Assembly (NCBI RefSeq): GCF_913060805.1
Contig: NZ_CAJXTC010000016.1
Coordinates: 1-64,000, forward strand
Origin: an uncultured Draconibacterium sp.
GTDB taxonomy: Bacteria; Bacteroidota; Bacteroidia; Bacteroidales; Prolixibacteraceae
Length of the DNA stretch: 64,000 bases
Direction of reading: 5' to 3'
Shown: piece after piece, positions 1 through 64,000 of the stretch
Position numbering within the stretch: position 1 is the first letter of the stretch
Layout: each line of letters opens with the position of its first letter
Program-made: the position numbers and the translations under genes
The notes under the pieces: generated by a model
The model's database searches: none
What the model saw: the letters and a program-made list of their open reading frames with translations, nothing else
Told to the model about the DNA's origin: nothing

Positions 1-2
1 TC

Positions 3-143
3 GTTTGTGTACCTGCTTTTTTTGCCTGGTTATACCGGCTCAACCGTATCCAGAGAGACTACGGGCACCGGGGCTGGCATAAGAAGCGGATTGCCCGCCA
101 GCTCCCTGAGTTTATCACCATCAAACAACGCATTTATCAGTAG
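3..143 (+). CDS. traF: TraF-like (DUF4133) conjugation protein, C-terminal end only
   Basis: Frame 3 is open from the left edge and stops at a TAG at 141-143. It encodes about 46 residues ending in GHRGWHKKRIARQLPEFIT and a short tail. The basic, aromatic tail after a hydrophobic stretch (VPAFFAWLY) resembles the C-terminus of TraF (DUF4133), a small inner-membrane protein that normally lies directly before traG in Bacteroidetes conjugative elements. The stop is 4 bases before the traG ATG, so the two are translationally close. The gene is cut by the window edge, so length and start cannot be judged. The name rests on position plus a short tail. Confidence 0.6.
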   Translation, partial: VCVPAFFAWLYRLNRIQRDYGHRGWHKKRIARQLPEFITIKQRIYQ

Positions 144-147
144 TAAC

Positions 148-2562
148 ATGAGAGTAAAACCAATACAAATCAGTCTGCCTGTACTGGGATTTGACGGAGA
201 TATCCTGATCTCCAATAACCTGGATATGGGATTCGGACTGCGACTATTTTTACCGGAGTTGTTGTCTTGCAGCACGGAAAAATTATACATGCTTCACGAT
301 ACCTTTCAGCGGGTAGTAAACATCCTACCGGAAAATACCCTGCTTCACAAGCAGGACTTCTTTTTCCCCGAAGATTTTTCCGCAAATCACGATACGGCAT
401 TAAAGAACCAACAAAGCTTAACGGGAAACTATCTTGATCATTTTCAGGGAAGAAGCTACCTGAAACATGAATGCTACCTCTATGTGAGTTTGTTGAATAC
501 CGGCCTCTTAAAAAACTACCTGGGCTCTTCGCTGATTTTTTCACGCAAAGCACGGCTGGAAGAAGCCCGGCTACAGGAAAAGATCCGGGAACTGCAGACC
601 AACCTGGCCTCGATCTTCCGTCAGGCAGGAATAGAAAGTATACTGATAACCAGAGAACAAGCCATGGGGACAGAATCTGAAATTGGCCTGATTGAGCGCT
701 ATCTGACTTTGAATTTCATTGAAGGACAGCCTCTGTTGGGAGGAATTGATTTCCGGGACAGGTTACGGGTGATGGACCGCTTTGTGGAGATTCTCAGTTT
801 GAGTGACCATTCGCACTTGCCATCAGAAGTACGCCCCACAAGCGGCCATCCCCGCACCGGGCTGCCCGTGTCGCTGGTGTATCCGCTGAGCTGGCACCTG
901 CCGTATTCACATATTACCAACCAGTTTATCTATGTGCCGGGACAACAGGAAGTAAAAGCAGGACTGGAAGGCGATTACAAAAAGATCTACAGCCTGTCAA
1001 AATTTTCCTCGGAGAACAAGGTCAATGCCAGTTTAATTGAAAATTTTCTGGACACCGTGCAAACCTCGGGAGAGAAGATCGTTAAAACCCACTTTAATGT
1101 GACACTACTTGATACTTCGATCTCAAATTTGAAGAAAATCAAAAGTGAAGCGGCCACGGCTTTTTCCCTGATGAACTGTTTCCCTTACCAGCATACTTTT
1201 GATCTGCCGTTTTTGTTTTTTGCCGGATTGCCCTTCAGTACTCAGCTGCCCGAAACAGAACTGTTTTTGACCCAGGTGCCGCAAGCCTGCTGCCTGACCA
1301 ATTTTGAAGGCGCGGTCAAGAACTCTGGTTCAACATTTACTATTCACCTGTCGGATCGGATGGAAGGCTGCCCGGTAAAAATTGACCTGTCGGACGAGCC
1401 CATGAAAAAGCACCTGATCCATAACCGCAACAAAATCATTATCGGCGGATCGGGATCCGGAAAATCCTTTTTTACCAATCACCTGCTGCGGCAGTATGCC
1501 GAAAGTAAAAACTGCCATGTTGTATTGCTGGATGTGGGGCGTAGCTATGAGATCCTGACCCGCTACCTTGATGAACGACTAAAGGAAAAAGGCGGGGCGA
1601 AAATGATTGAGTTCTCAGAGACGAATCCCATTTCCTTTAATCCTTTTGTGGTGGATGGAACCCCGGACCTGGAACGCCGGCAAACCATTCTGTCGGTTAT
1701 TTACACTATCTACAAAGAACAGCTTACCGAAATGGAAAAGGATGTAATTGCTTTTTCGGTTAACCGCTATTTTGAGACAAAACGTAAAAAGAAACGTTCG
1801 TTTAACGATTACTACGAGTTTTGCAAGGACATCATTCCACGGCTTGCCAGGGAAGAATCCATAGAGTTTAACAGCAACGAATTTTTCTTTATCCTCAGTA
1901 AATACTACAAGGGAGGAGAATACGATTACCTGCTGAATAAGCCCATGCAAACCGATGAGTTTTTCTCGTGCCCATTTCTTGTTTTTGAACTGGATGCCAT
2001 CAAAGACCATCCGGTAATTTTTCCGGTGGCCACGCTGATTATCATGGATATTTTCCTGCAGAAGATGCGAAAGCTGAAACGCACGCGAAAAGTGATCTGT
2101 CTGGAAGAAGCCTGGAAAGCCATTGCCACGCCACAAATGGCCGATTACCTGAAGTATTTTTTCAAAACCATCCGAAAATTTTTTGGTGAAGCCATGGTTG
2201 TAACACAGGAAGTGGATGATGTGATCTCATCACCCATAATCCGTGATGCTATTATCAACAATGCCGATACAAGGATTTTGCTGGACATGGGCAAGTTCAA
2301 AAACAAGTTCGATGAGATCAGCCGCTTCCTGGGATTAAATGCTTTTCAAAAAGAACAAATCCTGTCGATCAATAAAAATCTTCCATCCAACCGAAAATTT
2401 AAGGAGGTATTTATCTCGCTTGGAGAATATTCCCGTGTATTTGCCCTGGAAGTTAGCCGGGCTGAATACTATTGTTACACCACCGAACAAACCGAAAAGG
2501 AACAAGTGCTGGAACAACTGATTGCAGACCAATCTATTCTTGAGATCTTAAAACAAATGTAA
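148..2562 (+). CDS. traG: TraG family conjugation ATPase (VirB4-like)
   Basis: About 804 residues. This is the VirB4-type ATPase that powers pilus assembly and substrate transfer of the type IV secretion system at the inner membrane. Visible motifs are a Walker A, GGSGSGKSFF, near residue 435 and a Walker B, VICLEEAW, near residue 650, followed by an arginine-rich C-terminal region. I chose the ATG at 148 rather than the in-frame ATG at 7 because the upstream stretch is the traF coding end in another frame, and the protein then begins with the expected MRVKPIQISLPVLG. Next comes the periplasmic-protein pair at 2584 and 3243. Both TraG/VirB4 identity and completeness look secure. Confidence 0.93.
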   Translation: MRVKPIQISLPVLGFDGDILISNNLDMGFGLRLFLPELLSCSTEKLYMLHDTFQRVVNILPENTLLHKQDFFFPEDFSANHDTALKNQQSLTGNYLDHFQGRSYLKHECYLYVSLLNTGLLKNYLGSSLIFSRKARLEEARLQEKIRELQTNLASIFRQAGIESILITREQAMGTESEIGLIERYLTLNFIEGQPLLGGIDFRDRLRVMDRFVEILSLSDHSHLPSEVRPTSGHPRTGLPVSLVYPLSWHLPYSHITNQFIYVPGQQEVKAGLEGDYKKIYSLSKFSSENKVNASLIENFLDTVQTSGEKIVKTHFNVTLLDTSISNLKKIKSEAATAFSLMNCFPYQHTFDLPFLFFAGLPFSTQLPETELFLTQVPQACCLTNFEGAVKNSGSTFTIHLSDRMEGCPVKIDLSDEPMKKHLIHNRNKIIIGGSGSGKSFFTNHLLRQYAESKNCHVVLLDVGRSYEILTRYLDERLKEKGGAKMIEFSETNPISFNPFVVDGTPDLERRQTILSVIYTIYKEQLTEMEKDVIAFSVNRYFETKRKKKRSFNDYYEFCKDIIPRLAREESIEFNSNEFFFILSKYYKGGEYDYLLNKPMQTDEFFSCPFLVFELDAIKDHPVIFPVATLIIMDIFLQKMRKLKRTRKVICLEEAWKAIATPQMADYLKYFFKTIRKFFGEAMVVTQEVDDVISSPIIRDAIINNADTRILLDMGKFKNKFDEISRFLGLNAFQKEQILSINKNLPSNRKFKEVFISLGEYSRVFALEVSRAEYYCYTTEQTEKEQVLEQLIADQSILEILKQM

Positions 2563-2583
2563 AACCATAAAAACAAAAAGAAC

Positions 2584-3228
2584 ATGAAAAATCTAATCGT
2601 CTTCATTTTAATTGTCATTCTTGCAGTAGCTGCAAGTACAAGCAAAGCTCAGACTCCGGTAACGGATGTCGGAGCCGGAATACAACGCGAAGCCCTCTGG
2701 ACACAGGAAGAAGGAATCCTTTCCAAAATCAACCTGTACAATGTGCTGATCAAAGCCCTGAACGGTGATATCAAAGGACTTACCGGAGAAATATTAGGCA
2801 TCGATCAGAAAATGCTGGAAAGCCTGGAGAAAGTTTCCCTGCTGATCAAAGACTACAAACGTATAAAGGAGACCAAAGATATCCTGCAGCAGATCATCGC
2901 TATCTATACCGACAAAGTGCCTCTATTAGTACAGGACGGAAATTTTACCACCCAACAGGCGGCTGCCATTGTGCAGAGTTTTGACCTGATTCTGGATGAT
3001 AGTAAAGCATTGGTCACATCGATTTTAAATATCATCGTTAAAGACAACCTGTTTATGATGGATGATAAACAGCGCTACGATGCCATTAACGGAATCTACC
3101 TGAGTGTAAAACAACACTACGGAACCATCTGCTACCTGCACAACAAATTGATGTATGCTTCCTACCTGAAAAGCTATGACAGCGGCGACCTGGAAGGTTT
3201 TGCCATGTATTACAGTCTGTATCACTAA
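2584..3228 (+). CDS. Secreted conjugation-module protein, TraI/DUF4141-like position
   Basis: 214 residues with a clear signal peptide (MKNLIVFILIVILAVAASTS then KAQ). The mature part is almost wholly helical, with heptad-like leucines at residues 40-110 (GLTGEILGIDQKMLESLEKV), so a periplasmic coiled coil is likely. It lies 21 bases after traG and 14 before the next secreted protein, in the slot where Bacteroidetes elements carry TraI (DUF4141), a VirB5-like component. I assign it to that role by position and architecture, not by a recognised motif. It may serve as a pilus-tip or channel-associated protein. Confidence 0.6.
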   Translation: MKNLIVFILIVILAVAASTSKAQTPVTDVGAGIQREALWTQEEGILSKINLYNVLIKALNGDIKGLTGEILGIDQKMLESLEKVSLLIKDYKRIKETKDILQQIIAIYTDKVPLLVQDGNFTTQQAAAIVQSFDLILDDSKALVTSILNIIVKDNLFMMDDKQRYDAINGIYLSVKQHYGTICYLHNKLMYASYLKSYDSGDLEGFAMYYSLYH

Positions 3229-3242
3229 TCAACTTAGACACA

Positions 3243-3953
3243 ATGAAACGAATAACAATACTGCTTATGATGGTTCTATTGCTTTTTGCGGCAGCAGAAC
3301 AGTCAAAAGCACAGCTGATTGAGATTAAACCCTGGCACGGTTACTATCCTGAAATGGAAGGAACTTATCCGCTGACTTTTATTGCCTTTACCGGCTGGTT
3401 GATACCTATACCTCATGTTTTTGTACGTACCTGGCCAACGCATTATTATGTGGAAGTAGGAGCACTTCCGGTTACCGATGGAGGAGAAATTGCGGGAGAG
3501 CTCAAAACAGGTCTTTTACGAATTGTCGCCAAGGCCATCGAACGCAGCCAGATGAAAGGCAGGCAGGAAGAAACAGAAGGAATAAAAGTCAATACGGACT
3601 TTACCCAACAGATAAGTGATAAATTATTTGATGCCCGCTCGGACGAACTGAGTGATATCTACAAGCTGGCAGCACAGTTTCTCAAACTCTATCAAAAAGT
3701 GAATAAGCTGGGAAGCCTTAAGAACTCAGCAGAAATTCACTCAATCTATGAGGAGGAAGCTGATCAGCTATTAATGCAGTTTATAATGGTCAACCTGTTT
3801 CAGACCGAACATGGAAGCAAACTGGATGCTTTTACCAGCATCAGCAGGGAGATGTGGAACCTGCTGGGAGAGCTGGATTATACCCACGGCAAACTGCTCT
3901 TTTTTAACAGCTACAACAGCCAGCCGCTGAGCTATTCTTTTTTGAGCAAATAA
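3243..3953 (+). CDS. Secreted conjugation-module protein of unknown family
   Basis: 236 residues with a signal peptide (MKRITILLMMVLLLFAAAEQ, then SKAQ). The first 70 mature residues are rich in W, Y and P (IKPWHGYYPEMEG, WLIPIPHVFVRTWPTHYYVE), suggesting a beta-rich segment, and the remainder (residues 100-225) is helical. I do not recognise the family. It sits between the TraI-like gene and traJ in an unbroken co-directional run, so a periplasmic role in the transfer channel or pilus is likely. CTnDOT-type elements as I know them have one secreted gene here, so a second one is a point of difference. Confidence 0.65.
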   Translation: MKRITILLMMVLLLFAAAEQSKAQLIEIKPWHGYYPEMEGTYPLTFIAFTGWLIPIPHVFVRTWPTHYYVEVGALPVTDGGEIAGELKTGLLRIVAKAIERSQMKGRQEETEGIKVNTDFTQQISDKLFDARSDELSDIYKLAAQFLKLYQKVNKLGSLKNSAEIHSIYEEEADQLLMQFIMVNLFQTEHGSKLDAFTSISREMWNLLGELDYTHGKLLFFNSYNSQPLSYSFLSK

Positions 3954-3977
3954 ATATTAACCGATTAACAAAAAAGT

Positions 3978-4928
3978 ATGCTATTACAAGTACTGACAAC
4001 CAATGATTTTTTTGCTTTTACCGATACACTGGTGGACTCCGGTGTTAACCATGCCCGTATACTGGTAGATATGGCACGAGCCATTGGCGGGATCGCAGCT
4101 TTCTTTTACATCTCTAAACGGATTTATGAGCAACTGATCGCAGATAATCCGGTATCTATTCTTCCATTGCTACGACCTTTTGCGCTGGTGCTGGTGATCA
4201 CCTTTTGGGGACCTTTTGTGAATATGCTACTGGCACCCACAAAAGGATTGACCCATTTATCGGAAGCCGTTTATGCCGATAAAAAGCACATTGTAAAAGA
4301 GCGGCTGGAGGACAAACAGCAGGCTATTCTAAGCACTGATCTTCCCCTGTTTTATGAGAACGAAGAGAAGGAAGCCGATCTCTGGGACAAAGGGGTGAAC
4401 CTGATCCTGACCACTTACAACATATTTAGCGGAAGGGCGATTCAAAACCAAATCAACTTTTATATCATGGATGCCACCCGGCAACTGCTGGAATCCTTTT
4501 TTGAAGTGCTGGTTTACCTGATTGCTTTTTTGCGAACGGTGTTTTGCGTGTTACTGGTGATCTTTGGACCGCTGGTATTTGCCCTGTCCATTTTTGATGG
4601 TTTTCAGGACAACTACCTGCAATGGATTGCCAGGTTTATCAATGTCAACCTTTATTTGCCCATTGCTTTGCTGATCCTTTCTATCGTGCAGGAGATCCTG
4701 ATCTTTGTACTGGAAATGGAAATTGCCCAGATCAACGCCATGCTGATTTATGAGCCCAAACTGTTTTTTGTTTCCAACCTGATTGTTCCCGTTTGCGGAA
4801 TCATCGGAATGGCCATGGTACCCAAGATCTCATCATGGATCATCCATGCTTCAGGAACCAATTCCGGTGGAGGCAGACTGGTGCGAACAGCAGCGGTGAT
4901 GGCTATTACCAAAGGTGCCATGAAGTAG
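3978..4928 (+). CDS. traJ: TraJ, polytopic inner-membrane protein of the conjugation channel (VirB6-like)
   Basis: 316 residues with several hydrophobic segments, at about residues 30-46 and 62-86, then a long soluble insert (residues 90-165), then segments near 175-200, 210-240 and 260-285. The C-terminus is glycine-rich (GTNSGGGRLVRTAAVMAITK). This is the arrangement of TraJ of Bacteroidetes conjugative transposons, thought to form part of the inner-membrane translocation channel like VirB6. Position between the secreted pair and traK supports it. No signal peptide is needed because the first helix inserts directly. Confidence 0.85.
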   Translation: MLLQVLTTNDFFAFTDTLVDSGVNHARILVDMARAIGGIAAFFYISKRIYEQLIADNPVSILPLLRPFALVLVITFWGPFVNMLLAPTKGLTHLSEAVYADKKHIVKERLEDKQQAILSTDLPLFYENEEKEADLWDKGVNLILTTYNIFSGRAIQNQINFYIMDATRQLLESFFEVLVYLIAFLRTVFCVLLVIFGPLVFALSIFDGFQDNYLQWIARFINVNLYLPIALLILSIVQEILIFVLEMEIAQINAMLIYEPKLFFVSNLIVPVCGIIGMAMVPKISSWIIHASGTNSGGGRLVRTAAVMAITKGAMK

Positions 4929-5016
4929 CAGGCAATGCCTGTGATATTTAATGAGGGACATTTGAGTTTCAATCACGGCAGGAAACAAACAGGAAAACAT
5001 TAATCAATATTAAAAA

Positions 5017-5643
5017 ATGCATAAACAATTTGATATACAACGTAAGTTCCGCTTTATCGTTTACGTGCTGGTTTTAATCAGCTTCTCGCTGATCGGTGTA
5101 AGCAGTTACATTTTTTATGAATCTGTACAACTGGTGGAGCTTTCCAAAGAAAAAATCTATGTGCTGGATAACGGTAAATCGCTATTGGTAGCCCTTCGCG
5201 AAGATATCAGTGAGAACCGTGATGCCGAAGCCCGGGATCATGTAAAACGATTCCATGAACTGTTTTTTACCCTGGAACCCGATAAAACCTACATCGAAAA
5301 CAATGTTCGCGAAGCATTGTATCTGGCCGACCGGAGTGCGATGGAGCAATATCAGGCTTTTAAGGAGAACAACCTGTATAACCAGGTGATCGCTTCTGAT
5401 ATCAGCATGACCTTACAGACGGATTCCATTCGGCTGGATTTTTCAGCATATCCCTATCGCTTTACGTTTATCGGAAAACAAAAGATCGTTCGTAAATCCA
5501 ACATCACCATTCGCAGCTTAAAGACCTCCGGTTACCTGAGAAACATCTCCCGTACGGACAATAATCCGCATGGCTTTCTGATGGAAAACTGGCGGATCGA
5601 TGAAAACAAAGACCTGGAAAGCATACGCAGAAAATCTTTCTAA
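5017..5643 (+). CDS. traK: TraK conjugation protein (VirB8-like)
   Basis: 208 residues with a short cytoplasmic N-terminus, one transmembrane helix at residues 11-35 (FIVYVLVLISFSLIGVSSYI) and a periplasmic domain. That is the VirB8 layout, and TraK is its Bacteroidetes counterpart, an assembly factor bridging the inner-membrane complex. The domain contains the typical acidic and aromatic text (HELFFTLEPDKTYIENNV). It begins 88 bases after traJ and is followed 11 bases later by the traL-like gene. Full length looks normal. Confidence 0.85.
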   Translation: MHKQFDIQRKFRFIVYVLVLISFSLIGVSSYIFYESVQLVELSKEKIYVLDNGKSLLVALREDISENRDAEARDHVKRFHELFFTLEPDKTYIENNVREALYLADRSAMEQYQAFKENNLYNQVIASDISMTLQTDSIRLDFSAYPYRFTFIGKQKIVRKSNITIRSLKTSGYLRNISRTDNNPHGFLMENWRIDENKDLESIRRKSF

Positions 5644-5654
5644 AAACTTCAACA

Positions 5655-5987
5655 ATGAATAATCAAAACAACATTCCAAATCCGAAAGATCACAGCCGTT
5701 TTACCCGCTGGGTAAACGATCTGGACGATAAAGACAAAAACCTTGATCCTCTGAAACGAAAAAGCAAATGGATTTTGATTACTGCTTTTCTGTTCGCCCT
5801 GTTCGCCATCTCTTTTATCTGGTTCCCGACAGGAAAGGTAAAACCACAGAAAGTGGAAGCACCAATAGCCGGACCGTTAACCGATGCACCAACAAACGGT
5901 GGCCATTCTGCTTTTGAACTGCCCGTTGATTCATTTGAAAACCAATTAAAATCGTACATCAATGAAAAAAATTTTGATAAAGAATAA
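5655..5987 (+). CDS. traL: TraL-like small membrane protein
   Basis: 110 residues with a charged N-terminal cytoplasmic part (RFTRWVNDLDDKDKNLDP), one transmembrane helix at residues 39-57 (WILITAFLFALFAISFIWF) and a short periplasmic tail. Size and topology fit TraL (DUF3989) of Bacteroidetes elements, which lies between traK and traM. The last 26 bases overlap the start of traM, implying translational coupling. The family call rests on position and topology; the sequence itself is short and divergent. Confidence 0.7.
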   Translation: MNNQNNIPNPKDHSRFTRWVNDLDDKDKNLDPLKRKSKWILITAFLFALFAISFIWFPTGKVKPQKVEAPIAGPLTDAPTNGGHSAFELPVDSFENQLKSYINEKNFDKE

Positions 5988-7116
5988 AGCGCTGTTTATC
6001 CTTCCTCTGGCATTATTGCCCTTTGTGATTTTGATCTTCTGGGTATTGGGTGGAGGAGGAGCTTCAGAGGAAAAAAAGAAGCTTGCACAGTCACCGAATA
6101 AAGGAATAAACTATGACCTGCCGGATGCCGATAATTCCATTGAAATCTATGATAAAATGGAAGCTTATCAGAAGGATGAATCACAATTGGCACAGGTGCC
6201 TGAAGTTGACGTAAATGATACAACGAAGCAGGACGAAGTCAGTAATCAGGATACAATGAAGCAGGACAACACCATGTTGGATGAAAATGCCAATCAGAAT
6301 GAAATTCTTGCTCATATCCGAAATAAAGAAAAGCAGGTGCAACAGGAACTGCAAGGAAAACCGGAAGTTCGAAAGAGTGGGAAAAAACCATCTCCCCAAT
6401 ACCAGAATAAGCCTATTAAACCTGTAGTTAAGAAACAGGCTGAAACAACAAAATCAGTTACGTCGACAGAACCAACAACAGGCATTGAAGAACTGGATGA
6501 GATCATCGATGAAAACATCGTGCTTAACCGAAGAAATGATTCTCTAGAATATACGCTTCAACAAGCGCAGGGACGCTTGCAACGGATCGAGGCCATACAA
6601 AACCGGTCCTTTACCCTGGAGAAGAAAAGGTCATCCGGATTTAATCCAAAGGAGACGCCGAAGCAAGAGCTGATCAAAGCAGAGATTTATGAAACCGCAA
6701 CGGTGTTGAATGGTAACCGGGTAAAACTTCGTCTGCTGGAAGACACCTGGATCAATGCTCAGAAAATACCACGTAACACATTTCTATACGGGATCTGCAA
6801 GATCAAAAACGAACGGCTTCTGATCGAAATCACCCAAATGCCTGTTCAGGAAATCTTTGTCCCGGTAAAACTCACGATCTGTGATCTGGATGGACTGGAA
6901 GGGGTGTATGTGCCGGATAATGCTGCCCGCAAAGTCTACCAGGAGGTGGGAGCTTCTACCAATACTTCTTCACTGATGGGAGTTACAAACAATCCGCTGA
7001 CCTATACAGGAATCCGTGCAGCCGACCGGGCTGCCCAAACCATGCTCAAACGGGTACGCCTGAAAAAAGTAACCGTCAAGAAAAACACACTTGTTTATAT
7101 CATCAATCAAAAATAA
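5962..7116 (+). CDS. traM: TraM conjugation protein (VirB10-like)
   Basis: 384 residues. An N-terminal transmembrane helix (residues 10-31, FILPLALLPFVILIFWVLGG) is followed by a long low-complexity, charged linker (about 35-170, rich in Q, N, D and K) and a folded C-terminal domain (about 215-384, with LEDTWINAQKIPRNTFLYG and the downstream LDGLEGVYVPD). This is the TraM architecture: an inner-membrane anchor, a periplasm-spanning linker and a core-complex domain, like VirB10. It starts inside traL and is followed 5 bases later by traN, so the three are tightly coupled. Confidence 0.88.
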   Translation: MKKILIKNKALFILPLALLPFVILIFWVLGGGGASEEKKKLAQSPNKGINYDLPDADNSIEIYDKMEAYQKDESQLAQVPEVDVNDTTKQDEVSNQDTMKQDNTMLDENANQNEILAHIRNKEKQVQQELQGKPEVRKSGKKPSPQYQNKPIKPVVKKQAETTKSVTSTEPTTGIEELDEIIDENIVLNRRNDSLEYTLQQAQGRLQRIEAIQNRSFTLEKKRSSGFNPKETPKQELIKAEIYETATVLNGNRVKLRLLEDTWINAQKIPRNTFLYGICKIKNERLLIEITQMPVQEIFVPVKLTICDLDGLEGVYVPDNAARKVYQEVGASTNTSSLMGVTNNPLTYTGIRAADRAAQTMLKRVRLKKVTVKKNTLVYIINQK

Positions 7117-7121
7117 TCGTC

Positions 7122-7922
7122 ATGAAACAGTCACTATTAATTATCGTATATTTTTTCTTTTCACTGGCAATAAATGCCCAGAACCAAATAGAAATCTGCC
7201 AAAACAAAACAACACACCTGATTGCAAAGGAGAAGATCACCTATGTACAGGTTGGAGATCCTGATAAACTAATTGCGGAAGTCGTTCCCGAACAACCGAA
7301 TATGGTCCGGGTAAAAGCTGTGGATGATTTTGAGGGAGAATCCTCGATAACGGTAGTGAGTGCCAATCGCTCGTATTCCTTGTTTGTAAAATATTCTGAT
7401 GCGAATAAGATTTCTTATCAACTGGAAGATTTTATCGGACAGATTGCCGGAAATATAAATATAGGACCGGTACCGGAATATCTGCTAAAAGAATTGTGTG
7501 GCCAGATTCTCAATGATTGTACGCAAAAACCGATTCAGACAAAAAGCAAAAAAGACGGTATTATTTTTCGTTTGAGAAATCTTTATCTAAAACAAGACCT
7601 GCTATTCTTTGAGCTGGAAATCACCAACACCACTAATATCGTTCTGGATATGGAGGCCATTCACTGGTGGATCGATGACAGGAAGCAGGTAAAAGCCACT
7701 AATGCGCAGGAATACCAGGTGAAAGAATTGTACCGGCATTACAAATGGGAGCGCATCCCTGCTAAAACCACACTTCGGGAGGTTGTAGTATTACCCAAGT
7801 TTATTGTTCCCGATAAACGCATCTTAAAGATCGAACTTCTAGAAAAAGCATTGGGAAACACCGGACGCAAACTAACGTTGGAGGTGAAAAACAAAGCCAT
7901 CCTAAAAGCCAACTCATTCTAA
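7122..7922 (+). CDS. traN: TraN conjugation protein (DUF4138, VirB9-like)
   Basis: 266 residues with a signal peptide (MKQSLLIIVYFFFSLAINAQ). The N-terminal half shows the beta-rich pattern of TraN: TTHLIAKEKITYVQVGD then IIAEVVPEQPNMVRVKA-like strands, and the C-terminal half carries LRNLYLKQDLLFFELEITN, which matches the conserved region of DUF4138. TraN is an outer-membrane-facing partner of TraM in the core complex. It lies 5 bases after traM and 9 bases before the coupling-protein gene. Bacteroidetes elements usually continue with traO here; in this window they do not. Confidence 0.85.
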   Translation: MKQSLLIIVYFFFSLAINAQNQIEICQNKTTHLIAKEKITYVQVGDPDKLIAEVVPEQPNMVRVKAVDDFEGESSITVVSANRSYSLFVKYSDANKISYQLEDFIGQIAGNINIGPVPEYLLKELCGQILNDCTQKPIQTKSKKDGIIFRLRNLYLKQDLLFFELEITNTTNIVLDMEAIHWWIDDRKQVKATNAQEYQVKELYRHYKWERIPAKTTLREVVVLPKFIVPDKRILKIELLEKALGNTGRKLTLEVKNKAILKANSF

Positions 7923-7931
7923 TCAGGAAAA

Positions 7932-9851
7932 ATGCAAAACGAATCCAGGGAATTACAACGTCTGCACGAGGGCTTCAGGTTCTTTTCTTACCTGCTGCTC
8001 TTTGTGGCACTTTATATCAGTCAGCTTCCTTTTTTTATTGAGAAAGGATTGTATATCCCTGAATTCTCTCCGATAACCGAAAAGCTATTACGCATCCGCT
8101 TTTTAGGAGACACAGTGCTGGCAAAGACGGTGTGCCTTGTTTTTCTGGTAACAACCTGTATTGGAACCAAAGCTAAAAAAGACCGCGATCTGAAAGTTTC
8201 CAGTATCGTGATTCAGATTTTGATCGGACTGGCAATGTATTGGGGAAGTTTACTGATTTTAAAAACACCACTTATGTATCTGTTACTTTCCTTCTTTGGC
8301 TTTGTACTGCTGAACATCGGTTTTGACAACATCTCCAAACTGATCAATGTGAATTTGATGAAAGACCGCTTTAACCTCGAAAATGAAAGTTTTCCGCAGG
8401 AGCAGGCCTATGAGGGCAATGAGTATTCTGTCAACCTGGAAACTCTTTATCAATACCAAAACAAACAATACGAAGGCTGGATTAATGTGGTCAATCCTTT
8501 TCGGGGAACCATTGTCATCGGTACGCCGGGATCCGGAAAATCCTATTCCGTAGTGATTCCTTTTATCAAACAACATTTGGAGAAAGGCTTTGCCATGTGC
8601 GTGTATGATTTTAAATATCCCGATCTGTCGCAGGTAACCTATAACTATTTTCTTAAAGCCAAAAAGGGAAAAGCCTTACCGGAATCTGCCGGATTTTATG
8701 TGATTAATTTTGAGAACATCCGCAAATCCTTTCGTTGCAATCCGCTGGCACCGGAGCTGATGGAAAGCCCTATTGATGCTTTTGAATCTTCACGAACCAT
8801 ACTCTATAACCTGAACCGCGAATGGATCCGCAAGCAGGGAGAGTTTTTTGCCGAATCAGCCATTTCTTTTTTTGCAGCGGTAATCTGGTTTCTGAAAAAG
8901 TATAAGAAAGGGGAATATTGTACCCTGCCTCATGCCATGGAGCTGCTTCAGTTGGATTACGACGATCTGTTTACCATTCTGGCCAGGGAAAAGGACGTGG
9001 AAAACATCGTCAATCCATTCGTGAACGCACATAAACGAGGAGCGATCAAGCAGCTGGAAGGTCAGTTGGGAAGCCTTAAAATAGCCATCTCCAAGATTAT
9101 CAGTAAAGAAATTTACTGGATCTGTTCAGGCAATGATTTTTCACTCGACATCAATAATCTCAAACATCCCAAAGTCGTATGTCTGGCCAATAATCCCCTT
9201 CGCATTGAAATGTATGGAGCCGTACTGTCACTGTTTATCACACGGATGATGAAAGTAATCAATCAGAAAGGGCAGCATAAGTCATCCTTGATCTTTGATG
9301 AGCTTCCGACGATTTATTTTCGGGGACTGGACACTATGATAGCTACAGCGCGCAGCAACAGAATATCCACACTGGCAGGGCTACAAACTATTGACCAGTT
9401 GATCCGGGATTATGGAAAGGAGCAGGCCAACGCCATGCTCACCAATATCGGGAATGTTTTTGCGGGGCAATCCATTGGCGAAACAGCAAAATTTATACAA
9501 AACCGGATGGGGAAGATCCTGCAGGAACGTCAAACCATCAATATTAACCGGGAACTCCAAACTTCAACCTTTACAACCCAGATGGATTTTCTGGTACCGG
9601 AAGGAAAGATTGCCACACTACCGCAAGGATATATGGTGGGGCAGGTGGCCGATAACTTTGGTCAGCAGGTGAGCCAGCGCAATTTTAACTGCCTGATTGA
9701 TGTGGATACCCAGGCCATCGAAAAGGAAGAGCAACAATTTAAAGATATCCCGGACATCTACAGTTTCGACAATATTGGCAAGGTGCTGGAAAACAACCGC
9801 AACAAGATCTGCAACGATATAATGGAAATACTCCGGGATGAAACCTGGTAA
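7932..9851 (+). CDS. Type IV coupling protein (VirD4/TraG family, MobC-like)
   Basis: 639 residues. Four hydrophobic segments lie within the first 140 residues, followed by the cytoplasmic ATPase: Walker A GTPGSGKSYS near residue 200, Walker B SSLIFDELPTIYF near residue 455, and the sensor-like ATARSNRISTLAGLQT just after. Coupling proteins recruit the relaxase-DNA complex to the secretion channel. It links the Tra genes on its left to the mobilisation genes on its right. CTnDOT names the corresponding gene mobC; I leave the symbol blank because naming differs between elements. The protein seems complete. Confidence 0.92.
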   Translation: MQNESRELQRLHEGFRFFSYLLLFVALYISQLPFFIEKGLYIPEFSPITEKLLRIRFLGDTVLAKTVCLVFLVTTCIGTKAKKDRDLKVSSIVIQILIGLAMYWGSLLILKTPLMYLLLSFFGFVLLNIGFDNISKLINVNLMKDRFNLENESFPQEQAYEGNEYSVNLETLYQYQNKQYEGWINVVNPFRGTIVIGTPGSGKSYSVVIPFIKQHLEKGFAMCVYDFKYPDLSQVTYNYFLKAKKGKALPESAGFYVINFENIRKSFRCNPLAPELMESPIDAFESSRTILYNLNREWIRKQGEFFAESAISFFAAVIWFLKKYKKGEYCTLPHAMELLQLDYDDLFTILAREKDVENIVNPFVNAHKRGAIKQLEGQLGSLKIAISKIISKEIYWICSGNDFSLDINNLKHPKVVCLANNPLRIEMYGAVLSLFITRMMKVINQKGQHKSSLIFDELPTIYFRGLDTMIATARSNRISTLAGLQTIDQLIRDYGKEQANAMLTNIGNVFAGQSIGETAKFIQNRMGKILQERQTININRELQTSTFTTQMDFLVPEGKIATLPQGYMVGQVADNFGQQVSQRNFNCLIDVDTQAIEKEEQQFKDIPDIYSFDNIGKVLENNRNKICNDIMEILRDETW

Positions 9852-9893
9852 CACCAGAGACAGCCAATTTATTAATCATTTAAAAATTTAATT

Positions 9894-10562
9894 ATGGAAC
9901 AAAGTACCCGTATTAAAAAAGAAGAAATCCCCTTTGACAAACTGGAAAAGGTAGGTGTAAACAAAGATTTTGTGAATCGCATGGATGAGAATGAGCTCAA
10001 GGATTTTCTGAACGGATTCCGTTCTCAAAAACTTTATACCATTAATGCCACCATTAATGATGAACAGAAGCGTATTCCAGCCAAACTTCGCTTAAAAAAA
10101 GAGGAGGACGGAACCATCAAAGTAAAAGTACATCCGATTCAGCGTTTGAGTATTCCCGAGAAATACATGGGACATAAATTTACCGATGAAGAACGGAACA
10201 AACTGGTGGCGGAGCGTAACCTGGGGAAAACCATCGAGCTCACCGGCAAGAATGGTAAAAAGGACAGTTATTACCTGGCACTCGATCCGAAAACCAATGA
10301 GCTGATTCCACTGCGTACAAAAAACATCAAGGTGCCGGACAAGATCAAAGGAGCAACACTGTCGGCCGAACAAAAGCAAAAACTGGCCAGGGGAGAAAAA
10401 GTTTATCTCGATAAAATGACCGGAAGAAACGGAAAGCAATTTGGAGCTGCGTTACAGGTGGATGCCGCGAACCGAACCATTAATTTTTCGGAATTCAAAC
10501 AGGAAAAAGCCCAGGATAAGAAGCTGGCAAAAAGCAAAGGCGTACAACAGGAGATGGGGTAA
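9894..10562 (+). CDS. DUF3945/DUF4099-type mobilisation-region protein
   Basis: 222 residues, soluble, basic and without a signal peptide. It contains two similar segments, LSIPEKYMGHKFTDEERNKL near residue 82 and a second, IKVPDKIKGATLSAEQKQKL near 147, each followed by a G-x-x-(I/V)-x-L and GKNGK/GRNGK motif. This repeated layout is typical of DUF3945-containing proteins often found beside coupling-protein and relaxase genes in Bacteroidetes mobile elements. Biochemical function is not established; a DNA-processing or accessory role is inferred from context. It ends just before the candidate oriT. Confidence 0.75.
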   Translation: MEQSTRIKKEEIPFDKLEKVGVNKDFVNRMDENELKDFLNGFRSQKLYTINATINDEQKRIPAKLRLKKEEDGTIKVKVHPIQRLSIPEKYMGHKFTDEERNKLVAERNLGKTIELTGKNGKKDSYYLALDPKTNELIPLRTKNIKVPDKIKGATLSAEQKQKLARGEKVYLDKMTGRNGKQFGAALQVDAANRTINFSEFKQEKAQDKKLAKSKGVQQEMG

Positions 10563-10607
10563 TTCCACGACCTGAAATGACCCCGGAATCCACTAATGAA
10601 TAACTAC

Positions 10608-10713
10608 GGGGGAGGGGAATGCAAGATGTGCATTTGTATATACAAATGCCTTGTCATCTTGCCCGGCAGGGGCCGGACGGTTTTTCCAAAACCGACAAGG
10701 ATTCCCCTCCCCC
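10608..10713. other. Candidate origin of transfer (oriT): nested palindromes
   Basis: The stretch between the DUF3945 gene and the relaxase operon is almost entirely self-complementary. A perfect 13-bp inverted repeat (10608-10620 with 10701-10713) encloses a perfect 8-bp pair (10621-10628 with 10655-10662), which in turn encloses a perfect 20-bp palindrome (10630-10649). Two more hairpins follow (10663-10667 with 10672-10676; 10678-10684 with 10688-10694). A 6-bp pair (10649-10654 with 10695-10700) offers an alternative fold. The position just 5' of the accessory and relaxase genes is where oriT usually lies. The nick site cannot be named from sequence. Confidence 0.7.
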
Positions 10714-10736
10714 TAAAACAATAATTGTAGCTACGA

Positions 10737-11105
10737 ATGCCAACAAAATCGACTGAAAAAGACAAACGGGATCAGATGCTGCTCGTAAGGGTAAGCAGGG
10801 ATGAAAAGCTTCGGATAAAGGCCTTGACCCGATCCGAAGGTTATCCCTGTATGAGCGATTATGTACGATCCCGGATCTTCAGACGATTGGACAAGAAGGT
10901 TATTTCGTTGAATGAAAATACCAGTCAGCAACTGCAGGAATTGGATTTTGAACTCAATAAAATCGGTGTCAACCTAAACCAGCTTTCCAAAAAAATGAAT
11001 TCTTTTTCCGGCTATAATGTTGGCGATAACGACCGGCAATTGCTAAAACAAGCTTTTCAGATGATGATGAAATGCCTTGCTTTTCTGCAAGAGCAACTTA
11101 ACTAA
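10737..11105 (+). CDS. Ribbon-helix-helix mobilisation accessory protein (MobA/BmgB-like)
   Basis: 122 residues. The first 60 show the ribbon-helix-helix pattern of relaxosome accessory proteins (MLLVRVSRDEKLRIKALT, then GYPCMSDYVRSRIF), and the second half is helical with LDFELNKIGVNLNQLSKKMN, a conserved feature of the bacterial mobilisation-protein family (MobC-type Pfam). Such proteins bind oriT and help the relaxase open the strands. The start lies 24 bases after the palindromic oriT candidate, and the relaxase ATG comes 8 bases after the stop, so the two genes form one operon. Confidence 0.85.
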   Translation: MPTKSTEKDKRDQMLLVRVSRDEKLRIKALTRSEGYPCMSDYVRSRIFRRLDKKVISLNENTSQQLQELDFELNKIGVNLNQLSKKMNSFSGYNVGDNDRQLLKQAFQMMMKCLAFLQEQLN

Positions 11106-11113
11106 TCCTTGCT

Positions 11114-12016
11114 ATGGTTATCGTAATCCATCAGTCGTCCAGTACACAAAATGCTTTGTCCTACAATGAAAAGAAAGTGGAACAAAAGAAAGCTGTATTT
11201 TATAAAAGTGCCAATACGCCAACCATCAATCCTTTTGCCGGAACCAAACAGAACCGCTTGAATACCCTTAAAAAGATTGAGGATATGAATACCCGTGTAA
11301 AATGTAAAGGACTGCATATTTCTGTAAATCCGACGGTGACAGATCTGGTAAAACTGGGAGACACTGGCATCCGTACCGAAATCGGAAACCTGATGGAACA
11401 CCTGGGCTATGGTAACCAACCTTACTTTGTATATAAACACACCGATTTGGACCGGACACACTTTCATATTGTTTCCACGCGTATTGACAAAACAACGTTC
11501 CGAAAGATCAGGGATGATTACGAGAAACAGAAGACGCAGCGGTTTATCAAATCGCTGGAACAAAAATACGATCTGACGAAAGAACAAAGCCAGGTTCAAT
11601 CCAATCTGAAATTTTCTGCAGGAAGCAGAAACCTGAAACAAAACCTGGAGAGTTTGTTTTACCAGCTGAATCAGATTGATTCTATAAGTACTAAACAACT
11701 TTACAACAAATCTCTGGAGCTTTTTAATGTGGAAGTCCGGAAATCGGGAAGAGGACACGTTGTTTTTATTACCGATGAAAACGGAAGCCCGATTCGTTAT
11801 CCCATTCGGCTTTCTGAATTTGAAGAAAGGCCACGATTTCATATTTCACAAAGTGCTGAACAGGAGCAGCAAATTGCTTCGCCCATGATTGACGAATTTC
11901 AGTTGGCGCAATGGGCAAGGGATGTGAACCGGCTGATAGAGCGGAGTAACCGGCGTAAAAAGGAACCAACTATGAAATATAAGGTGAAGAATAGGGATAA
12001 GGGTATGAGCCGGTGA
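11114..12016 (+). CDS. Relaxase (MobB-like, relaxase/mobilisation nuclease family)
   Basis: 300 residues. The N-terminal half is the relaxase domain: the histidine triad HTDLDRTHFHIVSTR near residue 112 fits the HxDxxHxH metal-binding motif, and candidate catalytic tyrosines lie near the N-terminus (SYNEKK at about residue 16, FYKSANTP at about 30). The enzyme nicks oriT and stays covalently bound to the transferred strand. The length is toward the short end for Bacteroidetes relaxases, but both ends look natural (stop followed by a non-coding gap). It is encoded directly after its accessory protein. Confidence 0.92.
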   Translation: MVIVIHQSSSTQNALSYNEKKVEQKKAVFYKSANTPTINPFAGTKQNRLNTLKKIEDMNTRVKCKGLHISVNPTVTDLVKLGDTGIRTEIGNLMEHLGYGNQPYFVYKHTDLDRTHFHIVSTRIDKTTFRKIRDDYEKQKTQRFIKSLEQKYDLTKEQSQVQSNLKFSAGSRNLKQNLESLFYQLNQIDSISTKQLYNKSLELFNVEVRKSGRGHVVFITDENGSPIRYPIRLSEFEERPRFHISQSAEQEQQIASPMIDEFQLAQWARDVNRLIERSNRRKKEPTMKYKVKNRDKGMSR

Positions 12017-12071
12017 TGATTTATGTTGATGAGATTTTGAGTATTGAGTAAGCCTCTTAATTCTCATCTAT

Positions 12072-12497
12072 TTAACTACTTAGATAGCCTAGTTTTAATT
12101 CAATTTGAGACTTCCTTTCCTGTGGAACTTTTAGCCAATACAGTGCTGGTTCTAATGCCGAAAAGACTTGGTACTTTGAAGAATGTTTATAGCTCCTAAC
12201 ATACTGTACGGCTTTGTTGAGCAATGATTCGGAAGTAAGAATGGCAAATTTATTCAATCCCGTATCATCAATATTATCAAATACAATATGGCTAAGATCT
12301 TCAATTTCTTTAAAATTTAACTCGGTACTTGCGTTTCGAATATCAATTAAGATAGAATATTCCTTCTGAAAAAATGGATTACTTTTTAAATTGTTAATTA
12401 CTCTTTCAACACTTTGCTGATCGAGTAAATTGTTATGAGAAACAATTATTAATCCTAGACTTTCAACGATATGAAGATTCTCACTTGAAGACAACAT
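12072..12497 (-). CDS. STAS/SpoIIAA-like protein, ICE cargo
   Basis: 141 residues, no signal peptide or membrane segment. The alternating pattern of strands and helices (LGLIIVSHNNLLD, YSILIDIRNASTEL, KFAILTSESLLNKAVQYVRS, YQVFSALEPALYWLKV) resembles the small STAS/SpoIIAA-like proteins common in Bacteroidota, whose function is mostly unknown. It lies on the opposite strand to the conjugation genes and its base composition is distinctly AT-rich compared with the Tra module, which suggests it was picked up separately. A regulatory role in the element is possible but not shown. Confidence 0.6.
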   Translation of the reverse strand: MLSSSENLHIVESLGLIIVSHNNLLDQQSVERVINNLKSNPFFQKEYSILIDIRNASTELNFKEIEDLSHIVFDNIDDTGLNKFAILTSESLLNKAVQYVRSYKHSSKYQVFSALEPALYWLKVPQERKSQIELKLGYLSS

Positions 12498-12800
12498 TAT
12501 TTCTTAATTGGTGATATCGGGGTTAAAGTAAGCGATTTTTTATAATTGAATCACTGTAAAAAGTAATAATAGGTGGAATATTGCCACTAAATCCTGTCAA
12601 AGTTATTTCACCGTCCGGGAAAGTCAATGGCGGCTGAGATACCTCATTTTTAGCCAGCCGCCCTTCGGGTGCGTTCAGTTTTTTGTTGCGTTAACTTCAC
12701 AAAAAACAGACATGCACCATTGACAAGAATCCATCCGGCTCAATGGCATGCGCCAAAATTTAATGGCGTGCCAGAAGCTGAAATAAATCCGCAGGGCAGC
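12498..12800. other. Non-coding region with several inverted repeats upstream of the ArdC gene
   Basis: No gene is apparent. From 12600 the sequence becomes GC-richer and self-complementary: 8-bp perfect arms at 12629-12636 and 12655-12662, another 8-bp pair at 12623-12630 and 12717-12724, and a cluster of tggc/gcca half-sites between 12744 and 12773. It may be a folded leader of the ArdC mRNA, a regulatory site, or a second transfer-related structure. The first 100 bases would hold the promoter of the minus-strand STAS-like gene, but I see no convincing -7 box. Confidence 0.45.
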
Positions 12801-12810
12801 GGTGGATTCA

Positions 12811-13731
12811 ATGAGTAAATTTGATATTTATGAAACAGTAACTAATTTGATTGTAGAACGTCTTGAAGCAGGTGTAGTACCATGGCACATGCCTTGGAAA
12901 ACTGCCAGTGCCATTCCTCGTAACCTGGTTTCCAAAAAGCCTTACCGGGGATTTAATTTCTGGTACCTGCTTAGCTTTGGTTTCGAGAGGCCTTATTTTC
13001 TTACTTTCAAACAGGTTCAGAATCTTGGTGGAAAGATCAAAAAAGGATCTTCATCATTTATGATTGTATTCTGGAAAATGGTGGAATACGAAAAAGATGA
13101 TGAAACCAAAGAAATTCCTATGCTTCGTTATTACCGGGTATTCCATGTTGACGATGTGGAAGGCCTCGATCCTGACAAGATTCCTGAGAATACAGCTCAC
13201 GATCACGAGTTTGATCCGATTGCTTCATGTGAGCAGTTGATTGAATTTTGGTACGATTCTCCGGTTATTAAAACTGGAATGCAAAAGGCCTGTTATATTC
13301 CAGCTTTGGACGAAGTTCACATGCCTGATCCTCGTACATTTTTCAAGGATGAAGAGTATTACAGTACGATTTTCCACGAACTATGCCATGCAACAGGAGC
13401 TCGCAAGCGTCTAAATCGCCACGAACGGTTCTCAAGTCTGAACTTCGCGGACTCTGGATATTCTCAAGAAGAGATGGTTGCCGAGATGGGAGCAGCTTAC
13501 CTCTGCGGTATTTGTGGCATTGAAAATTTCACTATCGATAACAGTGCAGCTTATATTCAAGGCTGGTTGAAGAAGCTGAAAAGCGATAAGAAGTTTATCG
13601 TAATGGCTTCTGGATTAGCTCAAAAGGCTGTTGATTATATTCTGGATCATCAGGATTCGAATTCTAAACCGGTTCTTCCTAAGCCTAAAAAGAAGAAAAG
13701 TAAATCAGCTTCTCTTTCCATGAATTTCTGA
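12811..13731 (+). CDS. ArdC-type antirestriction protein (ssDNA-binding plus zincin metallopeptidase domain)
   Basis: 306 residues. The N-terminal domain (about 1-130; FDIYETVTNLIVERLEAGVV, then PWKTASAIPRN and GFNFWYLLS) is the ArdC-type single-strand DNA-binding domain. The C-terminal domain has the zinc-peptidase motif HELCHATG near residue 191, with a downstream EMVAEMGAAYLCG that supplies the third ligand. ArdC proteins protect incoming single-stranded DNA during conjugation. A GTG at 12802 is also in frame, but the ATG at 12811 gives the usual N-terminus. The lysine-rich tail (PKPKKKKSKS) is typical. Its place in an ICE cargo block fits the role. Confidence 0.88.
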   Translation: MSKFDIYETVTNLIVERLEAGVVPWHMPWKTASAIPRNLVSKKPYRGFNFWYLLSFGFERPYFLTFKQVQNLGGKIKKGSSSFMIVFWKMVEYEKDDETKEIPMLRYYRVFHVDDVEGLDPDKIPENTAHDHEFDPIASCEQLIEFWYDSPVIKTGMQKACYIPALDEVHMPDPRTFFKDEEYYSTIFHELCHATGARKRLNRHERFSSLNFADSGYSQEEMVAEMGAAYLCGICGIENFTIDNSAAYIQGWLKKLKSDKKFIVMASGLAQKAVDYILDHQDSNSKPVLPKPKKKKSKSASLSMNF

Positions 13732-13908
13732 TTATAAGCTAATGTTACCCTCCAATTTTTAATTTCTTCTAAGCTTATATGTGTAAATAATAGAGTGTGT
13801 TAGATTGTCATCTTGCAGGTTTTACTAATATTAGCACAACAGAAAAAACTAATCATGGTACGTGTATTAAAAAAATCAAAATAGGATTTTAGAAAAAGAA
13901 ATAATCGG

Positions 13909-13944
13909 AAGTTACCATATGGGGTAACTTTTTTTGTATCTTTG
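13909..13944 (+). promoter_or_regulatory. higBA promoter with overlapping palindromic operator
   Basis: A perfect 8-bp inverted repeat (13909-13916 and 13923-13930, 6-base spacer) ends just upstream of a Bacteroidetes -7 box TATCTTTG at 13937-13944. The palindrome covers the region where the -33 element should be, the usual position for an antitoxin operator, so HigA probably represses its own promoter here. The HigB ATG at 13950 lies only 5 bases beyond the -7 box. Confidence 0.65.
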
Positions 13945-13949
13945 CAATA

Positions 13950-14261
13950 ATGAGAATTATTAAAGAAAGAACTCTAACGGATTATTGCAAATCAAGTAAA
14001 TACAAAAGTGCGGAAGAATCTTTGAAGGCATGGATTTACGAGGTTAAATTTTCTGTTTGGGATAATGCAAATGGGCTAAAGGCAAAATATCGGAACGCCA
14101 GCATTATAAGTTCTAAGCGGGTTGTGTTTAATATAAAAGGAAATGATTATAGGTTGATTGTGGATATTGAATATAAACTCAAGATTGTTTTTATTGTGTG
14201 GTTTGGCACACATAAAGAATATGATAAAATTGATGCAAAAACAGTAAGTTATGAAAACTAA
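13950..14261 (+). CDS. higB: HigB-type mRNA interferase toxin
   Basis: 103 residues. The text follows the HigB family closely: MRIIKERTLTDYC at the start, a helix with SLKAWIYEVK, then AKYRNASIISSKRVVFNIKG, YRLIVDIEYKLKIVFIVWFG, and a final GTHKEYDKID. HigB toxins cleave ribosome-bound mRNA. The toxin precedes the antitoxin, the normal higBA order, and the stop overlaps the antitoxin start by 11 bases. The pair is AT-rich relative to the conjugation genes and probably stabilises the element. Confidence 0.92.
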   Translation: MRIIKERTLTDYCKSSKYKSAEESLKAWIYEVKFSVWDNANGLKAKYRNASIISSKRVVFNIKGNDYRLIVDIEYKLKIVFIVWFGTHKEYDKIDAKTVSYEN

Positions 14262-14715
14262 AATATTAAAAACAGAGGAAGAATATAATAAAGCATGTGA
14301 AAGAATTTATTCACTTATTAATGCTTCAGAGGATGCAGTTGAACCAAACAGCCCGGAAGGTGAAGAAATGGAGTTGCTTTCATTGTTGGTTGAGAAATAC
14401 GAGCTGGAAAATTATCAGATGGACGCTCCATCGCCAATAGAAGCTATTAAGTTCAGAATGGAGCAAATGAACTTGAAACAAATGGATGTGGCTCCACTTT
14501 TTGGAGGGAAAACAAGAGTTTCTGAAGTATTAAATGGAAAACGAAATCTAACCCTGAAGATGATAACCTTATTAAACAGATACCTGGGTATTCCATTGGA
14601 ATCTTTAATGAGTGGGAATAGAGAAATAAAGTTGGATGATGATAAGAAAGAGAAGTTACTTCATATATCTTCCATTAGGGAGTATTTAAGCTCAGGAAGA
14701 GCGGCAGTAATTTAA
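14251..14715 (+). CDS. higA: HigA-type antitoxin with XRE helix-turn-helix
   Basis: 154 residues. An acidic N-terminal part (ASEDAVEPNSPEGEEMELLS) is followed by a helix-turn-helix at about residues 68-120 (EQMNLKQMDVAPLFGGKTRV, SEVLNGKRNLTLKMITLLNR, LGIPLESL). This is the HigA pattern of Bacteroidetes, in which the antitoxin both neutralises HigB and binds the operator. It starts inside the toxin gene. Its C-terminal extension (IKLDDDKKEKLLHISSIREY) is short. It is the last gene before the probable ICE boundary. Confidence 0.9.
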   Translation: MKTKILKTEEEYNKACERIYSLINASEDAVEPNSPEGEEMELLSLLVEKYELENYQMDAPSPIEAIKFRMEQMNLKQMDVAPLFGGKTRVSEVLNGKRNLTLKMITLLNRYLGIPLESLMSGNREIKLDDDKKEKLLHISSIREYLSSGRAAVI

Positions 14716-14864
14716 TTTTTAATATTTAAGTGAAATATAAAATGAGATAGTAACGAATATTCAGAGAGAGACCCATTGGAGACCTAAAGATTTATGTGTT
14801 TTTAAAATATTGGTAATCAGTTCAGTACGGAGGAGGTTCTGCCCCCAGCTGAGTCACACCACTA

Positions 14865-14896
14865 AAAAGCTTCGAAGAAATTCGGAGCTTTTTTTG
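14865..14896 (+). terminator. Intrinsic terminator
   Basis: A stem of 12 bp with one G-U pair (14865-14876 with 14881-14892), a GAAA tetraloop and a run of T continuing to 14895. It ends plus-strand transcription between the higBA region and the chromosomal genes. Confidence 0.85.
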
Positions 14897-14958
14897 TTTC
14901 CCAAAATTTTAAATTGAATTAAAACAAGCATCTCAACCAGTACTTGTTTAAAAAGAAA

Positions 14959-15005
14959 CAGGAAATAAGAATGCAAATGCAAGCATCCGATTCATTATTT
15001 CCTGT
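14959..15005 (-). terminator. Probable terminator of the BNR-protein operon
   Basis: Perfect 11-bp arms (14959-14969 with 14995-15005) enclose a 25-base loop. On the minus strand the stem is followed by a T-rich tract (ttctttttaaac). It lies 11 bases past the stop codon of the minus-strand gene ending at 15017. Confidence 0.5.
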
Positions 15006-15016
15006 ATCCGATTTAT

Positions 15017-17686
15017 TTAGTTTTTACCTGAATAATTGAGAACGGGCCATTGCCATCTTTTTAAAACAACTCCGAATAGTGTCTCAGAAACACTTCCATT
15101 TTTTAAGGTAACCTGGTATTCTCCTTCATTAGCTCTGAAGGTAGGCCAATATATTTTGCTGATTCCCGATTCTTGTGGTAAGCTTTTTTCGAAAACCACT
15201 TCCCCGGTTTTGTCTTTAATCTCAATTTTAGTTTCCCCTTTCAATGTTTCTCCAATCTGGTACCAAATTTCTAAACCATTGGGTTCGTTGGGGGAGTTTA
15301 GATGATTGCTTCCGGTCATTTGATAATTTCCCCAGGTTGCCTGCTGCGAGAAGTTCATTTGAGGTTTTGGTTCAATGTCGAATAAATGCAACTCTTTCTT
15401 TTCAACGTCGGAAGTAAGCTGTTGTAGCGGACTGATATCGGTGATCCACGCCGCCCGGCCGTAGGTGCCAACAATCAAGTCGTTTTCCCGCGGGTGAATC
15501 AACATGTCTTTTACAACCACATTGGGCATATTGGCGTTAAACGACGACCAGTTTTCGCCTTTATCTGTCGAGACATAAACGCCCAAATCATTTCCTGCAA
15601 AAAGAAGATTTGGATTTTTCGCATCTTCAATGATAACATTAACCGGAGCATCAGGCAGTCCATTCGTGATCTTCTTCCATGATTTTCCATAATCGTAGGT
15701 TACATAAATGTGTGCGTCAAAAATATCATCAGTAAAACCACATTTCGAAATGTAAGTTGTACCCGCGTCGTGGTTAGATGGAAACACTTTGCTGACCCAC
15801 ATTTTGGCAGGAGCTCCTGCTTTTTCAAGATTTGAAGTCAGATCTGTCCAGGTGTGTCCAAAATCAGTTGTCAACTGAACATGGCCATCGTCGGTGCCCA
15901 CCCAGATTACGCCTGCTTTTAGGGGAGATTCATCCAGAGTGGTGATAGTGCAATATTGAATATGTCCTTTGCCGTGAATTTTTTCCGGATCATTGTCGGT
16001 CAAGTCCGGACTGATTTCTTCCCAGTTTTCGCCGCGATCCAGAGATCGTAATACTTTTTGTGCTCCGGTGTAAATTATTGCGCTGTTGTGCGGCGAAATC
16101 GCCAGTGGGGTGGTCCAGGTGTAACGATAGCGTTCGCCTTCTTCTGGCTGCGGAAGAATTGACTTTCTTTCGCCTTTTTCCTGGTTAATTCTAATATGAG
16201 AGCCAAACTGCGTTGTTGAATAGATCGTTTTATTGTTTTCCGGATCAACTTTCGAGTACATACCGTCCCACATGCCAGTGATAACCCAATCGGCCGGCGT
16301 AATTTGCCCCGACCAGCCATTCGATGGCGCTTTCCATGTTTCATGATCTTGCAGGCCAATATAAATGTTGTAAGGCGTTTCATTATCCGCTTCAACCGTA
16401 TAAACTTCGCCGAGTGGCAGGTGGTAGTAGTGATTCATAGTTTTACCGCCATCGAAAGTGGAATAAATCCCACCGTCAGATCCGAGCATCATGTGACGCG
16501 GGTCTTTTGGATCGATCCAGAAAATGCGGTTGTCACCAAAGTTGGTTTGAAACAATTCCTGTTCGCGGTATTCAGGCCATGTTTTGCCGCCGTCGAGCGT
16601 GTAAAACATATTTACTCCGATTACATATATTTTGTCGGGATCAACAGGATCGATGGTGATTCTGTTAAAACTGTATGCTGCTTTTCCACTCACATCGTTT
16701 GTCTCCGGATCGTTAATCCGTTCCCAGCTATCACCGCCATTTTTTGTAATGTAAACTTCACCTCCAATCAAATTGTCGAACGAGTGGTCGGTGTATTCGT
16801 CAAATTCTGTTGCAGCATTTGGATCAATTCCTGGTTTTACATTCAGGTTTTGAATAACAGCGACAACTATATCTGGATTGGCGCGATGAATATCGAGTCC
16901 AATTCGTCCGAGCGGACCGTTTGGTAAGCCGCCTTCAAGGATTTTCCAGCTTGTACCACCGTCGATTGATTTATAAATTCTGCTTTTCTCACCACCGGGT
17001 TCGTAAGTCCATGCCGTACGTGTTTTCTCGTAGGTCGCAGCATATAAAATGTCAGGATTCGAAGGATTGATCACCAAATCTGTAACACCGGTTTCGTCGT
17101 CAACATACAAAACTTTATCCCAGCTTTTTCCGCCGTCGGTAGTTTTAAATACTCCTCTTTCTTCGTTTTTCGAAAACAGGTGTCCCATTGACGCCACCCA
17201 AACAATATCGGGATTTTTCGGATGGATTACCACTTTTGCAATGTGATGCGAATCGTGTAAACCCATATTTTTCCAGGTCTCGCCGGCGTCAGTCGATTTC
17301 CAAATTCCATTTCCGTAATAAGATGAGCGTGCATTAAAAGCTTCGCCGGTTCCTGCCCAAATAACTTCGGGATCGGAAGGGGCAACAGCAAAATCGCCAA
17401 TGGAAGAGGTTTCAAACGAGTTGGAAACACATTCAAAGGTGGTTCCGTTGTTCACCGTTTTCCAGATTCCGCCACTTCGCGGGCCAACATACCACGTGTA
17501 TTTGTGTTTCTCTCCCGGGTTTTCGGGAACAGCCAGCGAACCCACCCAGGCGCTTATTCTGAAGGCACCGAGATTTCGGTATTGGAATGCATCATATTTT
17601 TTCGAAGAAGAGTCCTGTCCTAAAACTTTTGTAATTGGAGAGGCAAGAAGAAAAAGGACAATTAGTAATTTGAAGAAATCCTTCAT
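15017..17686 (-). CDS. Secreted BNR/VPS10-like beta-propeller protein
   Basis: 889 residues with a signal peptide (MKDFFKLLIVLFLLASPITK). The body consists of many repeats of the Asp-box/BNR type, such as KTTDGGKSWDKVL, KSIDGGTSWKIL, YTLDGGKTWPEY and VTYDYGKSWKKI, each with a preceding (P)xxPxx(I/V)W/Y strand. That is the layout of VPS10/sortilin-like or BNR-repeat glycosyl-hydrolase-like proteins of Bacteroidota. Enzymatic activity is not established; binding of glycans or proteins in the periplasm or at the surface is as likely. It lies 36 bases after a paralogue at 17723 and probably shares its transcript. The C-terminal 120 residues form a separate domain. Confidence 0.8.
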   Translation of the reverse strand: MKDFFKLLIVLFLLASPITKVLGQDSSSKKYDAFQYRNLGAFRISAWVGSLAVPENPGEKHKYTWYVGPRSGGIWKTVNNGTTFECVSNSFETSSIGDFAVAPSDPEVIWAGTGEAFNARSSYYGNGIWKSTDAGETWKNMGLHDSHHIAKVVIHPKNPDIVWVASMGHLFSKNEERGVFKTTDGGKSWDKVLYVDDETGVTDLVINPSNPDILYAATYEKTRTAWTYEPGGEKSRIYKSIDGGTSWKILEGGLPNGPLGRIGLDIHRANPDIVVAVIQNLNVKPGIDPNAATEFDEYTDHSFDNLIGGEVYITKNGGDSWERINDPETNDVSGKAAYSFNRITIDPVDPDKIYVIGVNMFYTLDGGKTWPEYREQELFQTNFGDNRIFWIDPKDPRHMMLGSDGGIYSTFDGGKTMNHYYHLPLGEVYTVEADNETPYNIYIGLQDHETWKAPSNGWSGQITPADWVITGMWDGMYSKVDPENNKTIYSTTQFGSHIRINQEKGERKSILPQPEEGERYRYTWTTPLAISPHNSAIIYTGAQKVLRSLDRGENWEEISPDLTDNDPEKIHGKGHIQYCTITTLDESPLKAGVIWVGTDDGHVQLTTDFGHTWTDLTSNLEKAGAPAKMWVSKVFPSNHDAGTTYISKCGFTDDIFDAHIYVTYDYGKSWKKITNGLPDAPVNVIIEDAKNPNLLFAGNDLGVYVSTDKGENWSSFNANMPNVVVKDMLIHPRENDLIVGTYGRAAWITDISPLQQLTSDVEKKELHLFDIEPKPQMNFSQQATWGNYQMTGSNHLNSPNEPNGLEIWYQIGETLKGETKIEIKDKTGEVVFEKSLPQESGISKIYWPTFRANEGEYQVTLKNGSVSETLFGVVLKRWQWPVLNYSGKN

Positions 17687-17722
17687 GATAAAATGCTATT
17701 TATGATATTGGATAATTATACT

Positions 17723-20092
17723 TTATGGTTCAGGTTCATATCTTCTGCGGCGTGTGAACTTTTCTTTTTCGTTGATTGGATTTGCATCCATAACAAAAAC
17801 ACCGCGGCCATGTGTGGCAATAATAAGCATGTTATCGCGTGGGTGAATTTGAAGGTCGTGCACATAGGCAAATGGCAGGTCGCCCAATACATTCCAGCTT
17901 TCACCTTTGTTTTTGCTGATGTAAACTGATGCGTCGGTGCCGAGGTACAAAACGTCAGGATTGAACGGATCTTCGCGAATAACATTTACCGGCCCCACAG
18001 GAATTTCTCCCGAGATGTCTTTCCATGTTTCTCCAAAGTCGGTCGATTTCCATACATAAACCTGAAAGTCGTCATCGCGTCTGCCGGTTTGTGTCATGTA
18101 AACCGTTCCCAACTCGTATTTCGATGCAATTATTCTGGATACCCAGCGATGAGGCACAGCTCCGCTTCTGATTTCATCCCAGTTTTTACCTCCGTCTTTG
18201 GTTCTCCAAATCCGGCCATCATCAGTTCCTGCGTAAAGCAGGCCAGCCAGTAGTGGCGATTCGTCCAAGGCCTGAATTGTCTGGTAGTTAATGTCGCCAA
18301 ATTTATCAGGATCGTTAAAGGTTAAGTCGGGGCTGATTTTTTCCCAGGTACTTCCTTTGTCGATTGATTTCATAACGTATTGGGTCCCGAAATAAATAAT
18401 GTCGTTGTTGTGTGCTGACATAACTATTGGCGAAACCCATTGTCCGCGTAAAGCCGGCTCATCGGGGTAATTCGGTGGAAGTACCTGTTTGGTGCTTGCA
18501 GGATAACTATTCACTTCGGCACGGGCCAGATTTCCGTAATAAACACTGGCGTAAACGGTGTTGTTATCGCGCGGATCAATTACGTGTGTACTTCCTTCGG
18601 CTCCCAATGTATGTTCAAATTCAACTTGCCGGGCTCTGTCTCTTCCGTATGAAAGATCTACTGTTCCGTAATAACTGTGATGATCCTGTATCGATCCTAA
18701 AACGCGAAATGGAGTGCTGTAATCGAAAGCTACATTATAAAATTGTGCCAGTGGCAGTGGTTCAATCGGGTGTTTCCACGTTTCGCCTGCGTCGTACGAA
18801 ATGGAAATACCTCCGTCTTGTGCATCAATAATGTAATTCGGATTGTTCGGATCGATCCAAAGTCCGTGATGGTCGGCATGTGGATCGCGAATAGGAGTGA
18901 ATGTTTTTCCTCCGTCAGTCGATTTATTTAGCCAGATTCCTAAAGTATAAATGGTATTCTCATCTTTCGGGTCAACCCTGATTTGTCCGAAAACCCAACC
19001 ATAAGTTCCCGAGTGGTTTTCCATATATACTTTTGTTTCAGGAGTTAAACCGCTGGTTTGTTGCCATGTTTCGCCGGCGTCGGTCGATTTGTAAACGGTG
19101 GCACCTTTTATTACGTCTTGTTTCTGTCGGTTGTACGAATCCAGTTCTCCTTTTTTTGCCTGGTAGGCAATTTCGTAATTGTCGAGTAAAGCGTAAAGAA
19201 CATTCGGATTGGTTGGTGAAACATCAATTCCAATGCGGCCACGATCTTTCGCTTCGGGCAAACCTGTGTTGATTTGTTTCCAGTTTTCTCCTCCGTCGGT
19301 TGATTTCCAAATGCCGCAATTTCTTGTTTTTTCGAATGTTCTTGGATCGTTCCATTTCAAACGCATTCTTTCCCAACTTGTAGCGTAAATCGTCTCCGGA
19401 TCGGTAGGATCGAGCACAATATCGAAAACCCCGGTGTTTTCATCTATTTCAAGAATTTTATCCCATGTTGCTCCTCCGTCTGTGGTTTTGTATAAACCAC
19501 GCTCTTCATTTGGTGTCCATTCGTGGCCGGTTGCTGCCACATAAACGATATCCGAATTTTCAGGATGAACTCTGATTCTTCCGATAGTGTGAGTATTCTC
19601 CAAACCCATCACTTTCCACGATTTTCCACCGTCGGTAGTTTTGAATACTCCGCATCCTGCATTTGAGCTTCTGAAAATGTTGGCTTCTCCGGTTCCTACC
19701 CAAACCACGTCCTTGTTTTGAGGATCGATGGCAATGTCGCCAATCGAAGCTGTTGGCATTTCGTCAAAAACGGGCTCAAAAGTCGTTCCCTCGTTTACCG
19801 ATTTCCAAACGCCGCCTGTTGCCGATCCAACCCAAATGGTGTATTGGTTTCCTCTTGGTGAAATCGCTTCAACATCAGTGCATCTTCCGCTAATGTTTAT
19901 AGGGCCAATGTATTGCCAGTGATTGTCTTTGTAAGGCGATGTTTCAGCTAATTCCTTTTGCTTGCTGAACATTTTAATACGCTCTTTTCCTGATAAAACG
20001 GGCTTCTTCTCCTGTGAATAGCCGGCAAAGGAGGCAAGGAGAAAAAGGATTGTAAGTCCTTTTGTAAAGTTGGTTTTTAGATTGTTTCTCAT
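17723..20092 (-). CDS. Secreted BNR/VPS10-like beta-propeller protein, paralogue
   Basis: 789 residues from the ATG at 20092, which gives a normal signal peptide (LTILFLLASFAGYSQ); the longer open frame to 20158 adds an unlikely charged extension. It carries the same Asp-box repeats as its downstream neighbour (KTTDGGKSWKVM, KTTDGGATWDKIL, KSTDGGENWKQI, KSIDKGSTWEKI, KSTDFGETWKDI). The order of repeats and linker text are alike, so the pair arose by tandem duplication. It ends in a basic tail (FTRRRRYEPEP) and lacks the extra C-terminal domain of the paralogue. Role unknown; secretion is clear. Confidence 0.8.
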   Translation of the reverse strand: MRNNLKTNFTKGLTILFLLASFAGYSQEKKPVLSGKERIKMFSKQKELAETSPYKDNHWQYIGPINISGRCTDVEAISPRGNQYTIWVGSATGGVWKSVNEGTTFEPVFDEMPTASIGDIAIDPQNKDVVWVGTGEANIFRSSNAGCGVFKTTDGGKSWKVMGLENTHTIGRIRVHPENSDIVYVAATGHEWTPNEERGLYKTTDGGATWDKILEIDENTGVFDIVLDPTDPETIYATSWERMRLKWNDPRTFEKTRNCGIWKSTDGGENWKQINTGLPEAKDRGRIGIDVSPTNPNVLYALLDNYEIAYQAKKGELDSYNRQKQDVIKGATVYKSTDAGETWQQTSGLTPETKVYMENHSGTYGWVFGQIRVDPKDENTIYTLGIWLNKSTDGGKTFTPIRDPHADHHGLWIDPNNPNYIIDAQDGGISISYDAGETWKHPIEPLPLAQFYNVAFDYSTPFRVLGSIQDHHSYYGTVDLSYGRDRARQVEFEHTLGAEGSTHVIDPRDNNTVYASVYYGNLARAEVNSYPASTKQVLPPNYPDEPALRGQWVSPIVMSAHNNDIIYFGTQYVMKSIDKGSTWEKISPDLTFNDPDKFGDINYQTIQALDESPLLAGLLYAGTDDGRIWRTKDGGKNWDEIRSGAVPHRWVSRIIASKYELGTVYMTQTGRRDDDFQVYVWKSTDFGETWKDISGEIPVGPVNVIREDPFNPDVLYLGTDASVYISKNKGESWNVLGDLPFAYVHDLQIHPRDNMLIIATHGRGVFVMDANPINEKEKFTRRRRYEPEP

Positions 20093-20410
20093 TGATGATA
20101 TGCTTTTTATTTTGGAAATACGTCTATTGAAAACACATAAAGATAATATCTCGAACATGAATTCGTCATAGTTTTAGTTGATGTGAAAATGACAAGGTAT
20201 ACAATATTTATATAACATTTGGTCGGTGCATCAAGATATTGAGCATCATTATGACAAATGTTATAAAGATGATAACCTTTATTCTGCCGGAGGAGATAGT
20301 AAATAGTATTTCGAGTTGTTCTGAAGCCCTGCGTAGAATTGACTCGCAATGAAAGTCAAACCACTTTTAAATGGTTAGAGTAGCAGATGCAATAGGTGAA
20401 AATTAGGCAT

Positions 20411-20573
20411 AAAAAATGCCCTCCCGGGCAAAAAGGAAGGGGAAAGCTCTATGGACGCTTTTTGAAGATGATTGATAATTTACAAACCCCTAAACACAAA
20501 ACCAATCATAAATACAGAAGTCGCTTTCCCCTTTTAAGTTTTACTTATTGAAAATAAAACCAACCATTAAATC
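20411..20573 (-). ncRNA. Candidate small structured RNA
   Basis: On the minus strand a consensus -7 box (TATATTTG, 20586 to 20579) precedes a stretch of about 160 bases that ends in a terminator hairpin (arms 20426-20430 and 20417-20421) followed by six T. Inside it, perfect 11-bp arms (20523-20533 and 20437-20447) and a second pair of 7-bp arms nested within give one long interrupted hairpin. No reading frame is conserved within it. The shape recalls 6S-like RNAs, but I see no family-specific sequence. It could also be an attenuator upstream of the propeller operon, 320 bases away. Confidence 0.5.
20417..20430 (-). terminator. Intrinsic terminator of the candidate small RNA
   Basis: Read on the minus strand, a 5-bp GC stem with a 4-base loop is followed by TTTTTT (20416-20411). 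Confidence 0.55.
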
Positions 20574-20578
20574 AATAG

Positions 20579-20586
20579 CAAATATA
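20579..20586 (-). promoter_or_regulatory. -7 box for the candidate small RNA
   Basis: TATATTTG on the minus strand matches the Bacteroidetes TAnnTTTG consensus exactly. Transcription would start near 20573. Confidence 0.45.
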
Positions 20587-20733
20587 AGGAAATGATTAAT
20601 TCATAAAAGCCTTATCGAACATAAAATCACTTTTGTGCATATAAAAAAGGTTGGTTTTCCCATATTGGGAAAATCTATTTTTATTTGGGAAATGACACTG
20701 TAAACAAAGATGATGCAGTAATGAATATTGAAT

Positions 20734-20741
20734 TATATTTG
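20734..20741 (+). promoter_or_regulatory. -7 box of rlmD
   Basis: TATATTTG, an exact TAnnTTTG match, lies 17 bases before the GTG start at 20759. The expected start of transcription is near 20747, giving a leader of about 12 bases. Confidence 0.6.
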
Positions 20742-20758
20742 CGCAAAATTAGATAGCT

Positions 20759-22174
20759 GTGGGAAGAAGAAAAAGAAATAAGCCGTTTTACGAGAATGTA
20801 AGAATTGAAGATATTGGTGCCGAAGGAAAAGCCCTTGCACGAGTTGGCGACGTAGTTGTTTTTACCAAACTAGCCATTCCCGGCGACGTTGTAGACTTAC
20901 AGGTAACAAAGAAAAGAAAACGTTACCAGGAAGCCATTATTAAAGAATTTAAAGCATACAGCGAAGACCACGCTGAAGCTTTCTGCGAGCATTTTGGTGT
21001 TTGCGGAGGATGTAAATGGCAAATTCTTCCTTACGAAAAACAATTGTACTACAAACAAAAACAGGTTCAGGATCAGCTTTCAAGGATAGGGAAAGTGGAA
21101 ATGCCTGAAATGATGCCTATTCTTGGTTCGGAGAAGAACACTTTCTACAGAAATAAAATGGAATTCACTTTCTCGAACAAACGTTGGTTGAGTTACGATG
21201 AAATTGAACGCGATGAAGAAATAAAAGATCCGAATGCGCTTGGTTTTCATGTACCCGGCTTGTTTGATAAGGTGGTGAATATTGATAAATGCTGGTTGCA
21301 GGACGATCCGTCGAACCAAATTCGCAACTTTATTTACGATTATGCTATCAAAGAAAAACTATCATTCTTTGACATTCGCGAACAAAAAGGATTTTTAAGA
21401 ACGCTGATAATCAGAACTACATCAACAGGCGAGTTAATGGTAATTGTAAGTTTCTTTTACGAGGATGAGCCGGCCCGCGAACAGTTGTTAAAGGCGGTAA
21501 AAAATGAGTTTCCGGGAATTACTTCGCTGATGTATGTAATTAATACAAAAGGAAACGATACGATTACCGATCAGGATATAGAAGTGTTTTCGGGGCGCGA
21601 TTATGTGCTGGAAGAAATGGAGGGCCTGAAATTTAAGATCGGCCCAAAAAGCTTTTATCAAACCAACTCTGAACAGGCTTACGAGTTGTATAAAGTTGCC
21701 CGCGACTTTGCCGAACTAACCGGAGATGAGACAGTTTACGACCTGTACACCGGAACCGGAACGATCGCCAATTTTGTGGCTAAAAAGGCGAAAAAGGTGG
21801 TTGGTATTGAATATGTTCCTGAGGCGATTGAGGATGCTAAAATAAACTCGGAACTGAATAACATCGAAAATACATCGTTTTTTGCCGGCGATATGAAAGA
21901 TGTACTTAACGAAACATTTATTAATGAACACGGCACGCCGGAAGTGGTGATTACCGATCCGCCAAGGGCCGGAATGCACGCTGATGTTGTGGACACCATT
22001 TTAAAAATGGAGCCCAATAAAATTGTTTATGTTAGCTGTAATCCTGCTACGCAGGCACGCGACCTTGCAATGTTCGATTCGTTGTACCAAATTGAGAAAA
22101 TTCAGCCCGTAGATATGTTTCCCCACACACATCACGTGGAAAATGTGGTAATGCTCAGAAAAAGACTTGATTAA
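20759..22174 (+). CDS. rlmD: 23S rRNA (uracil-5-)-methyltransferase RlmD
   Basis: 471 residues with a GTG start. The N-terminal TRAM domain (about residues 8-65; EDIGAEGKALARVGDVVVFT) binds RNA. An iron-sulfur cluster motif follows with cysteines at 76, 82 and 85 (CEHFGVCGGC) and a fourth near 180 (DKCWLQ). The Rossmann methyltransferase domain has VYDLYTGTGTIANFVA near 318 and the catalytic cysteine in VYVSCNPATQARDL near 427. The enzyme makes m5U in 23S rRNA with S-adenosylmethionine. Several paralogues (RlmC, RlmD, TrmA-like) share this build, so the exact target base is inferred. Confidence 0.9.
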   Translation: MGRRKRNKPFYENVRIEDIGAEGKALARVGDVVVFTKLAIPGDVVDLQVTKKRKRYQEAIIKEFKAYSEDHAEAFCEHFGVCGGCKWQILPYEKQLYYKQKQVQDQLSRIGKVEMPEMMPILGSEKNTFYRNKMEFTFSNKRWLSYDEIERDEEIKDPNALGFHVPGLFDKVVNIDKCWLQDDPSNQIRNFIYDYAIKEKLSFFDIREQKGFLRTLIIRTTSTGELMVIVSFFYEDEPAREQLLKAVKNEFPGITSLMYVINTKGNDTITDQDIEVFSGRDYVLEEMEGLKFKIGPKSFYQTNSEQAYELYKVARDFAELTGDETVYDLYTGTGTIANFVAKKAKKVVGIEYVPEAIEDAKINSELNNIENTSFFAGDMKDVLNETFINEHGTPEVVITDPPRAGMHADVVDTILKMEPNKIVYVSCNPATQARDLAMFDSLYQIEKIQPVDMFPHTHHVENVVMLRKRLD

Positions 22175-22321
22175 TTACGTAAAATAGCCTAACTTGTTGT
22201 GGCAAATTGCAATTAAAAGTTGCAAAAAATAAGGGTCGTATTAAGAAGCAGGATGCTTTCTTAATATTGTTATATGTATAATGTTAAACAAGTTTTCTGA
22301 AAATCCTAAATTCAAATAATT

Positions 22322-23872
22322 ATGAAAAGAGTATTACTTTTTCTATTTGCATTTGTTCCAATGTTGGCATTTGCTCAACAAGAATGTGTCTATTTTAAAA
22401 AAATGGTCAAACTCGAGACTGAGAAGACCGACCTCAATACAACTCAAAGTGATTTTGGCCCCGGATTCGTGGGCGACGAGCTTTGGTACTCGGCATATAC
22501 CGATGAGGAGATTGAAAAGTTAAATAGTGGTTCTGATAAGGATATTTATTATAATCTGTATGCTACTCCTACCGACTCAAAAGGAAACGTAAAGTCGGGC
22601 AAAAGTGTTAAGCTGGCTTCGGCAAGCGAAGGTTATCACGCAGGGCCGGTATCGTATTGCGAAGCCACCGGAGAGCTCTTTGTTACCTTAAGTAACTTCG
22701 AAAATCCGGAGGTGCGCAACAAGGTTTATCAGAAGGCTGATATCCGCCTGAAAATTATCATTGCCAAAAAGGTAAATGGCGAGTGGCAGAAAACCGGCGA
22801 ATTACCATTTAATGATCCAACATATTCTGTTGGTCACCCAAGTGTTACTGTTACTGGCGATACCTTGTATTTTGTTTCAGATATTCCTGAAAAGGGATTA
22901 GGAGGAACTGATATATACATGTCGGTTCGTTCAAGTGGAACCTGGGGCGAAATGCAAAACCTGGGCGACGCTGTAAATACGGAGAAAAACGAAATGTTTC
23001 CGTTTATTCATAAAGGCAAATTCCTGATTTTCGCATCAAACGGAAGAGGGTCGGGTGATGATCTGGACCTTTATAATGTTGGGTTATTTGGTGATAACAT
23101 TACCGGAGTTGCTGAACTAACTGAGTTAAATTCTGATGGTGATGATTTTGGTTTTGTAATTCACCCCGATGAGGAAGTGGGGTATTATTGCTCGAATAAA
23201 TCAGGCGGAATGGGAAGCGACGACATTTATAAAGTGTTGCTCGAAAAACAAGGATCATATGATCTTGAGCTGGTTGTTATGAATAAGAAAACAATGGAGC
23301 CGGTAAATGATGCTAAAATTACTTTCGGCGGTGTTGTTGAGTTTATAGCTGGAATTCTGTTTAAGAAAGAATTGGAAAAAGATAAATCGTATTCTGTGGC
23401 TACCAATATTGATGGTTTCATGAACGATTCGAAAACTATTTCTACCGTTGGAAAACCTTTTGGCGTAATTCGCGACACTTTGTGGGTTGAGAAAGTAGAA
23501 GTAGGACAGAAGTTTGTTATGGAGAATATTTATTACGACTTTGACAAATGGGATATTTTACCGGCATCGGAAGTTGAACTGGATAAGTTGGTAAAAGTAA
23601 TGAATGACAACCCTGACTGGAAAGTTGAATTGGGATCACACACCGACAGCCGTGGTAGCGATGCATACAACAAAATACTTAGTCAGAAACGTTCGGATTC
23701 AGCGGTTAGTTATATTGTGAGTAAAGGAATTGATGCCGACAGAATTACAGCCATGGGATACGGCGAATCGCAGTTGGTAAACCAATGCGACGACGGTGTT
23801 CCTTGTTCAAAAGAAGAACATCGTAAAAACCGTAGAACTGAATTTAAGATACTTGAAATGAATGGAAATTAG
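22322..23872 (+). CDS. OmpA-family outer-membrane/peptidoglycan-binding protein with PD40 repeats
   Basis: 516 residues with a signal peptide (VLLFLFAFVPMLAFAQQ). The middle (about 130-310) holds WD40-like/PD40 beta-propeller repeats (VSDIPEKGLGGTDIYMSVR, ASNGRGSGDDLDLYN, SNKSGGMGSDDIYKV). A carboxypeptidase-regulatory-like strand region follows (about 320-395). The OmpA peptidoglycan-binding domain is at 400-510, with YYDFDKWDILPASEVELDK, ELGSHTDSRGSDAYN, LSQKRSDSAVSYIVSKGI and NRRTEFKI. It probably anchors the outer membrane to the cell wall. It is monocistronic with its own terminator. Confidence 0.9.
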   Translation: MKRVLLFLFAFVPMLAFAQQECVYFKKMVKLETEKTDLNTTQSDFGPGFVGDELWYSAYTDEEIEKLNSGSDKDIYYNLYATPTDSKGNVKSGKSVKLASASEGYHAGPVSYCEATGELFVTLSNFENPEVRNKVYQKADIRLKIIIAKKVNGEWQKTGELPFNDPTYSVGHPSVTVTGDTLYFVSDIPEKGLGGTDIYMSVRSSGTWGEMQNLGDAVNTEKNEMFPFIHKGKFLIFASNGRGSGDDLDLYNVGLFGDNITGVAELTELNSDGDDFGFVIHPDEEVGYYCSNKSGGMGSDDIYKVLLEKQGSYDLELVVMNKKTMEPVNDAKITFGGVVEFIAGILFKKELEKDKSYSVATNIDGFMNDSKTISTVGKPFGVIRDTLWVEKVEVGQKFVMENIYYDFDKWDILPASEVELDKLVKVMNDNPDWKVELGSHTDSRGSDAYNKILSQKRSDSAVSYIVSKGIDADRITAMGYGESQLVNQCDDGVPCSKEEHRKNRRTEFKILEMNGN

Positions 23873-23901
23873 TATTAAGTAATTTATATACCAATCATCT
23901 G

Positions 23902-23935
23902 AAAGCTGTTCTTTTTAAAAGAGCAGCTTTTTTTT
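23902..23935 (+). terminator. Intrinsic terminator of the OmpA-family gene
   Basis: Arms 23902-23908 and 23924-23930 form a perfect 7-bp base with a looser top, followed by eight T. It lies 29 bases after the stop codon. Confidence 0.8.
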
Positions 23936-23983
23936 GCCCAGAAGTTTGGACTTGTAGTCTAATTTTTAATGGATAACGGGTTA

Positions 23984-24637
23984 TTACAGCGAAATAAGCT
24001 GATTTTTAAACGCATAAATAACCAGGTTTACGGTGTTAAAAGTTTCGGTTTTTTGGAAGAGGTTGCTTTTGTGTTTTTCCACTGTTTTAGGGCTTAAATG
24101 AATGAGTTCGGCAATTTGCTCATTGTTTAGCCCTTTGCAAATCAGGTTAAGGATTTCTTTCTCGCGCGAAGTGAATTTATCGAGAATTTGTTCGCCCGAT
24201 TTGCGTTCTTTGTCTTTATACAAATTGCGCGAAATTACTTTTATAATTTCCGAAGAGAAGTAACTGCCTCCGTCGGCTACTTTTTTAATGGCTTTTTCAA
24301 AGTCTTCAATGTCCGAGCGTTTTAGCATATAACCTTCCACACCGGCCGAAATCATTTGCTCAATATATTCATCGTCGGCAAACGATGTCAGTGCAATAAC
24401 TTTTAGCTCAGGATATTTTTTGAGTGCTTGTTTTGTGGCTCCAATGCCGTTCATTTTCGGCATATTAATATCCATTAAAACGATGTCGGGTTGCACATCC
24501 TCAATAAGTTCCAGAAACGCTTCACCATTTGCTGCTTCGCCAGCAACCGTCACAAAATCGAAATTGTTTAACAGCATTATTAAACCATCTCTAAAAATTT
24601 TGTGGTCGTCAACGATTATAATGTTTGTGTTCTCCAT
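23984..24637 (-). CDS. NarL/LuxR-family response regulator
   Basis: 217 residues. The receiver domain (1-120) has the acidic pair in IIIVDDHKIF and the phospho-acceptor aspartate in DIVLMDINMPKMNG near residue 56, with a lysine in GVEGYMLKRSD. The LuxR-type helix-turn-helix is at about 150-210 (FTSREKEILNLICKGLNNEQ, then LSPKTVEKHKSNLFQK). It is encoded 9 bases after its cognate sensor kinase, so the two form a two-component system. Targets are unknown; the neighbouring OmpA-family and V-ATPase genes are not obviously linked. Confidence 0.93.
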   Translation of the reverse strand: MENTNIIIVDDHKIFRDGLIMLLNNFDFVTVAGEAANGEAFLELIEDVQPDIVLMDINMPKMNGIGATKQALKKYPELKVIALTSFADDEYIEQMISAGVEGYMLKRSDIEDFEKAIKKVADGGSYFSSEIIKVISRNLYKDKERKSGEQILDKFTSREKEILNLICKGLNNEQIAELIHLSPKTVEKHKSNLFQKTETFNTVNLVIYAFKNQLISL

Positions 24638-24646
24638 GTTCGTGAA

Positions 24647-25885
24647 TTATATCGTGAAACTTAGCTTAATTTCTACTCCTTTTCCTTCGCCGGTGTTAAT
24701 TTCGTATATGCCACCAAACGACTCAATACGGTTGATAATATTTCGCAGTCCCATTTTCTCTTCGTCCGATGTGTGAATAAGCTCAGGATTAAATCCTTTA
24801 CCATTATCACGATACAATATAACTACTGTCTTTTTAATTTGTTGAATGTCGATGAATAATTTCGATGCTTCGGCGTGTTTAAGCGTGTTGTTGATCAACT
24901 CGTTACAAATGCGGTAAACGTTTAGTTCCATGTTGGGGTCTAACTTTATTTCAGGATTTGTTGAGTTAACAACGCAGGTAACTTGTCCTGTGTCATTTAT
25001 CCTGTCGCACAGAATTTCCAGCGATTTTAGTAATCCGTATTTGTTTAAAATTGATGGATTAAGGTTGTTTATCGTGGCTTCCAGATTTTCTAAAGCTATT
25101 CCCGATAGTTCTTTAACCTGAACCAGACTTTTGTTTTCTGAGTTATTCGAACAATCTTTTTCAATGAGTTTAATGAAAAGTGCAATGCTCGACAGAATGG
25201 AGCCCAGCCCGTCGTGCAGATCGGCTGCAATTCTTTTGCGTTCTTTATATTCAACTTCAAGCGCCCGGAGTGCCTGTTGTTTTTCAATGGTGTTATACGA
25301 ATTGATGATTCGGTAAATTAAAAATATACAAACCAATAACAGAAAAAAGGTTAACAGCACGAGCGTAAATACCCGTTGTCTGAACCCTGTATTTTCGCGC
25401 AAAATATAATCATGAATCGTTTTGTCCAATTCCTGGTAAGCCAGTTGAAATTCACGATATTCATTTAAAATACCCACGTTAAAATCTTCGGCATTATTTT
25501 GAAGCGATGTCGCCACCTTGTTTTGCAACTGCTTAACCTGTCGGTCAACTTCTTCCAATGTATTTTGAAGGTATTCTTCGCGGCTTCCTTTATATTTCTC
25601 AGAAATAAGTGAATCGAGAGAATTGGTGTAGCTGTTGGTTTTTGTAAAACAATTTAAGATCGTTTCTTTTTTAAGGGAGTCGTTTAACAAAAAATAGTCG
25701 TCCAGAAAGATTCGGCTGTGTGAGATTTCGAGGTCGATGTTTTTCGAAAGTTCCAGTAATGAAAGGTGTTCACGATCGAGACGCAAACTTTTTATGGAGG
25801 TGTAAATAATTCCGGTACAGGTAATTGTAGTGAAGATAATAATGGCCAGTAAGACCCTTCCGCGAAATAGTATTTTTAAACTCAT
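24647..25885 (-). CDS. Sensor histidine kinase, HisKA_3/NarX-DesK type
   Basis: 412 residues. Transmembrane helices at about 11-30 and 172-193 enclose a helical extracytoplasmic sensor with many coiled-coil-like leucines. The dimerisation and phospho-acceptor box RKRIAADLHDGLGSILSSIA near residue 215 is typical of kinases that pair with LuxR-type regulators. The ATPase domain shows CNELINNTLKHAEAS (N box) near 325 and VVILYRDNGKGFNPE (G1) near 355. The ligand cannot be inferred. A TATCTTTA box (25919 to 25912, minus) about 27 bases upstream is a possible promoter. Confidence 0.92.
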   Translation of the reverse strand: MSLKILFRGRVLLAIIIFTTITCTGIIYTSIKSLRLDREHLSLLELSKNIDLEISHSRIFLDDYFLLNDSLKKETILNCFTKTNSYTNSLDSLISEKYKGSREEYLQNTLEEVDRQVKQLQNKVATSLQNNAEDFNVGILNEYREFQLAYQELDKTIHDYILRENTGFRQRVFTLVLLTFFLLLVCIFLIYRIINSYNTIEKQQALRALEVEYKERKRIAADLHDGLGSILSSIALFIKLIEKDCSNNSENKSLVQVKELSGIALENLEATINNLNPSILNKYGLLKSLEILCDRINDTGQVTCVVNSTNPEIKLDPNMELNVYRICNELINNTLKHAEASKLFIDIQQIKKTVVILYRDNGKGFNPELIHTSDEEKMGLRNIINRIESFGGIYEINTGEGKGVEIKLSFTI

Positions 25886-25950
25886 CTAGTAAATTCAACG
25901 ATTTCTTTTGATAAAGATATTCAATTGTATTTACATATATAAAATAAAAA

Positions 25951-25975
25951 TCCCCCGCCGAAAAACAGCGGGGGA
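25951..25975 (-). terminator. Intrinsic terminator of the V-ATPase operon
   Basis: Perfect 8-bp GC-rich arms (25951-25958 and 25968-25975) with a 9-base loop. A T-rich run follows on both strands, so it can also act on plus-strand readthrough. It lies 25 bases after the last gene of the operon. Confidence 0.85.
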
Positions 25976-26000
25976 ATATTTTTTTGTCATGTTTTGCGTA

Positions 26001-26471
26001 TTAAGCTCCCGGAATGCCTCCCATACCAAATACCATGGCAAGCAGTGCCACCGTTTCGATGATACCCATGGCTCCAATGTACATACCCGCTCCTTGTTTC
26101 GAATCAACAGCTAAATTGGCACAAGCAGCTGCGCCAACACGTCCCTGCATAATTGCCGAGGCTGCAATAGCGATACCGATGAAAAATGCCCAAATCATTT
26201 GGTTAGAGTAGCTGTCGGGACTAAGGTTTGCCCCGATCATTGAGTTCATAAAAATCATACCATAAATTACCTGGCTCAATGGCATACCTACCATTGCCAA
26301 TGCCAGCGACGGAAGTTTCTTTTTGTCTCTGATTGATTGTTTCCAAAGCCCTAAAGCTCCCATGCCTGCAATACCGGTTCCAATTGCCGAACCTACACCT
26401 GCAATACCCAGAGCAATAGCGTGTCCGCCAAAGCCTGTAACTGTTGTTGCTAAAATTGTTGTTAAAGTCAT
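26001..26471 (-). CDS. V-type ATPase subunit K (proteolipid ring)
   Basis: 156 residues with four hydrophobic helices, arranged as two hairpins. Only the second hairpin has the ion-binding carboxylate, Glu139 in GIIETVALLAMVFG; in the first, PLSQVIYG has Gln67 instead. Aligned by eye with Enterococcus hirae NtpK, whose Na+ is held by Thr64, Gln65, Gln110 and Glu139, this protein has Ser66, Gln67, Gln109 and Glu139. That set points to Na+ rather than H+ as coupling ion, as an inference. It is the last gene of the operon, 21 bases after subunit I. Confidence 0.93.
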   Translation of the reverse strand: MTLTTILATTVTGFGGHAIALGIAGVGSAIGTGIAGMGALGLWKQSIRDKKKLPSLALAMVGMPLSQVIYGMIFMNSMIGANLSPDSYSNQMIWAFFIGIAIAASAIMQGRVGAAACANLAVDSKQGAGMYIGAMGIIETVALLAMVFGMGGIPGA

Positions 26472-26492
26472 TTTTATACTATTTTAAAAATT

Positions 26493-28328
26493 TTATTGTT
26501 TGTTGTCCTTCAAATTGAAGGGTTTATATTCATTTCCTGAAAACTCAACTTCGGCGTGGCCGGCGTACTCAAGCATATTCAATCGTACTCCGTGTACCAG
26601 CACAGCCATTGCCGCCAGAATCATATTTAGTCCGTGGCCGAGTATTAAAACCAGCACTGCTCCAATTCCGGAAGCCACAGTAGTTATACCGTCGCCAATG
26701 GCCATTTGATTAAAACTTGCCGCCATTAACACCGTTGCCAGACCAACTGCATACAATCGGATGTACGAAATAATGTCGGAAAAGCCATTGATTATACTGA
26801 GTGGTAAACTACCTATTGACGAAATCATACCTTTAAAAAAGCTCGTTCCCGGTTTTGAAAACAGGGCCACCAGCACAGCACCTCCAATAAATAGCCAAAC
26901 CATAAATGCCGGAGCTTCAATCCCTAGTACCATCTGATTTACAATGAGGTACAATCCCCAGATAATTGCAATCCAACCAAACTGTGCAAAAGCTCTTACG
27001 CTGTTACTAAATTTCCATGCAACCTGCAGGTGTCCAACGGTAAGGTGAATTGCACCAACCAGAAACATGATTTTTTGTATAATAAGGCTGTCTCCACCAA
27101 AACTGGCCAGCGCGTCAATTTTTAAGCTGCGCAGTACCGGCCATTCGGCAATTGCTTCTGACCCGAAATAGGTTCCGGTTAATACACCCCAAAACATAAT
27201 CGATACCGAAAGTGTATAGATCAAACCAAACTCAATTTGTTTGGCAAACTTTTTCTTTCGGTGTGCCAGAAATGTGATCAGCAAGAATACCAGTCCGTAT
27301 CCGGCATCTCCTACCAAAATTCCGGTAAAAAAGGTAAAGAATACCATAAATACCCGTGAAACATCCATTTCCTTGTAGCCGGGGACCAGTCCCATAAAAT
27401 CCATAACCGGCTGAATACGTTGTGCCCATTTTGGCGTTCGTACAAGGGTAGGGACCTCTTCCTCTTCTTCCGGTAAAGGATCTTCGATCACATATCCCCA
27501 ATGACGTGCTTCAGCTGTTTCAATGAATTCATCGACATGTTCCAACGGAATAAAACCTTTCCAAAATCGAACATGTTTATCCACTGCAATACCACCAAAT
27601 TGCACATTACGAACATCGTAACGACGCAAGCGTTCTTTCAATCCGTCCACCAATACGGCTTTCTGTTCGTGCAACTGAAGTAAAAACTCCTTGTTACTTT
27701 CCAGGTCGTTGTTGGTTGCAGCTAATAACTCTTTTGCATTTTCAAGCTCGTTTTGCGGAAATGGAAGTTCTTCCATATCCAGCAATCGTTCGTTGGCATC
27801 TTTGGTCAATAAAATTACCTGATTCAGATCTGAAAATTTGCCTACTACCTGAATATCGTCCCGGTCAGCGACTTGTTTTAACTCTTTGTCGCCAAGAAGG
27901 TAGGTTTTTATCCAAATCCCTTTTTCGTTGAGGTCTTTAATATCCTTTAGTGTAATATTTCCCCAATTCTCAAACCATCTTATGTCGCTGGTTAAGTTGA
28001 GCTTAATATTTTCCAGTTCCTGCCGATGGTGTGCTGCATCCAGCACCTTTTCCATAAGAAAAACTGCTCCTCGTTCAAGTTCAGAGTAATTCGGAATTTC
28101 ATCATTTTTAGCACCGGAGTATTGCTCATCATCATACTGACTGAGAACCGAAATGGCTTGTTGCAGTTGTTTTATACGTGCATCAACCCGTTCAATCGAT
28201 TCGTGTTTTGCCAGTTGCAGCGGAGCAATGTGTATTACTCCAAGCTCTCCCAAAGCCGTAAGTTCGGCATCAATATCATCGGCAGATTCGGGCATAAACA
28301 GCATTAATTTCTTCATTTCTGCTATCAT
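26493..28328 (-). CDS. V-type ATPase subunit I (a-subunit homologue)
   Basis: 611 residues. The N-terminal cytoplasmic half (1-310) is largely coiled coil, and the C-terminal half has about seven transmembrane helices starting near 335 (FMVFFTFFTGILVGDAGYG). The segment ending SYIRLYAVGLATVLMAASFN near 515 carries the essential arginine that faces the K ring. The subunit forms the stator half-channels. Its start overlaps the stop of subunit D by four bases (ATGA), so translation is coupled. Confidence 0.93.
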   Translation of the reverse strand: MIAEMKKLMLFMPESADDIDAELTALGELGVIHIAPLQLAKHESIERVDARIKQLQQAISVLSQYDDEQYSGAKNDEIPNYSELERGAVFLMEKVLDAAHHRQELENIKLNLTSDIRWFENWGNITLKDIKDLNEKGIWIKTYLLGDKELKQVADRDDIQVVGKFSDLNQVILLTKDANERLLDMEELPFPQNELENAKELLAATNNDLESNKEFLLQLHEQKAVLVDGLKERLRRYDVRNVQFGGIAVDKHVRFWKGFIPLEHVDEFIETAEARHWGYVIEDPLPEEEEEVPTLVRTPKWAQRIQPVMDFMGLVPGYKEMDVSRVFMVFFTFFTGILVGDAGYGLVFLLITFLAHRKKKFAKQIEFGLIYTLSVSIMFWGVLTGTYFGSEAIAEWPVLRSLKIDALASFGGDSLIIQKIMFLVGAIHLTVGHLQVAWKFSNSVRAFAQFGWIAIIWGLYLIVNQMVLGIEAPAFMVWLFIGGAVLVALFSKPGTSFFKGMISSIGSLPLSIINGFSDIISYIRLYAVGLATVLMAASFNQMAIGDGITTVASGIGAVLVLILGHGLNMILAAMAVLVHGVRLNMLEYAGHAEVEFSGNEYKPFNLKDNKQ

Positions 28329-28933
28329 AGGCTGCCCTCCTTTTGTTTGCTTGTTTTTACCACTTTTGCTGTTGCAATTGTCAGGCGCTCGTCGTCCTGC
28401 AATTTTTGCCCGATTTTACGAATGGCCAGTTTTGCATTCGGAATGCGGCGATTCTCAAACAGTTTTACACGTGCACGTACATCCAGTAACTCTTCTTCCA
28501 AAAGATCAATTTGTTCTTTCAAAACTTCGATTTCGGCCAGCAGTTGCAATTGTACCTGCATCAGTTCAATAGCATCGTCAACCCACAAAGGCGTTTCATC
28601 GTTTGTGGGCATTACGTTAAAGTCAACCTTAACGAACTGTTGAACACGAACACCGGCCACATCAACGGTTTTGGTAACTATTTTATTCACCGAAATAAAT
28701 TCATCGATGTTCACCCACGAATCGCTCATTACGGCCGTCCAGGATTCTGCTGCCTTTCGGTTCTTTTCAATCTCTTCACGGATTTGCTCAATCCTTTCAG
28801 CGATGGTATTTATGGTTGCCATCAACGATTTTTCCATCGCTTCAAACAAGGGCAGCATCCTTTCCGAAACCTTCAGAATTTTCTTCTGCCGGGCCCGTTC
28901 CGTTTTTGTATATTTTATTTTTATACCTGCCAT
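28325..28933 (-). CDS. V-type ATPase subunit D (central rotor stalk)
   Basis: 202 residues, helical throughout. The N-terminus (IKYTKTERARQKKILKVSER) and the C-terminus (VRARVKLFENRRIPNAKLAI) form the long antiparallel coiled coil that turns inside the A3B3 head. The C-terminal NRRIPNAKLAIRKI resembles the conserved NAL-type motif of the family. It shares one base with the DUF2764 gene before it and overlaps subunit I after it. Confidence 0.92.
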   Translation of the reverse strand: MAGIKIKYTKTERARQKKILKVSERMLPLFEAMEKSLMATINTIAERIEQIREEIEKNRKAAESWTAVMSDSWVNIDEFISVNKIVTKTVDVAGVRVQQFVKVDFNVMPTNDETPLWVDDAIELMQVQLQLLAEIEVLKEQIDLLEEELLDVRARVKLFENRRIPNAKLAIRKIGQKLQDDERLTIATAKVVKTSKQKEGSL

Positions 28934-29430
28934 TATTTACCCTCCTTGTTTTTTCCCGGATTTACCACCGATGCTAATACTTCAGCACCTTTAATTTCGT
29001 CGAAGGAATACAATCTTTCTACCAGCTGAAGTTTTAGTTTGTACACCAAAACTTCGGTTAACGAGAATGTTTTTCCGGCCTCAATATCCTGCAATTCTTC
29101 CCACTGCCACTGCAAAATATTCATTTCGCGCTCCATTGGATTTCCCCGCAGCAATGAATTTGGCATTCGCTCCGGCTTCGCCTGACGGTTTTGCGCTTTG
29201 GCTGCTCTAACTTCTGAAAGATCTTCCTTAATACTGTTTAAAAGCGAGGAAATGCTTTTTACTCCAACTTCCGAATCCAATTTTTGAATATCAGCCGATT
29301 GAAGCGCCTTAAAATGCCGGGAAGACAACTGGCGTTTTGCGTCATCGTTAAATTCATCAATTGTAATCGGAGGAGCCTCCCTCAGGGACAACGATGGCAA
29401 ACTGGTCATTAGATAAACCATGTTTGACAT
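28933..29430 (-). CDS. DUF2764 protein, V-ATPase operon (C-subunit-like)
   Basis: 165 residues, soluble. The opening VYLMTSLPSLSLREAPPITI, with TIDEF downstream, matches the DUF2764 family, which occurs only in the V-ATPase operons of Chlamydiae, Bacteroidota and relatives and is thought to stand in for subunit C, linking rotor and ring. The family function is inferred from genomic context. It lies between subunits E and D here; in the Chlamydia and Bacteroides operons I know, E and DUF2764 come before A. Confidence 0.85.
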   Translation of the reverse strand: MSNMVYLMTSLPSLSLREAPPITIDEFNDDAKRQLSSRHFKALQSADIQKLDSEVGVKSISSLLNSIKEDLSEVRAAKAQNRQAKPERMPNSLLRGNPMEREMNILQWQWEELQDIEAGKTFSLTEVLVYKLKLQLVERLYSFDEIKGAEVLASVVNPGKNKEGK

Positions 29431-29432
29431 AT

Positions 29433-30038
29433 TTAATCCTCCTGACTTTTAATGATTCTATCAACCAAATCCTTGTTGAGTAAAGAAAATAAACCGCTCT
29501 CAATTTCTTTTGAGCTGACCACGAAGCTAATTCCGTCTTTGTCGGTCGATTTCACTTTTATTTTGGCTTTACTCGCTGAAAGTGGTTTTAAAGTTACCTC
29601 TTCCTGAAGCGCTTCTTTCAGTAGAAAAGCTTCCATTTCTTTGTGCAGCTCCGGCGGTACTTTTATCGATTTTTTTCCTGAAATAGAATCGATCACAACT
29701 TTTAGCAACTCTTTCAGGTATTCTTCCTGGCGGAATAAGGTTTTGCATTCTTTACCAAACACCGTTTTCAGGTGGTTTAAAATGGTAATTTTTGTGGCTT
29801 CAACCATATCGCGCGAAGCCTGTGCAATTGCTTTTTCTGCATTTTTTTCGGTTTGCGAAGCTTTTGTTTCGGCCTCTTCAACAATTTTTTTGCTGGTAGC
29901 CTTTGCTTCGGCAATCAGCTTTTCTGCTTCCTGCTTTGCATTTTCTATTATCCGTTGTTTCTCAGCTTCGCCGGCATTAACTCCCTGCTCTTTTAGTTTG
30001 GAAACAATTCCTTCCAGGTTTTCTTTATTTTTTGTCAT
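29433..30038 (-). CDS. V-type ATPase subunit E (peripheral stalk)
   Basis: 201 residues. Residues 1-95 form a highly charged coiled coil with alanine and glutamate repeats (ENAKQEAEKLIAEAKATSKK), followed by a globular C-terminal part (about 100-201; TILNHLKTVFGKECKTLF). This is the peripheral-stalk subunit E pattern. It starts 19 bases after subunit B and stops 2 bases before the DUF2764 gene. A partner subunit G/H is not evident, as usual in this operon type. Confidence 0.87.
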   Translation of the reverse strand: MTKNKENLEGIVSKLKEQGVNAGEAEKQRIIENAKQEAEKLIAEAKATSKKIVEEAETKASQTEKNAEKAIAQASRDMVEATKITILNHLKTVFGKECKTLFRQEEYLKELLKVVIDSISGKKSIKVPPELHKEMEAFLLKEALQEEVTLKPLSASKAKIKVKSTDKDGISFVVSSKEIESGLFSLLNKDLVDRIIKSQED

Positions 30039-30057
30039 CTCTTTTTCTGATTAGTGG

Positions 30058-31362
30058 TTAGTTCCAATATTGCTCGATCAGTTTTTTACTCAACCCGGTT
30101 TCGGTTGGTTCAAAATGTCGTTTTAAAATATCCCAGCATTTGTCTAATGCGGCTTCCAGCTCAATAGGTTCTCCAAATGGTTCTTCCATATTTGCAATAA
30201 AATCTTCACGGTAACGCAGCAATTTTTGCGAGAATGCATCGTTTGCGGCACCAACTTCAGCAGCCTCGTATGCTTTTTCTGCATCGGCAAGTAACGACGC
30301 CATCACCGTCATAATAGGGCGGTGGTCGTTTCGGGTAGTGTCGTTTACCTGCTGCTTTAATCGCGAAAGCGAACGTGCCAGTTTCAGCTTACCATTGTCA
30401 AGGAAAAACTGTCCCTCGGTAATGTACCCTGTGTTATCGGGAACCGGATCTTCAAGCGATTCAAGCGTTGTTGCACCGATAATGGTTATCGAACCTGCAC
30501 CTTCAATATCGGCAGCCACCTCGTAACGTTTTGCCAGCTCTGAATACAACGAACCGGGGTAACCTTGCAACGAAGGAATCTGATCCTGGTAGTTGGCTAC
30601 GTTACGCAAAATATTCGACCAGTTGGTCATGTCGGTTAGCAGCACCAGCACATCTTTTCCCTGGTCGGCAAATTCGCGCGACACACTTAATGCCACATCA
30701 GGTAGCATTAAACCTTTAATCTGCGAATCGCCGGCAAGGTGGGTAAACATGATCGTTTTATCGATATTACCCGATTGCGACAGCTGCTCTTTGAAATAGT
30801 GGTACTCATCGAATTTCAAACCAATACCGGCAAAAATAATTACGTCGGCCTGTGCACCTTGCGCAATTTGCGAAAGCAAACGGTTGTACGGCTCGGTAGG
30901 ACCGGCAAAAATTGGAATCTTCTGCGATTTTACCAGTGTATTAAATACATCGATCATCGGGATACCTGTCCACAGCGGTTGCTTCGGTACCAAACGAACC
31001 GTAGGATTTAAAGTATCTAATCGTGTTGAAATTTGTTTGTCGAAAATAATTTCGGGGCCACCGTCGGCCACATCGCCAATTCCATCGAAACTACGGCCAA
31101 GCATATTGTACGAGAAACCCGCCGTTAGCGGAACCTCGTGCATGCGTATTTTTGTTTGCGTGCTCAATCCCTGCGTTCCGTTAAACACCTGGAAACGCGT
31201 TGAGTCTTCAGTAATATTAATTGCTTTGGCAAACGAAAGACTTTGGTTGGTTCCGGCTTCCAGCAATTCTACCACGTGGTTGAGTGCCACACCCGGATTT
31301 CCTTCAACCGAAATCAGTGCCTTACCAACTTCGCTAATTCTATTTATTTCTTTTCGTATCAT
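30058..31362 (-). CDS. V-type ATPase subunit B (regulatory head subunit)
   Basis: 434 residues. The sequence follows subunit B: an N-terminal barrel, then MLGRSFDGIGDVADGGPEI near 88, VPKQPLWTGIPMIDVFNTLV near 125 and FAGPTEPYNRLLSQIAQGA near 152, where the P-loop of subunit A is replaced by a non-catalytic GPTEPYN. SLSRLKQQVNDTTRNDH near 335 is the typical late motif. It overlaps the end of subunit A by 4 bases. Confidence 0.95.
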   Translation of the reverse strand: MIRKEINRISEVGKALISVEGNPGVALNHVVELLEAGTNQSLSFAKAINITEDSTRFQVFNGTQGLSTQTKIRMHEVPLTAGFSYNMLGRSFDGIGDVADGGPEIIFDKQISTRLDTLNPTVRLVPKQPLWTGIPMIDVFNTLVKSQKIPIFAGPTEPYNRLLSQIAQGAQADVIIFAGIGLKFDEYHYFKEQLSQSGNIDKTIMFTHLAGDSQIKGLMLPDVALSVSREFADQGKDVLVLLTDMTNWSNILRNVANYQDQIPSLQGYPGSLYSELAKRYEVAADIEGAGSITIIGATTLESLEDPVPDNTGYITEGQFFLDNGKLKLARSLSRLKQQVNDTTRNDHRPIMTVMASLLADAEKAYEAAEVGAANDAFSQKLLRYREDFIANMEEPFGEPIELEAALDKCWDILKRHFEPTETGLSKKLIEQYWN

Positions 31363-33131
31363 AGTGTGTACTCTCCTTGTAAAATAAATTGTTCAACTTT
31401 CTCCGGAAGAACGGCCATTTCATCAATCGTTTGAGCCGATGTATTCCAGTCTTTCCACCACTGGCGCAATTCATCGAATTTTGCTTTTATCGTCTCTTTT
31501 ACTTCTTCATCCTCCTTGTCGTCCTGAGCAAAATCGATCGTTCTATCGATGAGTTTCTGAACGGCTTCGTTAATAACAATCAAACGTTCGGGGCGGGTAC
31601 ATGCATCAAGCTTGTGGAAAGCATTTTGCTGCATTACACAGAAATCGATGGTGAGTCCTTTTTGATAAAGCACATATTTCTCTACCGGAACCTTTTTCAA
31701 ACCAATGGTACTGATGGTTTGGTCGATACCATTTGCCTCGTAAAGTGTTTGAAGCATTTTGTTGCGGTCGTCCCACGAAATAAAACTGTCGTAAACCGAT
31801 GATGTATAAGAAAGTGGATCGATTGCCGGATATTTTTTAGCATCGGCGCGGTCTTGCGATAAGCCCCAAAAACCTCCGGTTGCATCCATTGTTGCCTGAG
31901 TTACCGGCTCCTGGAAGTTACCACCTGCAGGCGACACCGTTCCGATAAAAGTTAAGGAACCACCAGTTCCCTGATCGGCACCGGCACGTTGGTACATCCC
32001 TTTAATCTGATCCGGGATATCCATTGGGAACGCCTCCGGACCCGGAATATCTCCCTGGCGGCCACTACGCTCGCGAAGTGCCTGTGCCCAACGCGAAGTT
32101 GAGTCGGCCAAAAGTACCACACTGTAACCCTGATAGCGATAATATTCGCCCACGGTTAGAGCAATAAATACACTGGCCTCACGCGCTGCAACCGGCATCG
32201 AACTGGTGTTACCGAAAATACACATCCTATTCATCAGCGAGTCGCCGGTTGACGGATCTTCCAATTCTGCAAAATCTTTAAACACCTCAACAGCCTCACC
32301 GGCACGTTCGCCGCAGGCAGCCATAATAATAATATCGGCTAAAGCATATTTACACAGCGAGTGCTGCAACACGGTTTTTCCGGCACCAAAAGGACCGGGG
32401 TTTCCTACTGTTCCGCCATAACTAACTGGCGCCAGCAAATCGATAACACGCACCCCGGTTGAAATGGTTTTACTCGGAATGGCGCGCTCTTTAAACGGAA
32501 TCGGAGATTTTACCGCCCAGCGAAATGCCAGTTTTAACTCGTGTTTTGTGTTTTGACTATCAGAAATAACAGCAACCGTTTCGGTAATATTTACCTCGCT
32601 TTTTTCGATAATGCTTTCCACTTTGCATTTTCCGAAATTAAAAGGCACTAAAATGCTGTGCGTCAATCGTCCTTCAGGAACGGTACCGATGGCATCGCCA
32701 CCACTTACTTTGTCTCCAACAGCTACAGTAGGAGTGAAGTCCCACAACTTTTCTTCATCAAGCGCCGGAGCTTTCATTCCGGGCACGAGGTACGGATCTT
32801 GTTCACCCAATTTGTATAGCGGATTTTGAAGTCCGTCCCAAATACTGGTTAGCAGTCCCGGACCCAAAAGTACCGATAAGGACTTGCCGGTAAATTCAAC
32901 CTGATCGCCAATTAAAGCACCTGTTAAATCCTCAAAAACCTGCATTTCAACAATCCCTGCATCCGCATTTTTCGGATCGGGATCGATTTGTAATACTTCG
33001 GCTTGTAACGACTTACCATCTACTATAACATTGGCAGTTTCACCCATGATCACATTTCCGTAAAATCGTGCTTTTACAAGCGAATCCTGAATGGATATGA
33101 GCTGACCTGTTCGCGTTTTATTATTATTCAT
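31359..33131 (-). CDS. V-type ATPase subunit A (catalytic)
   Basis: 590 residues. The catalytic P-loop GPFGAGKT is near residue 245 and is followed by ACGERAGEAVEV. The non-homologous insert of A subunits (about 110-200) is present. The glutamate and arginine signature stretches STSRWAQALRERSGRQG and IPGPEAFPMDIPDQIKGMYQ also match. It is the first gene of the seven-gene operon A-B-E-DUF2764-D-I-K. No exact -7 box is visible in the 290 bases upstream. Whether the enzyme makes or consumes ATP cannot be told from sequence. Confidence 0.96.
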   Translation of the reverse strand: MNNNKTRTGQLISIQDSLVKARFYGNVIMGETANVIVDGKSLQAEVLQIDPDPKNADAGIVEMQVFEDLTGALIGDQVEFTGKSLSVLLGPGLLTSIWDGLQNPLYKLGEQDPYLVPGMKAPALDEEKLWDFTPTVAVGDKVSGGDAIGTVPEGRLTHSILVPFNFGKCKVESIIEKSEVNITETVAVISDSQNTKHELKLAFRWAVKSPIPFKERAIPSKTISTGVRVIDLLAPVSYGGTVGNPGPFGAGKTVLQHSLCKYALADIIIMAACGERAGEAVEVFKDFAELEDPSTGDSLMNRMCIFGNTSSMPVAAREASVFIALTVGEYYRYQGYSVVLLADSTSRWAQALRERSGRQGDIPGPEAFPMDIPDQIKGMYQRAGADQGTGGSLTFIGTVSPAGGNFQEPVTQATMDATGGFWGLSQDRADAKKYPAIDPLSYTSSVYDSFISWDDRNKMLQTLYEANGIDQTISTIGLKKVPVEKYVLYQKGLTIDFCVMQQNAFHKLDACTRPERLIVINEAVQKLIDRTIDFAQDDKEDEEVKETIKAKFDELRQWWKDWNTSAQTIDEMAVLPEKVEQFILQGEYTL

Positions 33132-33417
33132 ATTGTTTTATGTAGAATGTCTAAAACTCTTAAATTATATTGTTTCTTAAATATCGGGTAATCTTTACTA
33201 TTTAATCGCGTAATATTTTAATAAATCTTAACGTTTAAAAGGTTATTGTCAGTATGACACTTTGGTTTGTTCATAGCATTTTTATCTCAATAAAAACTAG
33301 TCATAATCAGTGTTTGAGCGCTTATTTCGTCATCATTTACTGAAATGGAAAAGTTCTTCAGTGTTAACGTTAAAGCTTTGCAATTGGTTGGCATAATTTT
33401 GACTTTTTATTCGTTTT

Positions 33418-34287
33418 TTACAGAAATAGCGAGTCGACAGGATTTGGCGTATAATTGACCGTAAAGACAGGCAACTTACTTCCATGAACTATTTCGGAGA
33501 CAAATTTCCCGATGTTCGAATTCGAGAATATCGATTCCTGGTGCGTTCGGATAATTAGCAATTCCGGATTTTCTTCTTTTACATATTCAAGAATAACCTG
33601 GTGCGAATCTTGATTGTACACTTTTAGTATTTTAATATCACATTCAATGTCGTGCTCGTTTAGTAACTGTTGAATCTTTTGCGCATTTTTTAAGGCAAGG
33701 CTTTTTTCTACATCGATATTTGCTTTTAGGGCCGACAGAATCGTAATTTTTGCATCGTGCTTTTTAGCTAAAAATTGCGCCCATAAAAGTCTTTTCTTGG
33801 TCGATTGGGTAATGTCGATCGGGATAGCAATATTTTTTATCTGCGGAACACCAAAGTCTTTATTTACCGTTAATACCGGGCATTTCGACTGGCTAATTAA
33901 TTCGTCGACTTGTTCTTTTGTTAAAGCTCCCGGATAATTGGTGTCGCTTTTATCAATCAGCAAAAACTCCAGGCTGTCGGTTTTCGACTTTTCCAGTAAA
34001 ACTTCTACCGGATTGCCGGCCCGCACCGAAATAACAATATTGTCAGGTATTTCCTCTCCGAGTACTTTTTTAACAAAGCTGGTCAATTCTTCTTTGGCTT
34101 CTTTTATTGCTAATTCAGTTTCTTCGGGCTGAAAATTTCGCTCAAAAAAACCGCGCTCTTCAATCACGTTCAGTATTACAAGCTTTACCTCAAGGGTGCT
34201 TTGTAAATACAGTGCTTCCTTTAAAACTGTTTCTCCTTCTTTGTTTGGCGAAATAAGTGCCAAAATGCTGTATTCTTTCTGTTCCAT
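33418..34287 (-). CDS. Universal stress protein, two-domain
   Basis: 289 residues made of two UspA-like domains (about 1-148 and 150-283). Each begins with a beta strand (YSILALISPN; NIAIPIDITQ) and ends with (L)PVFTVN or CPVLTVN. The nucleotide-binding G-x2-G-x9-G(S/T) loop is only weakly kept, with VSEIVHGSKLPVFTV in the second domain, so ATP binding is uncertain. It lies 35 bases downstream of another Usp-like gene and is probably co-transcribed with it. It is probably cytoplasmic. Confidence 0.85.
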   Translation of the reverse strand: MEQKEYSILALISPNKEGETVLKEALYLQSTLEVKLVILNVIEERGFFERNFQPEETELAIKEAKEELTSFVKKVLGEEIPDNIVISVRAGNPVEVLLEKSKTDSLEFLLIDKSDTNYPGALTKEQVDELISQSKCPVLTVNKDFGVPQIKNIAIPIDITQSTKKRLLWAQFLAKKHDAKITILSALKANIDVEKSLALKNAQKIQQLLNEHDIECDIKILKVYNQDSHQVILEYVKEENPELLIIRTHQESIFSNSNIGKFVSEIVHGSKLPVFTVNYTPNPVDSLFL

Positions 34288-34322
34288 CGCTATTGTTTTA
34301 GTCTGACTGCTTTACAAAACGG

Positions 34323-35072
34323 TCAATCGTTTTCAATTACAATTAAATCGCGGTTTGTATGATTCAGGTAATTATTAATTCCCTTACATTTTGTTTTATA
34401 TTCTGTCGTATTCAACGTTGTATCAATCTCTTTAAAATATTCGTTGATGTACGTTTTTACATCCTCGTTTATCTTTTGATTTTGCGTTTTTAGTACGAAA
34501 AGTATTTCCAGGTTCGATTGGGTTCTGTTGCATATTTCAATAACCTGGTTGCACAATTGTTCCGATGGTTTTTGGTCGGGATTTACTACAAACAGTATAT
34601 TTTTCGACGTTTCACCTTCAAAGGTTTCGGGTAAAATAAACAGTGGATGTTGAGCCGTATCGATAATTTTCTCCAGGCATCCGTTTTGTCTTTTGCACGA
34701 ATCCTCGAAAGAATTGTGTGTAGACAAAACAAGATTGTGCTGGCCTTTAATAATTGGTTTAAAATTCAGAACTGAGTTCAATTCGCCTTCAATTGAAAGG
34801 GTATTAACCTTCTGTTTTTCGATACTAAAATGCTTTAGTAGTTTCTTCTTTAAGGCCCGTAATTCGTTCCTGGTTATTTTTTTTAGATGATGGCTAAGTT
34901 TGCGCATCATTAAGTGCCCCCAGCCCGGATTCTGATACGTTTGTAAAATGGTAACCGGCGATTTTTCTTTGTAAAGAAATTGCATGGCAAACGAAGTAGC
35001 GTGCCAGCTTCCGTCCGAAAAATCTGCCAGTATTAATATCGAAGGTTGGTTATTTCTAAATCTTACACTCAT
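34323..35072 (-). CDS. Universal-stress-like protein, divergent
   Basis: 249 residues from the ATG at 35072; the open frame extends to a TTG at 35084 but the ATG fits the family N-terminus. The first strand, SILILADFSDGSWHATSFAM, has the UspA pattern, and a second domain begins near NILFVVNPDQKPSEQL. No G-x2-G loop is visible. It precedes the two-domain Usp gene on the same strand and probably acts with it under stress or growth arrest. Confidence 0.75.
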   Translation of the reverse strand: MSVRFRNNQPSILILADFSDGSWHATSFAMQFLYKEKSPVTILQTYQNPGWGHLMMRKLSHHLKKITRNELRALKKKLLKHFSIEKQKVNTLSIEGELNSVLNFKPIIKGQHNLVLSTHNSFEDSCKRQNGCLEKIIDTAQHPLFILPETFEGETSKNILFVVNPDQKPSEQLCNQVIEICNRTQSNLEILFVLKTQNQKINEDVKTYINEYFKEIDTTLNTTEYKTKCKGINNYLNHTNRDLIVIEND

Positions 35073-35575
35073 AGCCACGATCAATTTTGTTTCTTACAAA
35101 ATTACCCCGGATACAGAGGAATTACTACAGGTGAAAACCTACATCGGGGGAGGATAATATCTAACAAAAGGTAGGGAAATCCCTACCATGAGTAGAAATG
35201 GAGTTGTGCGATGCTGTGGAAATTTGATAACGGTATTTTTAGAGGTCACCGGATAGGTCTCAATTTGGGTGGTTTTTTGTGGCTTGTTTTATAGTTGTGG
35301 TTTATTTGAGAATTGACAGGATTTATTAAAATGAATCCTGGATTGGGTGGGATGCTCAACCTAAAACCTTTCTCTCACTGCGTTCGAGGTGTTTTCTTTT
35401 TGTTAAGATGTCAGGATTTACTTGTAGTGAATCACAATGGGGGAGGGATGCTCAAAAGAAAAGCGAACTCACTACGTTCGTATTGGCTTTTTGTATTTAA
35501 TACATTGCTAAAGGATTTATGCTTCGAATTAAAAACAAAAAGCCTCTTCAAAATTTTGAAGAAGCTTTTCTTTTG
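35073..35575. other. Non-coding region with degenerate repeats, 5' of the Usp operon
   Basis: No supportable protein gene. Two imperfect copies of a block are visible, at about 35339-35420 and 35440-35520, both with gggaTGCTCAA, then cactgcGTTCG or cactacGTTCG, then a T-rich stretch ending in aggattta. The open frame through them reads into the tRNA and is not credible. The promoter of the Usp operon should lie in the left part. Confidence 0.4.
35541..35566 (-). terminator. Terminator of the tRNA-Pro gene
   Basis: A nearly perfect 13-bp hairpin (35541-35553 with 35554-35566; one mismatch) lies 10 bases past the tRNA 3' end and is followed on the minus strand by a T-rich run. Confidence 0.65.
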
Positions 35576-35650
35576 TCGGGATGACAGGATTTGAACCTGC
35601 GACCCCTGGTCCCCCAGACCAGTACGCTAACCGGACTGCGCCACATCCCG
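35576..35650 (-). tRNA. tRNA-Pro (anticodon GGG)
   Basis: On the minus strand the 75 bases fold as a complete cloverleaf. The acceptor stem pairs CGGGATG (35650-35644) with CATCCCG and has discriminator A. The anticodon stem CTGGT/ACCAG encloses the loop CTGGGGG, giving anticodon GGG. The T arm carries GGTTCAAATCC. The CCA end is not encoded. A terminator follows. Confidence 0.96.
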
Positions 35651-35723
35651 ATGATTATTCTTTTTTTTACAGGCTTTCTGAAAGGTTTTTGGCTACTTTC
35701 AAACTGTAATATTTTTCTATGTT

Positions 35724-35850
35724 AATCCCGATTTTCTAAAATCTTTGATTTTTATAGAAAATCGAGGATCCTCGAACTTTGTTCGGGACCGGACTGCGCC
35801 AAATCTCCCGATGCTTTCGCATCGAGGATTCTCGGTGTAACCGGAACCGA
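35724..35850. repeat. Hairpin-rich block with a partial tRNA-Pro copy
   Basis: Three adjacent imperfect palindromes lie here: 35730-35738 with 35755-35763, the tcctcgaac/gttcgggac unit at 35769-35789, and the cgatgc/gcatcg unit at 35809-35824. Between them, 35788-35813 repeats the acceptor 5' strand and D stem of the tRNA-Pro gene 150 bases away on the same strand (14 identical bases, then one insertion and one change). The D loop onward is missing, so it is not a functional tRNA. Confidence 0.6.
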
Positions 35851-35996
35851 AACTGGATTGCAAAAGTACGCTTAGAAATTATTTTTACAAAACTTTTTTC
35901 TTTCTTTAATCTACTATTTTGAGGGGAATATAGAATTCGGTTATATTGCTTCATTATTATCGATTAAATTTATGTCAATCGATAAAGTATGTTTTG

Positions 35997-36004
35997 TATT
36001 TTTG
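35997..36004 (+). promoter_or_regulatory. -7 box of trxB
   Basis: TATTTTTG fits TAnnTTTG and ends 18 bases before the trxB ATG at 36022. Confidence 0.5.
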
Positions 36005-36021
36005 TGCAACTAAAAATTTAA

Positions 36022-37026
36022 ATGATGTTTAAACCACTTGATATTAACGATAGCAACGAAAATAAAAACGTTGAACCAACCGACGTAGAAAAAGTAAAAT
36101 GTTTGATTGTAGGATCGGGGCCTGCAGGTTATACCGCTGCAATTTATGCTGCTCGTGCTAACCTGAGTCCGGTAATGTACGAAGGACTTCAACCGGGAGG
36201 ACAGTTAACAACAACTACCGAAGTTGAAAACTATCCGGGTTACCCGGAAGGTGTTACCGGCCCGGTAATGATGGAAGACCTGAAAAAACAGGCGGAGCGT
36301 TTTGGTACCGATGTGCGTTGGGGAATGGCTACTAAAGTTGATTTCTCGGGCGGTGTTCATAAAGTTTGGATCGACGACTCGAAACTCATCGAAGCTGAAA
36401 CCGTGATTATTGCAACCGGTGCAACAGCCAAATATCTGGGACTTGAAGACGAAAAGAAATATGCCGGAGGTGGAGTTTCTGCCTGTGCAACCTGCGACGG
36501 ATTTTTCTACAAAGGAAAAGATGTAGCTGTTGTTGGTGGTGGCGATACTGCTGCTGAAGAAGCCATGTATTTGGCCGGTTTGTGTAACAAAGTTTACTTG
36601 ATCGTACGTCGTGATGTGCTTCGTGCATCGAGAGTGATGGCCGAGCGTGTAAAGAAAACACCAAACGTAGAAATACTGTGGAAACACCAAACTAAAGGAT
36701 TGATTGGCGACAATGGTGTTGTTGAAGGCGCAACATTGGTTAAAAACCTTGGAGAAGAAGGAGAAGAGGAAGTTAAAATTAAAATTGACGGATTCTTTTT
36801 GGCCATAGGTCACAAGCCAAACTCTGAAATTTTTGCCGACTATGTGGATACAGATGATGTGGGTTATATTTTAACTACACCTGGAACTTCAAAAACAAAA
36901 ACTCCGGGAGTTTTTGCCTGCGGCGATGTTCAGGATTCGCAATACCGTCAGGCGGTAACTGCTGCCGGATCGGGATGTATGGCTGCAATTGATGCAGAAC
37001 GTTACCTTTCTGAAAAGCATTCGTAA
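36022..37026 (+). CDS. trxB: Thioredoxin-disulfide reductase TrxB
   Basis: 334 residues, about 20 more than Escherichia coli TrxB because of an N-terminal extension of roughly 24 residues. The FAD-binding GSGPAGYTAAIYAARAN begins near residue 31, the redox-active CATCDG lies near 156, the NADPH-binding VVGGGDTAAEEAMYLA is near 174, and the late FAD motif GVFACGDVQDSQYRQAVTA is near 294. The enzyme passes electrons from NADPH to thioredoxin. It seems monocistronic, with a strong terminator. An ATG three bases later is an alternative start. Confidence 0.95.
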   Translation: MMFKPLDINDSNENKNVEPTDVEKVKCLIVGSGPAGYTAAIYAARANLSPVMYEGLQPGGQLTTTTEVENYPGYPEGVTGPVMMEDLKKQAERFGTDVRWGMATKVDFSGGVHKVWIDDSKLIEAETVIIATGATAKYLGLEDEKKYAGGGVSACATCDGFFYKGKDVAVVGGGDTAAEEAMYLAGLCNKVYLIVRRDVLRASRVMAERVKKTPNVEILWKHQTKGLIGDNGVVEGATLVKNLGEEGEEEVKIKIDGFFLAIGHKPNSEIFADYVDTDDVGYILTTPGTSKTKTPGVFACGDVQDSQYRQAVTAAGSGCMAAIDAERYLSEKHS

Positions 37027-37057
37027 AAAAAAAAGAAAATACGCAATAAATAAAAAA

Positions 37058-37087
37058 GCAGGATGATTTTTCATCCTGCTTTTTTTG
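37058..37087. terminator. Bidirectional intrinsic terminator between trxB and the hemolysin III gene
   Basis: Perfect 10-bp arms (37058-37067 and 37071-37080) are flanked by A on the left and T on the right, so the hairpin can end transcription from both converging genes. Confidence 0.9.
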
Positions 37088-37107
37088 TATCTGTAATTTG
37101 TGAATTT

Positions 37108-37761
37108 TTAATTTAAACTGTAAAGTACCGAGAAAAAATGCATAATACTTCCGGCCAAAACAAACAGGTGCCAAATTCCGTGACCGTATTTTAAACCTCG
37201 CCACGAGTAAAAAATAACACCGATTGAATAACAGGCTCCGCCAATAAATAAAAAGGCAATACTTGATGTTGGCAGGTTTCTAACAATTGGCCCGATGGCC
37301 AGTAAAAACATCCAGCCCATGGCCAGGTAAATACCAACCATTAACTTGCGGAAGCGGGTTAAATAAATCGAGCGGATTACCATGCCGGCAATCGCCAAAC
37401 CCCAGATGACTCCAAAAAGAGTCCAGCCCAAAGCCCCGCGAATAGTGGTAAGTACAAAAGGCGTGTAGGTACCGGCAATTAATAAAAATATAGCTGCATG
37501 ATCGAAGCGAACAAAAAGGTTCTTCAATTTTTCGCGGGTGAAACTGTGGTAAAGTGTCGATGATAAATAAAGCAATACCAAACTGCTTCCGAAAATACTG
37601 AAACTTACCACATGCCAGGCGTTACCTTTTATGGCCGCAAATACTACCAAAAGTACAAGCGCGGCAATGCTTAGCAAAGTCCCGATTCCATGCGTGATAC
37701 TATTAAATATCTCCTCTCCAAGTGATAATGTGCGATATCCGGCTTCAACTTTTTTTCTCAT
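37108..37761 (-). CDS. Hemolysin III/PAQR family membrane protein
   Basis: 217 residues with seven predicted helices. The family metal-site residues are present: NSITHGIG near residue 20, STLYHSF near 68, FDHAAIFLLIAGTYTPF near 86 and HGIWHLFVLAGSIMHFF at the end (helix 7). Hemolysin III proteins (YqfA/TrhA-like) act in membrane homeostasis; true haemolysis is doubtful in this lineage. It converges on trxB and shares the terminator. Confidence 0.9.
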   Translation of the reverse strand: MRKKVEAGYRTLSLGEEIFNSITHGIGTLLSIAALVLLVVFAAIKGNAWHVVSFSIFGSSLVLLYLSSTLYHSFTREKLKNLFVRFDHAAIFLLIAGTYTPFVLTTIRGALGWTLFGVIWGLAIAGMVIRSIYLTRFRKLMVGIYLAMGWMFLLAIGPIVRNLPTSSIAFLFIGGACYSIGVIFYSWRGLKYGHGIWHLFVLAGSIMHFFSVLYSLN

Positions 37762-37921
37762 AACAGTTGCGTTTCGAATAAAACTTAATTCTGTTCGAAA
37801 TTACTCAAAAAAATCCTAGTTTGAACAGAATATGTTTAATCCAAATAACTAATAACAATAACGTTTTGTTAGCGAGATTGTTATTGAAGTGGTTTTAATA
37901 AAATTTAGAATTGCGACGAGA

Positions 37922-38428
37922 CTATTTTGGCCCGATCAGCTCAATAAAAGTTCCATCCGGATCCTGAACCAAGAGGAAAAAACTATTTTCTCCGTTTTGC
38001 GATGGTTTGCCGCTTAACACTTTTACTCCATGTTTTTCCACGCGATCCAGAACTGGCTGCAGGTGTTTTACCATCAAAGTAATGTATTGCATTCCGGTGT
38101 CGTCGCTCATAAATTTCTGTTTTGGGTGTTTGGCTTTTGTTCCCAAACTCATCAGCTTCCATTCACTGGCTTCTTCAGTGTTTTCCAGTTTTAAAATGGT
38201 AACATCAAGTTGGTAACTGTCGGTTAATCCGAGCTCGGTACATTTTTCTTGTGAAACCGAGAATCCGCCGGTTTTCACCATTCCAATAACATTGGTGTAA
38301 AAATCGATCGATTTTTCGAGGTCCTCAACAACAACGCCAACGCCAATTGCGGATTTGCTGAAATTGCTTTGTGCAACGGAGAATAAAACAAAAAGAATTA
38401 AGGTAAATGATAAAAGAATTTTTTTCAT
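37922..38428 (-). CDS. Secreted VOC (glyoxalase/bleomycin-resistance) fold protein
   Basis: 168 residues. A signal peptide (ILLSFTLILFVLFSVAQ) precedes a single VOC domain: AIGVGVVVEDLEKSIDFYTN near 27, then YITLMVKHLQPVLDRV and FFLLVQDPDGTFIELIG at the end, whose glutamate is a typical metal ligand. Most VOC proteins are cytoplasmic, so the signal peptide is notable. Substrate unknown. Confidence 0.82.
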   Translation of the reverse strand: MKKILLSFTLILFVLFSVAQSNFSKSAIGVGVVVEDLEKSIDFYTNVIGMVKTGGFSVSQEKCTELGLTDSYQLDVTILKLENTEEASEWKLMSLGTKAKHPKQKFMSDDTGMQYITLMVKHLQPVLDRVEKHGVKVLSGKPSQNGENSFFLLVQDPDGTFIELIGPK

Positions 38429-38532
38429 CGTTTTAGATTTAATTGATTTTAGTGAAGGTAAATTTATAGAATTAAAGACAATAAATAAATTGGCGGGAAA
38501 TAAAGTTGCCTATCTTTATAAAAAGAACAAAA

Positions 38533-38940
38533 ATGAAACTACCTGTTGTAAATAATACCAACCTGGAGAATTTGATGGATAAAGCTGAAATTGTTCAGCA
38601 AACGGCCGAGCAGATCATGAAAGATTTTGGAATGTTTGGTGTTGAAATTACTTTTTCAGGAGACATCGATAATGCTTACCAGGAGCTGCATCAACAACTG
38701 ATTGACCAGATTACGGGTTTGGTGGAAACGAATTACGACTTGTTGTTATCGGTACTTTACCAGGTTGATATTACGAACCGCGAAATCGTGCAGGCTGAGC
38801 ACGATCTTCCGCATTATTCGCATATCGAAATTATTGCCCACCAGGTTATCGCCCGCGATTTGAAAAAGGTTTTGCTACGCCGATATTTCAAAATGAAAGA
38901 CCAGGAAGGCGGCATTGAAAAAGGAATTGACAGGACATAA
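38533..38940 (+). CDS. Conserved-looking hypothetical protein, helical
   Basis: 135 residues from the ATG at 38533; the upstream in-frame ATG at 38506 would place a -7-like box (TATCTTTA, 38512-38519) inside the gene, so I prefer the shorter form. No signal peptide. It is rich in helices (NLENLMDKAEIVQQTAEQIM, then QLIDQITGLVETNYDLLLSV) and ends basic (LKKVLLRRYFKMKDQ). I do not recognise the family. A terminator follows directly. Confidence 0.65.
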   Translation: MKLPVVNNTNLENLMDKAEIVQQTAEQIMKDFGMFGVEITFSGDIDNAYQELHQQLIDQITGLVETNYDLLLSVLYQVDITNREIVQAEHDLPHYSHIEIIAHQVIARDLKKVLLRRYFKMKDQEGGIEKGIDRT

Positions 38941-38942
38941 AA

Positions 38943-38964
38943 AAAGCGTCTCTCGACGCTTTTC
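38943..38964. terminator. Intrinsic terminator
   Basis: Stem agcgtc/gacgct (38945-38950 with 38955-38960), flanked by A on the left and T on the right, ends the plus-strand gene at 38940 and probably the converging gene at 38982. Confidence 0.75.
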
Positions 38965-38981
38965 TATTATTTAAATTACTG

Positions 38982-39440
38982 TTATTGTCCGAATACGTAC
39001 CTGACGTTAAAGCCGAAACCCTTGGCATGAAAATCAGTGTCTTCAATAATACTTAATGCCGGACGCCAATCGATACCCAAAGCAATAGGAATACTGTTAA
39101 AATGGTATTCCAAACCAATTTCACCAATTGCTCCCAGCCAAAATGGGTCGTCAATTCTCATGTACGGTCCAACTCCAACATACCAGTTGAAAGCTTCTCC
39201 TGAAAGAGGTCGGTAAAGGAAATCCCATAACAGGTCAACTCCAACACCATCTCCGAATGATACATCAGCGTGAATACGGCTGAACTGTCCCGTGCTAAAA
39301 ATACCATCGATAGCAACATTTCCTCCGGAAACATCACCAAAGCGAACACCAAGTTCCTGTGCATTTGATGAAACTACACCACCAATTACTATAGCCAAAA
39401 CAGCTAAAATTTTTACCATTGTTTTTTTCATAATTTTCAA
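38982..39440 (-). CDS. Small outer-membrane beta-barrel protein
   Basis: 152 residues with a signal peptide (MVKILAVLAIVIGGVVSS then NAQ). The mature 125 residues alternate polar and hydrophobic with many glycines and aromatics (RFGDVSGGNVAIDGIFS, IHADVSFGDGVGVDLLWDF, WYVGVGPYMRID, LGAIGEIGLEYHFNS) and end in NVRYVFGQ, close to the C-terminal signature of outer-membrane barrels. This predicts a small 8-strand porin-like or adhesion barrel. A second start three codons later is possible. Confidence 0.7.
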   Translation of the reverse strand: MKIMKKTMVKILAVLAIVIGGVVSSNAQELGVRFGDVSGGNVAIDGIFSTGQFSRIHADVSFGDGVGVDLLWDFLYRPLSGEAFNWYVGVGPYMRIDDPFWLGAIGEIGLEYHFNSIPIALGIDWRPALSIIEDTDFHAKGFGFNVRYVFGQ

Positions 39441-39581
39441 TTTAATGTCATGTGTTTTTGAATTTAAAGAACATAAGTTACGGATAAAATATGTAATTTA
39501 TTCAATCAACTTAACAAAAAAACACAAGAATGGTTCTTTCTCAGAGCTTATATTTTAGGGGCAGACCTTATTTTTAGGATG

Positions 39582-40421
39582 TTACAAAGGGCGGGCAATC
39601 ATTATGCCTGTGGCTGATTTCCGGTTGCTCAGGTATTCATAAAGCGTTTCTTCCGATAGAATTACTTTTTCGGCTTTTGATGAAGCATGCATAAAATGAA
39701 GTTCGTTGCCTTTAAAAAAGGCAATGCCAACATGAGTAATGTCCAGACCGTCAACATTTGTTGTGATGCCAAAAATATCACCATCCTTTATTTGAGTTTT
39801 TAACGCTTCAAGTTTATCGGTGGGAATGTAGTACAACTTGCTTTTTGTTAATTCCTGTTCTTGTTTGTTAAGGGCTTCAATAAATACAGCATTGTTTTTT
39901 AGTGGTTTGTAACTGTCGGGGTGCAGGCTCATAAAGTTGATCGTTTTTTCAAACTCGATATTACTGATCGCTTGCGAAACCGATTCAACCGTTTGTTTTT
40001 TGTCGTTATCCAAAATCCAGTCGCTGAAATAGTGCAAGCGCGACGGGTAGTCGTTTATTTCTCCTTCACGATATCGGATGAGTAGCAGCTCGTTTTTAAA
40101 ATGTTTAAACGATGGTTTTTTTGTTTTGGCAGTTCGTGCCAATGCCAGGCAATTTTCGGCATAGGTAGTACAATCCAGTTCGCGCAGATTAACGATTAAT
40201 TGTTCGGGTTCAGTTTCTAAAGTATGAGCAACATAGGGTGTGTTCATCAATAATTTTCCTGCTTCAACAACAAGTTCTGCGGTTGGTTTTTCGCTGTGCT
40301 GCTGCAATTCAGAAAGAATATTTTTGCAAATTTCTTCATCATCTCCGGCACCATTCTGGGCAAAAAGCACAGTAAAACCAAAAAGCAGGGCGCTAACCAG
40401 CAGAAAAATTTTCTTGTTCAT
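39582..40421 (-). CDS. DUF1460 protein, N-acetylmuramoyl-L-alanine amidase-like
   Basis: 279 residues with a signal peptide (IFLLVSALLFGFTVLFAQN). The family's core is visible: GKLLMNTPYVAHTLE near 56, LRELDCTTYAENCLALAR near 80 with the catalytic cysteine, PSRLHYFSDWILDN near 125, and ITHVGIAF near 228 with the histidine. DUF1460 proteins are NlpC/P60-like cell-wall amidases in the periplasm. It follows an AT-rich gap and has no obvious partner. Confidence 0.85.
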   Translation of the reverse strand: MNKKIFLLVSALLFGFTVLFAQNGAGDDEEICKNILSELQQHSEKPTAELVVEAGKLLMNTPYVAHTLETEPEQLIVNLRELDCTTYAENCLALARTAKTKKPSFKHFKNELLLIRYREGEINDYPSRLHYFSDWILDNDKKQTVESVSQAISNIEFEKTINFMSLHPDSYKPLKNNAVFIEALNKQEQELTKSKLYYIPTDKLEALKTQIKDGDIFGITTNVDGLDITHVGIAFFKGNELHFMHASSKAEKVILSEETLYEYLSNRKSATGIMIARPL

Positions 40422-40504
40422 TCTTGATACAATTTTTGATGCTTAAAAAATAAAGGTATGATTTTTTTGTAAAAACGGTAATCCATTCGGTGGGCAGCAA
40501 AACT

Positions 40505-40624
40505 TTATAATAGCTCGATGAGGCGGAGTCCGAACCAAATGGTTAGAAAAAGCAATGCAAAAGCAAAAAACGAATACAAAATTATTCGCATTTTACGGTT
40601 GCCTTTGTTTTTTCGTTCACCCAT
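40505..40624 (-). CDS. Small single-pass membrane protein
   Basis: 39 residues: a basic N-terminus (MGERKNKGNRKMR) followed by one transmembrane helix (IILYSFFAFALLFLTIWFGL) and RLIELL. It is a complete frame with ATG and TAA in the gap between the DUF1460 and 40767 genes. The basic-then-hydrophobic order suggests an inner-membrane anchor with the N-terminus inside. Because it is so short, chance cannot be excluded. Confidence 0.5.
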   Translation of the reverse strand: MGERKNKGNRKMRIILYSFFAFALLFLTIWFGLRLIELL

Positions 40625-40766
40625 ATTGTTACTATAAGTTTTTAGCTGTTCAGTTGATATACGAAAAAAAGGGTTTGAGGTTCAGAATAATAAAAAAATA
40701 TGCAGCGAAATTGAAAAAGGTAAAAAAAACTGGTATTTTTAGAAGCAACAATATTTAATCAACTTC

Positions 40767-41456
40767 ATGAAAAAATTAATGCTTTTGTTCGTGTTTATTA
40801 GCTCCTTTGTAGGATTGAGCTTTGGGCAGATGTATCTGTCCGATGTTGAGTTCGACAAGGTGGGATGCGAGCAAGTTGAGCATTATGTGCAGGGGCAGAT
40901 TAAAAACAATACCGAAACTTTTGAGGATGTAAAACCCTCGTTGGAACCGACGGCCAGCACTGCAGGTTTTCGTTTTCACGAACGCGAATATTTTATAAAA
41001 GACAGCTTGCCAAAAGTGTGGTCGTTTTACGTGCATACAAATCCGTCGATTGCCTGGAATGCATCACGTTTTTCATTTGCCATGTTGTTTTCGAAAACGA
41101 ATAATGAGTTGGTTTACCCAAACGAGCATGTGGATGGAATCGATCCGGGGCAGATAATTTATTTAAACCTGAACGTGCTAAAAATTAAAAAGCTGGCCAC
41201 CGCTTTTGAGATTACAACGGTTGATGACAACAAGAAAGTAATTGAATTTAGTTATGTGGAGGATAATATTACGCATGGCAAGCAGCAATTAACTTTTACA
41301 CAAACGCGAAAAGGATATACCAAAATTATACATCGCACGTATTTTAAAAGCGAGTCGACTTTACGCGATCACTTTTTGTATCCGTATTTTCATACGCGTT
41401 TAACCAACACCTATCACCGTAATATGAAACATTTACTTAAAGCTTCAGAAAATTAA
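40767..41456 (+). CDS. Secreted protein of unknown function, possible helix-grip (SRPBCC-like) fold
   Basis: 229 residues with a signal peptide (LMLLFVFISSFVGLSFGQ). The region FRFHEREYFIKDSLPKVWSF near 68 and the later NKKVIEFSYVEDNITHGKQQ, LTFTQTRKGYTKIIHRTYF resemble the strand order of START/SRPBCC proteins, but I cannot name a family. It ends with DHFLYPYFHTRLTNTYHRN. The gene stands alone, converging with the macrodomain gene. Confidence 0.6.
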   Translation: MKKLMLLFVFISSFVGLSFGQMYLSDVEFDKVGCEQVEHYVQGQIKNNTETFEDVKPSLEPTASTAGFRFHEREYFIKDSLPKVWSFYVHTNPSIAWNASRFSFAMLFSKTNNELVYPNEHVDGIDPGQIIYLNLNVLKIKKLATAFEITTVDDNKKVIEFSYVEDNITHGKQQLTFTQTRKGYTKIIHRTYFKSESTLRDHFLYPYFHTRLTNTYHRNMKHLLKASEN

Positions 41457-41466
41457 GCGCTGCTTT

Positions 41467-41970
41467 TCAATCTAAAAGTTTGTGGTAAATGTTGTAATTC
41501 TCTTCATCGAACACACAAAAAATTAATTCATCAAATTGGGGATTGTTAACCAGAAAATCTTTCACGGTTTGCGTGGCAATTTGTGCAGCCTCCTGTTTTG
41601 GGTAGCCATAAATACCCGTGCTGATATTCGGAAACGCAACGGATTTCACACCGTTTTGCAGCGCCACTTCTAAACTTCGGCGGTAACACGATGCCAGTTT
41701 TTCGGCTTCGTTGTATTTGCCTCCGTTATAAACCGGCCCAACCGTGTGGATCACATATTTTGCCGGAAGATTGTATCCTTTAGTAATTTTTGCATCGCCG
41801 GTTTCGCAGCCGTTAAGCTGGCGACATTCTTTTAAAAGTTCAGAGCCGGCTGCCCTGTGAATGGCTCCGTCAACACCTCCGCCACCCAGCAGCGATTTGT
41901 TGGCAGCATTAACAATAGCGTCAACTTTAAGTTGGGTAATGTCGCCCCGGTGTAATTGAATTTTACTCAT
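41467..41970 (-). CDS. Macrodomain ADP-ribosyl hydrolase (O-acetyl-ADP-ribose deacetylase type)
   Basis: 167 residues from the ATG at 41970, which gives the family start [20 protein letters not shown]; the longer frame to 42006 adds nothing known. ADP-ribose-binding motifs are [20 protein letters not shown] near residue 20 and [15 protein letters not shown] near 110. It is closest to the YmdB/MacroD-type family, which removes ADP-ribose or O-acetyl groups. It stops 11 bases from the gene converging on it, and the neighbouring cluster starts 57 bases upstream. Confidence 0.92.
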
Positions 41971-42026
41971 AACTGTGGCTTTTTCTCTAAGATACAAAGT
42001 TTTCAATTACATCGGGGCAAACGGTG

Positions 42027-42527
42027 CTAGTCGTCAACCATATCTTCAATATTTTCGTCCGATTCGGGAACGGCCATTTCAGCGGATTTAGCCCGGACAC
42101 CGTCGAAATTCAGCTTTTTACGGGCGGCTTTAACTACCATACCAATTACAAATTTTATGGCGACATGTTCAGCCACTTCCGGTAGGTAAGGAATATCAAT
42201 TTTGTCGTTGGCGAGGCGTGTTAAACGTCGCACCAAACGCTTGGCTTCCTTTTTCGAAATGCCATGATCGGTACTTCGGATAAGGTCGTAAAATTCGTTG
42301 GGTAAATGATCGTATAAAAACGTGTCGATTTTTAGGATCACTTTAATGAGTATTTTTTCTTCGCCACTTTCTTTTATAAAAGGAACATCAATTCTTTCAT
42401 TTAATCGAATGGCGAGATCTTTAATTTCTTCTTGCGACATTTTTTGTCGTTTTATAGGTTCTGCATAAAAATCATCCAGAAGTGCTACAAATTCATCCGG
42501 AGTAAGATCGGCTACTTTTGTTGTCAT
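42027..42527 (-). CDS. Unknown helical protein in the amidohydrolase cluster
   Basis: 166 residues, soluble, mostly helical, acidic at both ends and basic in the middle (KKEAKRLVRRLTRLANDKID; AARKKLNFDGVRAKS). Two similar segments, LNERIDVPFI near 46 and LANDKIDIPYL near 108, suggest an internal duplication of about 60 residues. The opening TPDEFVALLDDFYAEP is unfamiliar to me. It lies 41 bases downstream of the peptidoglycan-hydrolase-like gene and is likely its operon partner. Possible roles are immunity, regulation or structure. Confidence 0.6.
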   Translation of the reverse strand: MTTKVADLTPDEFVALLDDFYAEPIKRQKMSQEEIKDLAIRLNERIDVPFIKESGEEKILIKVILKIDTFLYDHLPNEFYDLIRSTDHGISKKEAKRLVRRLTRLANDKIDIPYLPEVAEHVAIKFVIGMVVKAARKKLNFDGVRAKSAEMAVPESDENIEDMVDD

Positions 42528-42568
42528 AATTTTTTGATTTAATGATGAGTAAAATGTGTAATGTTTAG

Positions 42569-43234
42569 TTATGCCTGAAACAATGATTCCAGGAGATCGC
42601 GGGTTTCGTTGTTATACACGCCGTTTATTTCCAATTCAGGCTTGCGTGTTTGCAATTCTTTAACGCCGTTTTCGGTTTTAGGGCCAAAATCACCGTCGGA
42701 AGTTCCCACGTTAATATTCAGAAGTTTCAACGCATCCTGCAAGGCAACCACAGCCGCGCCTTTACTGCCTTTTTCTAATAATGGATCGGGAATAATGAGT
42801 TGCTGCTGCGCCGCCAAACGTTGATAAGACAAAACGGTATTTATGCGATAAGCCGAAACCGAAACACGGTTGCCTTGGTTGCCGCCCAAACAGTAAACAC
42901 GTTTTTTGTCGGTTGAAACACCAAGGAAAAAACCCACATGTCCTTTCCACGACTCCGGACTTTCGCGCCAGAAAACAACTACATCGCCCGGCTCGGGATT
43001 TATGGTCTTTACGCCAACATTTAGCCACGAGCGCGCATTGGCTTTTTTCGAGTACTCAAGACCGGCTTTCATGGCCACCCAGTTTACAAAATTGCTGCAC
43101 CAAGGAATTTCGTCGGTGGTGATGCCCGAAATGCCCGATTCTTCAGCGTATTTTAAAACTTCCGGGTTGTGCTCCGAGCCAACAATCTCTTCGGTTCCCA
43201 ACTCGGCAAAGGCTATTTTTAAAAGATCTTCCAT
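42569..43234 (-). CDS. TIGR02594-like (CHAP/NlpC-type) peptidoglycan hydrolase with peptidoglycan-binding domain
   Basis: 221 residues, no signal peptide. The catalytic domain spans about 1-145: LLKIAFAELGTEEIVGSEHN at the start, IPWCSNFVNWVAMKAG with the candidate cysteine near 45, SWLNVG, PGDVVVFWRES and the histidine in WKGHVGFFLGV near 100. A peptidoglycan-binding helical repeat follows at about 150-215 (LEKGSKGAAVVALQDALKLL, then TSDGDFGPKTENGVKELQ). Without a secretion signal it must be exported by lysis, a holin or a dedicated system. It lies between an amidohydrolase and an unknown gene. Confidence 0.82.
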   Translation of the reverse strand: MEDLLKIAFAELGTEEIVGSEHNPEVLKYAEESGISGITTDEIPWCSNFVNWVAMKAGLEYSKKANARSWLNVGVKTINPEPGDVVVFWRESPESWKGHVGFFLGVSTDKKRVYCLGGNQGNRVSVSAYRINTVLSYQRLAAQQQLIIPDPLLEKGSKGAAVVALQDALKLLNINVGTSDGDFGPKTENGVKELQTRKPELEINGVYNNETRDLLESLFQA

Positions 43235-43245
43235 TTCAATTTGAT

Positions 43246-44826
43246 TTACGGGTTTATACTTAAGAATCGTTTGGGATTAGTGCTGGCAATGGTGTCGAAA
43301 TCATCGCCAAATGCTGTTTTGAAATCAGAGAAATACTGTTCCATGCTCGGCCCAAAAAACTGGGTGAGGTAATAATCCGAGCCATAAAGAATTTTCGATT
43401 TTTCGTAGTCGGTAAGTTTGTCGAAAAAGCTGGTTTTAAAAGTGCTGAGTGTTTCACGGATGCTAAATACCAAATCCTGACTTGCTGGCGATTCAATGAC
43501 TGTTCCTTCCGAAAAACAGGAGAGATCGGTATAAGCATTCGGATATTTTGGATTCTTTACAAGATCGAAAATGGCCTTTGCCCAGTTGTCGATAAAGCCG
43601 GTTCGGTAAAGTGCATTCCACACTTTGGCACGTTCGGCGATGGTGAGGTCGTCGCGCAGAATTCGTTTTTTACGTTTTAAGGTGTAGGCTTCCCGAATAA
43701 TTTTCTTGTCTTTATTCGACAGCGACATAATCGCATCTTCAAATTCCTCTTCATCCACGCGTTTTTGCTCTTCGGGGAAATTGTAATTGATGTAATCCAT
43801 TATCTGGCCGCTACCGCCAAAATGGGCGAAATTGATGGTCAGGTTTGGATACTTTTTTAGCACCAGTTCCCACAATTGGGGGTGATTTAGTTTTTTCGCC
43901 CTCTCGGCAATGGCTTTGTGCACTTTGCGGCTAAAAAAGCGGTAGTCGAAAACAAGCGGCTTCTTCGGTTTTATGGTGTTGCCGTTTAAAAGAACATCAC
44001 CGCGCACCTTTAGCACCGACGACAAACAGGCAAATCCGCTGTTTGAATTGTGCACCGTAATCGGAATATTATGTTCCTGGCACAAAGCATAAATACCGGG
44101 AGTGTTGCGGGTGCCCATTAATACCGGATCGGTTGGCGAGAAACCCGCCGGAGCATACAATTTAACGCCGGCAAACCGACCATCATCGGCAACAATTTTC
44201 TCTTTTAGCTTGTCAACCAGGTTAACATTGCCTTTGTATTCGCGGCGCGGATCGACACTAAAGAACGGTTTTATGGTTTCATATTTACCCGCCAGGTATT
44301 CCAAATCAGCAATTTGCTGGGCGTAATTGGCATTGTCGAAAATTTCCACTTCTTCGTCCGATTTCCGATCAAAGCTGTCTTCAAATTGTTTTACGTTGTC
44401 TCTGATTTTGTCGAAAGCTGCGGCCAGCTCATCACTTTGAATTTTACGGTTAATTCGCCTTTTTATAAATGGTAGTGCCACCGACAGTAACCAGAAAATC
44501 CGTTTTATACGTTTCCGGTAACGTTTGTTCTGGTTCTCGTCATCGTCGTTGTCGTCGGCATAAGTCAGGTCAAACATCAGGGGAGTGGTAACCACATTTC
44601 CCTGGTAAACTTTGTCGAGGGCTTCAAAAACATCTTCGCTCGAAGGCTGCGTAACTTCTTCCAGCGTACGGTTAATCCCGTCAATTTTAAACTTCAGTTC
44701 GGCTGATGAAACACCTTTGTCCACCAGATCTTTAATGGCCAATAACGATTGTACCACATTTACCAGCTTGCGTATTATCACGTCTTTGTTAAAAATGTGG
44801 CAGTGAATGTCGTAGTAAGTTGTCAT
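43246..44826 (-). CDS. Amidohydrolase-family protein, unusual
   Basis: 526 residues, no signal peptide. The metal-binding start YYDIHCHIFNKDVI, the central GVKLYAPAGFSPTDP near 217, IPITVHNSNSGFA near 255, TINFAHFGGSG near 343 and YGSDYYLTQF near 485 fit an amidohydrolase (TatD/AmdhydII-like barrel). A helical insert of about 115 residues (55-170) with many charged residues (DDNDDDENQNKRYRKRIKR) separates the first motif from the rest. Substrate unknown. It is the first gene of the three-gene cluster, with the next gene 11 bases downstream. Confidence 0.72.
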   Translation of the reverse strand: MTTYYDIHCHIFNKDVIIRKLVNVVQSLLAIKDLVDKGVSSAELKFKIDGINRTLEEVTQPSSEDVFEALDKVYQGNVVTTPLMFDLTYADDNDDDENQNKRYRKRIKRIFWLLSVALPFIKRRINRKIQSDELAAAFDKIRDNVKQFEDSFDRKSDEEVEIFDNANYAQQIADLEYLAGKYETIKPFFSVDPRREYKGNVNLVDKLKEKIVADDGRFAGVKLYAPAGFSPTDPVLMGTRNTPGIYALCQEHNIPITVHNSNSGFACLSSVLKVRGDVLLNGNTIKPKKPLVFDYRFFSRKVHKAIAERAKKLNHPQLWELVLKKYPNLTINFAHFGGSGQIMDYINYNFPEEQKRVDEEEFEDAIMSLSNKDKKIIREAYTLKRKKRILRDDLTIAERAKVWNALYRTGFIDNWAKAIFDLVKNPKYPNAYTDLSCFSEGTVIESPASQDLVFSIRETLSTFKTSFFDKLTDYEKSKILYGSDYYLTQFFGPSMEQYFSDFKTAFGDDFDTIASTNPKRFLSINP

Positions 44827-45154
44827 AATTATGGGTTTAATGATTGTTATGCTTTAGGTGATGGCAATGTCGAAGCCGGGTTTCCATAAGAAACCGAAAC
44901 AAATTGACAAAAGCCTTGAAATGTTTTTCATGCGTCATTGGTTTGTGTTTGCAATCTCCGGGTCACAACTTAGGGACTTGTAAATTAATTGGATATACAA
45001 GTTATGAAATGAGCAGAAAAATAACAACTAAATAGTATTATTTAGAAGGATTTGGGTTGGGGCAAAAGGATTTATTCGCCGAAATAATGGTAATTATCCG
45101 GCAGCGTTTGGGGGAATTCGCGAGTGTATTTTTTCGAAAATGTTCGGGCGTCTA
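44827..45154. other. Intergenic region upstream of the amidohydrolase cluster
   Basis: No gene is supported. I see no exact TAnnTTTG box on the minus strand for the cluster. A 7-bp inverted repeat (44976-44982 with 44996-45002) is the only clear structure. Confidence 0.4.
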
Positions 45155-45808
45155 TCAGCCCATAAACTTAACCGGTGCAAAAAACTCAGGACGGTGATAA
45201 TCCGGATTTTCTGTGTTGATAGCATTCCAGGTTACAAAATGAGGATCAGAAGTTTCGTCGCCACATTTGTAGAAATTGGCTGTTGCTTCCAAGCTGTTTA
45301 AACTCTGCACTTTGTCAAATGCCAAACATTGCGTTGGAATGCAAATCATCATTTCCCACGAGAAATCGCCCGACTTTTCACTAAAAGGCTGGTTGCCAAG
45401 GCTCGATTCAATATCGATTTGTTTTACCACTTCCGGTAAAATTGGAGTGCGGTTTCCACGTCCCGGGCCATAACCTACGTGAGGTGTGCCAATACAGTTA
45501 AACTCAAAATTGTAATAATTCTTACCGTCAATCGAAATAAAAAACTCAACCGTACTGTCTTTGTAAACGTCGCCGTTTATTTCGGTTTCCTGTGCCAGAA
45601 TATTTTTTTCCTGAACGTAAAATTTCAACCAGACTTCGTTTCCGGTGTGTGCAATCCTGAATTTAATGTCGGGTTTGTAAGGAAAAGCTTTTTCCCAATT
45701 CAGAATGTCAATGGCTTCAGTGTCAGTGTTTTTTTCTAAAAGCTGCGCTGCTTCCTGTATTGATAGCGAAGTTGTTGTATCGATTTTCTTAACGGTAAGA
45801 TTTTTCAT
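45155..45808 (-). CDS. Carbohydrate-binding family 9-like protein
   Basis: 217 residues, no clear signal peptide. The core strands of the CBM9-like fold are visible: FRIAHTGNEVWLKFYVQEKN near 50, DVYKDSTVEFFISIDGKNYY near 80, FEFNCIGTPHVGYGPGRGN near 101, and the C-terminal HFVTWNAINTENPDYHRPEF. Such domains bind xylan or other sugars and in Bacteroidota also occur as free-standing proteins near carbohydrate genes. Here it has no sugar-enzyme neighbours, so the substrate cannot be inferred. Confidence 0.83.
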   Translation of the reverse strand: MKNLTVKKIDTTTSLSIQEAAQLLEKNTDTEAIDILNWEKAFPYKPDIKFRIAHTGNEVWLKFYVQEKNILAQETEINGDVYKDSTVEFFISIDGKNYYNFEFNCIGTPHVGYGPGRGNRTPILPEVVKQIDIESSLGNQPFSEKSGDFSWEMMICIPTQCLAFDKVQSLNSLEATANFYKCGDETSDPHFVTWNAINTENPDYHRPEFFAPVKFMG

Positions 45809-45890
45809 GCTGTATGTTTTATGCCCGTAAAGATGTTATTTTTCTTTGAACATTATTGCTGAATAAAGTCAGGTTCACAGCCAGCTTTTA

Positions 45891-45898
45891 TATATTTG
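45891..45898 (+). promoter_or_regulatory. -7 box of the SNF2 helicase gene
   Basis: TATATTTG, an exact consensus match. Its position inside the longest open frame argues that translation starts downstream, at 45973. A second, weaker box (TATCTTTT) lies at 45951-45958. Confidence 0.5.
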
Positions 45899-45972
45899 AG
45901 GTTCTTTTATTACAACCGGTACGCCGACCAAAACAGAAAATTGAAGTGCGTATCTTTTTTTTGAAGTATTTA

Positions 45973-48915
45973 ATGGACCGATTTGAATTCATAATAGCCT
46001 TAACCGAGCACCGTTATTTGGGGCTGGTTTTTCAGCCTTTTTTAATTGAAAAGAAGGAGCGTTTTTATTCCGTGGTGCGATTGGTAAAACCGCACGATCT
46101 TAACGATCCGGAATATTCGTTTAAACCCTACGAAAAGGAGCTGGTTCAGCTGATTGAAAAGTACAGCGATGAAGGACTCACTAAAAAGTTTTCGCGTGCC
46201 GCAAGTGTGTCCGATTTTTATGCATCGTTGCGCCCCGGTTATTTCGAAAAGCAGGTAACGCCTTTTATCGAAAAATGTATGATGCAGGTGTGCTCCATTT
46301 TAATGCTCAGCCCGGTGCGTTTGTTTCGTAAAGAGGCCAAATATTCGAACCTGTACGACGAGGATGAATTGAAAGTGCCACCGTTTTTTGCCCGGCCCGA
46401 ATTCGAGTTTGAGCGCACCGAAACACAAACCCGTTATCGGTTACGCATATTTCTCGAGGAAAAGGAAATGCTGCTGTCGGGGCGGTCGGTGGAAGTGGTA
46501 ACCAACGACCCGTGTTTGTTGATTTATCGAAATCAGTTGGTGGCATTTGAGAAGCTGAATGCCAAAAAACTGATGCCCTTTTTCGAGAAAGAATACGTTA
46601 CCGTGCCCAATACCATCGAAGACAAATATTATTCGGGATTTGTGCTGAATACCGTACGCGATTACGATGTAAAAGCAAAAGGTTTTGAAGTCGTTCATGC
46701 ATCATCGGGTAAAAAAGCTGTAATGTCGCTCGAAAATAATTTGCAGTACCGACCGTGTTTGGTACTTAATTTCGAATATGGCGACGAAAAATTTCTACCC
46801 GATTCGACACGTGAAATGGCGGTTAGCGTAAAAAAGCAAAACGGCACTTTTGTGTACTATAAAACCACGCGCGATTTTGCCTGGGAAAAGAAGATCGTAA
46901 ATGTGATTAAAAAGAGTGGTTTAAAGGATGATAACGGATCATACTCGTTACCAGGCGTATCCTTGCTTGAGCCGCAAAATGCACTGTACTTTTTTGTGAA
47001 CTGGCTAAACGAGAAACGGCCACAGTTGGAAGAAAAAGGAATCGAAATAAAGCAGGAACAGCTGGAAAAAAAGTTTTATACAGGTAGCCAAAAACTGGAA
47101 TTAAAAACCCAGACAAAAGGCGACTGGTTTGATGTTTATGCGGTGGTGAAATTTGGCGAATTCAGCATTCCTTTTATTCAGCTGAAGAAATACATTTTGA
47201 ATGATATCCGCGAGTTTGAACTGCCAAACGGCGAAGTTGCCGTGTTGCCCGAAGAGTGGTTTGCCCGTTACAAAGGACTTTTGCCTTTTGGCAAACAACA
47301 GGGCGAGCACATCAAGTTCGAAAAACACCATTTTACTCTGCTGCAAAACTCCATTCAGGAAGTTGATAAGGAAGTAAAACAAAAATACGAGAAGTTGATG
47401 AACGCCGAAATGGAGAGTCCGGCGTTGCCCGCAGATTTAAAAGCCAAACTGCGAAATTACCAGGAAGAAGGTTTTAACTGGATGTACGGTTTGTACCGAA
47501 ACGGCTTGGGTGGCTGCCTGGCCGACGATATGGGATTGGGGAAAACGCTGCAAACACTTACGTTGCTGTTAAAGCTAAAACGTTTGAAACAGGAAATTAA
47601 AATTCATGATCCTGTGGATGCAAGCGGGCAGCGCGATTTGTTTGCCGACGAAACAAAACCGGAGTCGGTGGTACAACCGGCAAGTTTAATTGTGGTACCT
47701 ACATCGTTGGTGCATAACTGGAGCAACGAGATCCGGAAATTTACGCCGGCCCTAAAAGTTTATCAGCATGTGGGAACGCAGCGTAAAAAAGCGGAAGAAT
47801 TGGGGAAAGTCGCATCATACTACGACATTATTATTACCACTTACGGAACGGTTCGTAACGATATCGACAAATTGCGGGGCACCGAATTCTTTTACCTGAT
47901 TCTGGATGAAAGCCAGTCGATAAAGAATTCCAGCTCGAAGACCTATAAGGCCGTAATGGATATTAAAGCGCGCTACAAACTGGTTATTACCGGAACGCCG
48001 ATTGAAAATTCGCTGTCGGATTTGTGGTCGCAAATGAATTTCCTGAATCCCGGCATGTTGGGGAACCTGGCTTTTTTCCGCCGGACATTTATTACGCCCA
48101 TTGAAAAGCATGCCAACGAAGAGCAAATGGATAAACTGCAACTGATGATCCGTCCGTTTGTTTTGCGCCGTAAAAAAGTGGAGGTGGCCAAAGATCTTCC
48201 GCCGCTGATGGAGGAAGTAAGAATTTGCCCGATGGTGGGCGAGCAACAACGGTTATACGAGCAAGAAAAGTCGGTGATTCGAAATACCATTTTGTCGACC
48301 ATTGAAAAGGAGGGACTCAAAAAATCGCAGTTTGTGGTTTTGCAAGGACTCACAAAGTTACGTCAGTTGGCGAATCATCCGTCGCTGGTTGATGATGAAG
48401 CATCAGAACGATCAGGTAAATTCGATGAGATCTATAGGATGTTAAGCAACCTTGTTGCAGAGAAACATAAAGTTCTGGTATTCTCTTCGTTTGTAACTCA
48501 CCTTGAATTGCTGGAGAGCAAAATTGAAGAGGAAAAATGGAAGTACAGTAAACTAACGGGGCAAACCACCCATCGCGAGAAAGTGATCAAAGCTTTTCAG
48601 GAAGATGAGGATAACCGGATTTTCCTGATCTCGTTAAAAGCGGGTGGAGTAGGGTTGAATCTTACTGAGGCCGACTATGTTTTTATTATCGACCCGTGGT
48701 GGAACCCGGCAGCCGAAAACCAGGCGATTAATCGTGCACACAGAATCGGTCAGGATAAACACGTTTTTGTGTATCGTTTTATAACTGAAAACTCGATCGA
48801 GGAAAAGATTCAGAAACTAAAAGACCGGAAAAGCTCGCTGGCCGATAAATTTATTAATTCCAATAATCCGTTTGAGCAGGTTACACAGGAAGAGATTGTG
48901 GAGTTGTTTAATTAG
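45973..48915 (+). CDS. SNF2-family DEAD/DEAH-box helicase-like ATPase
   Basis: 980 residues from the ATG at 45973; the frame is open back to 45856, but a consensus promoter lies within that extension. The N-terminal half (about 1-500) is the SNF2-associated region of bacterial members. Helicase motifs are: I LADDMGLGKTLQTL near 516, II LILDESQSIKN near 645 (DESQ rather than DEAH/DEGH), III ITGTPIEN, V SLKAGGVGLNLTEADYV and VI QAINRAHRIGQ near 915. These proteins move along double-stranded DNA or remodel protein-DNA complexes. No methylase, nuclease or phospholipase gene sits beside it, so a defence role is not indicated. Confidence 0.92.
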   Translation: MDRFEFIIALTEHRYLGLVFQPFLIEKKERFYSVVRLVKPHDLNDPEYSFKPYEKELVQLIEKYSDEGLTKKFSRAASVSDFYASLRPGYFEKQVTPFIEKCMMQVCSILMLSPVRLFRKEAKYSNLYDEDELKVPPFFARPEFEFERTETQTRYRLRIFLEEKEMLLSGRSVEVVTNDPCLLIYRNQLVAFEKLNAKKLMPFFEKEYVTVPNTIEDKYYSGFVLNTVRDYDVKAKGFEVVHASSGKKAVMSLENNLQYRPCLVLNFEYGDEKFLPDSTREMAVSVKKQNGTFVYYKTTRDFAWEKKIVNVIKKSGLKDDNGSYSLPGVSLLEPQNALYFFVNWLNEKRPQLEEKGIEIKQEQLEKKFYTGSQKLELKTQTKGDWFDVYAVVKFGEFSIPFIQLKKYILNDIREFELPNGEVAVLPEEWFARYKGLLPFGKQQGEHIKFEKHHFTLLQNSIQEVDKEVKQKYEKLMNAEMESPALPADLKAKLRNYQEEGFNWMYGLYRNGLGGCLADDMGLGKTLQTLTLLLKLKRLKQEIKIHDPVDASGQRDLFADETKPESVVQPASLIVVPTSLVHNWSNEIRKFTPALKVYQHVGTQRKKAEELGKVASYYDIIITTYGTVRNDIDKLRGTEFFYLILDESQSIKNSSSKTYKAVMDIKARYKLVITGTPIENSLSDLWSQMNFLNPGMLGNLAFFRRTFITPIEKHANEEQMDKLQLMIRPFVLRRKKVEVAKDLPPLMEEVRICPMVGEQQRLYEQEKSVIRNTILSTIEKEGLKKSQFVVLQGLTKLRQLANHPSLVDDEASERSGKFDEIYRMLSNLVAEKHKVLVFSSFVTHLELLESKIEEEKWKYSKLTGQTTHREKVIKAFQEDEDNRIFLISLKAGGVGLNLTEADYVFIIDPWWNPAAENQAINRAHRIGQDKHVFVYRFITENSIEEKIQKLKDRKSSLADKFINSNNPFEQVTQEEIVELFN

Positions 48916-49061
48916 GAAAAGGCAAAAGTAAAAAGTAGAAAGGCAAAAGTGAGTGAAAAGATTGATGTAGATTGAAAAGAGCTCGTAGTTCGAAACCTGT
49001 TTTTCAGATCAATCTATTTCAATCTTAAAATCAATCTAAATTTCAATCTGTTTTAATGCAG
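48916..49061. repeat. Short repeat-rich spacer after the SNF2 gene
   Basis: Direct repeats of ggcaaaagt at 48921 and 48942 are followed by near-complementary stretches (16 bases with two mismatches, starting near 48960 and 49009) and by further tcaatct copies. It can fold as a hairpin and may be a terminator, but no T run follows. Confidence 0.4.
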
Positions 49062-49801
49062 CTACCGTTTCTTATTCCGCACGTACATCAGTTTATATTT
49101 TCCCTGGCCTACGCGCTGATCGATTTCAAATTTTCCGGTGGAGTCGATCAGCGGCGTCAATTTCTCGAAACCGTAGTTTCGTGAGTCGAAATTAGGTTGT
49201 TTCTTTTGCAGTAAACTTCCCACATCGCCCAGGAAAGCCCAGCCATCTTCGTCGGCCAGATCTGATATGGTATTCGAAATCAATCGGATTACTTTGGGCG
49301 TTACTTTGTCAACGCCACCTTTTTTGCCCGATCTGCTGGTAGTAGTACTTTCGTTTTCTTTCGAGCGGCTTTTCAGAATCTCGATGTAAATAAAACGGTC
49401 GCACGAAACAATAAACGGATCGGGTGTTTTTTCTCGCCAATACCAATTACGTACATCCCGGCTTCGCGAAGGCGGGTTGCCAGCCGCGTAAAGTCGCTGT
49501 CGCTCGATACCAAACAAAATCCATTTACTTTTTCGCTGTATAGGATGTCCATGGCATCGATGATCATGGCCGAGTCGGTGGCATTTTTACCGATGGTGTA
49601 GCCGTACTGCTGAATGGGCGTAATTGCATTGTCGAGCAGCAGGGCTTTCCATTTCGATAAACCGGGGCGGGTCCAGTCGCCATAAATGCGTTTAATGGTA
49701 GGATTGCCATATTTTGCAATCTCTTCCATCATTTCTTTTACATATGCAGATGGAATATTATCGCCGTCGATAAGTACCGCTAACTTTAAGTCTTTTCCCA
49801 T
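49062..49801 (-). pseudogene. NYN domain/OST-HTH (LOTUS) protein split by a one-base frameshift
   Basis: Two frames together make one protein of about 246 residues. The first (start 49801) gives the NYN ribonuclease-like domain: LAVLIDGDNIPSAYVKEMME, TDSAMIIDAMDILYS and LVSSDSDFTRLATRLREAG, with the acidic residues typical of the fold. It then leaves the family pattern after VIGIGEKK. The frame -1 to it continues with KTPDPFIVSCDRFIYIEIL, the expected next strand, and ends with an OST-HTH/LOTUS-like winged helix (about 170-245). The switch falls in an A6 run (49427-49432, T on the plus strand); seven A would restore one frame. Candidate causes are a sequencing error, real inactivation or ribosomal slippage. 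Confidence 0.75.
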
Positions 49802-49849
49802 CTTGTAAACTGTTTTTGGCAGAAGTTACCGTTTGTTTTGTTGAACAGA

Positions 49850-50302
49850 TTAACCCGAGATTTTCACATTCATTGCAGCCGGTCCTTTTGGGCCTTGTCC
49901 TTCTTCGTAGGTAACACGGTTTCCTTCTTTAATCGTGCCTTCTACTTCGTTAATATGGACAAAAATATTTTGGTTGTTCGCCAGGTTGCGAATAAATCCG
50001 TATCCTTTTTGTTCGTTGAAGAAAGTAACTACACCTTGTTTTTCTTTCGGCTCTGCTTCGCCGTAACCACCTTTTGGTACACTTACATCAATGTCTTCAA
50101 TGTTTACTTCTTCTTTTTGTGTTTCATCGGGCGGAGTATCGGTAATGTTACCAAATTCATCAACATAGGCGATCATATCGTCCAAACTTGAATTTCCTCC
50201 ATTCTCTTTACGAGCCTGTTTTCTTGCTTCTTTTTCTTTTCTCTTCTTTGCTTGTTTTTTTCGTACTTCCTTTTTACCAAATGTTTCTTTCGATCTTCCC
50301 AT
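49850..50302 (-). CDS. Cold-shock-domain RNA/ssDNA-binding protein with basic N-terminus
   Basis: 150 residues. The N-terminal 40 residues are almost all charged (KKEVRKKQAKKRKEKEARKQ), the middle is acidic (TPPDETQKEEVNIEDIDVSV), and residues 85-150 form the cold-shock domain with RNP1 EQKGYGFIRNL and RNP2 NIFVHINEVEG. It probably acts as an RNA chaperone. It is followed 48 bases later by the NYN/OST-HTH gene on the same strand, so the two may be co-transcribed and both act on RNA. Confidence 0.9.
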   Translation of the reverse strand: MGRSKETFGKKEVRKKQAKKRKEKEARKQARKENGGNSSLDDMIAYVDEFGNITDTPPDETQKEEVNIEDIDVSVPKGGYGEAEPKEKQGVVTFFNEQKGYGFIRNLANNQNIFVHINEVEGTIKEGNRVTYEEGQGPKGPAAMNVKISG

Positions 50303-50467
50303 ATGATTATTAATAGTGATTTTAGCTTACTGACCTCGAATTTAATAAATATCAGTAGCTATTTAAAAAGTTTTTCATGTTAAGAAATGAGATTTAAAGA
50401 AAAGTCAACTATCCTAAGGCGGGGGAGTAGGAGGTAAAATCAAAATTCTTAAACCTAAAATCTGGCA

Positions 50468-50475
50468 CAAAGGTA
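50468..50475 (-). promoter_or_regulatory. -7 box of the cold-shock-domain gene
   Basis: TACCTTTG on the minus strand fits TAnnTTTG and lies about 165 bases before the ATG. The long leader fits the habit of cold-shock mRNAs. Confidence 0.45.
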
Positions 50476-50853
50476 CATTAATTTTAAACACTACATAAAT
50501 TCGGTATAACTGTTTGTTGGCATCGTGGGTTGATAACAGAAGTCATATTTATAAATAGTTACTTTTTTTGCACAAATGAGGATATACAGGTCTTAAGTTC
50601 ATTATATTCTTCAATGTGTATTTTTCACACAAAAATTACTTCAAATCTAACCTTAATGTTAACTGCTTGATATTTATGTTGTAAAGCAGGTGGTCGGGAA
50701 ACATTTTTTTTAACACTGTATAACCTATTCATAGTTAAATATTTGCATATGTAAAAAGAAATAATTCTTTATTGCAACTTTCAAAATGATAGTAAAACGT
50801 TAAAAATGCTTACAAAATGAAATTAAAATGATTCGCTATCTGATAATGAAATA

Positions 50854-50861
50854 TATATTTG
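50854..50861 (+). promoter_or_regulatory. -7 box of the oad operon
   Basis: TATATTTG matches the consensus and lies 38 bases before the oadG start, giving an expected leader of about 33 bases. Confidence 0.6.
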
Positions 50862-50899
50862 CAAGCTTTAAAAAATCAATTTAAACAAAAAACACAAAA

Positions 50900-51151
50900 A
50901 TGAACGAAGCTTTAAAATTGATGCTAACGGGCATGAGCACCGTATTTTTTATCCTCATTATGGTGGTAGTTTTGGGGAACATAATTATTCGTATTACCAA
51001 TCATTTTGCCGTTGCTGTTGTCGATCTTCCGGGGGCTGCAGCGCCGTCGCAACAAGAGATAAACCCATCGAAACTGGCTGCCATTGTTTCTGCTGTAGAA
51101 ATTACTACCAAAGGAAAAGGCAGAGTAACATCGGTTGAGAAAATGAAATAG
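50900..51151 (+). CDS. oadG: OadG-family sodium-pump decarboxylase gamma subunit
   Basis: 83 residues with one transmembrane helix (about 9-31, TGMSTVFFILIMVVVLGNII) and a short cytoplasmic tail. The TGMSTVF opening and the size fit OadG, the small subunit that stabilises the membrane part of Na+-translocating decarboxylases. It is the first gene of an oadG-oadA-oadB operon; a 138-base gap separates it from oadA. Confidence 0.85.
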   Translation: MNEALKLMLTGMSTVFFILIMVVVLGNIIIRITNHFAVAVVDLPGAAAPSQQEINPSKLAAIVSAVEITTKGKGRVTSVEKMK

Positions 51152-51289
51152 TAGTTAACGGATATCAACTTCTGAAACCTTTTCCGTGGAGGCGATTCGA
51201 TGAACCAGAGAGAATAGAGCAAACGAAGGAAAAAAACGGCGACGAAGTAAAAGGTATCTTTTTATCCAATAAACCAAAAATAAACAGAA

Positions 51290-53167
51290 ATGAAGAAGGA
51301 GATCAAATTTAGCTTGCTGTATAGAGATATGTGGCAGTCCTCAGGGAAATACGTTCCCAAAGTAGAACAACTGGAAAAAGTAGCACCCGCAATTATCGAT
51401 ATGGGATGTTTCGACAGGGTCGAGACCAACGGTGGTGGATTCGAGCAGATCAACCTTTTGTTTGGCGAAAACCCAAACATTGCCAACCGCAGATGGACAC
51501 AGCCTTTTAACGATGCCGGTATTCAAACGCACATGTTAGAGCGTGCTTTGAATGGTATTCGCATGAGCCCGGTTCCGGCCGATGTTCGTAAGCTGATGTT
51601 TAAAGTTAAGAAATTACAAGGTACCGATATTGCCCGTTCTTTCTGCGGATTGAACGACCCGCGCAACCTTGAAAACTCGATTAAGTTTGCCAAAGAAGGC
51701 GGAATGATTTCGCAGGCAGCTTTGAGTTTAACCATTTCGGAAGTGCACACGGTAGAGTATTACACCAACCTTGCCAACACCTTAATTGAAATGGGTGCCG
51801 ACGAGATTTGTGTAAAAGATATGGCTGGTATCGGTCGTCCTGCATTCATCGGAAAAATTATCAAGAATATAAAAACTGCACATCCTAAAACTACTGTTCA
51901 GTACCACGGTCACTCTGGTCCTGGTTTCTCAATGGCAAGTATTTTAGAGGCAGCACGCGCCGGAGTTGATTATGTTGACGTAGCTATGGAGCCACTGTCG
52001 TGGGGTACAGGCCACGCCGATGTTTTGGCCGTGCAGGGTATGTTAAAAGATGCCGGTTATGCAGTAAAAGAGGTGAACATGAAAGCTTACATGGAAGTTC
52101 GCGCGATGACTCAGGAGTTTATCGACGATTTCCTTGGCTACTATATCAACCCTAAAAACCGTCACATGAACTCGTTGTTGATCGGTTCAGGTCTTCCTGG
52201 CGGAATGATGGGTAGTTTGATGGCCGACCTGGGTAACAATCTCGAAAGCCTGAACAAGTGGCTGACAAAACGCAATAAACCTACCTTAACTCAGGACGAT
52301 CTGCTGATTAAACTGTTTGAGGAAGTAGAATATATTTGGCCTAAATTAGGTTACCCACCGCTGGTAACTCCATTTAGCCAGTACGTTAAAAACCTGGCAC
52401 TGATGAACGTGTTGCAGGTAATTAAAGGCCGCGAGCGCTGGAGTATGATTGCCGATAACATTTGGGATATGATCATCGGAAAATCAGGAAAACTTCCCGG
52501 AGAATTGGCTCCTGAAATTGTTGAGCTGGCCAAAGAAAAAGGAAAAGAATTCTTTACCGGCGTTCCTCAAGAGCAGTATCCTGATAACCTGGATGTGTTC
52601 AAAAAAGAAATGGACGACAATGGTTGGGATTATGGTCAGGACGACGAAGAGTTGTTCGAGCTGGCGATGCACCCAGAGCAATACCGCGCTTACAAATCGG
52701 GAAAAGCTAAAGCCGATTTCGAGGCCGACCTTGCTGAGAAGAAGGCTGCTGCCGAGCCAAAACCTGAGGTAGTTGAAGTTCCTGCCGCCGCATTCGAGCC
52801 AAAATCGATGATTGTTGATGTAAACGGCGAGAAATTTAAAGTGGGCGTTAGCTACGACGGTGCTGAAGCTGCCCCGGCTCCTGCAGCCGCTGCTCCTGCA
52901 AAAGAAGAAGCTGCCCCGGCAGTAAACGGTAGCGTTGCTTCGGAAGTTATTGCTCCGCTGGAAGGAAAATTCATGTTAACAAAAGATACATCGGAAACCG
53001 CGCTTAAAGTTGGCGATACAGTAAAAGAAGGCGATTTGGTTTGCTACATCGAATCGATGAAAACCTACAACGCTATTGTTGCCGAGAGCGATGGTACTGT
53101 TGCCGCTATTCTAAAATCAAACGGCGACAGCGTAGATGAAGACGATGTATTGATTCAACTGTCATAA
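51290..53167 (+). CDS. oadA: Sodium-pump decarboxylase alpha subunit (carboxyltransferase plus biotin carrier)
   Basis: 625 residues. The carboxyltransferase TIM barrel (about 1-300) keeps the catalytic lysine in EICVKDMAGIG near 182 and the metal-binding histidines in QYHGHSGPGFS near 205, but the usual RDAHQS near the start is RDMWQSSGKY. A conserved C-terminal carboxylase region (300-470) follows, then an Ala/Pro/Glu-rich hinge (about 500-550), and the biotinyl domain ending in YIESMKTYNAIVAESDG, where the lysine is biotinylated. It transfers a carboxyl group from a substrate, most likely oxaloacetate or a related acid, to biotin for decarboxylation by OadB. The substrate is not certain. 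Confidence 0.88.
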   Translation: MKKEIKFSLLYRDMWQSSGKYVPKVEQLEKVAPAIIDMGCFDRVETNGGGFEQINLLFGENPNIANRRWTQPFNDAGIQTHMLERALNGIRMSPVPADVRKLMFKVKKLQGTDIARSFCGLNDPRNLENSIKFAKEGGMISQAALSLTISEVHTVEYYTNLANTLIEMGADEICVKDMAGIGRPAFIGKIIKNIKTAHPKTTVQYHGHSGPGFSMASILEAARAGVDYVDVAMEPLSWGTGHADVLAVQGMLKDAGYAVKEVNMKAYMEVRAMTQEFIDDFLGYYINPKNRHMNSLLIGSGLPGGMMGSLMADLGNNLESLNKWLTKRNKPTLTQDDLLIKLFEEVEYIWPKLGYPPLVTPFSQYVKNLALMNVLQVIKGRERWSMIADNIWDMIIGKSGKLPGELAPEIVELAKEKGKEFFTGVPQEQYPDNLDVFKKEMDDNGWDYGQDDEELFELAMHPEQYRAYKSGKAKADFEADLAEKKAAAEPKPEVVEVPAAAFEPKSMIVDVNGEKFKVGVSYDGAEAAPAPAAAAPAKEEAAPAVNGSVASEVIAPLEGKFMLTKDTSETALKVGDTVKEGDLVCYIESMKTYNAIVAESDGTVAAILKSNGDSVDEDDVLIQLS

Positions 53168-53176
53168 AACAGATTT

Positions 53177-54382
53177 ATGGATATTTTATCAGAACTGTTT
53201 AACATGACCGCGCTTGGCGAGATCACCTACCAGACTTTGATCATGTGGGCGATTTCGTTTGTGCTGCTTTATCTTGGGATAAAGAAAGGGTATGAGCCAC
53301 TGTTGCTTATCCCGATAGCATTTGGTGTGTTGCTGGCCAACTTTCCGGGGGGACAAATGGGAGTTGTAAACCCCGAACTGATTGAGCTGGAAGGACACCG
53401 ATATATGAACCTATTTGAAATTGCGCACGATTACGGGATTATGAATTACCTGTATTATTCGTTGATTAAAACCGGTTTGCTGCCTCCTGTAATTTTTATG
53501 GGTGTTGGTGTATTAACTGATTTTGGTCCGATGTTGCGTAACCTGAAACTGGCATTGTTTGGTGCCGCTGCACAGATCGGTATTTTTTCGATCTTGATTG
53601 GAGCCATCGCTGTTGGTTTTACGCCTAAAGAAGCTGCTTCGCTGGGTATTATTGGTGGTGCCGATGGCCCAACCGCTATTTATACTACCATTAAACTGGC
53701 TCCGCACTTGCTTGGCCCTATCGCTATTGCTGCGTATTCGTACATGGCACTGGTGCCTGTTATTATTCCGTTGGTTTCTAAGTTGTTTATCACGAAGAAA
53801 GAGTTTACCATCAACATGAAACAAATGGAAAAACAGTATCCGGCAAAATACGAGATCAAGAATATGAAAGCTGCCAAAATTATTTTCCCTATTGCTTTGG
53901 GAACACTGGCTGCTGTTCTGGTTCCGTCGTCGGTGCCGCTGTTGGGAATGTTGTTGTTTGGTAACCTGATTAAGGAGGTTGGTTCGTCGACAAGCCGTTT
54001 GGCCGATGCTGCACAAGGACCGATCATGAATACCGCAACTATTTTCCTGGGGCTTACTGTTGGAGCAACTATGACTGCTGAAGTTTTCCTTTCGGCAAAA
54101 ACACTGGGTATTGTGGTAGGAGGTTTTGTAGCCTTCGCCATTTCGATTGCCGGTGGTATTTTTGCGGTGAAACTGGTAAACATGTTCAGCAAGAAAAAGA
54201 TCAACCCGCTTATTGGTGCAACCGGACTGAGTGCCGTACCAATGGCGTCGCGTGTGGCTAACGAACTGGCATTGAAATACGACAAAAAGAACCACATTTT
54301 ACAGTACTGTATGGCCAGTAACATCTCTGGTGTAATTGGCTCGGCAGTTGCTGCAGGTGTGCTTATTTCGTTCTTAATGTAG
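53177..54382 (+). CDS. oadB: OadB, sodium ion-translocating decarboxylase beta subunit
   Basis: 401 residues with about nine to ten transmembrane helices. Signature segments are the loop FMGVGVLTDFGPMLRNLKLA near 112, LGIIGGADGPTAIYTTI near 155 with the aspartate of the Na+ site, and TATIFLGLTVGATMTAE near 287. The subunit decarboxylates carboxybiotin and exports Na+. It starts 9 bases after oadA. This makes a complete gamma-alpha-beta set. Confidence 0.95.
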   Translation: MDILSELFNMTALGEITYQTLIMWAISFVLLYLGIKKGYEPLLLIPIAFGVLLANFPGGQMGVVNPELIELEGHRYMNLFEIAHDYGIMNYLYYSLIKTGLLPPVIFMGVGVLTDFGPMLRNLKLALFGAAAQIGIFSILIGAIAVGFTPKEAASLGIIGGADGPTAIYTTIKLAPHLLGPIAIAAYSYMALVPVIIPLVSKLFITKKEFTINMKQMEKQYPAKYEIKNMKAAKIIFPIALGTLAAVLVPSSVPLLGMLLFGNLIKEVGSSTSRLADAAQGPIMNTATIFLGLTVGATMTAEVFLSAKTLGIVVGGFVAFAISIAGGIFAVKLVNMFSKKKINPLIGATGLSAVPMASRVANELALKYDKKNHILQYCMASNISGVIGSAVAAGVLISFLM

Positions 54383-54423
54383 ACTTTACCAATACATTAG
54401 TTATAATATAGAATTTGATATTG

Positions 54424-54453
54424 GGGGAGGCCGTAAGGTTTCCCCTTTTTTTG
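54424..54453 (+). terminator. Intrinsic terminator of the oad operon
   Basis: A GC-rich interrupted stem (gggga and cc pairing with gg and tcccc around a GTAA loop) is followed by seven T. It lies about 40 bases after the oadB stop codon. Confidence 0.8.
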
Positions 54454-54471
54454 TGCACTATTCAAGGTGCA

Positions 54472-54775
54472 ATTGAGCAGGTGACTTCAAGTCACCTGCT
54501 CAATCTGTTTAAAAAGAATCCGGCGGATTCAACTACTTAGAGCAAATCGATTTTATGAAAAGGATACGACTCCGGCCGGAGTCGTAAAATTTATCGGCCA
54601 TTTTTGCTATAATTATGCGATGCTTCTGGCATCATATAAATCAGTGCAGCTGCCCCTCGTTTGTAACAAGGGGGGTAGCATTTGTATTGCTATTTCTGAG
54701 GTCGTTAAAAACGACAAGATTAGAAACCCCTCGTTGGGTAGGGCAAAGTCACCTGCTGAATTTGTTTAAAACATT
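54472..54775. repeat. Mosaic of hairpin-forming repeats (REP/MITE-like)
   Basis: In order: a 14-bp perfect hairpin (54472-54485 with 54491-54504), a perfect 20-bp palindrome (54566-54585), a gatgc/gcatc hairpin (54619-54623 with 54629-54633), a cccct/agggg hairpin (about 54654-54674) and a gtcgt/acgac hairpin near 54702-54716. A 25-base stretch beginning at 54490 (agtcacctgctcaatctgtt) recurs with two changes near 54749. The two copies bracket the rest. This is a repeat element without its own gene. Confidence 0.65.
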
Positions 54776-54819
54776 TTTGTTGGTACTTGTTATAAAAGGT
54801 GTAACATCAAAAAACACCA

Positions 54820-55473
54820 ATGAAGATTCTGTCGCTGGAATTACCAACAAATAATCTCAAACAAACCGAGCGCTATTACTCTGATGTTCTGGAATTGAAA
54901 ATCCACGATTTGTCATCCAATTCGGTTTCATATTCAATCGGGCACTCTGTTTTGCATTTTACCGAAAAAGAGGAGGCGGGCGCTTATCATTTTGCGTTTA
55001 CTATTCCTTGCAACAAAATTAATGAGGCTTTACAATGGCTTTCATCAAAGCTCGATTTGATGAAAAACAATGCTGGCGAGTACATCACGGATTTTACTAA
55101 CTGGAATGCAGAATCCATTTACTTTTTCGATAACAATAATAATATCCTCGAATTTATTGCACGTCACGATCTGCAGAACTCATCGGATGAACCGTTCAGC
55201 GGTAATTCCATTTTATCGGTAAGCGAAGTTGGTATTGTTTCCGAAAAGCCAATCGTGCTAGCCGAACAGCTGATTAATGAACACGGTCTCTATTATTTTG
55301 TAAAAGGGACAAAACGAGACGACTTTGTGGTTCTGGGCGACGATAACGGACTGGTGGTTATTTCCGGCACCGACAGAAACTGGTATCCGACCAATCAGTT
55401 GGCAAAACGACAGGAGCTTAAAATGAAAGTTCAGGTTAATAATACTTTTCGGGAAATTACAGTTGACGGATAA
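54820..55473 (+). CDS. VOC-family (glyoxalase-like) protein
   Basis: 217 residues, cytoplasmic. The first VOC module is clear: LELPTNNLKQTERYYSDVLE at the start and IYFFDNNNNILEFIARHD near 105, the latter carrying a metal-ligand glutamate. The second module (about 130-200; ILSVSEVGIVSEKPIVLAEQ, then DFVVLGDDNGLVVISGTDR) is more divergent. Substrate unknown. It stops 17 bases before the converging hybrid kinase gene. Confidence 0.83.
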   Translation: MKILSLELPTNNLKQTERYYSDVLELKIHDLSSNSVSYSIGHSVLHFTEKEEAGAYHFAFTIPCNKINEALQWLSSKLDLMKNNAGEYITDFTNWNAESIYFFDNNNNILEFIARHDLQNSSDEPFSGNSILSVSEVGIVSEKPIVLAEQLINEHGLYYFVKGTKRDDFVVLGDDNGLVVISGTDRNWYPTNQLAKRQELKMKVQVNNTFREITVDG

Positions 55474-55489
55474 AATCGCTGAAAAAGAA

Positions 55490-58057
55490 TTACTCGGCTA
55501 GCAACTTACTGGTCGAATTCAAATGTTTATTAATAATCGCAAGCAACTGTTCACGCGTAAGCGGTTTTCCTACAAAATCGTCGCAGCCGGCTTCAAAAGC
55601 TTTTACTTTATCATCGTCGGAAACATAAGCCGTTTGTGCAATTATCTTAATTCCGGGAGCCGACGACTTTATTCTTCGGGTAGCTTCGTAGCCACTAATA
55701 TCGGGCAGACCAATATCCATCAGTACCAGTGTCGGCAACTTCGAGCAGGCTATTTCAACAGCTTCTTTTCCGTATTCGGTGTGCAACAGTTTGAGGCCGG
55801 TATCAGCAAGCATTTTTTCAATCAGGCGCGTATTGGCAAAGTTATCTTCCACCAGTAAAACGGTTTCTTCGTTAAAATGGTATTCTTTTCCGTTAACGGT
55901 GGTGCTTGTGTCAACAGCTTTTGGCTCGGCTTTTTTATACGGAATGCTAAAATAAAAAGTAGTTCCGCCGCTTTGTCCTTTTTCCCGGTTCTCTTGTATC
56001 GACTCCAGGCGGATTGTTCCGCCCAGCAGCCCCAACAAACCTTTTACAATCGACAGTCCCAAACCGGTGCCACCGTATTGTTTCTTCTTATCGGTATGCA
56101 ACTGCGTAAAGCGTTCGAAAATAGATTCTTGTTTGTGGGCCGGAATACCAATACCGGTGTCGCGCACATAAAACTCAATTTTCTCTTCGTCAACCACCGA
56201 GCAGCCGCCTTCAATTATTCCTTCGTCGGTAAATTTATAGGCATTGCTGATCAGGTTAATCAGTATCTGCCGCAGTTTGCCTTTGTCGGTAATAATGGTA
56301 TCGATATGGCACGAACAGGTTTTTAAATCGAACTGCAGCTGCGGTTTGTTCAACTGGCGCTGGTATTCTTTAAAAAAGGTTTTCAGCTCGGTAAACAGTT
56401 CGTTTAAACTAAAGGCTTCTTTAAACAGCGGCAGTTGTCCCGATTCTATTTTGGCAATTTCAAGAATATCGTCGATAATACTCAGCAGGTTGTTCGAGCT
56501 TTGAGTAATTATATCGGAGTATTGTATCAGCTGTTCTTTGTTGTTGTACGAGTGCGGCAGTAACGACGAGAATCCCATAATGGCATTCATTGGGGTGCGA
56601 ATCTCGTGGCTCATATTCTGCAAAAATGCGGTCTTCAAACGGTTGCTTTCTTCCGCCTGCTCTTTAGCAACGATTAATGCCCGGGCGGCCTTTTTTCGCT
56701 GTGTTATGTCGTGAATTACAGAGTGAAAAACGAATTTGTTGTCGATCTCAACCCGGCTGCTGAACACCTCCACATCGCGAATATCCCCATTTTTTAACCG
56801 GTGCCGGAACTCAAAACGGATAGTTCCCTTTTGTTCCAGATTGATAAATTCTTTTTTGATCTCTTCGGTTGAGAGGGTGTTAATTTCGTTAATCGTCATA
56901 CTACGAAGTTCGTCCTGCTTCCATCCATAAAAACGGCTTGCGGATTTATTGGCATCGATAATGCGCGATGTTTCCGGATCGATCAACAATTTTATGGCCG
57001 AATGATCTTCGAATAACTTCCTGAATTTCTCTTCGCTTTTTTGTAAAGTCTTTTCAGCTTCCCGTCGTTTGTTTTCAACTTTTAAAACATTTCTGACTTT
57101 GGCCAGCGAATAAAAGTAGAATCCCAGGGCAACAAGTAAAAGAAAAAAGGCAATAAAAGAGTGGTTGCGGAAGCGGGTAAGTGCATTAAAAATGTCTGCT
57201 TCGCGCGACGAAATAAGAATCGTCCAGTAAGTATTTCCAAGCGGCGTGCGGTAAAAAGTAACGTACTGTTCTTCAATTACTGCTTCTCCGTAACTGGTGT
57301 CGGCACTGTGGTAGCTTTTAATAATTCCGCTGCTGTCGCGACTTATATTTGTCATCAGGTTTTCAGAAAGTTCCTGGTGTTGGTTGTTATCGATAAACGT
57401 TCTTCCGGTGTGTTCTTCAACCGAGCAGTAAATCTCGGTTCCGTTTTCGCTAAGCAGCCAGGTTTGCCCGGTGCCGCGGGTTTTTATATTGCCCAGGTAC
57501 ACTTTCCCCAGTTCATCCATTGGAATAAGAATGGCCAGGCTGCCCACAAAAGTAGATCCGTTAAACACCGGAACATGGTAGGCAATGCTGAGGTAGCCCT
57601 GCACCGACATAAACACATCGCTGATGACGGGCTGGTGTGTTTTCATTACCTGCTTTACGTGGTCCTGGTACGAAATATCGTTACCGATTACAGATGGGTT
57701 TTCCGGGTAGGTAGCCAGGATTTTGCCCGTGGAGTCGATTCGGGTGATAGCCGCTAAAACTTTGCCGTGGGCATCATAATAATTCTGAAGTATTTCTTTG
57801 CTGTCGTCGGTTACGTTAATAACATCCTCAAGGCTCGACAGGAACTGTAAATCGGCTTCTGAGTCAGAGAAAAACGAGCTGATTCCCATCGAGGCTGTTT
57901 GCGCCAGGATAAGTTGCTCGTTATTGAATTCGTTTATTGTGGTGAGTTTAATGTTGCGGTATACCAAAAAGAAAACGATGGAGAACAACGTTAGCAGAAT
58001 CGGGATGAACAGGTAACGATGAAACGATTTTATTTTTGTGATTAGTGAATAATTCAT
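55490..58057 (-). CDS. Hybrid sensor histidine kinase/response regulator with Cache and PAS domains
   Basis: 855 residues from the ATG at 58057; a GTG at 58078 is the alternative. Transmembrane helix 1 at about 12-34 and helix 2 at about 300-320 flank a periplasmic double-Cache sensor (ITRIDSTGKILATYPENPSV, then YLSIAYHVPVFNG). A PAS domain (about 345-460), a HisKA domain with FLQNMSHEIRTPMNAIMGFS near 488, an ATPase domain (DTGIGIPAHKQESIFERFTQ) and a C-terminal receiver (about 725-850, TLVLMDIGLPDISGYEA) follow. The ligand is probably a small molecule or ion but cannot be named. No partner regulator lies next to it. Confidence 0.93.
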   Translation of the reverse strand: MNYSLITKIKSFHRYLFIPILLTLFSIVFFLVYRNIKLTTINEFNNEQLILAQTASMGISSFFSDSEADLQFLSSLEDVINVTDDSKEILQNYYDAHGKVLAAITRIDSTGKILATYPENPSVIGNDISYQDHVKQVMKTHQPVISDVFMSVQGYLSIAYHVPVFNGSTFVGSLAILIPMDELGKVYLGNIKTRGTGQTWLLSENGTEIYCSVEEHTGRTFIDNNQHQELSENLMTNISRDSSGIIKSYHSADTSYGEAVIEEQYVTFYRTPLGNTYWTILISSREADIFNALTRFRNHSFIAFFLLLVALGFYFYSLAKVRNVLKVENKRREAEKTLQKSEEKFRKLFEDHSAIKLLIDPETSRIIDANKSASRFYGWKQDELRSMTINEINTLSTEEIKKEFINLEQKGTIRFEFRHRLKNGDIRDVEVFSSRVEIDNKFVFHSVIHDITQRKKAARALIVAKEQAEESNRLKTAFLQNMSHEIRTPMNAIMGFSSLLPHSYNNKEQLIQYSDIITQSSNNLLSIIDDILEIAKIESGQLPLFKEAFSLNELFTELKTFFKEYQRQLNKPQLQFDLKTCSCHIDTIITDKGKLRQILINLISNAYKFTDEGIIEGGCSVVDEEKIEFYVRDTGIGIPAHKQESIFERFTQLHTDKKKQYGGTGLGLSIVKGLLGLLGGTIRLESIQENREKGQSGGTTFYFSIPYKKAEPKAVDTSTTVNGKEYHFNEETVLLVEDNFANTRLIEKMLADTGLKLLHTEYGKEAVEIACSKLPTLVLMDIGLPDISGYEATRRIKSSAPGIKIIAQTAYVSDDDKVKAFEAGCDDFVGKPLTREQLLAIINKHLNSTSKLLAE

Positions 58058-58291
58058 GGTCTCTGTTTCTTTACCCACCGCCGGGCAGTTTTATGGGTAA
58101 CGGGTTGTTCTTTAGCTTATAAAGCTATATAGAATTCTTGTGGTACACAACACCGTGTAGATAAAATTTGTTTAATACAGAGGTGTGGGCTAGAAATTTA
58201 AGGGCGGTATTTAATTATAAAGCCCGCTTTTTAAATTGCATTTTGCGATTTTGTGCGAACAGAACAGCTGCCGATCTAAATGACGCCCCGG

Positions 58292-60484
58292 TTATTTTGA
58301 AGAACCACTCATCGTGAAAACCAGCTCGCCACCATCCAGAATTTGTTGATGCGTAATATAGTTTTCCGAGAGTGTTTTCCCGTTTAACGAAACCGATTGT
58401 ACATACACATTTTCCTTGCTGTTGTTTTCGGCTATTACAGTAAATGTTTTTCCGTTTGGCAGATTAATTACAGCTTCATCGAGCGACGGACTGCCCAAGT
58501 AGTAAATACCGTTTGCCGGGTTTACCGGGTAAAATCCCATTGTGGCAAAAACATACCATGCCGACATTTGTCCGCAGTCTTCGTTACCGCAATATCCATC
58601 GGGTTTGTTAGAATATTGTGTGTCGATAATTTCGCGTACATATTTTTGCCCTTTTTCCGGTTGGTCGGTAAAGTTGTACAGGAACGGAACATGATGACTG
58701 GGTTCGTTTCCGTGTGCGTATTGCCCGATCATTCCGGTACTGAAAATTGGCAATTGATCATCAGCGGTTGGGTAGTAGGTAAACATACTGTCGAGTAATT
58801 CGGTGAAACGTTCTTTACCCATCAAATCGCGGAATCCTGCAATATCGTGCTGAGCCGCAAACAGGTAATGCCATGCATTACTTTCGCAGTATACGTTTGT
58901 ATATTCTTTTGAAACAAAAGGCTCAATAAAGTTCCCCTGCGTATCTTTCGCTCGGAAGAAATTGGTTTTTTCGTCGTACAGGTTTTTCCAATTGTTGGCT
59001 CGTTGCGAGAACAGTTTGTAATCCTGATCTTTTCCCAAAGCTTTTGCAAATTGTGCAATGCACCAGTCGTCGTAAGCATATTCCAGTGTTTTCGATACCG
59101 ACCAGTTTTCGCCTTCTTCGTTAAACGGAACGTAGCCGTATTTTCGGTACAATTTCATTTCTTCCGAATCGTTCATCCCCGAGGCGAGGCAAGCTTCATA
59201 AGCTTTTTCTGCGTCCATTGGCAGGCCTTTAAAATACGCATCAACAATCACCGGAACGGCGTGGTAACCGATCATCATATTGGTTTCGTTTCCGGCCATC
59301 GACCAAACAGGTAGCAAACCGGTTTCGTCGTAATGCGCCAGCATCGATTGGATCATATTCTGCACTTCATCGGGGCAAACAATGGTATACAGCGGATGCG
59401 CTGCGCGGTAAGTATCCCACAACGAAAAAGTGTCGTAGCGTTTAAAGCCGTTGGCAACTTGTGGCTTTTGATCGGCTCCTTTATAGGCTCCGTCAACATC
59501 GCTCAACAGACTTGGTGTTAAAAACAGGTGATAGAAATTCGTATAAAAGACTTCTTTCTGGTATTCGCTTCCGGCAACTTTTATTATTGAAAGCTGCTCT
59601 TCCCATTTTTTATTGGCTTCGGCGCGCACCGCATCAAAATCCCAATGATTGAGTTCGGCCTGCATATTTTTGCGTGCTCCCTCAACCGATGAGGATGAAA
59701 GTGCAACTTTAACCAAAATCTGTTCGCTTTCGCTTGTACTGAAAGTCGTTTCGAAACGTGCATTTTTTCCGTTCACTTCCGACTCGTTTTGCAAATCGTT
59801 TTCAGGAGTTAGCGCAACATCTTCAAATGGTTTTGAGAATTCGGCAACAAAAAATACATGCTGAACATTGGCCCAGCCGGTTGATTTTCGCACTCCTGAA
59901 ATTGTGTGGTCGTTTTCAATTTTTATTGTGGTTTCGGTTGGTGCATCCCAGTTTAGTGCGTAACCCAAATCAAGGATGATTTTGCTTTTGGCATCTTCAG
60001 GGAAAGTGTAGCGGTGCATTCCAACACGCTCGGTAGTGGTCAGTTCGGCTTCAATACCTGAACTTTCCAACAGTACTTTATAATAACCGGGCGAGGCTTC
60101 TTCGTTCTTGTGACTGAATTTGGAGTAGGGGCGATAGGCTTTTTGATCGGGCCACAGATCGTCGGTAAATCGCGAGTTGGTGGGGAACAACAACAGATCG
60201 TACATATCTCCGGCGCCGGTGCCGCTTAAATGTGTGTGGCTAAAGCCTGCAATGGTGGAGTCGGGCCAAAAATAACCTGCTATGCGATCCCAGCCGCCAA
60301 TACCGTTGTCCGGACTAAGTTGAACCATCCCGAACGGAACAACAGCTCCGGGGTAAGTATTTCCCGGTCCGTCGGTGCCCACAAAAGTGTATACGTATTG
60401 TGTAAGTTTTTCAGTTTTTGGTGTTTCCTTTTTTGTGCAGGCAAACAAAGCGATTGCCAGAAATAGTATCGATAGTTGTTTCAT
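58292..60484 (-). CDS. GH92-family glycoside hydrolase (alpha-mannosidase), probably lipoprotein
   Basis: 730 residues with a lipoprotein signal peptide (LSILFLAIALFACTK; lipobox FAC). The GH92 N-terminal domain shows GNTYPGAVVPFGMVQLSPDN and GFSHTHLSGTGAGDMYDLLL, and the catalytic domain RYDTFSLWDTYRAAHPLYTI near 355, YCESNAWHYLFAAQHD near 530 (the glutamate is the probable general acid in this family) and GNEDCGQMSAWYVFATMGFY near 630 (metal or catalytic acids). The family removes alpha-linked mannose from N-glycans or yeast mannan with Ca2+. The linkage is not predictable with certainty. Confidence 0.93.
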   Translation of the reverse strand: MKQLSILFLAIALFACTKKETPKTEKLTQYVYTFVGTDGPGNTYPGAVVPFGMVQLSPDNGIGGWDRIAGYFWPDSTIAGFSHTHLSGTGAGDMYDLLLFPTNSRFTDDLWPDQKAYRPYSKFSHKNEEASPGYYKVLLESSGIEAELTTTERVGMHRYTFPEDAKSKIILDLGYALNWDAPTETTIKIENDHTISGVRKSTGWANVQHVFFVAEFSKPFEDVALTPENDLQNESEVNGKNARFETTFSTSESEQILVKVALSSSSVEGARKNMQAELNHWDFDAVRAEANKKWEEQLSIIKVAGSEYQKEVFYTNFYHLFLTPSLLSDVDGAYKGADQKPQVANGFKRYDTFSLWDTYRAAHPLYTIVCPDEVQNMIQSMLAHYDETGLLPVWSMAGNETNMMIGYHAVPVIVDAYFKGLPMDAEKAYEACLASGMNDSEEMKLYRKYGYVPFNEEGENWSVSKTLEYAYDDWCIAQFAKALGKDQDYKLFSQRANNWKNLYDEKTNFFRAKDTQGNFIEPFVSKEYTNVYCESNAWHYLFAAQHDIAGFRDLMGKERFTELLDSMFTYYPTADDQLPIFSTGMIGQYAHGNEPSHHVPFLYNFTDQPEKGQKYVREIIDTQYSNKPDGYCGNEDCGQMSAWYVFATMGFYPVNPANGIYYLGSPSLDEAVINLPNGKTFTVIAENNSKENVYVQSVSLNGKTLSENYITHQQILDGGELVFTMSGSSK

Positions 60485-60497
60485 TGTTCCTGTTTTT

Positions 60498-60581
60498 CTG
60501 TCATTTCGAGCCGTCAGCTGACGGAGAGAAATCTGTTCCTTGATGTTAGAGATTTCTCCTCCTGCGTCGTCGAAATGACAG
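60498..60581. repeat. Palindromic REP-like element between the GH92 genes
   Basis: Outer perfect 12-bp arms (60498-60509 with 60570-60581) enclose inner perfect 9-bp arms (60526-60534 with 60550-60558). The tgtcatttcga end and the gagaaatct inner arm recall the short palindromic repeats common in Bacteroidota. It sits in the 104-base gap between the two mannosidase genes. Confidence 0.7.
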
Positions 60582-60588
60582 GTGTTTG

Positions 60589-62826
60589 TTACTGCTTAAT
60601 CTCCAAAACTCCACCTTTTACCAAATCTGCATGATTGATGAAGAACGATTTTTGCTTTTTACCGTTTAGTGAAATACTGCTTATTTTATCGCCTGAGCCG
60701 GATTTTTTGATCACAAGTGATTCTCCGGGATAAAAGTTTTGATCCAGCTGAATTGTTACTTCATCAAAAACAGGCGTGGCGATGGCATAATTCATATCGC
60801 CCGGTAAAACAGGGTAAATTCCCATCATGGAATAAACGATCCAGGTCGACATGGTTCCGGTATCGTCGTTACCCGGCAAACCGTCAGGCGCATTTTTAAA
60901 GTAGGTGCCCATTAAACGATTCAGTTCTTTTTGCGTGCGCCACTCTTCGCCTCGTATATAGTTAAAAAGCCAAGGGTAATGAATATCCGGCTCATTGGCC
61001 ATATCAAAATGACCATCATCGAAAATGGCCTGCAGTTTTTTTACCAATTCCTTTTTGCCACCATTCAACGCTATCATCCCATCCATGTCGTGATGTGCAC
61101 AGAATGTATATTGGTAAGCATTTCCTTCGTGGAAACCCGGACTTGGCTCAAAATTCTCTCCCTGACGTGGGTTAAAATCAGGCATAAATTCCCCATTCTC
61201 CAACTTCGGACGAATGATTCCAAACTCCTTATCGTAATAGTTTTTGTAGCCTCTCGATTGTCTCAGAAAACGTTCGTAATCGTCATCTTTCCCCAGTTCT
61301 TTAGCCATTTGTGCCAGGTTCCAGTCGGCAATGTAATATTCCAGTGCATGCGACACCGAATTATCATATTGCTCCTTTAAGGGCACATAACCGTGCGAAA
61401 TATAATGGTCGATATCCGGGCGGATTTTGTTTTCAGCGCCGGGAGTTGTTGCCGATTTATACATGGCCTCGTAAGCTTTTTCAATATCAAAATCGCGGAT
61501 GCCACGAAACCAGGTGTCAACAATTACCGGTAAAGCCGGGTCGCCTTCCATAACATGTGTTTCTGTGCTGTTTAATTCCCAACGTGGCAGCCAGCCACTT
61601 TCGTCGTACATTTCAATCATCGATTGTACAACATTTAACTGCTGTTGCGGGAATGCTAAACTCATAAAAGGGTGCAGATTTCGGTAAGTATCCCACAGCG
61701 AAAAAGTGGTGTAGCGCTCGCCGTTCGGATGAGTTTTTATCTCAAACGATTCCATTGCCGGATACTGTCCGTTTACATCGCTCAAAATATTTGGGTGGAT
61801 TTGAATATGATACAAACCGGTATAGAAAACTGTTTTCTGATCATCGGTTCCACCTTTTACCGTAATAGTTGAGAGTGCTTCATTCCACTTTTCCACCGCT
61901 TGTTTGCGGGTAGCTTCAAAGTCAAATTTTTTCGATTCAAAGTTCAAATTCAGTCGTGCATTATCGATACTTACGTAAGAAATTCCTACTTCAACCAGAA
62001 TTTCTTCGTTCGCTTGGGTATTAAAAGTAAACCAGCTGCCAATGCTGTCGCCGGCCATTTCTGCCTGGAAGTTTTTGTAGTATTTTATTTTGTCGCTGGT
62101 AGCCGACCATGCTGCTTCCGGCCCCATTTTTGGCATCTTTTTCCATACGCCAAACTCTTCAGCCGGTTTACTAAAACGCGCCACAAAATATACGGGGCGT
62201 TCGGTGCCGTCGTTGTAACAGAAAGTACCGGTCATTCGCCAGCCTTCTATTTCCTGGTTATTCACAATTTTTATTGATGCGCCACTTTCATTAGTCAATC
62301 CGTTACCAAGGTCGATCAGGATATTCGATTGTCCGGCCGGAAAAGTAAAGCGGCTGATTCCTGTACGTTCCGTCGCCGAAACTTCAGTATTAATGTCGTA
62401 TTTATTCAGGAAGGTAGAATAATACCCCGGGTGAGCCACTTGTTCACTCATTTCTGAGCCGTATTCGCGGTGATCACCATTAACGTCGCCTGTTGTTGGC
62501 ATCAAAAGAATTACACACAACTCGGGGCAGCCAACACCACTGAGGTTCACGTGTGAGTAGCCTGTAAAATATTTGTTGTCCCACGAATAGGGCGTCGACC
62601 ACCAGCCATCGTCTTTGTCGCGAGCGTTTAATGGCGAGTTCCCGCTAACATTAAAAGGCACCACTGAAACCATTCCACGCGGAACTACAGCTCCCGGATT
62701 GGTTGTTCCATAGTTGGTTGTCCCGATAAACGGATTTACCCAATCGGCCGGAGTTTGAGCCGAAATGGTGTAAGCGCAAAACAAAAATGCGAACAATTGG
62801 AGGGCTATCTTTTTTAGATTATTCAT
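60589..62826 (-). CDS. GH92-family glycoside hydrolase (alpha-mannosidase), second copy
   Basis: 745 residues from the ATG at 62826, chosen because the -7 box lies upstream of it and inside the longer frame. The signal peptide is IALQLFAFLFCAYTISAQT. GH92 landmarks are TTNPGAVVPRGMVSVVPF, GYSHVNLSGVGCPELCVILL, RYTTFSLWDTYRNLHPFMSL near 390, FHEGNAYQYTFCAHHD near 575 and GNDDTGTMSTWIVYSMMGIY near 655. Sequence differs from the other GH92 gene, so linkage specificity may differ. The two are in one orientation, separated by the palindromic repeat. Confidence 0.93.
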   Translation of the reverse strand: MNNLKKIALQLFAFLFCAYTISAQTPADWVNPFIGTTNYGTTNPGAVVPRGMVSVVPFNVSGNSPLNARDKDDGWWSTPYSWDNKYFTGYSHVNLSGVGCPELCVILLMPTTGDVNGDHREYGSEMSEQVAHPGYYSTFLNKYDINTEVSATERTGISRFTFPAGQSNILIDLGNGLTNESGASIKIVNNQEIEGWRMTGTFCYNDGTERPVYFVARFSKPAEEFGVWKKMPKMGPEAAWSATSDKIKYYKNFQAEMAGDSIGSWFTFNTQANEEILVEVGISYVSIDNARLNLNFESKKFDFEATRKQAVEKWNEALSTITVKGGTDDQKTVFYTGLYHIQIHPNILSDVNGQYPAMESFEIKTHPNGERYTTFSLWDTYRNLHPFMSLAFPQQQLNVVQSMIEMYDESGWLPRWELNSTETHVMEGDPALPVIVDTWFRGIRDFDIEKAYEAMYKSATTPGAENKIRPDIDHYISHGYVPLKEQYDNSVSHALEYYIADWNLAQMAKELGKDDDYERFLRQSRGYKNYYDKEFGIIRPKLENGEFMPDFNPRQGENFEPSPGFHEGNAYQYTFCAHHDMDGMIALNGGKKELVKKLQAIFDDGHFDMANEPDIHYPWLFNYIRGEEWRTQKELNRLMGTYFKNAPDGLPGNDDTGTMSTWIVYSMMGIYPVLPGDMNYAIATPVFDEVTIQLDQNFYPGESLVIKKSGSGDKISSISLNGKKQKSFFINHADLVKGGVLEIKQ

Positions 62827-62861
62827 TTTGGTGTCGTAGTTTTTAAATATTTTACAAAGTG

Positions 62862-62869
62862 CAAATATA
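62862..62869 (-). promoter_or_regulatory. -7 box of the second GH92 gene
   Basis: TATATTTG on the minus strand; the transcription start would be near 62856, giving a 30-base leader to the ATG at 62826. Confidence 0.6.
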
Positions 62870-62909
62870 AACATATCTTTATCCCAATATATCGAAAGCG
62901 TAAATTATC

Positions 62910-64000
62910 ATGAATAAGTTAATTACATTTTTAATTGCCTGTATAATTTTTGTTTCCTGTGGTGTGCAAAATGGGGCGAAAGACGAGTCCGCAACAGCAG
63001 TAAACGTTATGGCGTACTATGTTCCGCGCGAGGGATACATGCCCGATGAGTTGCCGCTGGATCAGTTAACACATATCATTTTTAGCTTTAGCAAAGTTAT
63101 TGATGGGAAGATGCAATTCAGGAATGAGAACGCCGATGCAATTATGAAACAGCTGGTGGCGCAAAAGGAAAAATACCCGCAGTTAAAAGTAATGATCGCT
63201 TGTGGCGGCTGGACGGCCGATGGTTTTTCAGATGCAGTTTTCACTGAAGAAAGCCGGACAAAATTTATTGCCAGCACCATCGATTTTGTTGAGAATTACC
63301 AGTTGGATGGCGTTGATATTGACTGGGAATACCCGGCCATTCCTGCAGGCGGAACAAAAGCGCGCCCTGAGGATAAGGAAAATTTTACTCTTTTGATGAA
63401 AGGTTTGCGTGAGGCCCTGGATCAACTCGATCGCCCGCAAACACTAACTTTTGCATCTGCAGGATGGAAACGTTACTATAAAAATGTGGAATTGCTGGAG
63501 GTAATGAAATACGTTGATTATATGAACGTAATGACTTACGATCAGGCGGGTGGAGCAACAACATTTGCTACACATCACACCGCATTGGGGCACCGTTCGC
63601 TGGATGATATTTCAGAAACTCCACTTGGCGTGGCTATGACACAACAAAATGCCGAATTACCCGAAGGTGAAGATTTGTGGGAACCGCAGTCGGCTGAAGA
63701 GATTATTCGCTTTTGTGTGGATAAAGGTGTCGACCCGAAACAAATCGTAATCGGTGCAGCATTTTACGGCCGCGGCTGGAAAGGTGTTCCGCCCGAAAAC
63801 GATGGTTTGTACCAACCTAATACCGGCCCCATCAGCGGAGGTACTTCGTATTCCGTTCTGTTAACTGATTTTACTGAGAATGATGGCTACGAAAAACACT
63901 GGGATCCGGTAGCCAAAGCTCCGTTTTTGTATAATCCTAACGACAGCATATTTGTTACTTACGACGATACCGTTTCGGTAAAACTAAAAACACAATACGC
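62910..64000 (+). CDS. GH18-family glycoside hydrolase (chitinase-like) lipoprotein, truncated by window end
   Basis: About 363 codons remain open at the right edge. The start gives a lipoprotein signal (LITFLIACIIFVSCGVQ; cysteine at residue 17). GH18 barrel motifs are VMAYYVPREGY near 34, IIFSFSKVIDG near 57, VMIACGGWTADG near 94, the catalytic DGVDIDWEYP near 134 (glutamate is the acid/base), MNVMTYDQAGG near 205 and GAAFYGRGWKG near 287. This set is chitinase-like rather than of the short endoglycosidase type, yet it lies divergent from two GH92 mannosidases, a context seen for N-glycan breakdown. The substrate is therefore open. Confidence 0.93.
   Translation, partial: MNKLITFLIACIIFVSCGVQNGAKDESATAVNVMAYYVPREGYMPDELPLDQLTHIIFSFSKVIDGKMQFRNENADAIMKQLVAQKEKYPQLKVMIACGGWTADGFSDAVFTEESRTKFIASTIDFVENYQLDGVDIDWEYPAIPAGGTKARPEDKENFTLLMKGLREALDQLDRPQTLTFASAGWKRYYKNVELLEVMKYVDYMNVMTYDQAGGATTFATHHTALGHRSLDDISETPLGVAMTQQNAELPEGEDLWEPQSAEEIIRFCVDKGVDPKQIVIGAAFYGRGWKGVPPENDGLYQPNTGPISGGTSYSVLLTDFTENDGYEKHWDPVAKAPFLYNPNDSIFVTYDDTVSVKLKTQY

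Follow-up and report, generated by a model that had tools for sequence, protein, structure and literature searches.

What is the function of the nested, almost fully palindromic structure that lies in front of the relaxase operon of an uncultured Draconibacterium sp. (Prolixibacteraceae)? An earlier note on this DNA had read it as an origin of transfer (oriT) in which an alternative pairing could switch the single strand between two states. The window analysed here is the whole stretch of 64,000 nucleotides from contig NZ_CAJXTC010000016.1. Computation established the repeats and their fold, the gene context, the conservation of the site and the covariation of its arms; the last three, together with a MOBP-like nic motif, support the oriT reading, and from the sequence the 106 bases are very probably the oriT of a Bacteroidetes-type ICE.

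A nested inverted-repeat structure and its gene neighbourhood

Upstream of the site lie genes for a TraG-type ATPase, TraJ, TraK, TraM, TraN, a coupling protein and a DUF4099/DUF3945 protein, and downstream follow a NikA-like gene, which we take to be of the DNA-binding kind, and the PF03432 relaxase gene. With the models TIGR03779-TIGR03783, TraG and TraK score above the cut-off, and TraJ, TraM and TraN match below theirs. The neighbourhood has the TraG/J/K/M/N-type matches of a Bacteroidetes conjugative transposon and, adjoining the site, the PF03432 relaxase and small accessory gene of a MOBP (IncP/IncI-like) oriT. The tra genes and the coupling protein match Bacteroidetes models as in the MobA/MobB/MobC elements of Bacteroides; unlike in those, the relaxase does not reach the cut-off of the MobB model, nor the accessory protein that of MobA. 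Plasmid relaxases annotated as mobB, among those listed, share 27.6-34.6% identity with the relaxase of the window, and on a B. fragilis plasmid (L172) the core motif is present and the G-rich arm is absent.

The perfect 13-bp outer and 8-bp inner repeats and the perfect 20-bp palindrome were found as the earlier note had described them, and both further hairpins are present as well (Table 1). The structure does not fill the whole gap between the flanking genes as had been stated, but takes up 106 of the 174 intergenic bases, with the DUF3945 stop at 10562 and the start of the following gene at 10737; its right end lies 23 bp upstream of the mob operon.

Table 1. Coordinates of the site and of the genes next to it.
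Feature	Position	Strand	Basis or remark
Coupling protein, Bacteroid_MobC-like	7932-9851	+	796 bits; the cut-off is 900
DUF4099/DUF3945 protein, gene directly upstream of the site	9894-10562	+	domain match
Very probable oriT core, nested inverted repeats	10608-10713		repeats, fold, relatives
Outer arm beside nic (ATTCCCCTCCCCC on the minus strand)	10608-10620	-	pairs with 10701-10713 (13 bp, perfect); the transferred strand would have it as its 5' leader
Predicted nic (^)	10621/10622	-	5'-CATCTTG(10622)^C(10621)ATTCCCC; conserved motif, 8-nt gap, MOBP consensus
Nic motif (GCAAGATGTG, plus-strand reading)	10621-10630	-	identical in 30/33 aligned sites
20-bp perfect palindrome	10630-10649		likely binding site of a NikA-like dimer, by analogy
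Alternative 7-bp pair	10649-10655/10694-10700		clashes with the inner arms, compatible with the outer arms
Inner arm (CATCTTGC)	10655-10662	+	complementary to the nic motif (10621-10628; 8 bp, perfect); itself nic-like on the plus strand
Hairpin 1, CCGGC-AGGG-GCCGG	10663-10676		5-bp stem (10663-10667/10672-10676); seen in predicted folds
Hairpin 2, CGGTTTT-TCC-AAAACCG	10678-10694		7-bp stem (10678-10684/10688-10694); repeat search and predicted folds
Distal outer arm	10701-10713	-	predicted to remain close to the 3' end after transfer of the strand; covaries with 10608-10620
NikA/MobC-like accessory mobilisation protein	10737-11105	+	PF21983, PF19514; weak Bacteroid_MobA match
MOBP-type relaxase	11114-12016	+	PF03432; Bacteroid_MobB-like, under the cut-off of that model

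Single-strand folding, which the earlier note had proposed as a check, bore the structure out. As single-stranded DNA, positions 10600-10720 fold at -38.1 kcal/mol compared to -15.55 +/- 2.58 kcal/mol for 200 dinucleotide shuffles (z -8.7), none of which was as low; the minus strand gave z -7.9 and an RNA fold of the site z -7.8. In a scan of the 64 kb with 3194 windows of 121 nt each, the site was the strongest outlier (z -7.8 after G+C correction), followed by position 54421 (z -6.0). This second strongest single-strand fold (54421-54541) contains a hairpin with the stem GAGCAGGTGACTT.

Relatives of the site and the predicted nic

Similar sites were detected by BLAST in 15 of the 37 genomes of the genus and in 36 of the 140 genomes of the family; at the level of the order they were seen in 5 of 393 genomes, a count of little weight as at most two candidates per genome were scored. 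The core pattern, GCAAGATGT plus the palindrome, occurs in 34 of the 140 genomes of the family; reversed as a control, it occurs in none of the 140. A slightly stricter pattern was found in at least 114 stretches of the named genome collection and in no contig of the viral collection. The 80 named loci analysed are those listed among these stretches, and 71 of them carry the name of a member of the Bacteroidota. A BLAST search of plasmids with 121 bases returned five short matches (E 0.3), which were regarded as chance.

Some of the matches stand apart. Five contigs titled as Alphaproteobacteria (L106, L108, L110, L113, L117) show the same core motif followed by (C/T/G)ATCTTGG, and with our own model a relaxase ORF was seen in the DNA examined only at L113. 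In Spirosoma arboris (L170:3830-3910) the core is symmetric and has the nic motif on both strands, and could in principle start transfer in either direction.

The 80 listed loci gave 81 matches, of which 43 had a relaxase ORF nearby, in 42 cases downstream on the same strand within 3 kb; the remaining one comes from reading a symmetric site a second time. Among the 38 matches with no relaxase ORF in the DNA examined, 22 had less than 3 kb of downstream sequence. For the alignment 33 of 39 distinct sites were used, including that of the window; four sites of relaxase-less islands (L003, L004, L017, L026) and two of a nested element (L018, L029) were left out. In stretches of 2.1-3.2 kb a NikA-like ORF lies beside 32 and a relaxase ORF beside 31 of the 33 sites; the stretch examined lacks the relaxase ORF at L042 and both ORFs at L043.

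Across the 33 sites the palindrome is paired in 99.6% of cells, and four of its eight pairs changed on both sides. The inner repeat is paired in 86.5% of cells with zero double changes, hairpin 1 in 59.4%, and hairpin 2 in 58.8% of cells in the aligned columns, with double changes in five of six pairs. The most conserved half of the site is GCAAGATGTG together with the palindrome, which suggests that nic lies on the minus strand. Part of this left-half conservation is built in, as many rows came from BLAST matches over that half. Read on the minus strand, the palindrome is followed by 8 nt (ACATCTTG) and then C, and an inverted repeat thus stands 8 nt before the predicted nic, as in MOBP oriTs. 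The published MOBP nick consensus is YATCCTG^Y, i.e., (C/T)ATCCTG(C/T) (PMC3772185), and CATCTTG^C is one base away from its CATCCTG. In eleven relatives, with relaxase identities of 49-50% (six), 37% (three) and 29-31% (two, both with an imperfect palindrome), palindrome-ACA(T/A/G)CTTG^C is retained, and it is read from the strand that does not encode the relaxase; as the remote ones were found by searching the nic motif itself with one mismatch allowed, this conservation is partly built in, too.

By analogy with known MOBP systems, from which nic position, NikA binding and transfer direction are inferred, a dimer of the NikA-like protein would bind the palindrome and bring the MOBP-type relaxase to nic, which on the minus strand is separated from the palindrome by 8 nt. 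The relaxase would cut between 10622 and 10621 and remain on the 5' end (C10621), and the strand would depart leftwards with the tra genes first, so that the mob genes would enter last. The account as a whole, i.e., an oriT with NikA-like binding of the palindrome, a minus-strand nic and joining by the outer arms, we hold to be probable.

The MOBP oriTs of IncP (RP4) and IncI1 (R64), compared here by motifs and descriptions, likewise come with a PF03432-type relaxase and a small accessory protein, and have an inverted repeat just 5' of the YATC(C/T)TG^Y motif. In difference to these, the site has CTTG for CCTG and an extra pair of outer arms that straddles the predicted nic.

Copies of the site distant from relaxase genes

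Of the 39 pattern sites in the genus, 25 have a relaxase gene at a distance of up to 3 kb and 14 have none in this range, as judged for PF03432-type relaxases by a PF03432 scan of 11 genomes and a relaxase homologue search of all 37. An integrase gene stands beside nine of the 14 distant sites. Seven of these genes have Phage_integrase domains; that at L052 is inferred from 96.6% DNA identity to a Phage_integrase-bearing locus, and that at L047 matches the arm-binding domain only. At the other five sites no integrase was seen by eye among the ORFs within 6.5 kb; two of these five occupy the same chromosomal place in two species and may be remnants.

L047, L048, L049 (with L073) and L050 (with L074) form one class of integrase islands, each of which carries a closely similar copy of the oriT. 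Two of them are in the genome of the window, where they reach the contig ends and are unbounded. The other two are bounded integrase islands of the MGI kind: the island of G003 (L049 and L073) measures 14.9 kb and has an 18-bp repeat, of which one copy lies where tRNA-Arg(CCT) ends, and that of G027 (L050 and L074) measures 13.9 kb and has a 44-bp repeat, one copy of which is the 3' part of tRNA-Pro(TGG). No PF03432 relaxase match was obtained near any of the four sites. In the G003 island, a Pfam scan covered 13 of the 20 listed ORFs of at least 70 aa and showed none of them to be a relaxase; the other seven ORFs have at most 112 aa. Its genes encode RhuM, Cro-like and HTH_17 regulators, an AAA_25 ATPase, a primase and a phage tape-measure-like protein, and there is a weak match to a terminase small subunit (E 0.0009); no capsid family was found among the proteins scanned from the four islands.

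All four islands keep the nic motif, the palindrome and one hairpin; an outer match of 8 nt is kept in three of them. In three of the six island pairs (L047/L049, L047/L050, L048/L050) the oriT block of ~150 bp, with 90-92% identity, is all that matches in 4.5 kb; the other three pairs have further sequence in common besides it. As only this block is common to those three pairs, we read it as being under selection for function in cis. That the outer arms act as an end-joining splint across nic and that, at the same time, the relaxase-less islands ride the relaxosomes of resident elements with a whole structured oriT is a combination we regard as rather doubtful.

Islands with a helper-like oriT and without a relaxase are described for MGIVflInd1 with SXT and, as plasmids, for S. 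aureus with pWBG749 (PMC5397120, PMC5704250, PMC8136818). In sequence, the islands found here resemble these oriT mimics as integrase islands with a helper-like oriT that lack a relaxase; they differ in belonging to Bacteroidota and in that they would go with a MOBP-type instead of a MobH relaxase. In a 2017 review, the groups given for IMEs free of a relaxase are Firmicutes and Proteobacteria (PMC5704250).

Other groups of copies were seen as well. L219, L220, L222, L225 and L052 have a block of 1.9-3.1 kb (pairwise) in common that comprises the oriT and a tyrosine integrase of 406 aa (439 aa as called in L219). This block occupies different places in four genomes, and L219 and L225 adjoin a tRNA-Leu gene; a second copy of the tRNA-Leu attachment core does not fix the island ends of this class. 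L224, L226 and L227 share a block of 0.8-1.0 kb with the oriT, in which no integrase was seen, in three genomes. At L051:10060-13890 (G033) and L053 (G001:C17) an element interrupts the nic motif in the oriT of a second mobilisable element, with the junctions GCAAGAT (left) and AGATGTG (right). It has its own oriT-like site, a NikA-like protein, a PF03432 relaxase and an IS110-type DEDD transposase (domains from L051). Streptococcal IMEs within ICE oriTs are a precedent (PMC7563843).

Covariation of the outer arms and the alternative readings

The outer arms covary across the relatives by most, not all, measures. Over the 33 sites, 87.6% of their cells are paired (77.9% for shuffled arms), double changes are seen in 51 cells (18.2 +/- 4.9), and the covariation score is 0.340 (0.176); none of 500 shuffles reached any of these values, and with one arm slid by 1-3 columns the score was at most 0.254. 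The number of pairs with a double change (6 against 4.8 in shuffles, reached by 101 of 500; 7 when slid by +1) and that of further pair types (17 against 15.8, reached by 133 of 500) did not stand out. As the shuffles do not preserve relatedness, more weight is put on the slid control and on the swapping of arms, in which the mean longest match is 11.4 nt with the own partner, 8.1 nt with that of another row and 5.3 nt when shuffled (35 rows). Typical exchanges are GGGGGAGGGG/CCCCTCCCCC to CAAAGAGGGG/CCCCTCTTTG and AAT/ATT to ACT/AGT. The conserved arms that the earlier note expected of homologous elements are seen in most rows: 24 of the 33 have an exact match of 11 nt or longer, and the match is short in four (L019, L027, L030, L037) and absent in five (L016, L038, L039, L041, L043). 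The longest matches reach 17 nt, and the right arm is located at +75 to +92. In nine rows the match crosses nic, by 2-4 bases in seven (L002, L012, L013, L014, L015, L023, L025) and by one base in two (L011, L042). The arms thus look selected to match each other.

The outer arms flank the predicted nic, so that the transferred strand would have one of them as its 5' leader and the other ~80-90 nt ahead of its 3' end; if they pair, the two strand ends would meet at one junction where the relaxase can rejoin them. For R64 and R1162, the inner arm of the inverted repeat is described as necessary for initiation, whereas termination requires the whole repeat (PMC5863519), and by analogy the outer arms could serve termination in the way of that whole repeat. 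We put forward such holding of the strand ends tentatively, from geometry and covariation, and give slightly more weight to a reading, itself still short of an even chance, in which the arms are two inverted sites of one double-strand-binding protein that shapes the oriT. The protein could belong to the relaxosome, be the DUF3945 protein or a host factor, and the covariation would then come from a shared reader and not from pairing. The presumed DNA binding of the NikA-like protein is in line with this, as are lineages elsewhere in which the G-rich, nic-proximal arm has no C-rich partner in the stretch seen. Against it, separate flanking sites need not be complementary over nic, as seven of the 33 rows are by 2-4 bases, and matches of up to 17 nt and a right arm found anywhere from +75 to +92 speak against it as well.

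The switch proposed by the earlier note, in which 10649-10654 and 10695-10700 would pair in alternation with the outer arms, did not survive. The competing pair does exist, with 7 bp instead of 6, but it nests inside the outer arms and is compatible with them; its clash is with the inner 8-bp repeat, and a fold in which it replaces the inner arms has -32.6 instead of -37.4 kcal/mol, a cost of 4.8 kcal/mol. It shows no conservation: over the 33 sites 52.8% of its cells are paired, while shuffling gives 50.7% and a shift by +3 columns 60.4%. In the oriT of pMV158 (MOBV), several inverted repeats overlap and the region around nic is structured (PMC5863519), and this oriT is a precedent for mutually exclusive hairpins as a switch; there, a MOBV relaxase goes with three such hairpins, whereas those of our site are nested and compatible. 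We consider the switch hardly credible, and it is possible that in the closest relatives the pair competes with the inner arms, by which it would free the nic strand. A nic on the plus strand, at CATCTTG(10661)^C(10662)CCGGC and with the mob genes entering first, is improbable, but the best placed of the other positions. Past the nick this motif is closer than that of the minus strand to the RP4 nick oligo TATCCTG^CCCGGC, C10658, T10660, G10661 and C10663 are each at least 90% conserved, and some lineages carry GCCTG^TCCGGC, nearer still to CCTG; these lineages, and the left-half conservation that is partly built in, move it slightly up and our account as a whole slightly down. It is ranked second as CATCTTG occurs in only 11 of 33 rows (YATCTTG in 19), compared to 30 of 33 for the other half, its distance to the palindrome varies, it is lost in the four islands L047-L050, and relatives at 29-37% relaxase identity have no plus-strand CTTG beside the palindrome. 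Lastly, the structure could mainly control the mob operon, in which case the palindrome would be the operator that the NikA/MobC-like protein binds, or the stem would be an RNA leader. The structure ends close ahead of this operon, its RNA fold is strong, and MobC of RA3 is reported to autoregulate its own operon (PMC4175270). However, the islands L047-L050 retain the block with no relaxase gene nearby, and Rfam at the gathering threshold returned one tRNA from the 64-kb window and nothing at the site. We therefore think control as its main role very unlikely; an operator role in addition to the oriT function is possible.

oriTs with inverted repeats and oriT mimicry are already known. In a literature search that had most subscription journals outside its reach, neither a covarying outer pair across nic nor relaxase-less islands in this group were found, and it gave no match for an oriT of Prolixibacteraceae. 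The site provides a concrete candidate oriT and nic for the conjugative elements of Prolixibacteraceae, and its paired arms make the rejoining of the strand open to experiment. The relaxase-less copies suggest that gene flow here includes islands that would be missed by relaxase-based surveys.
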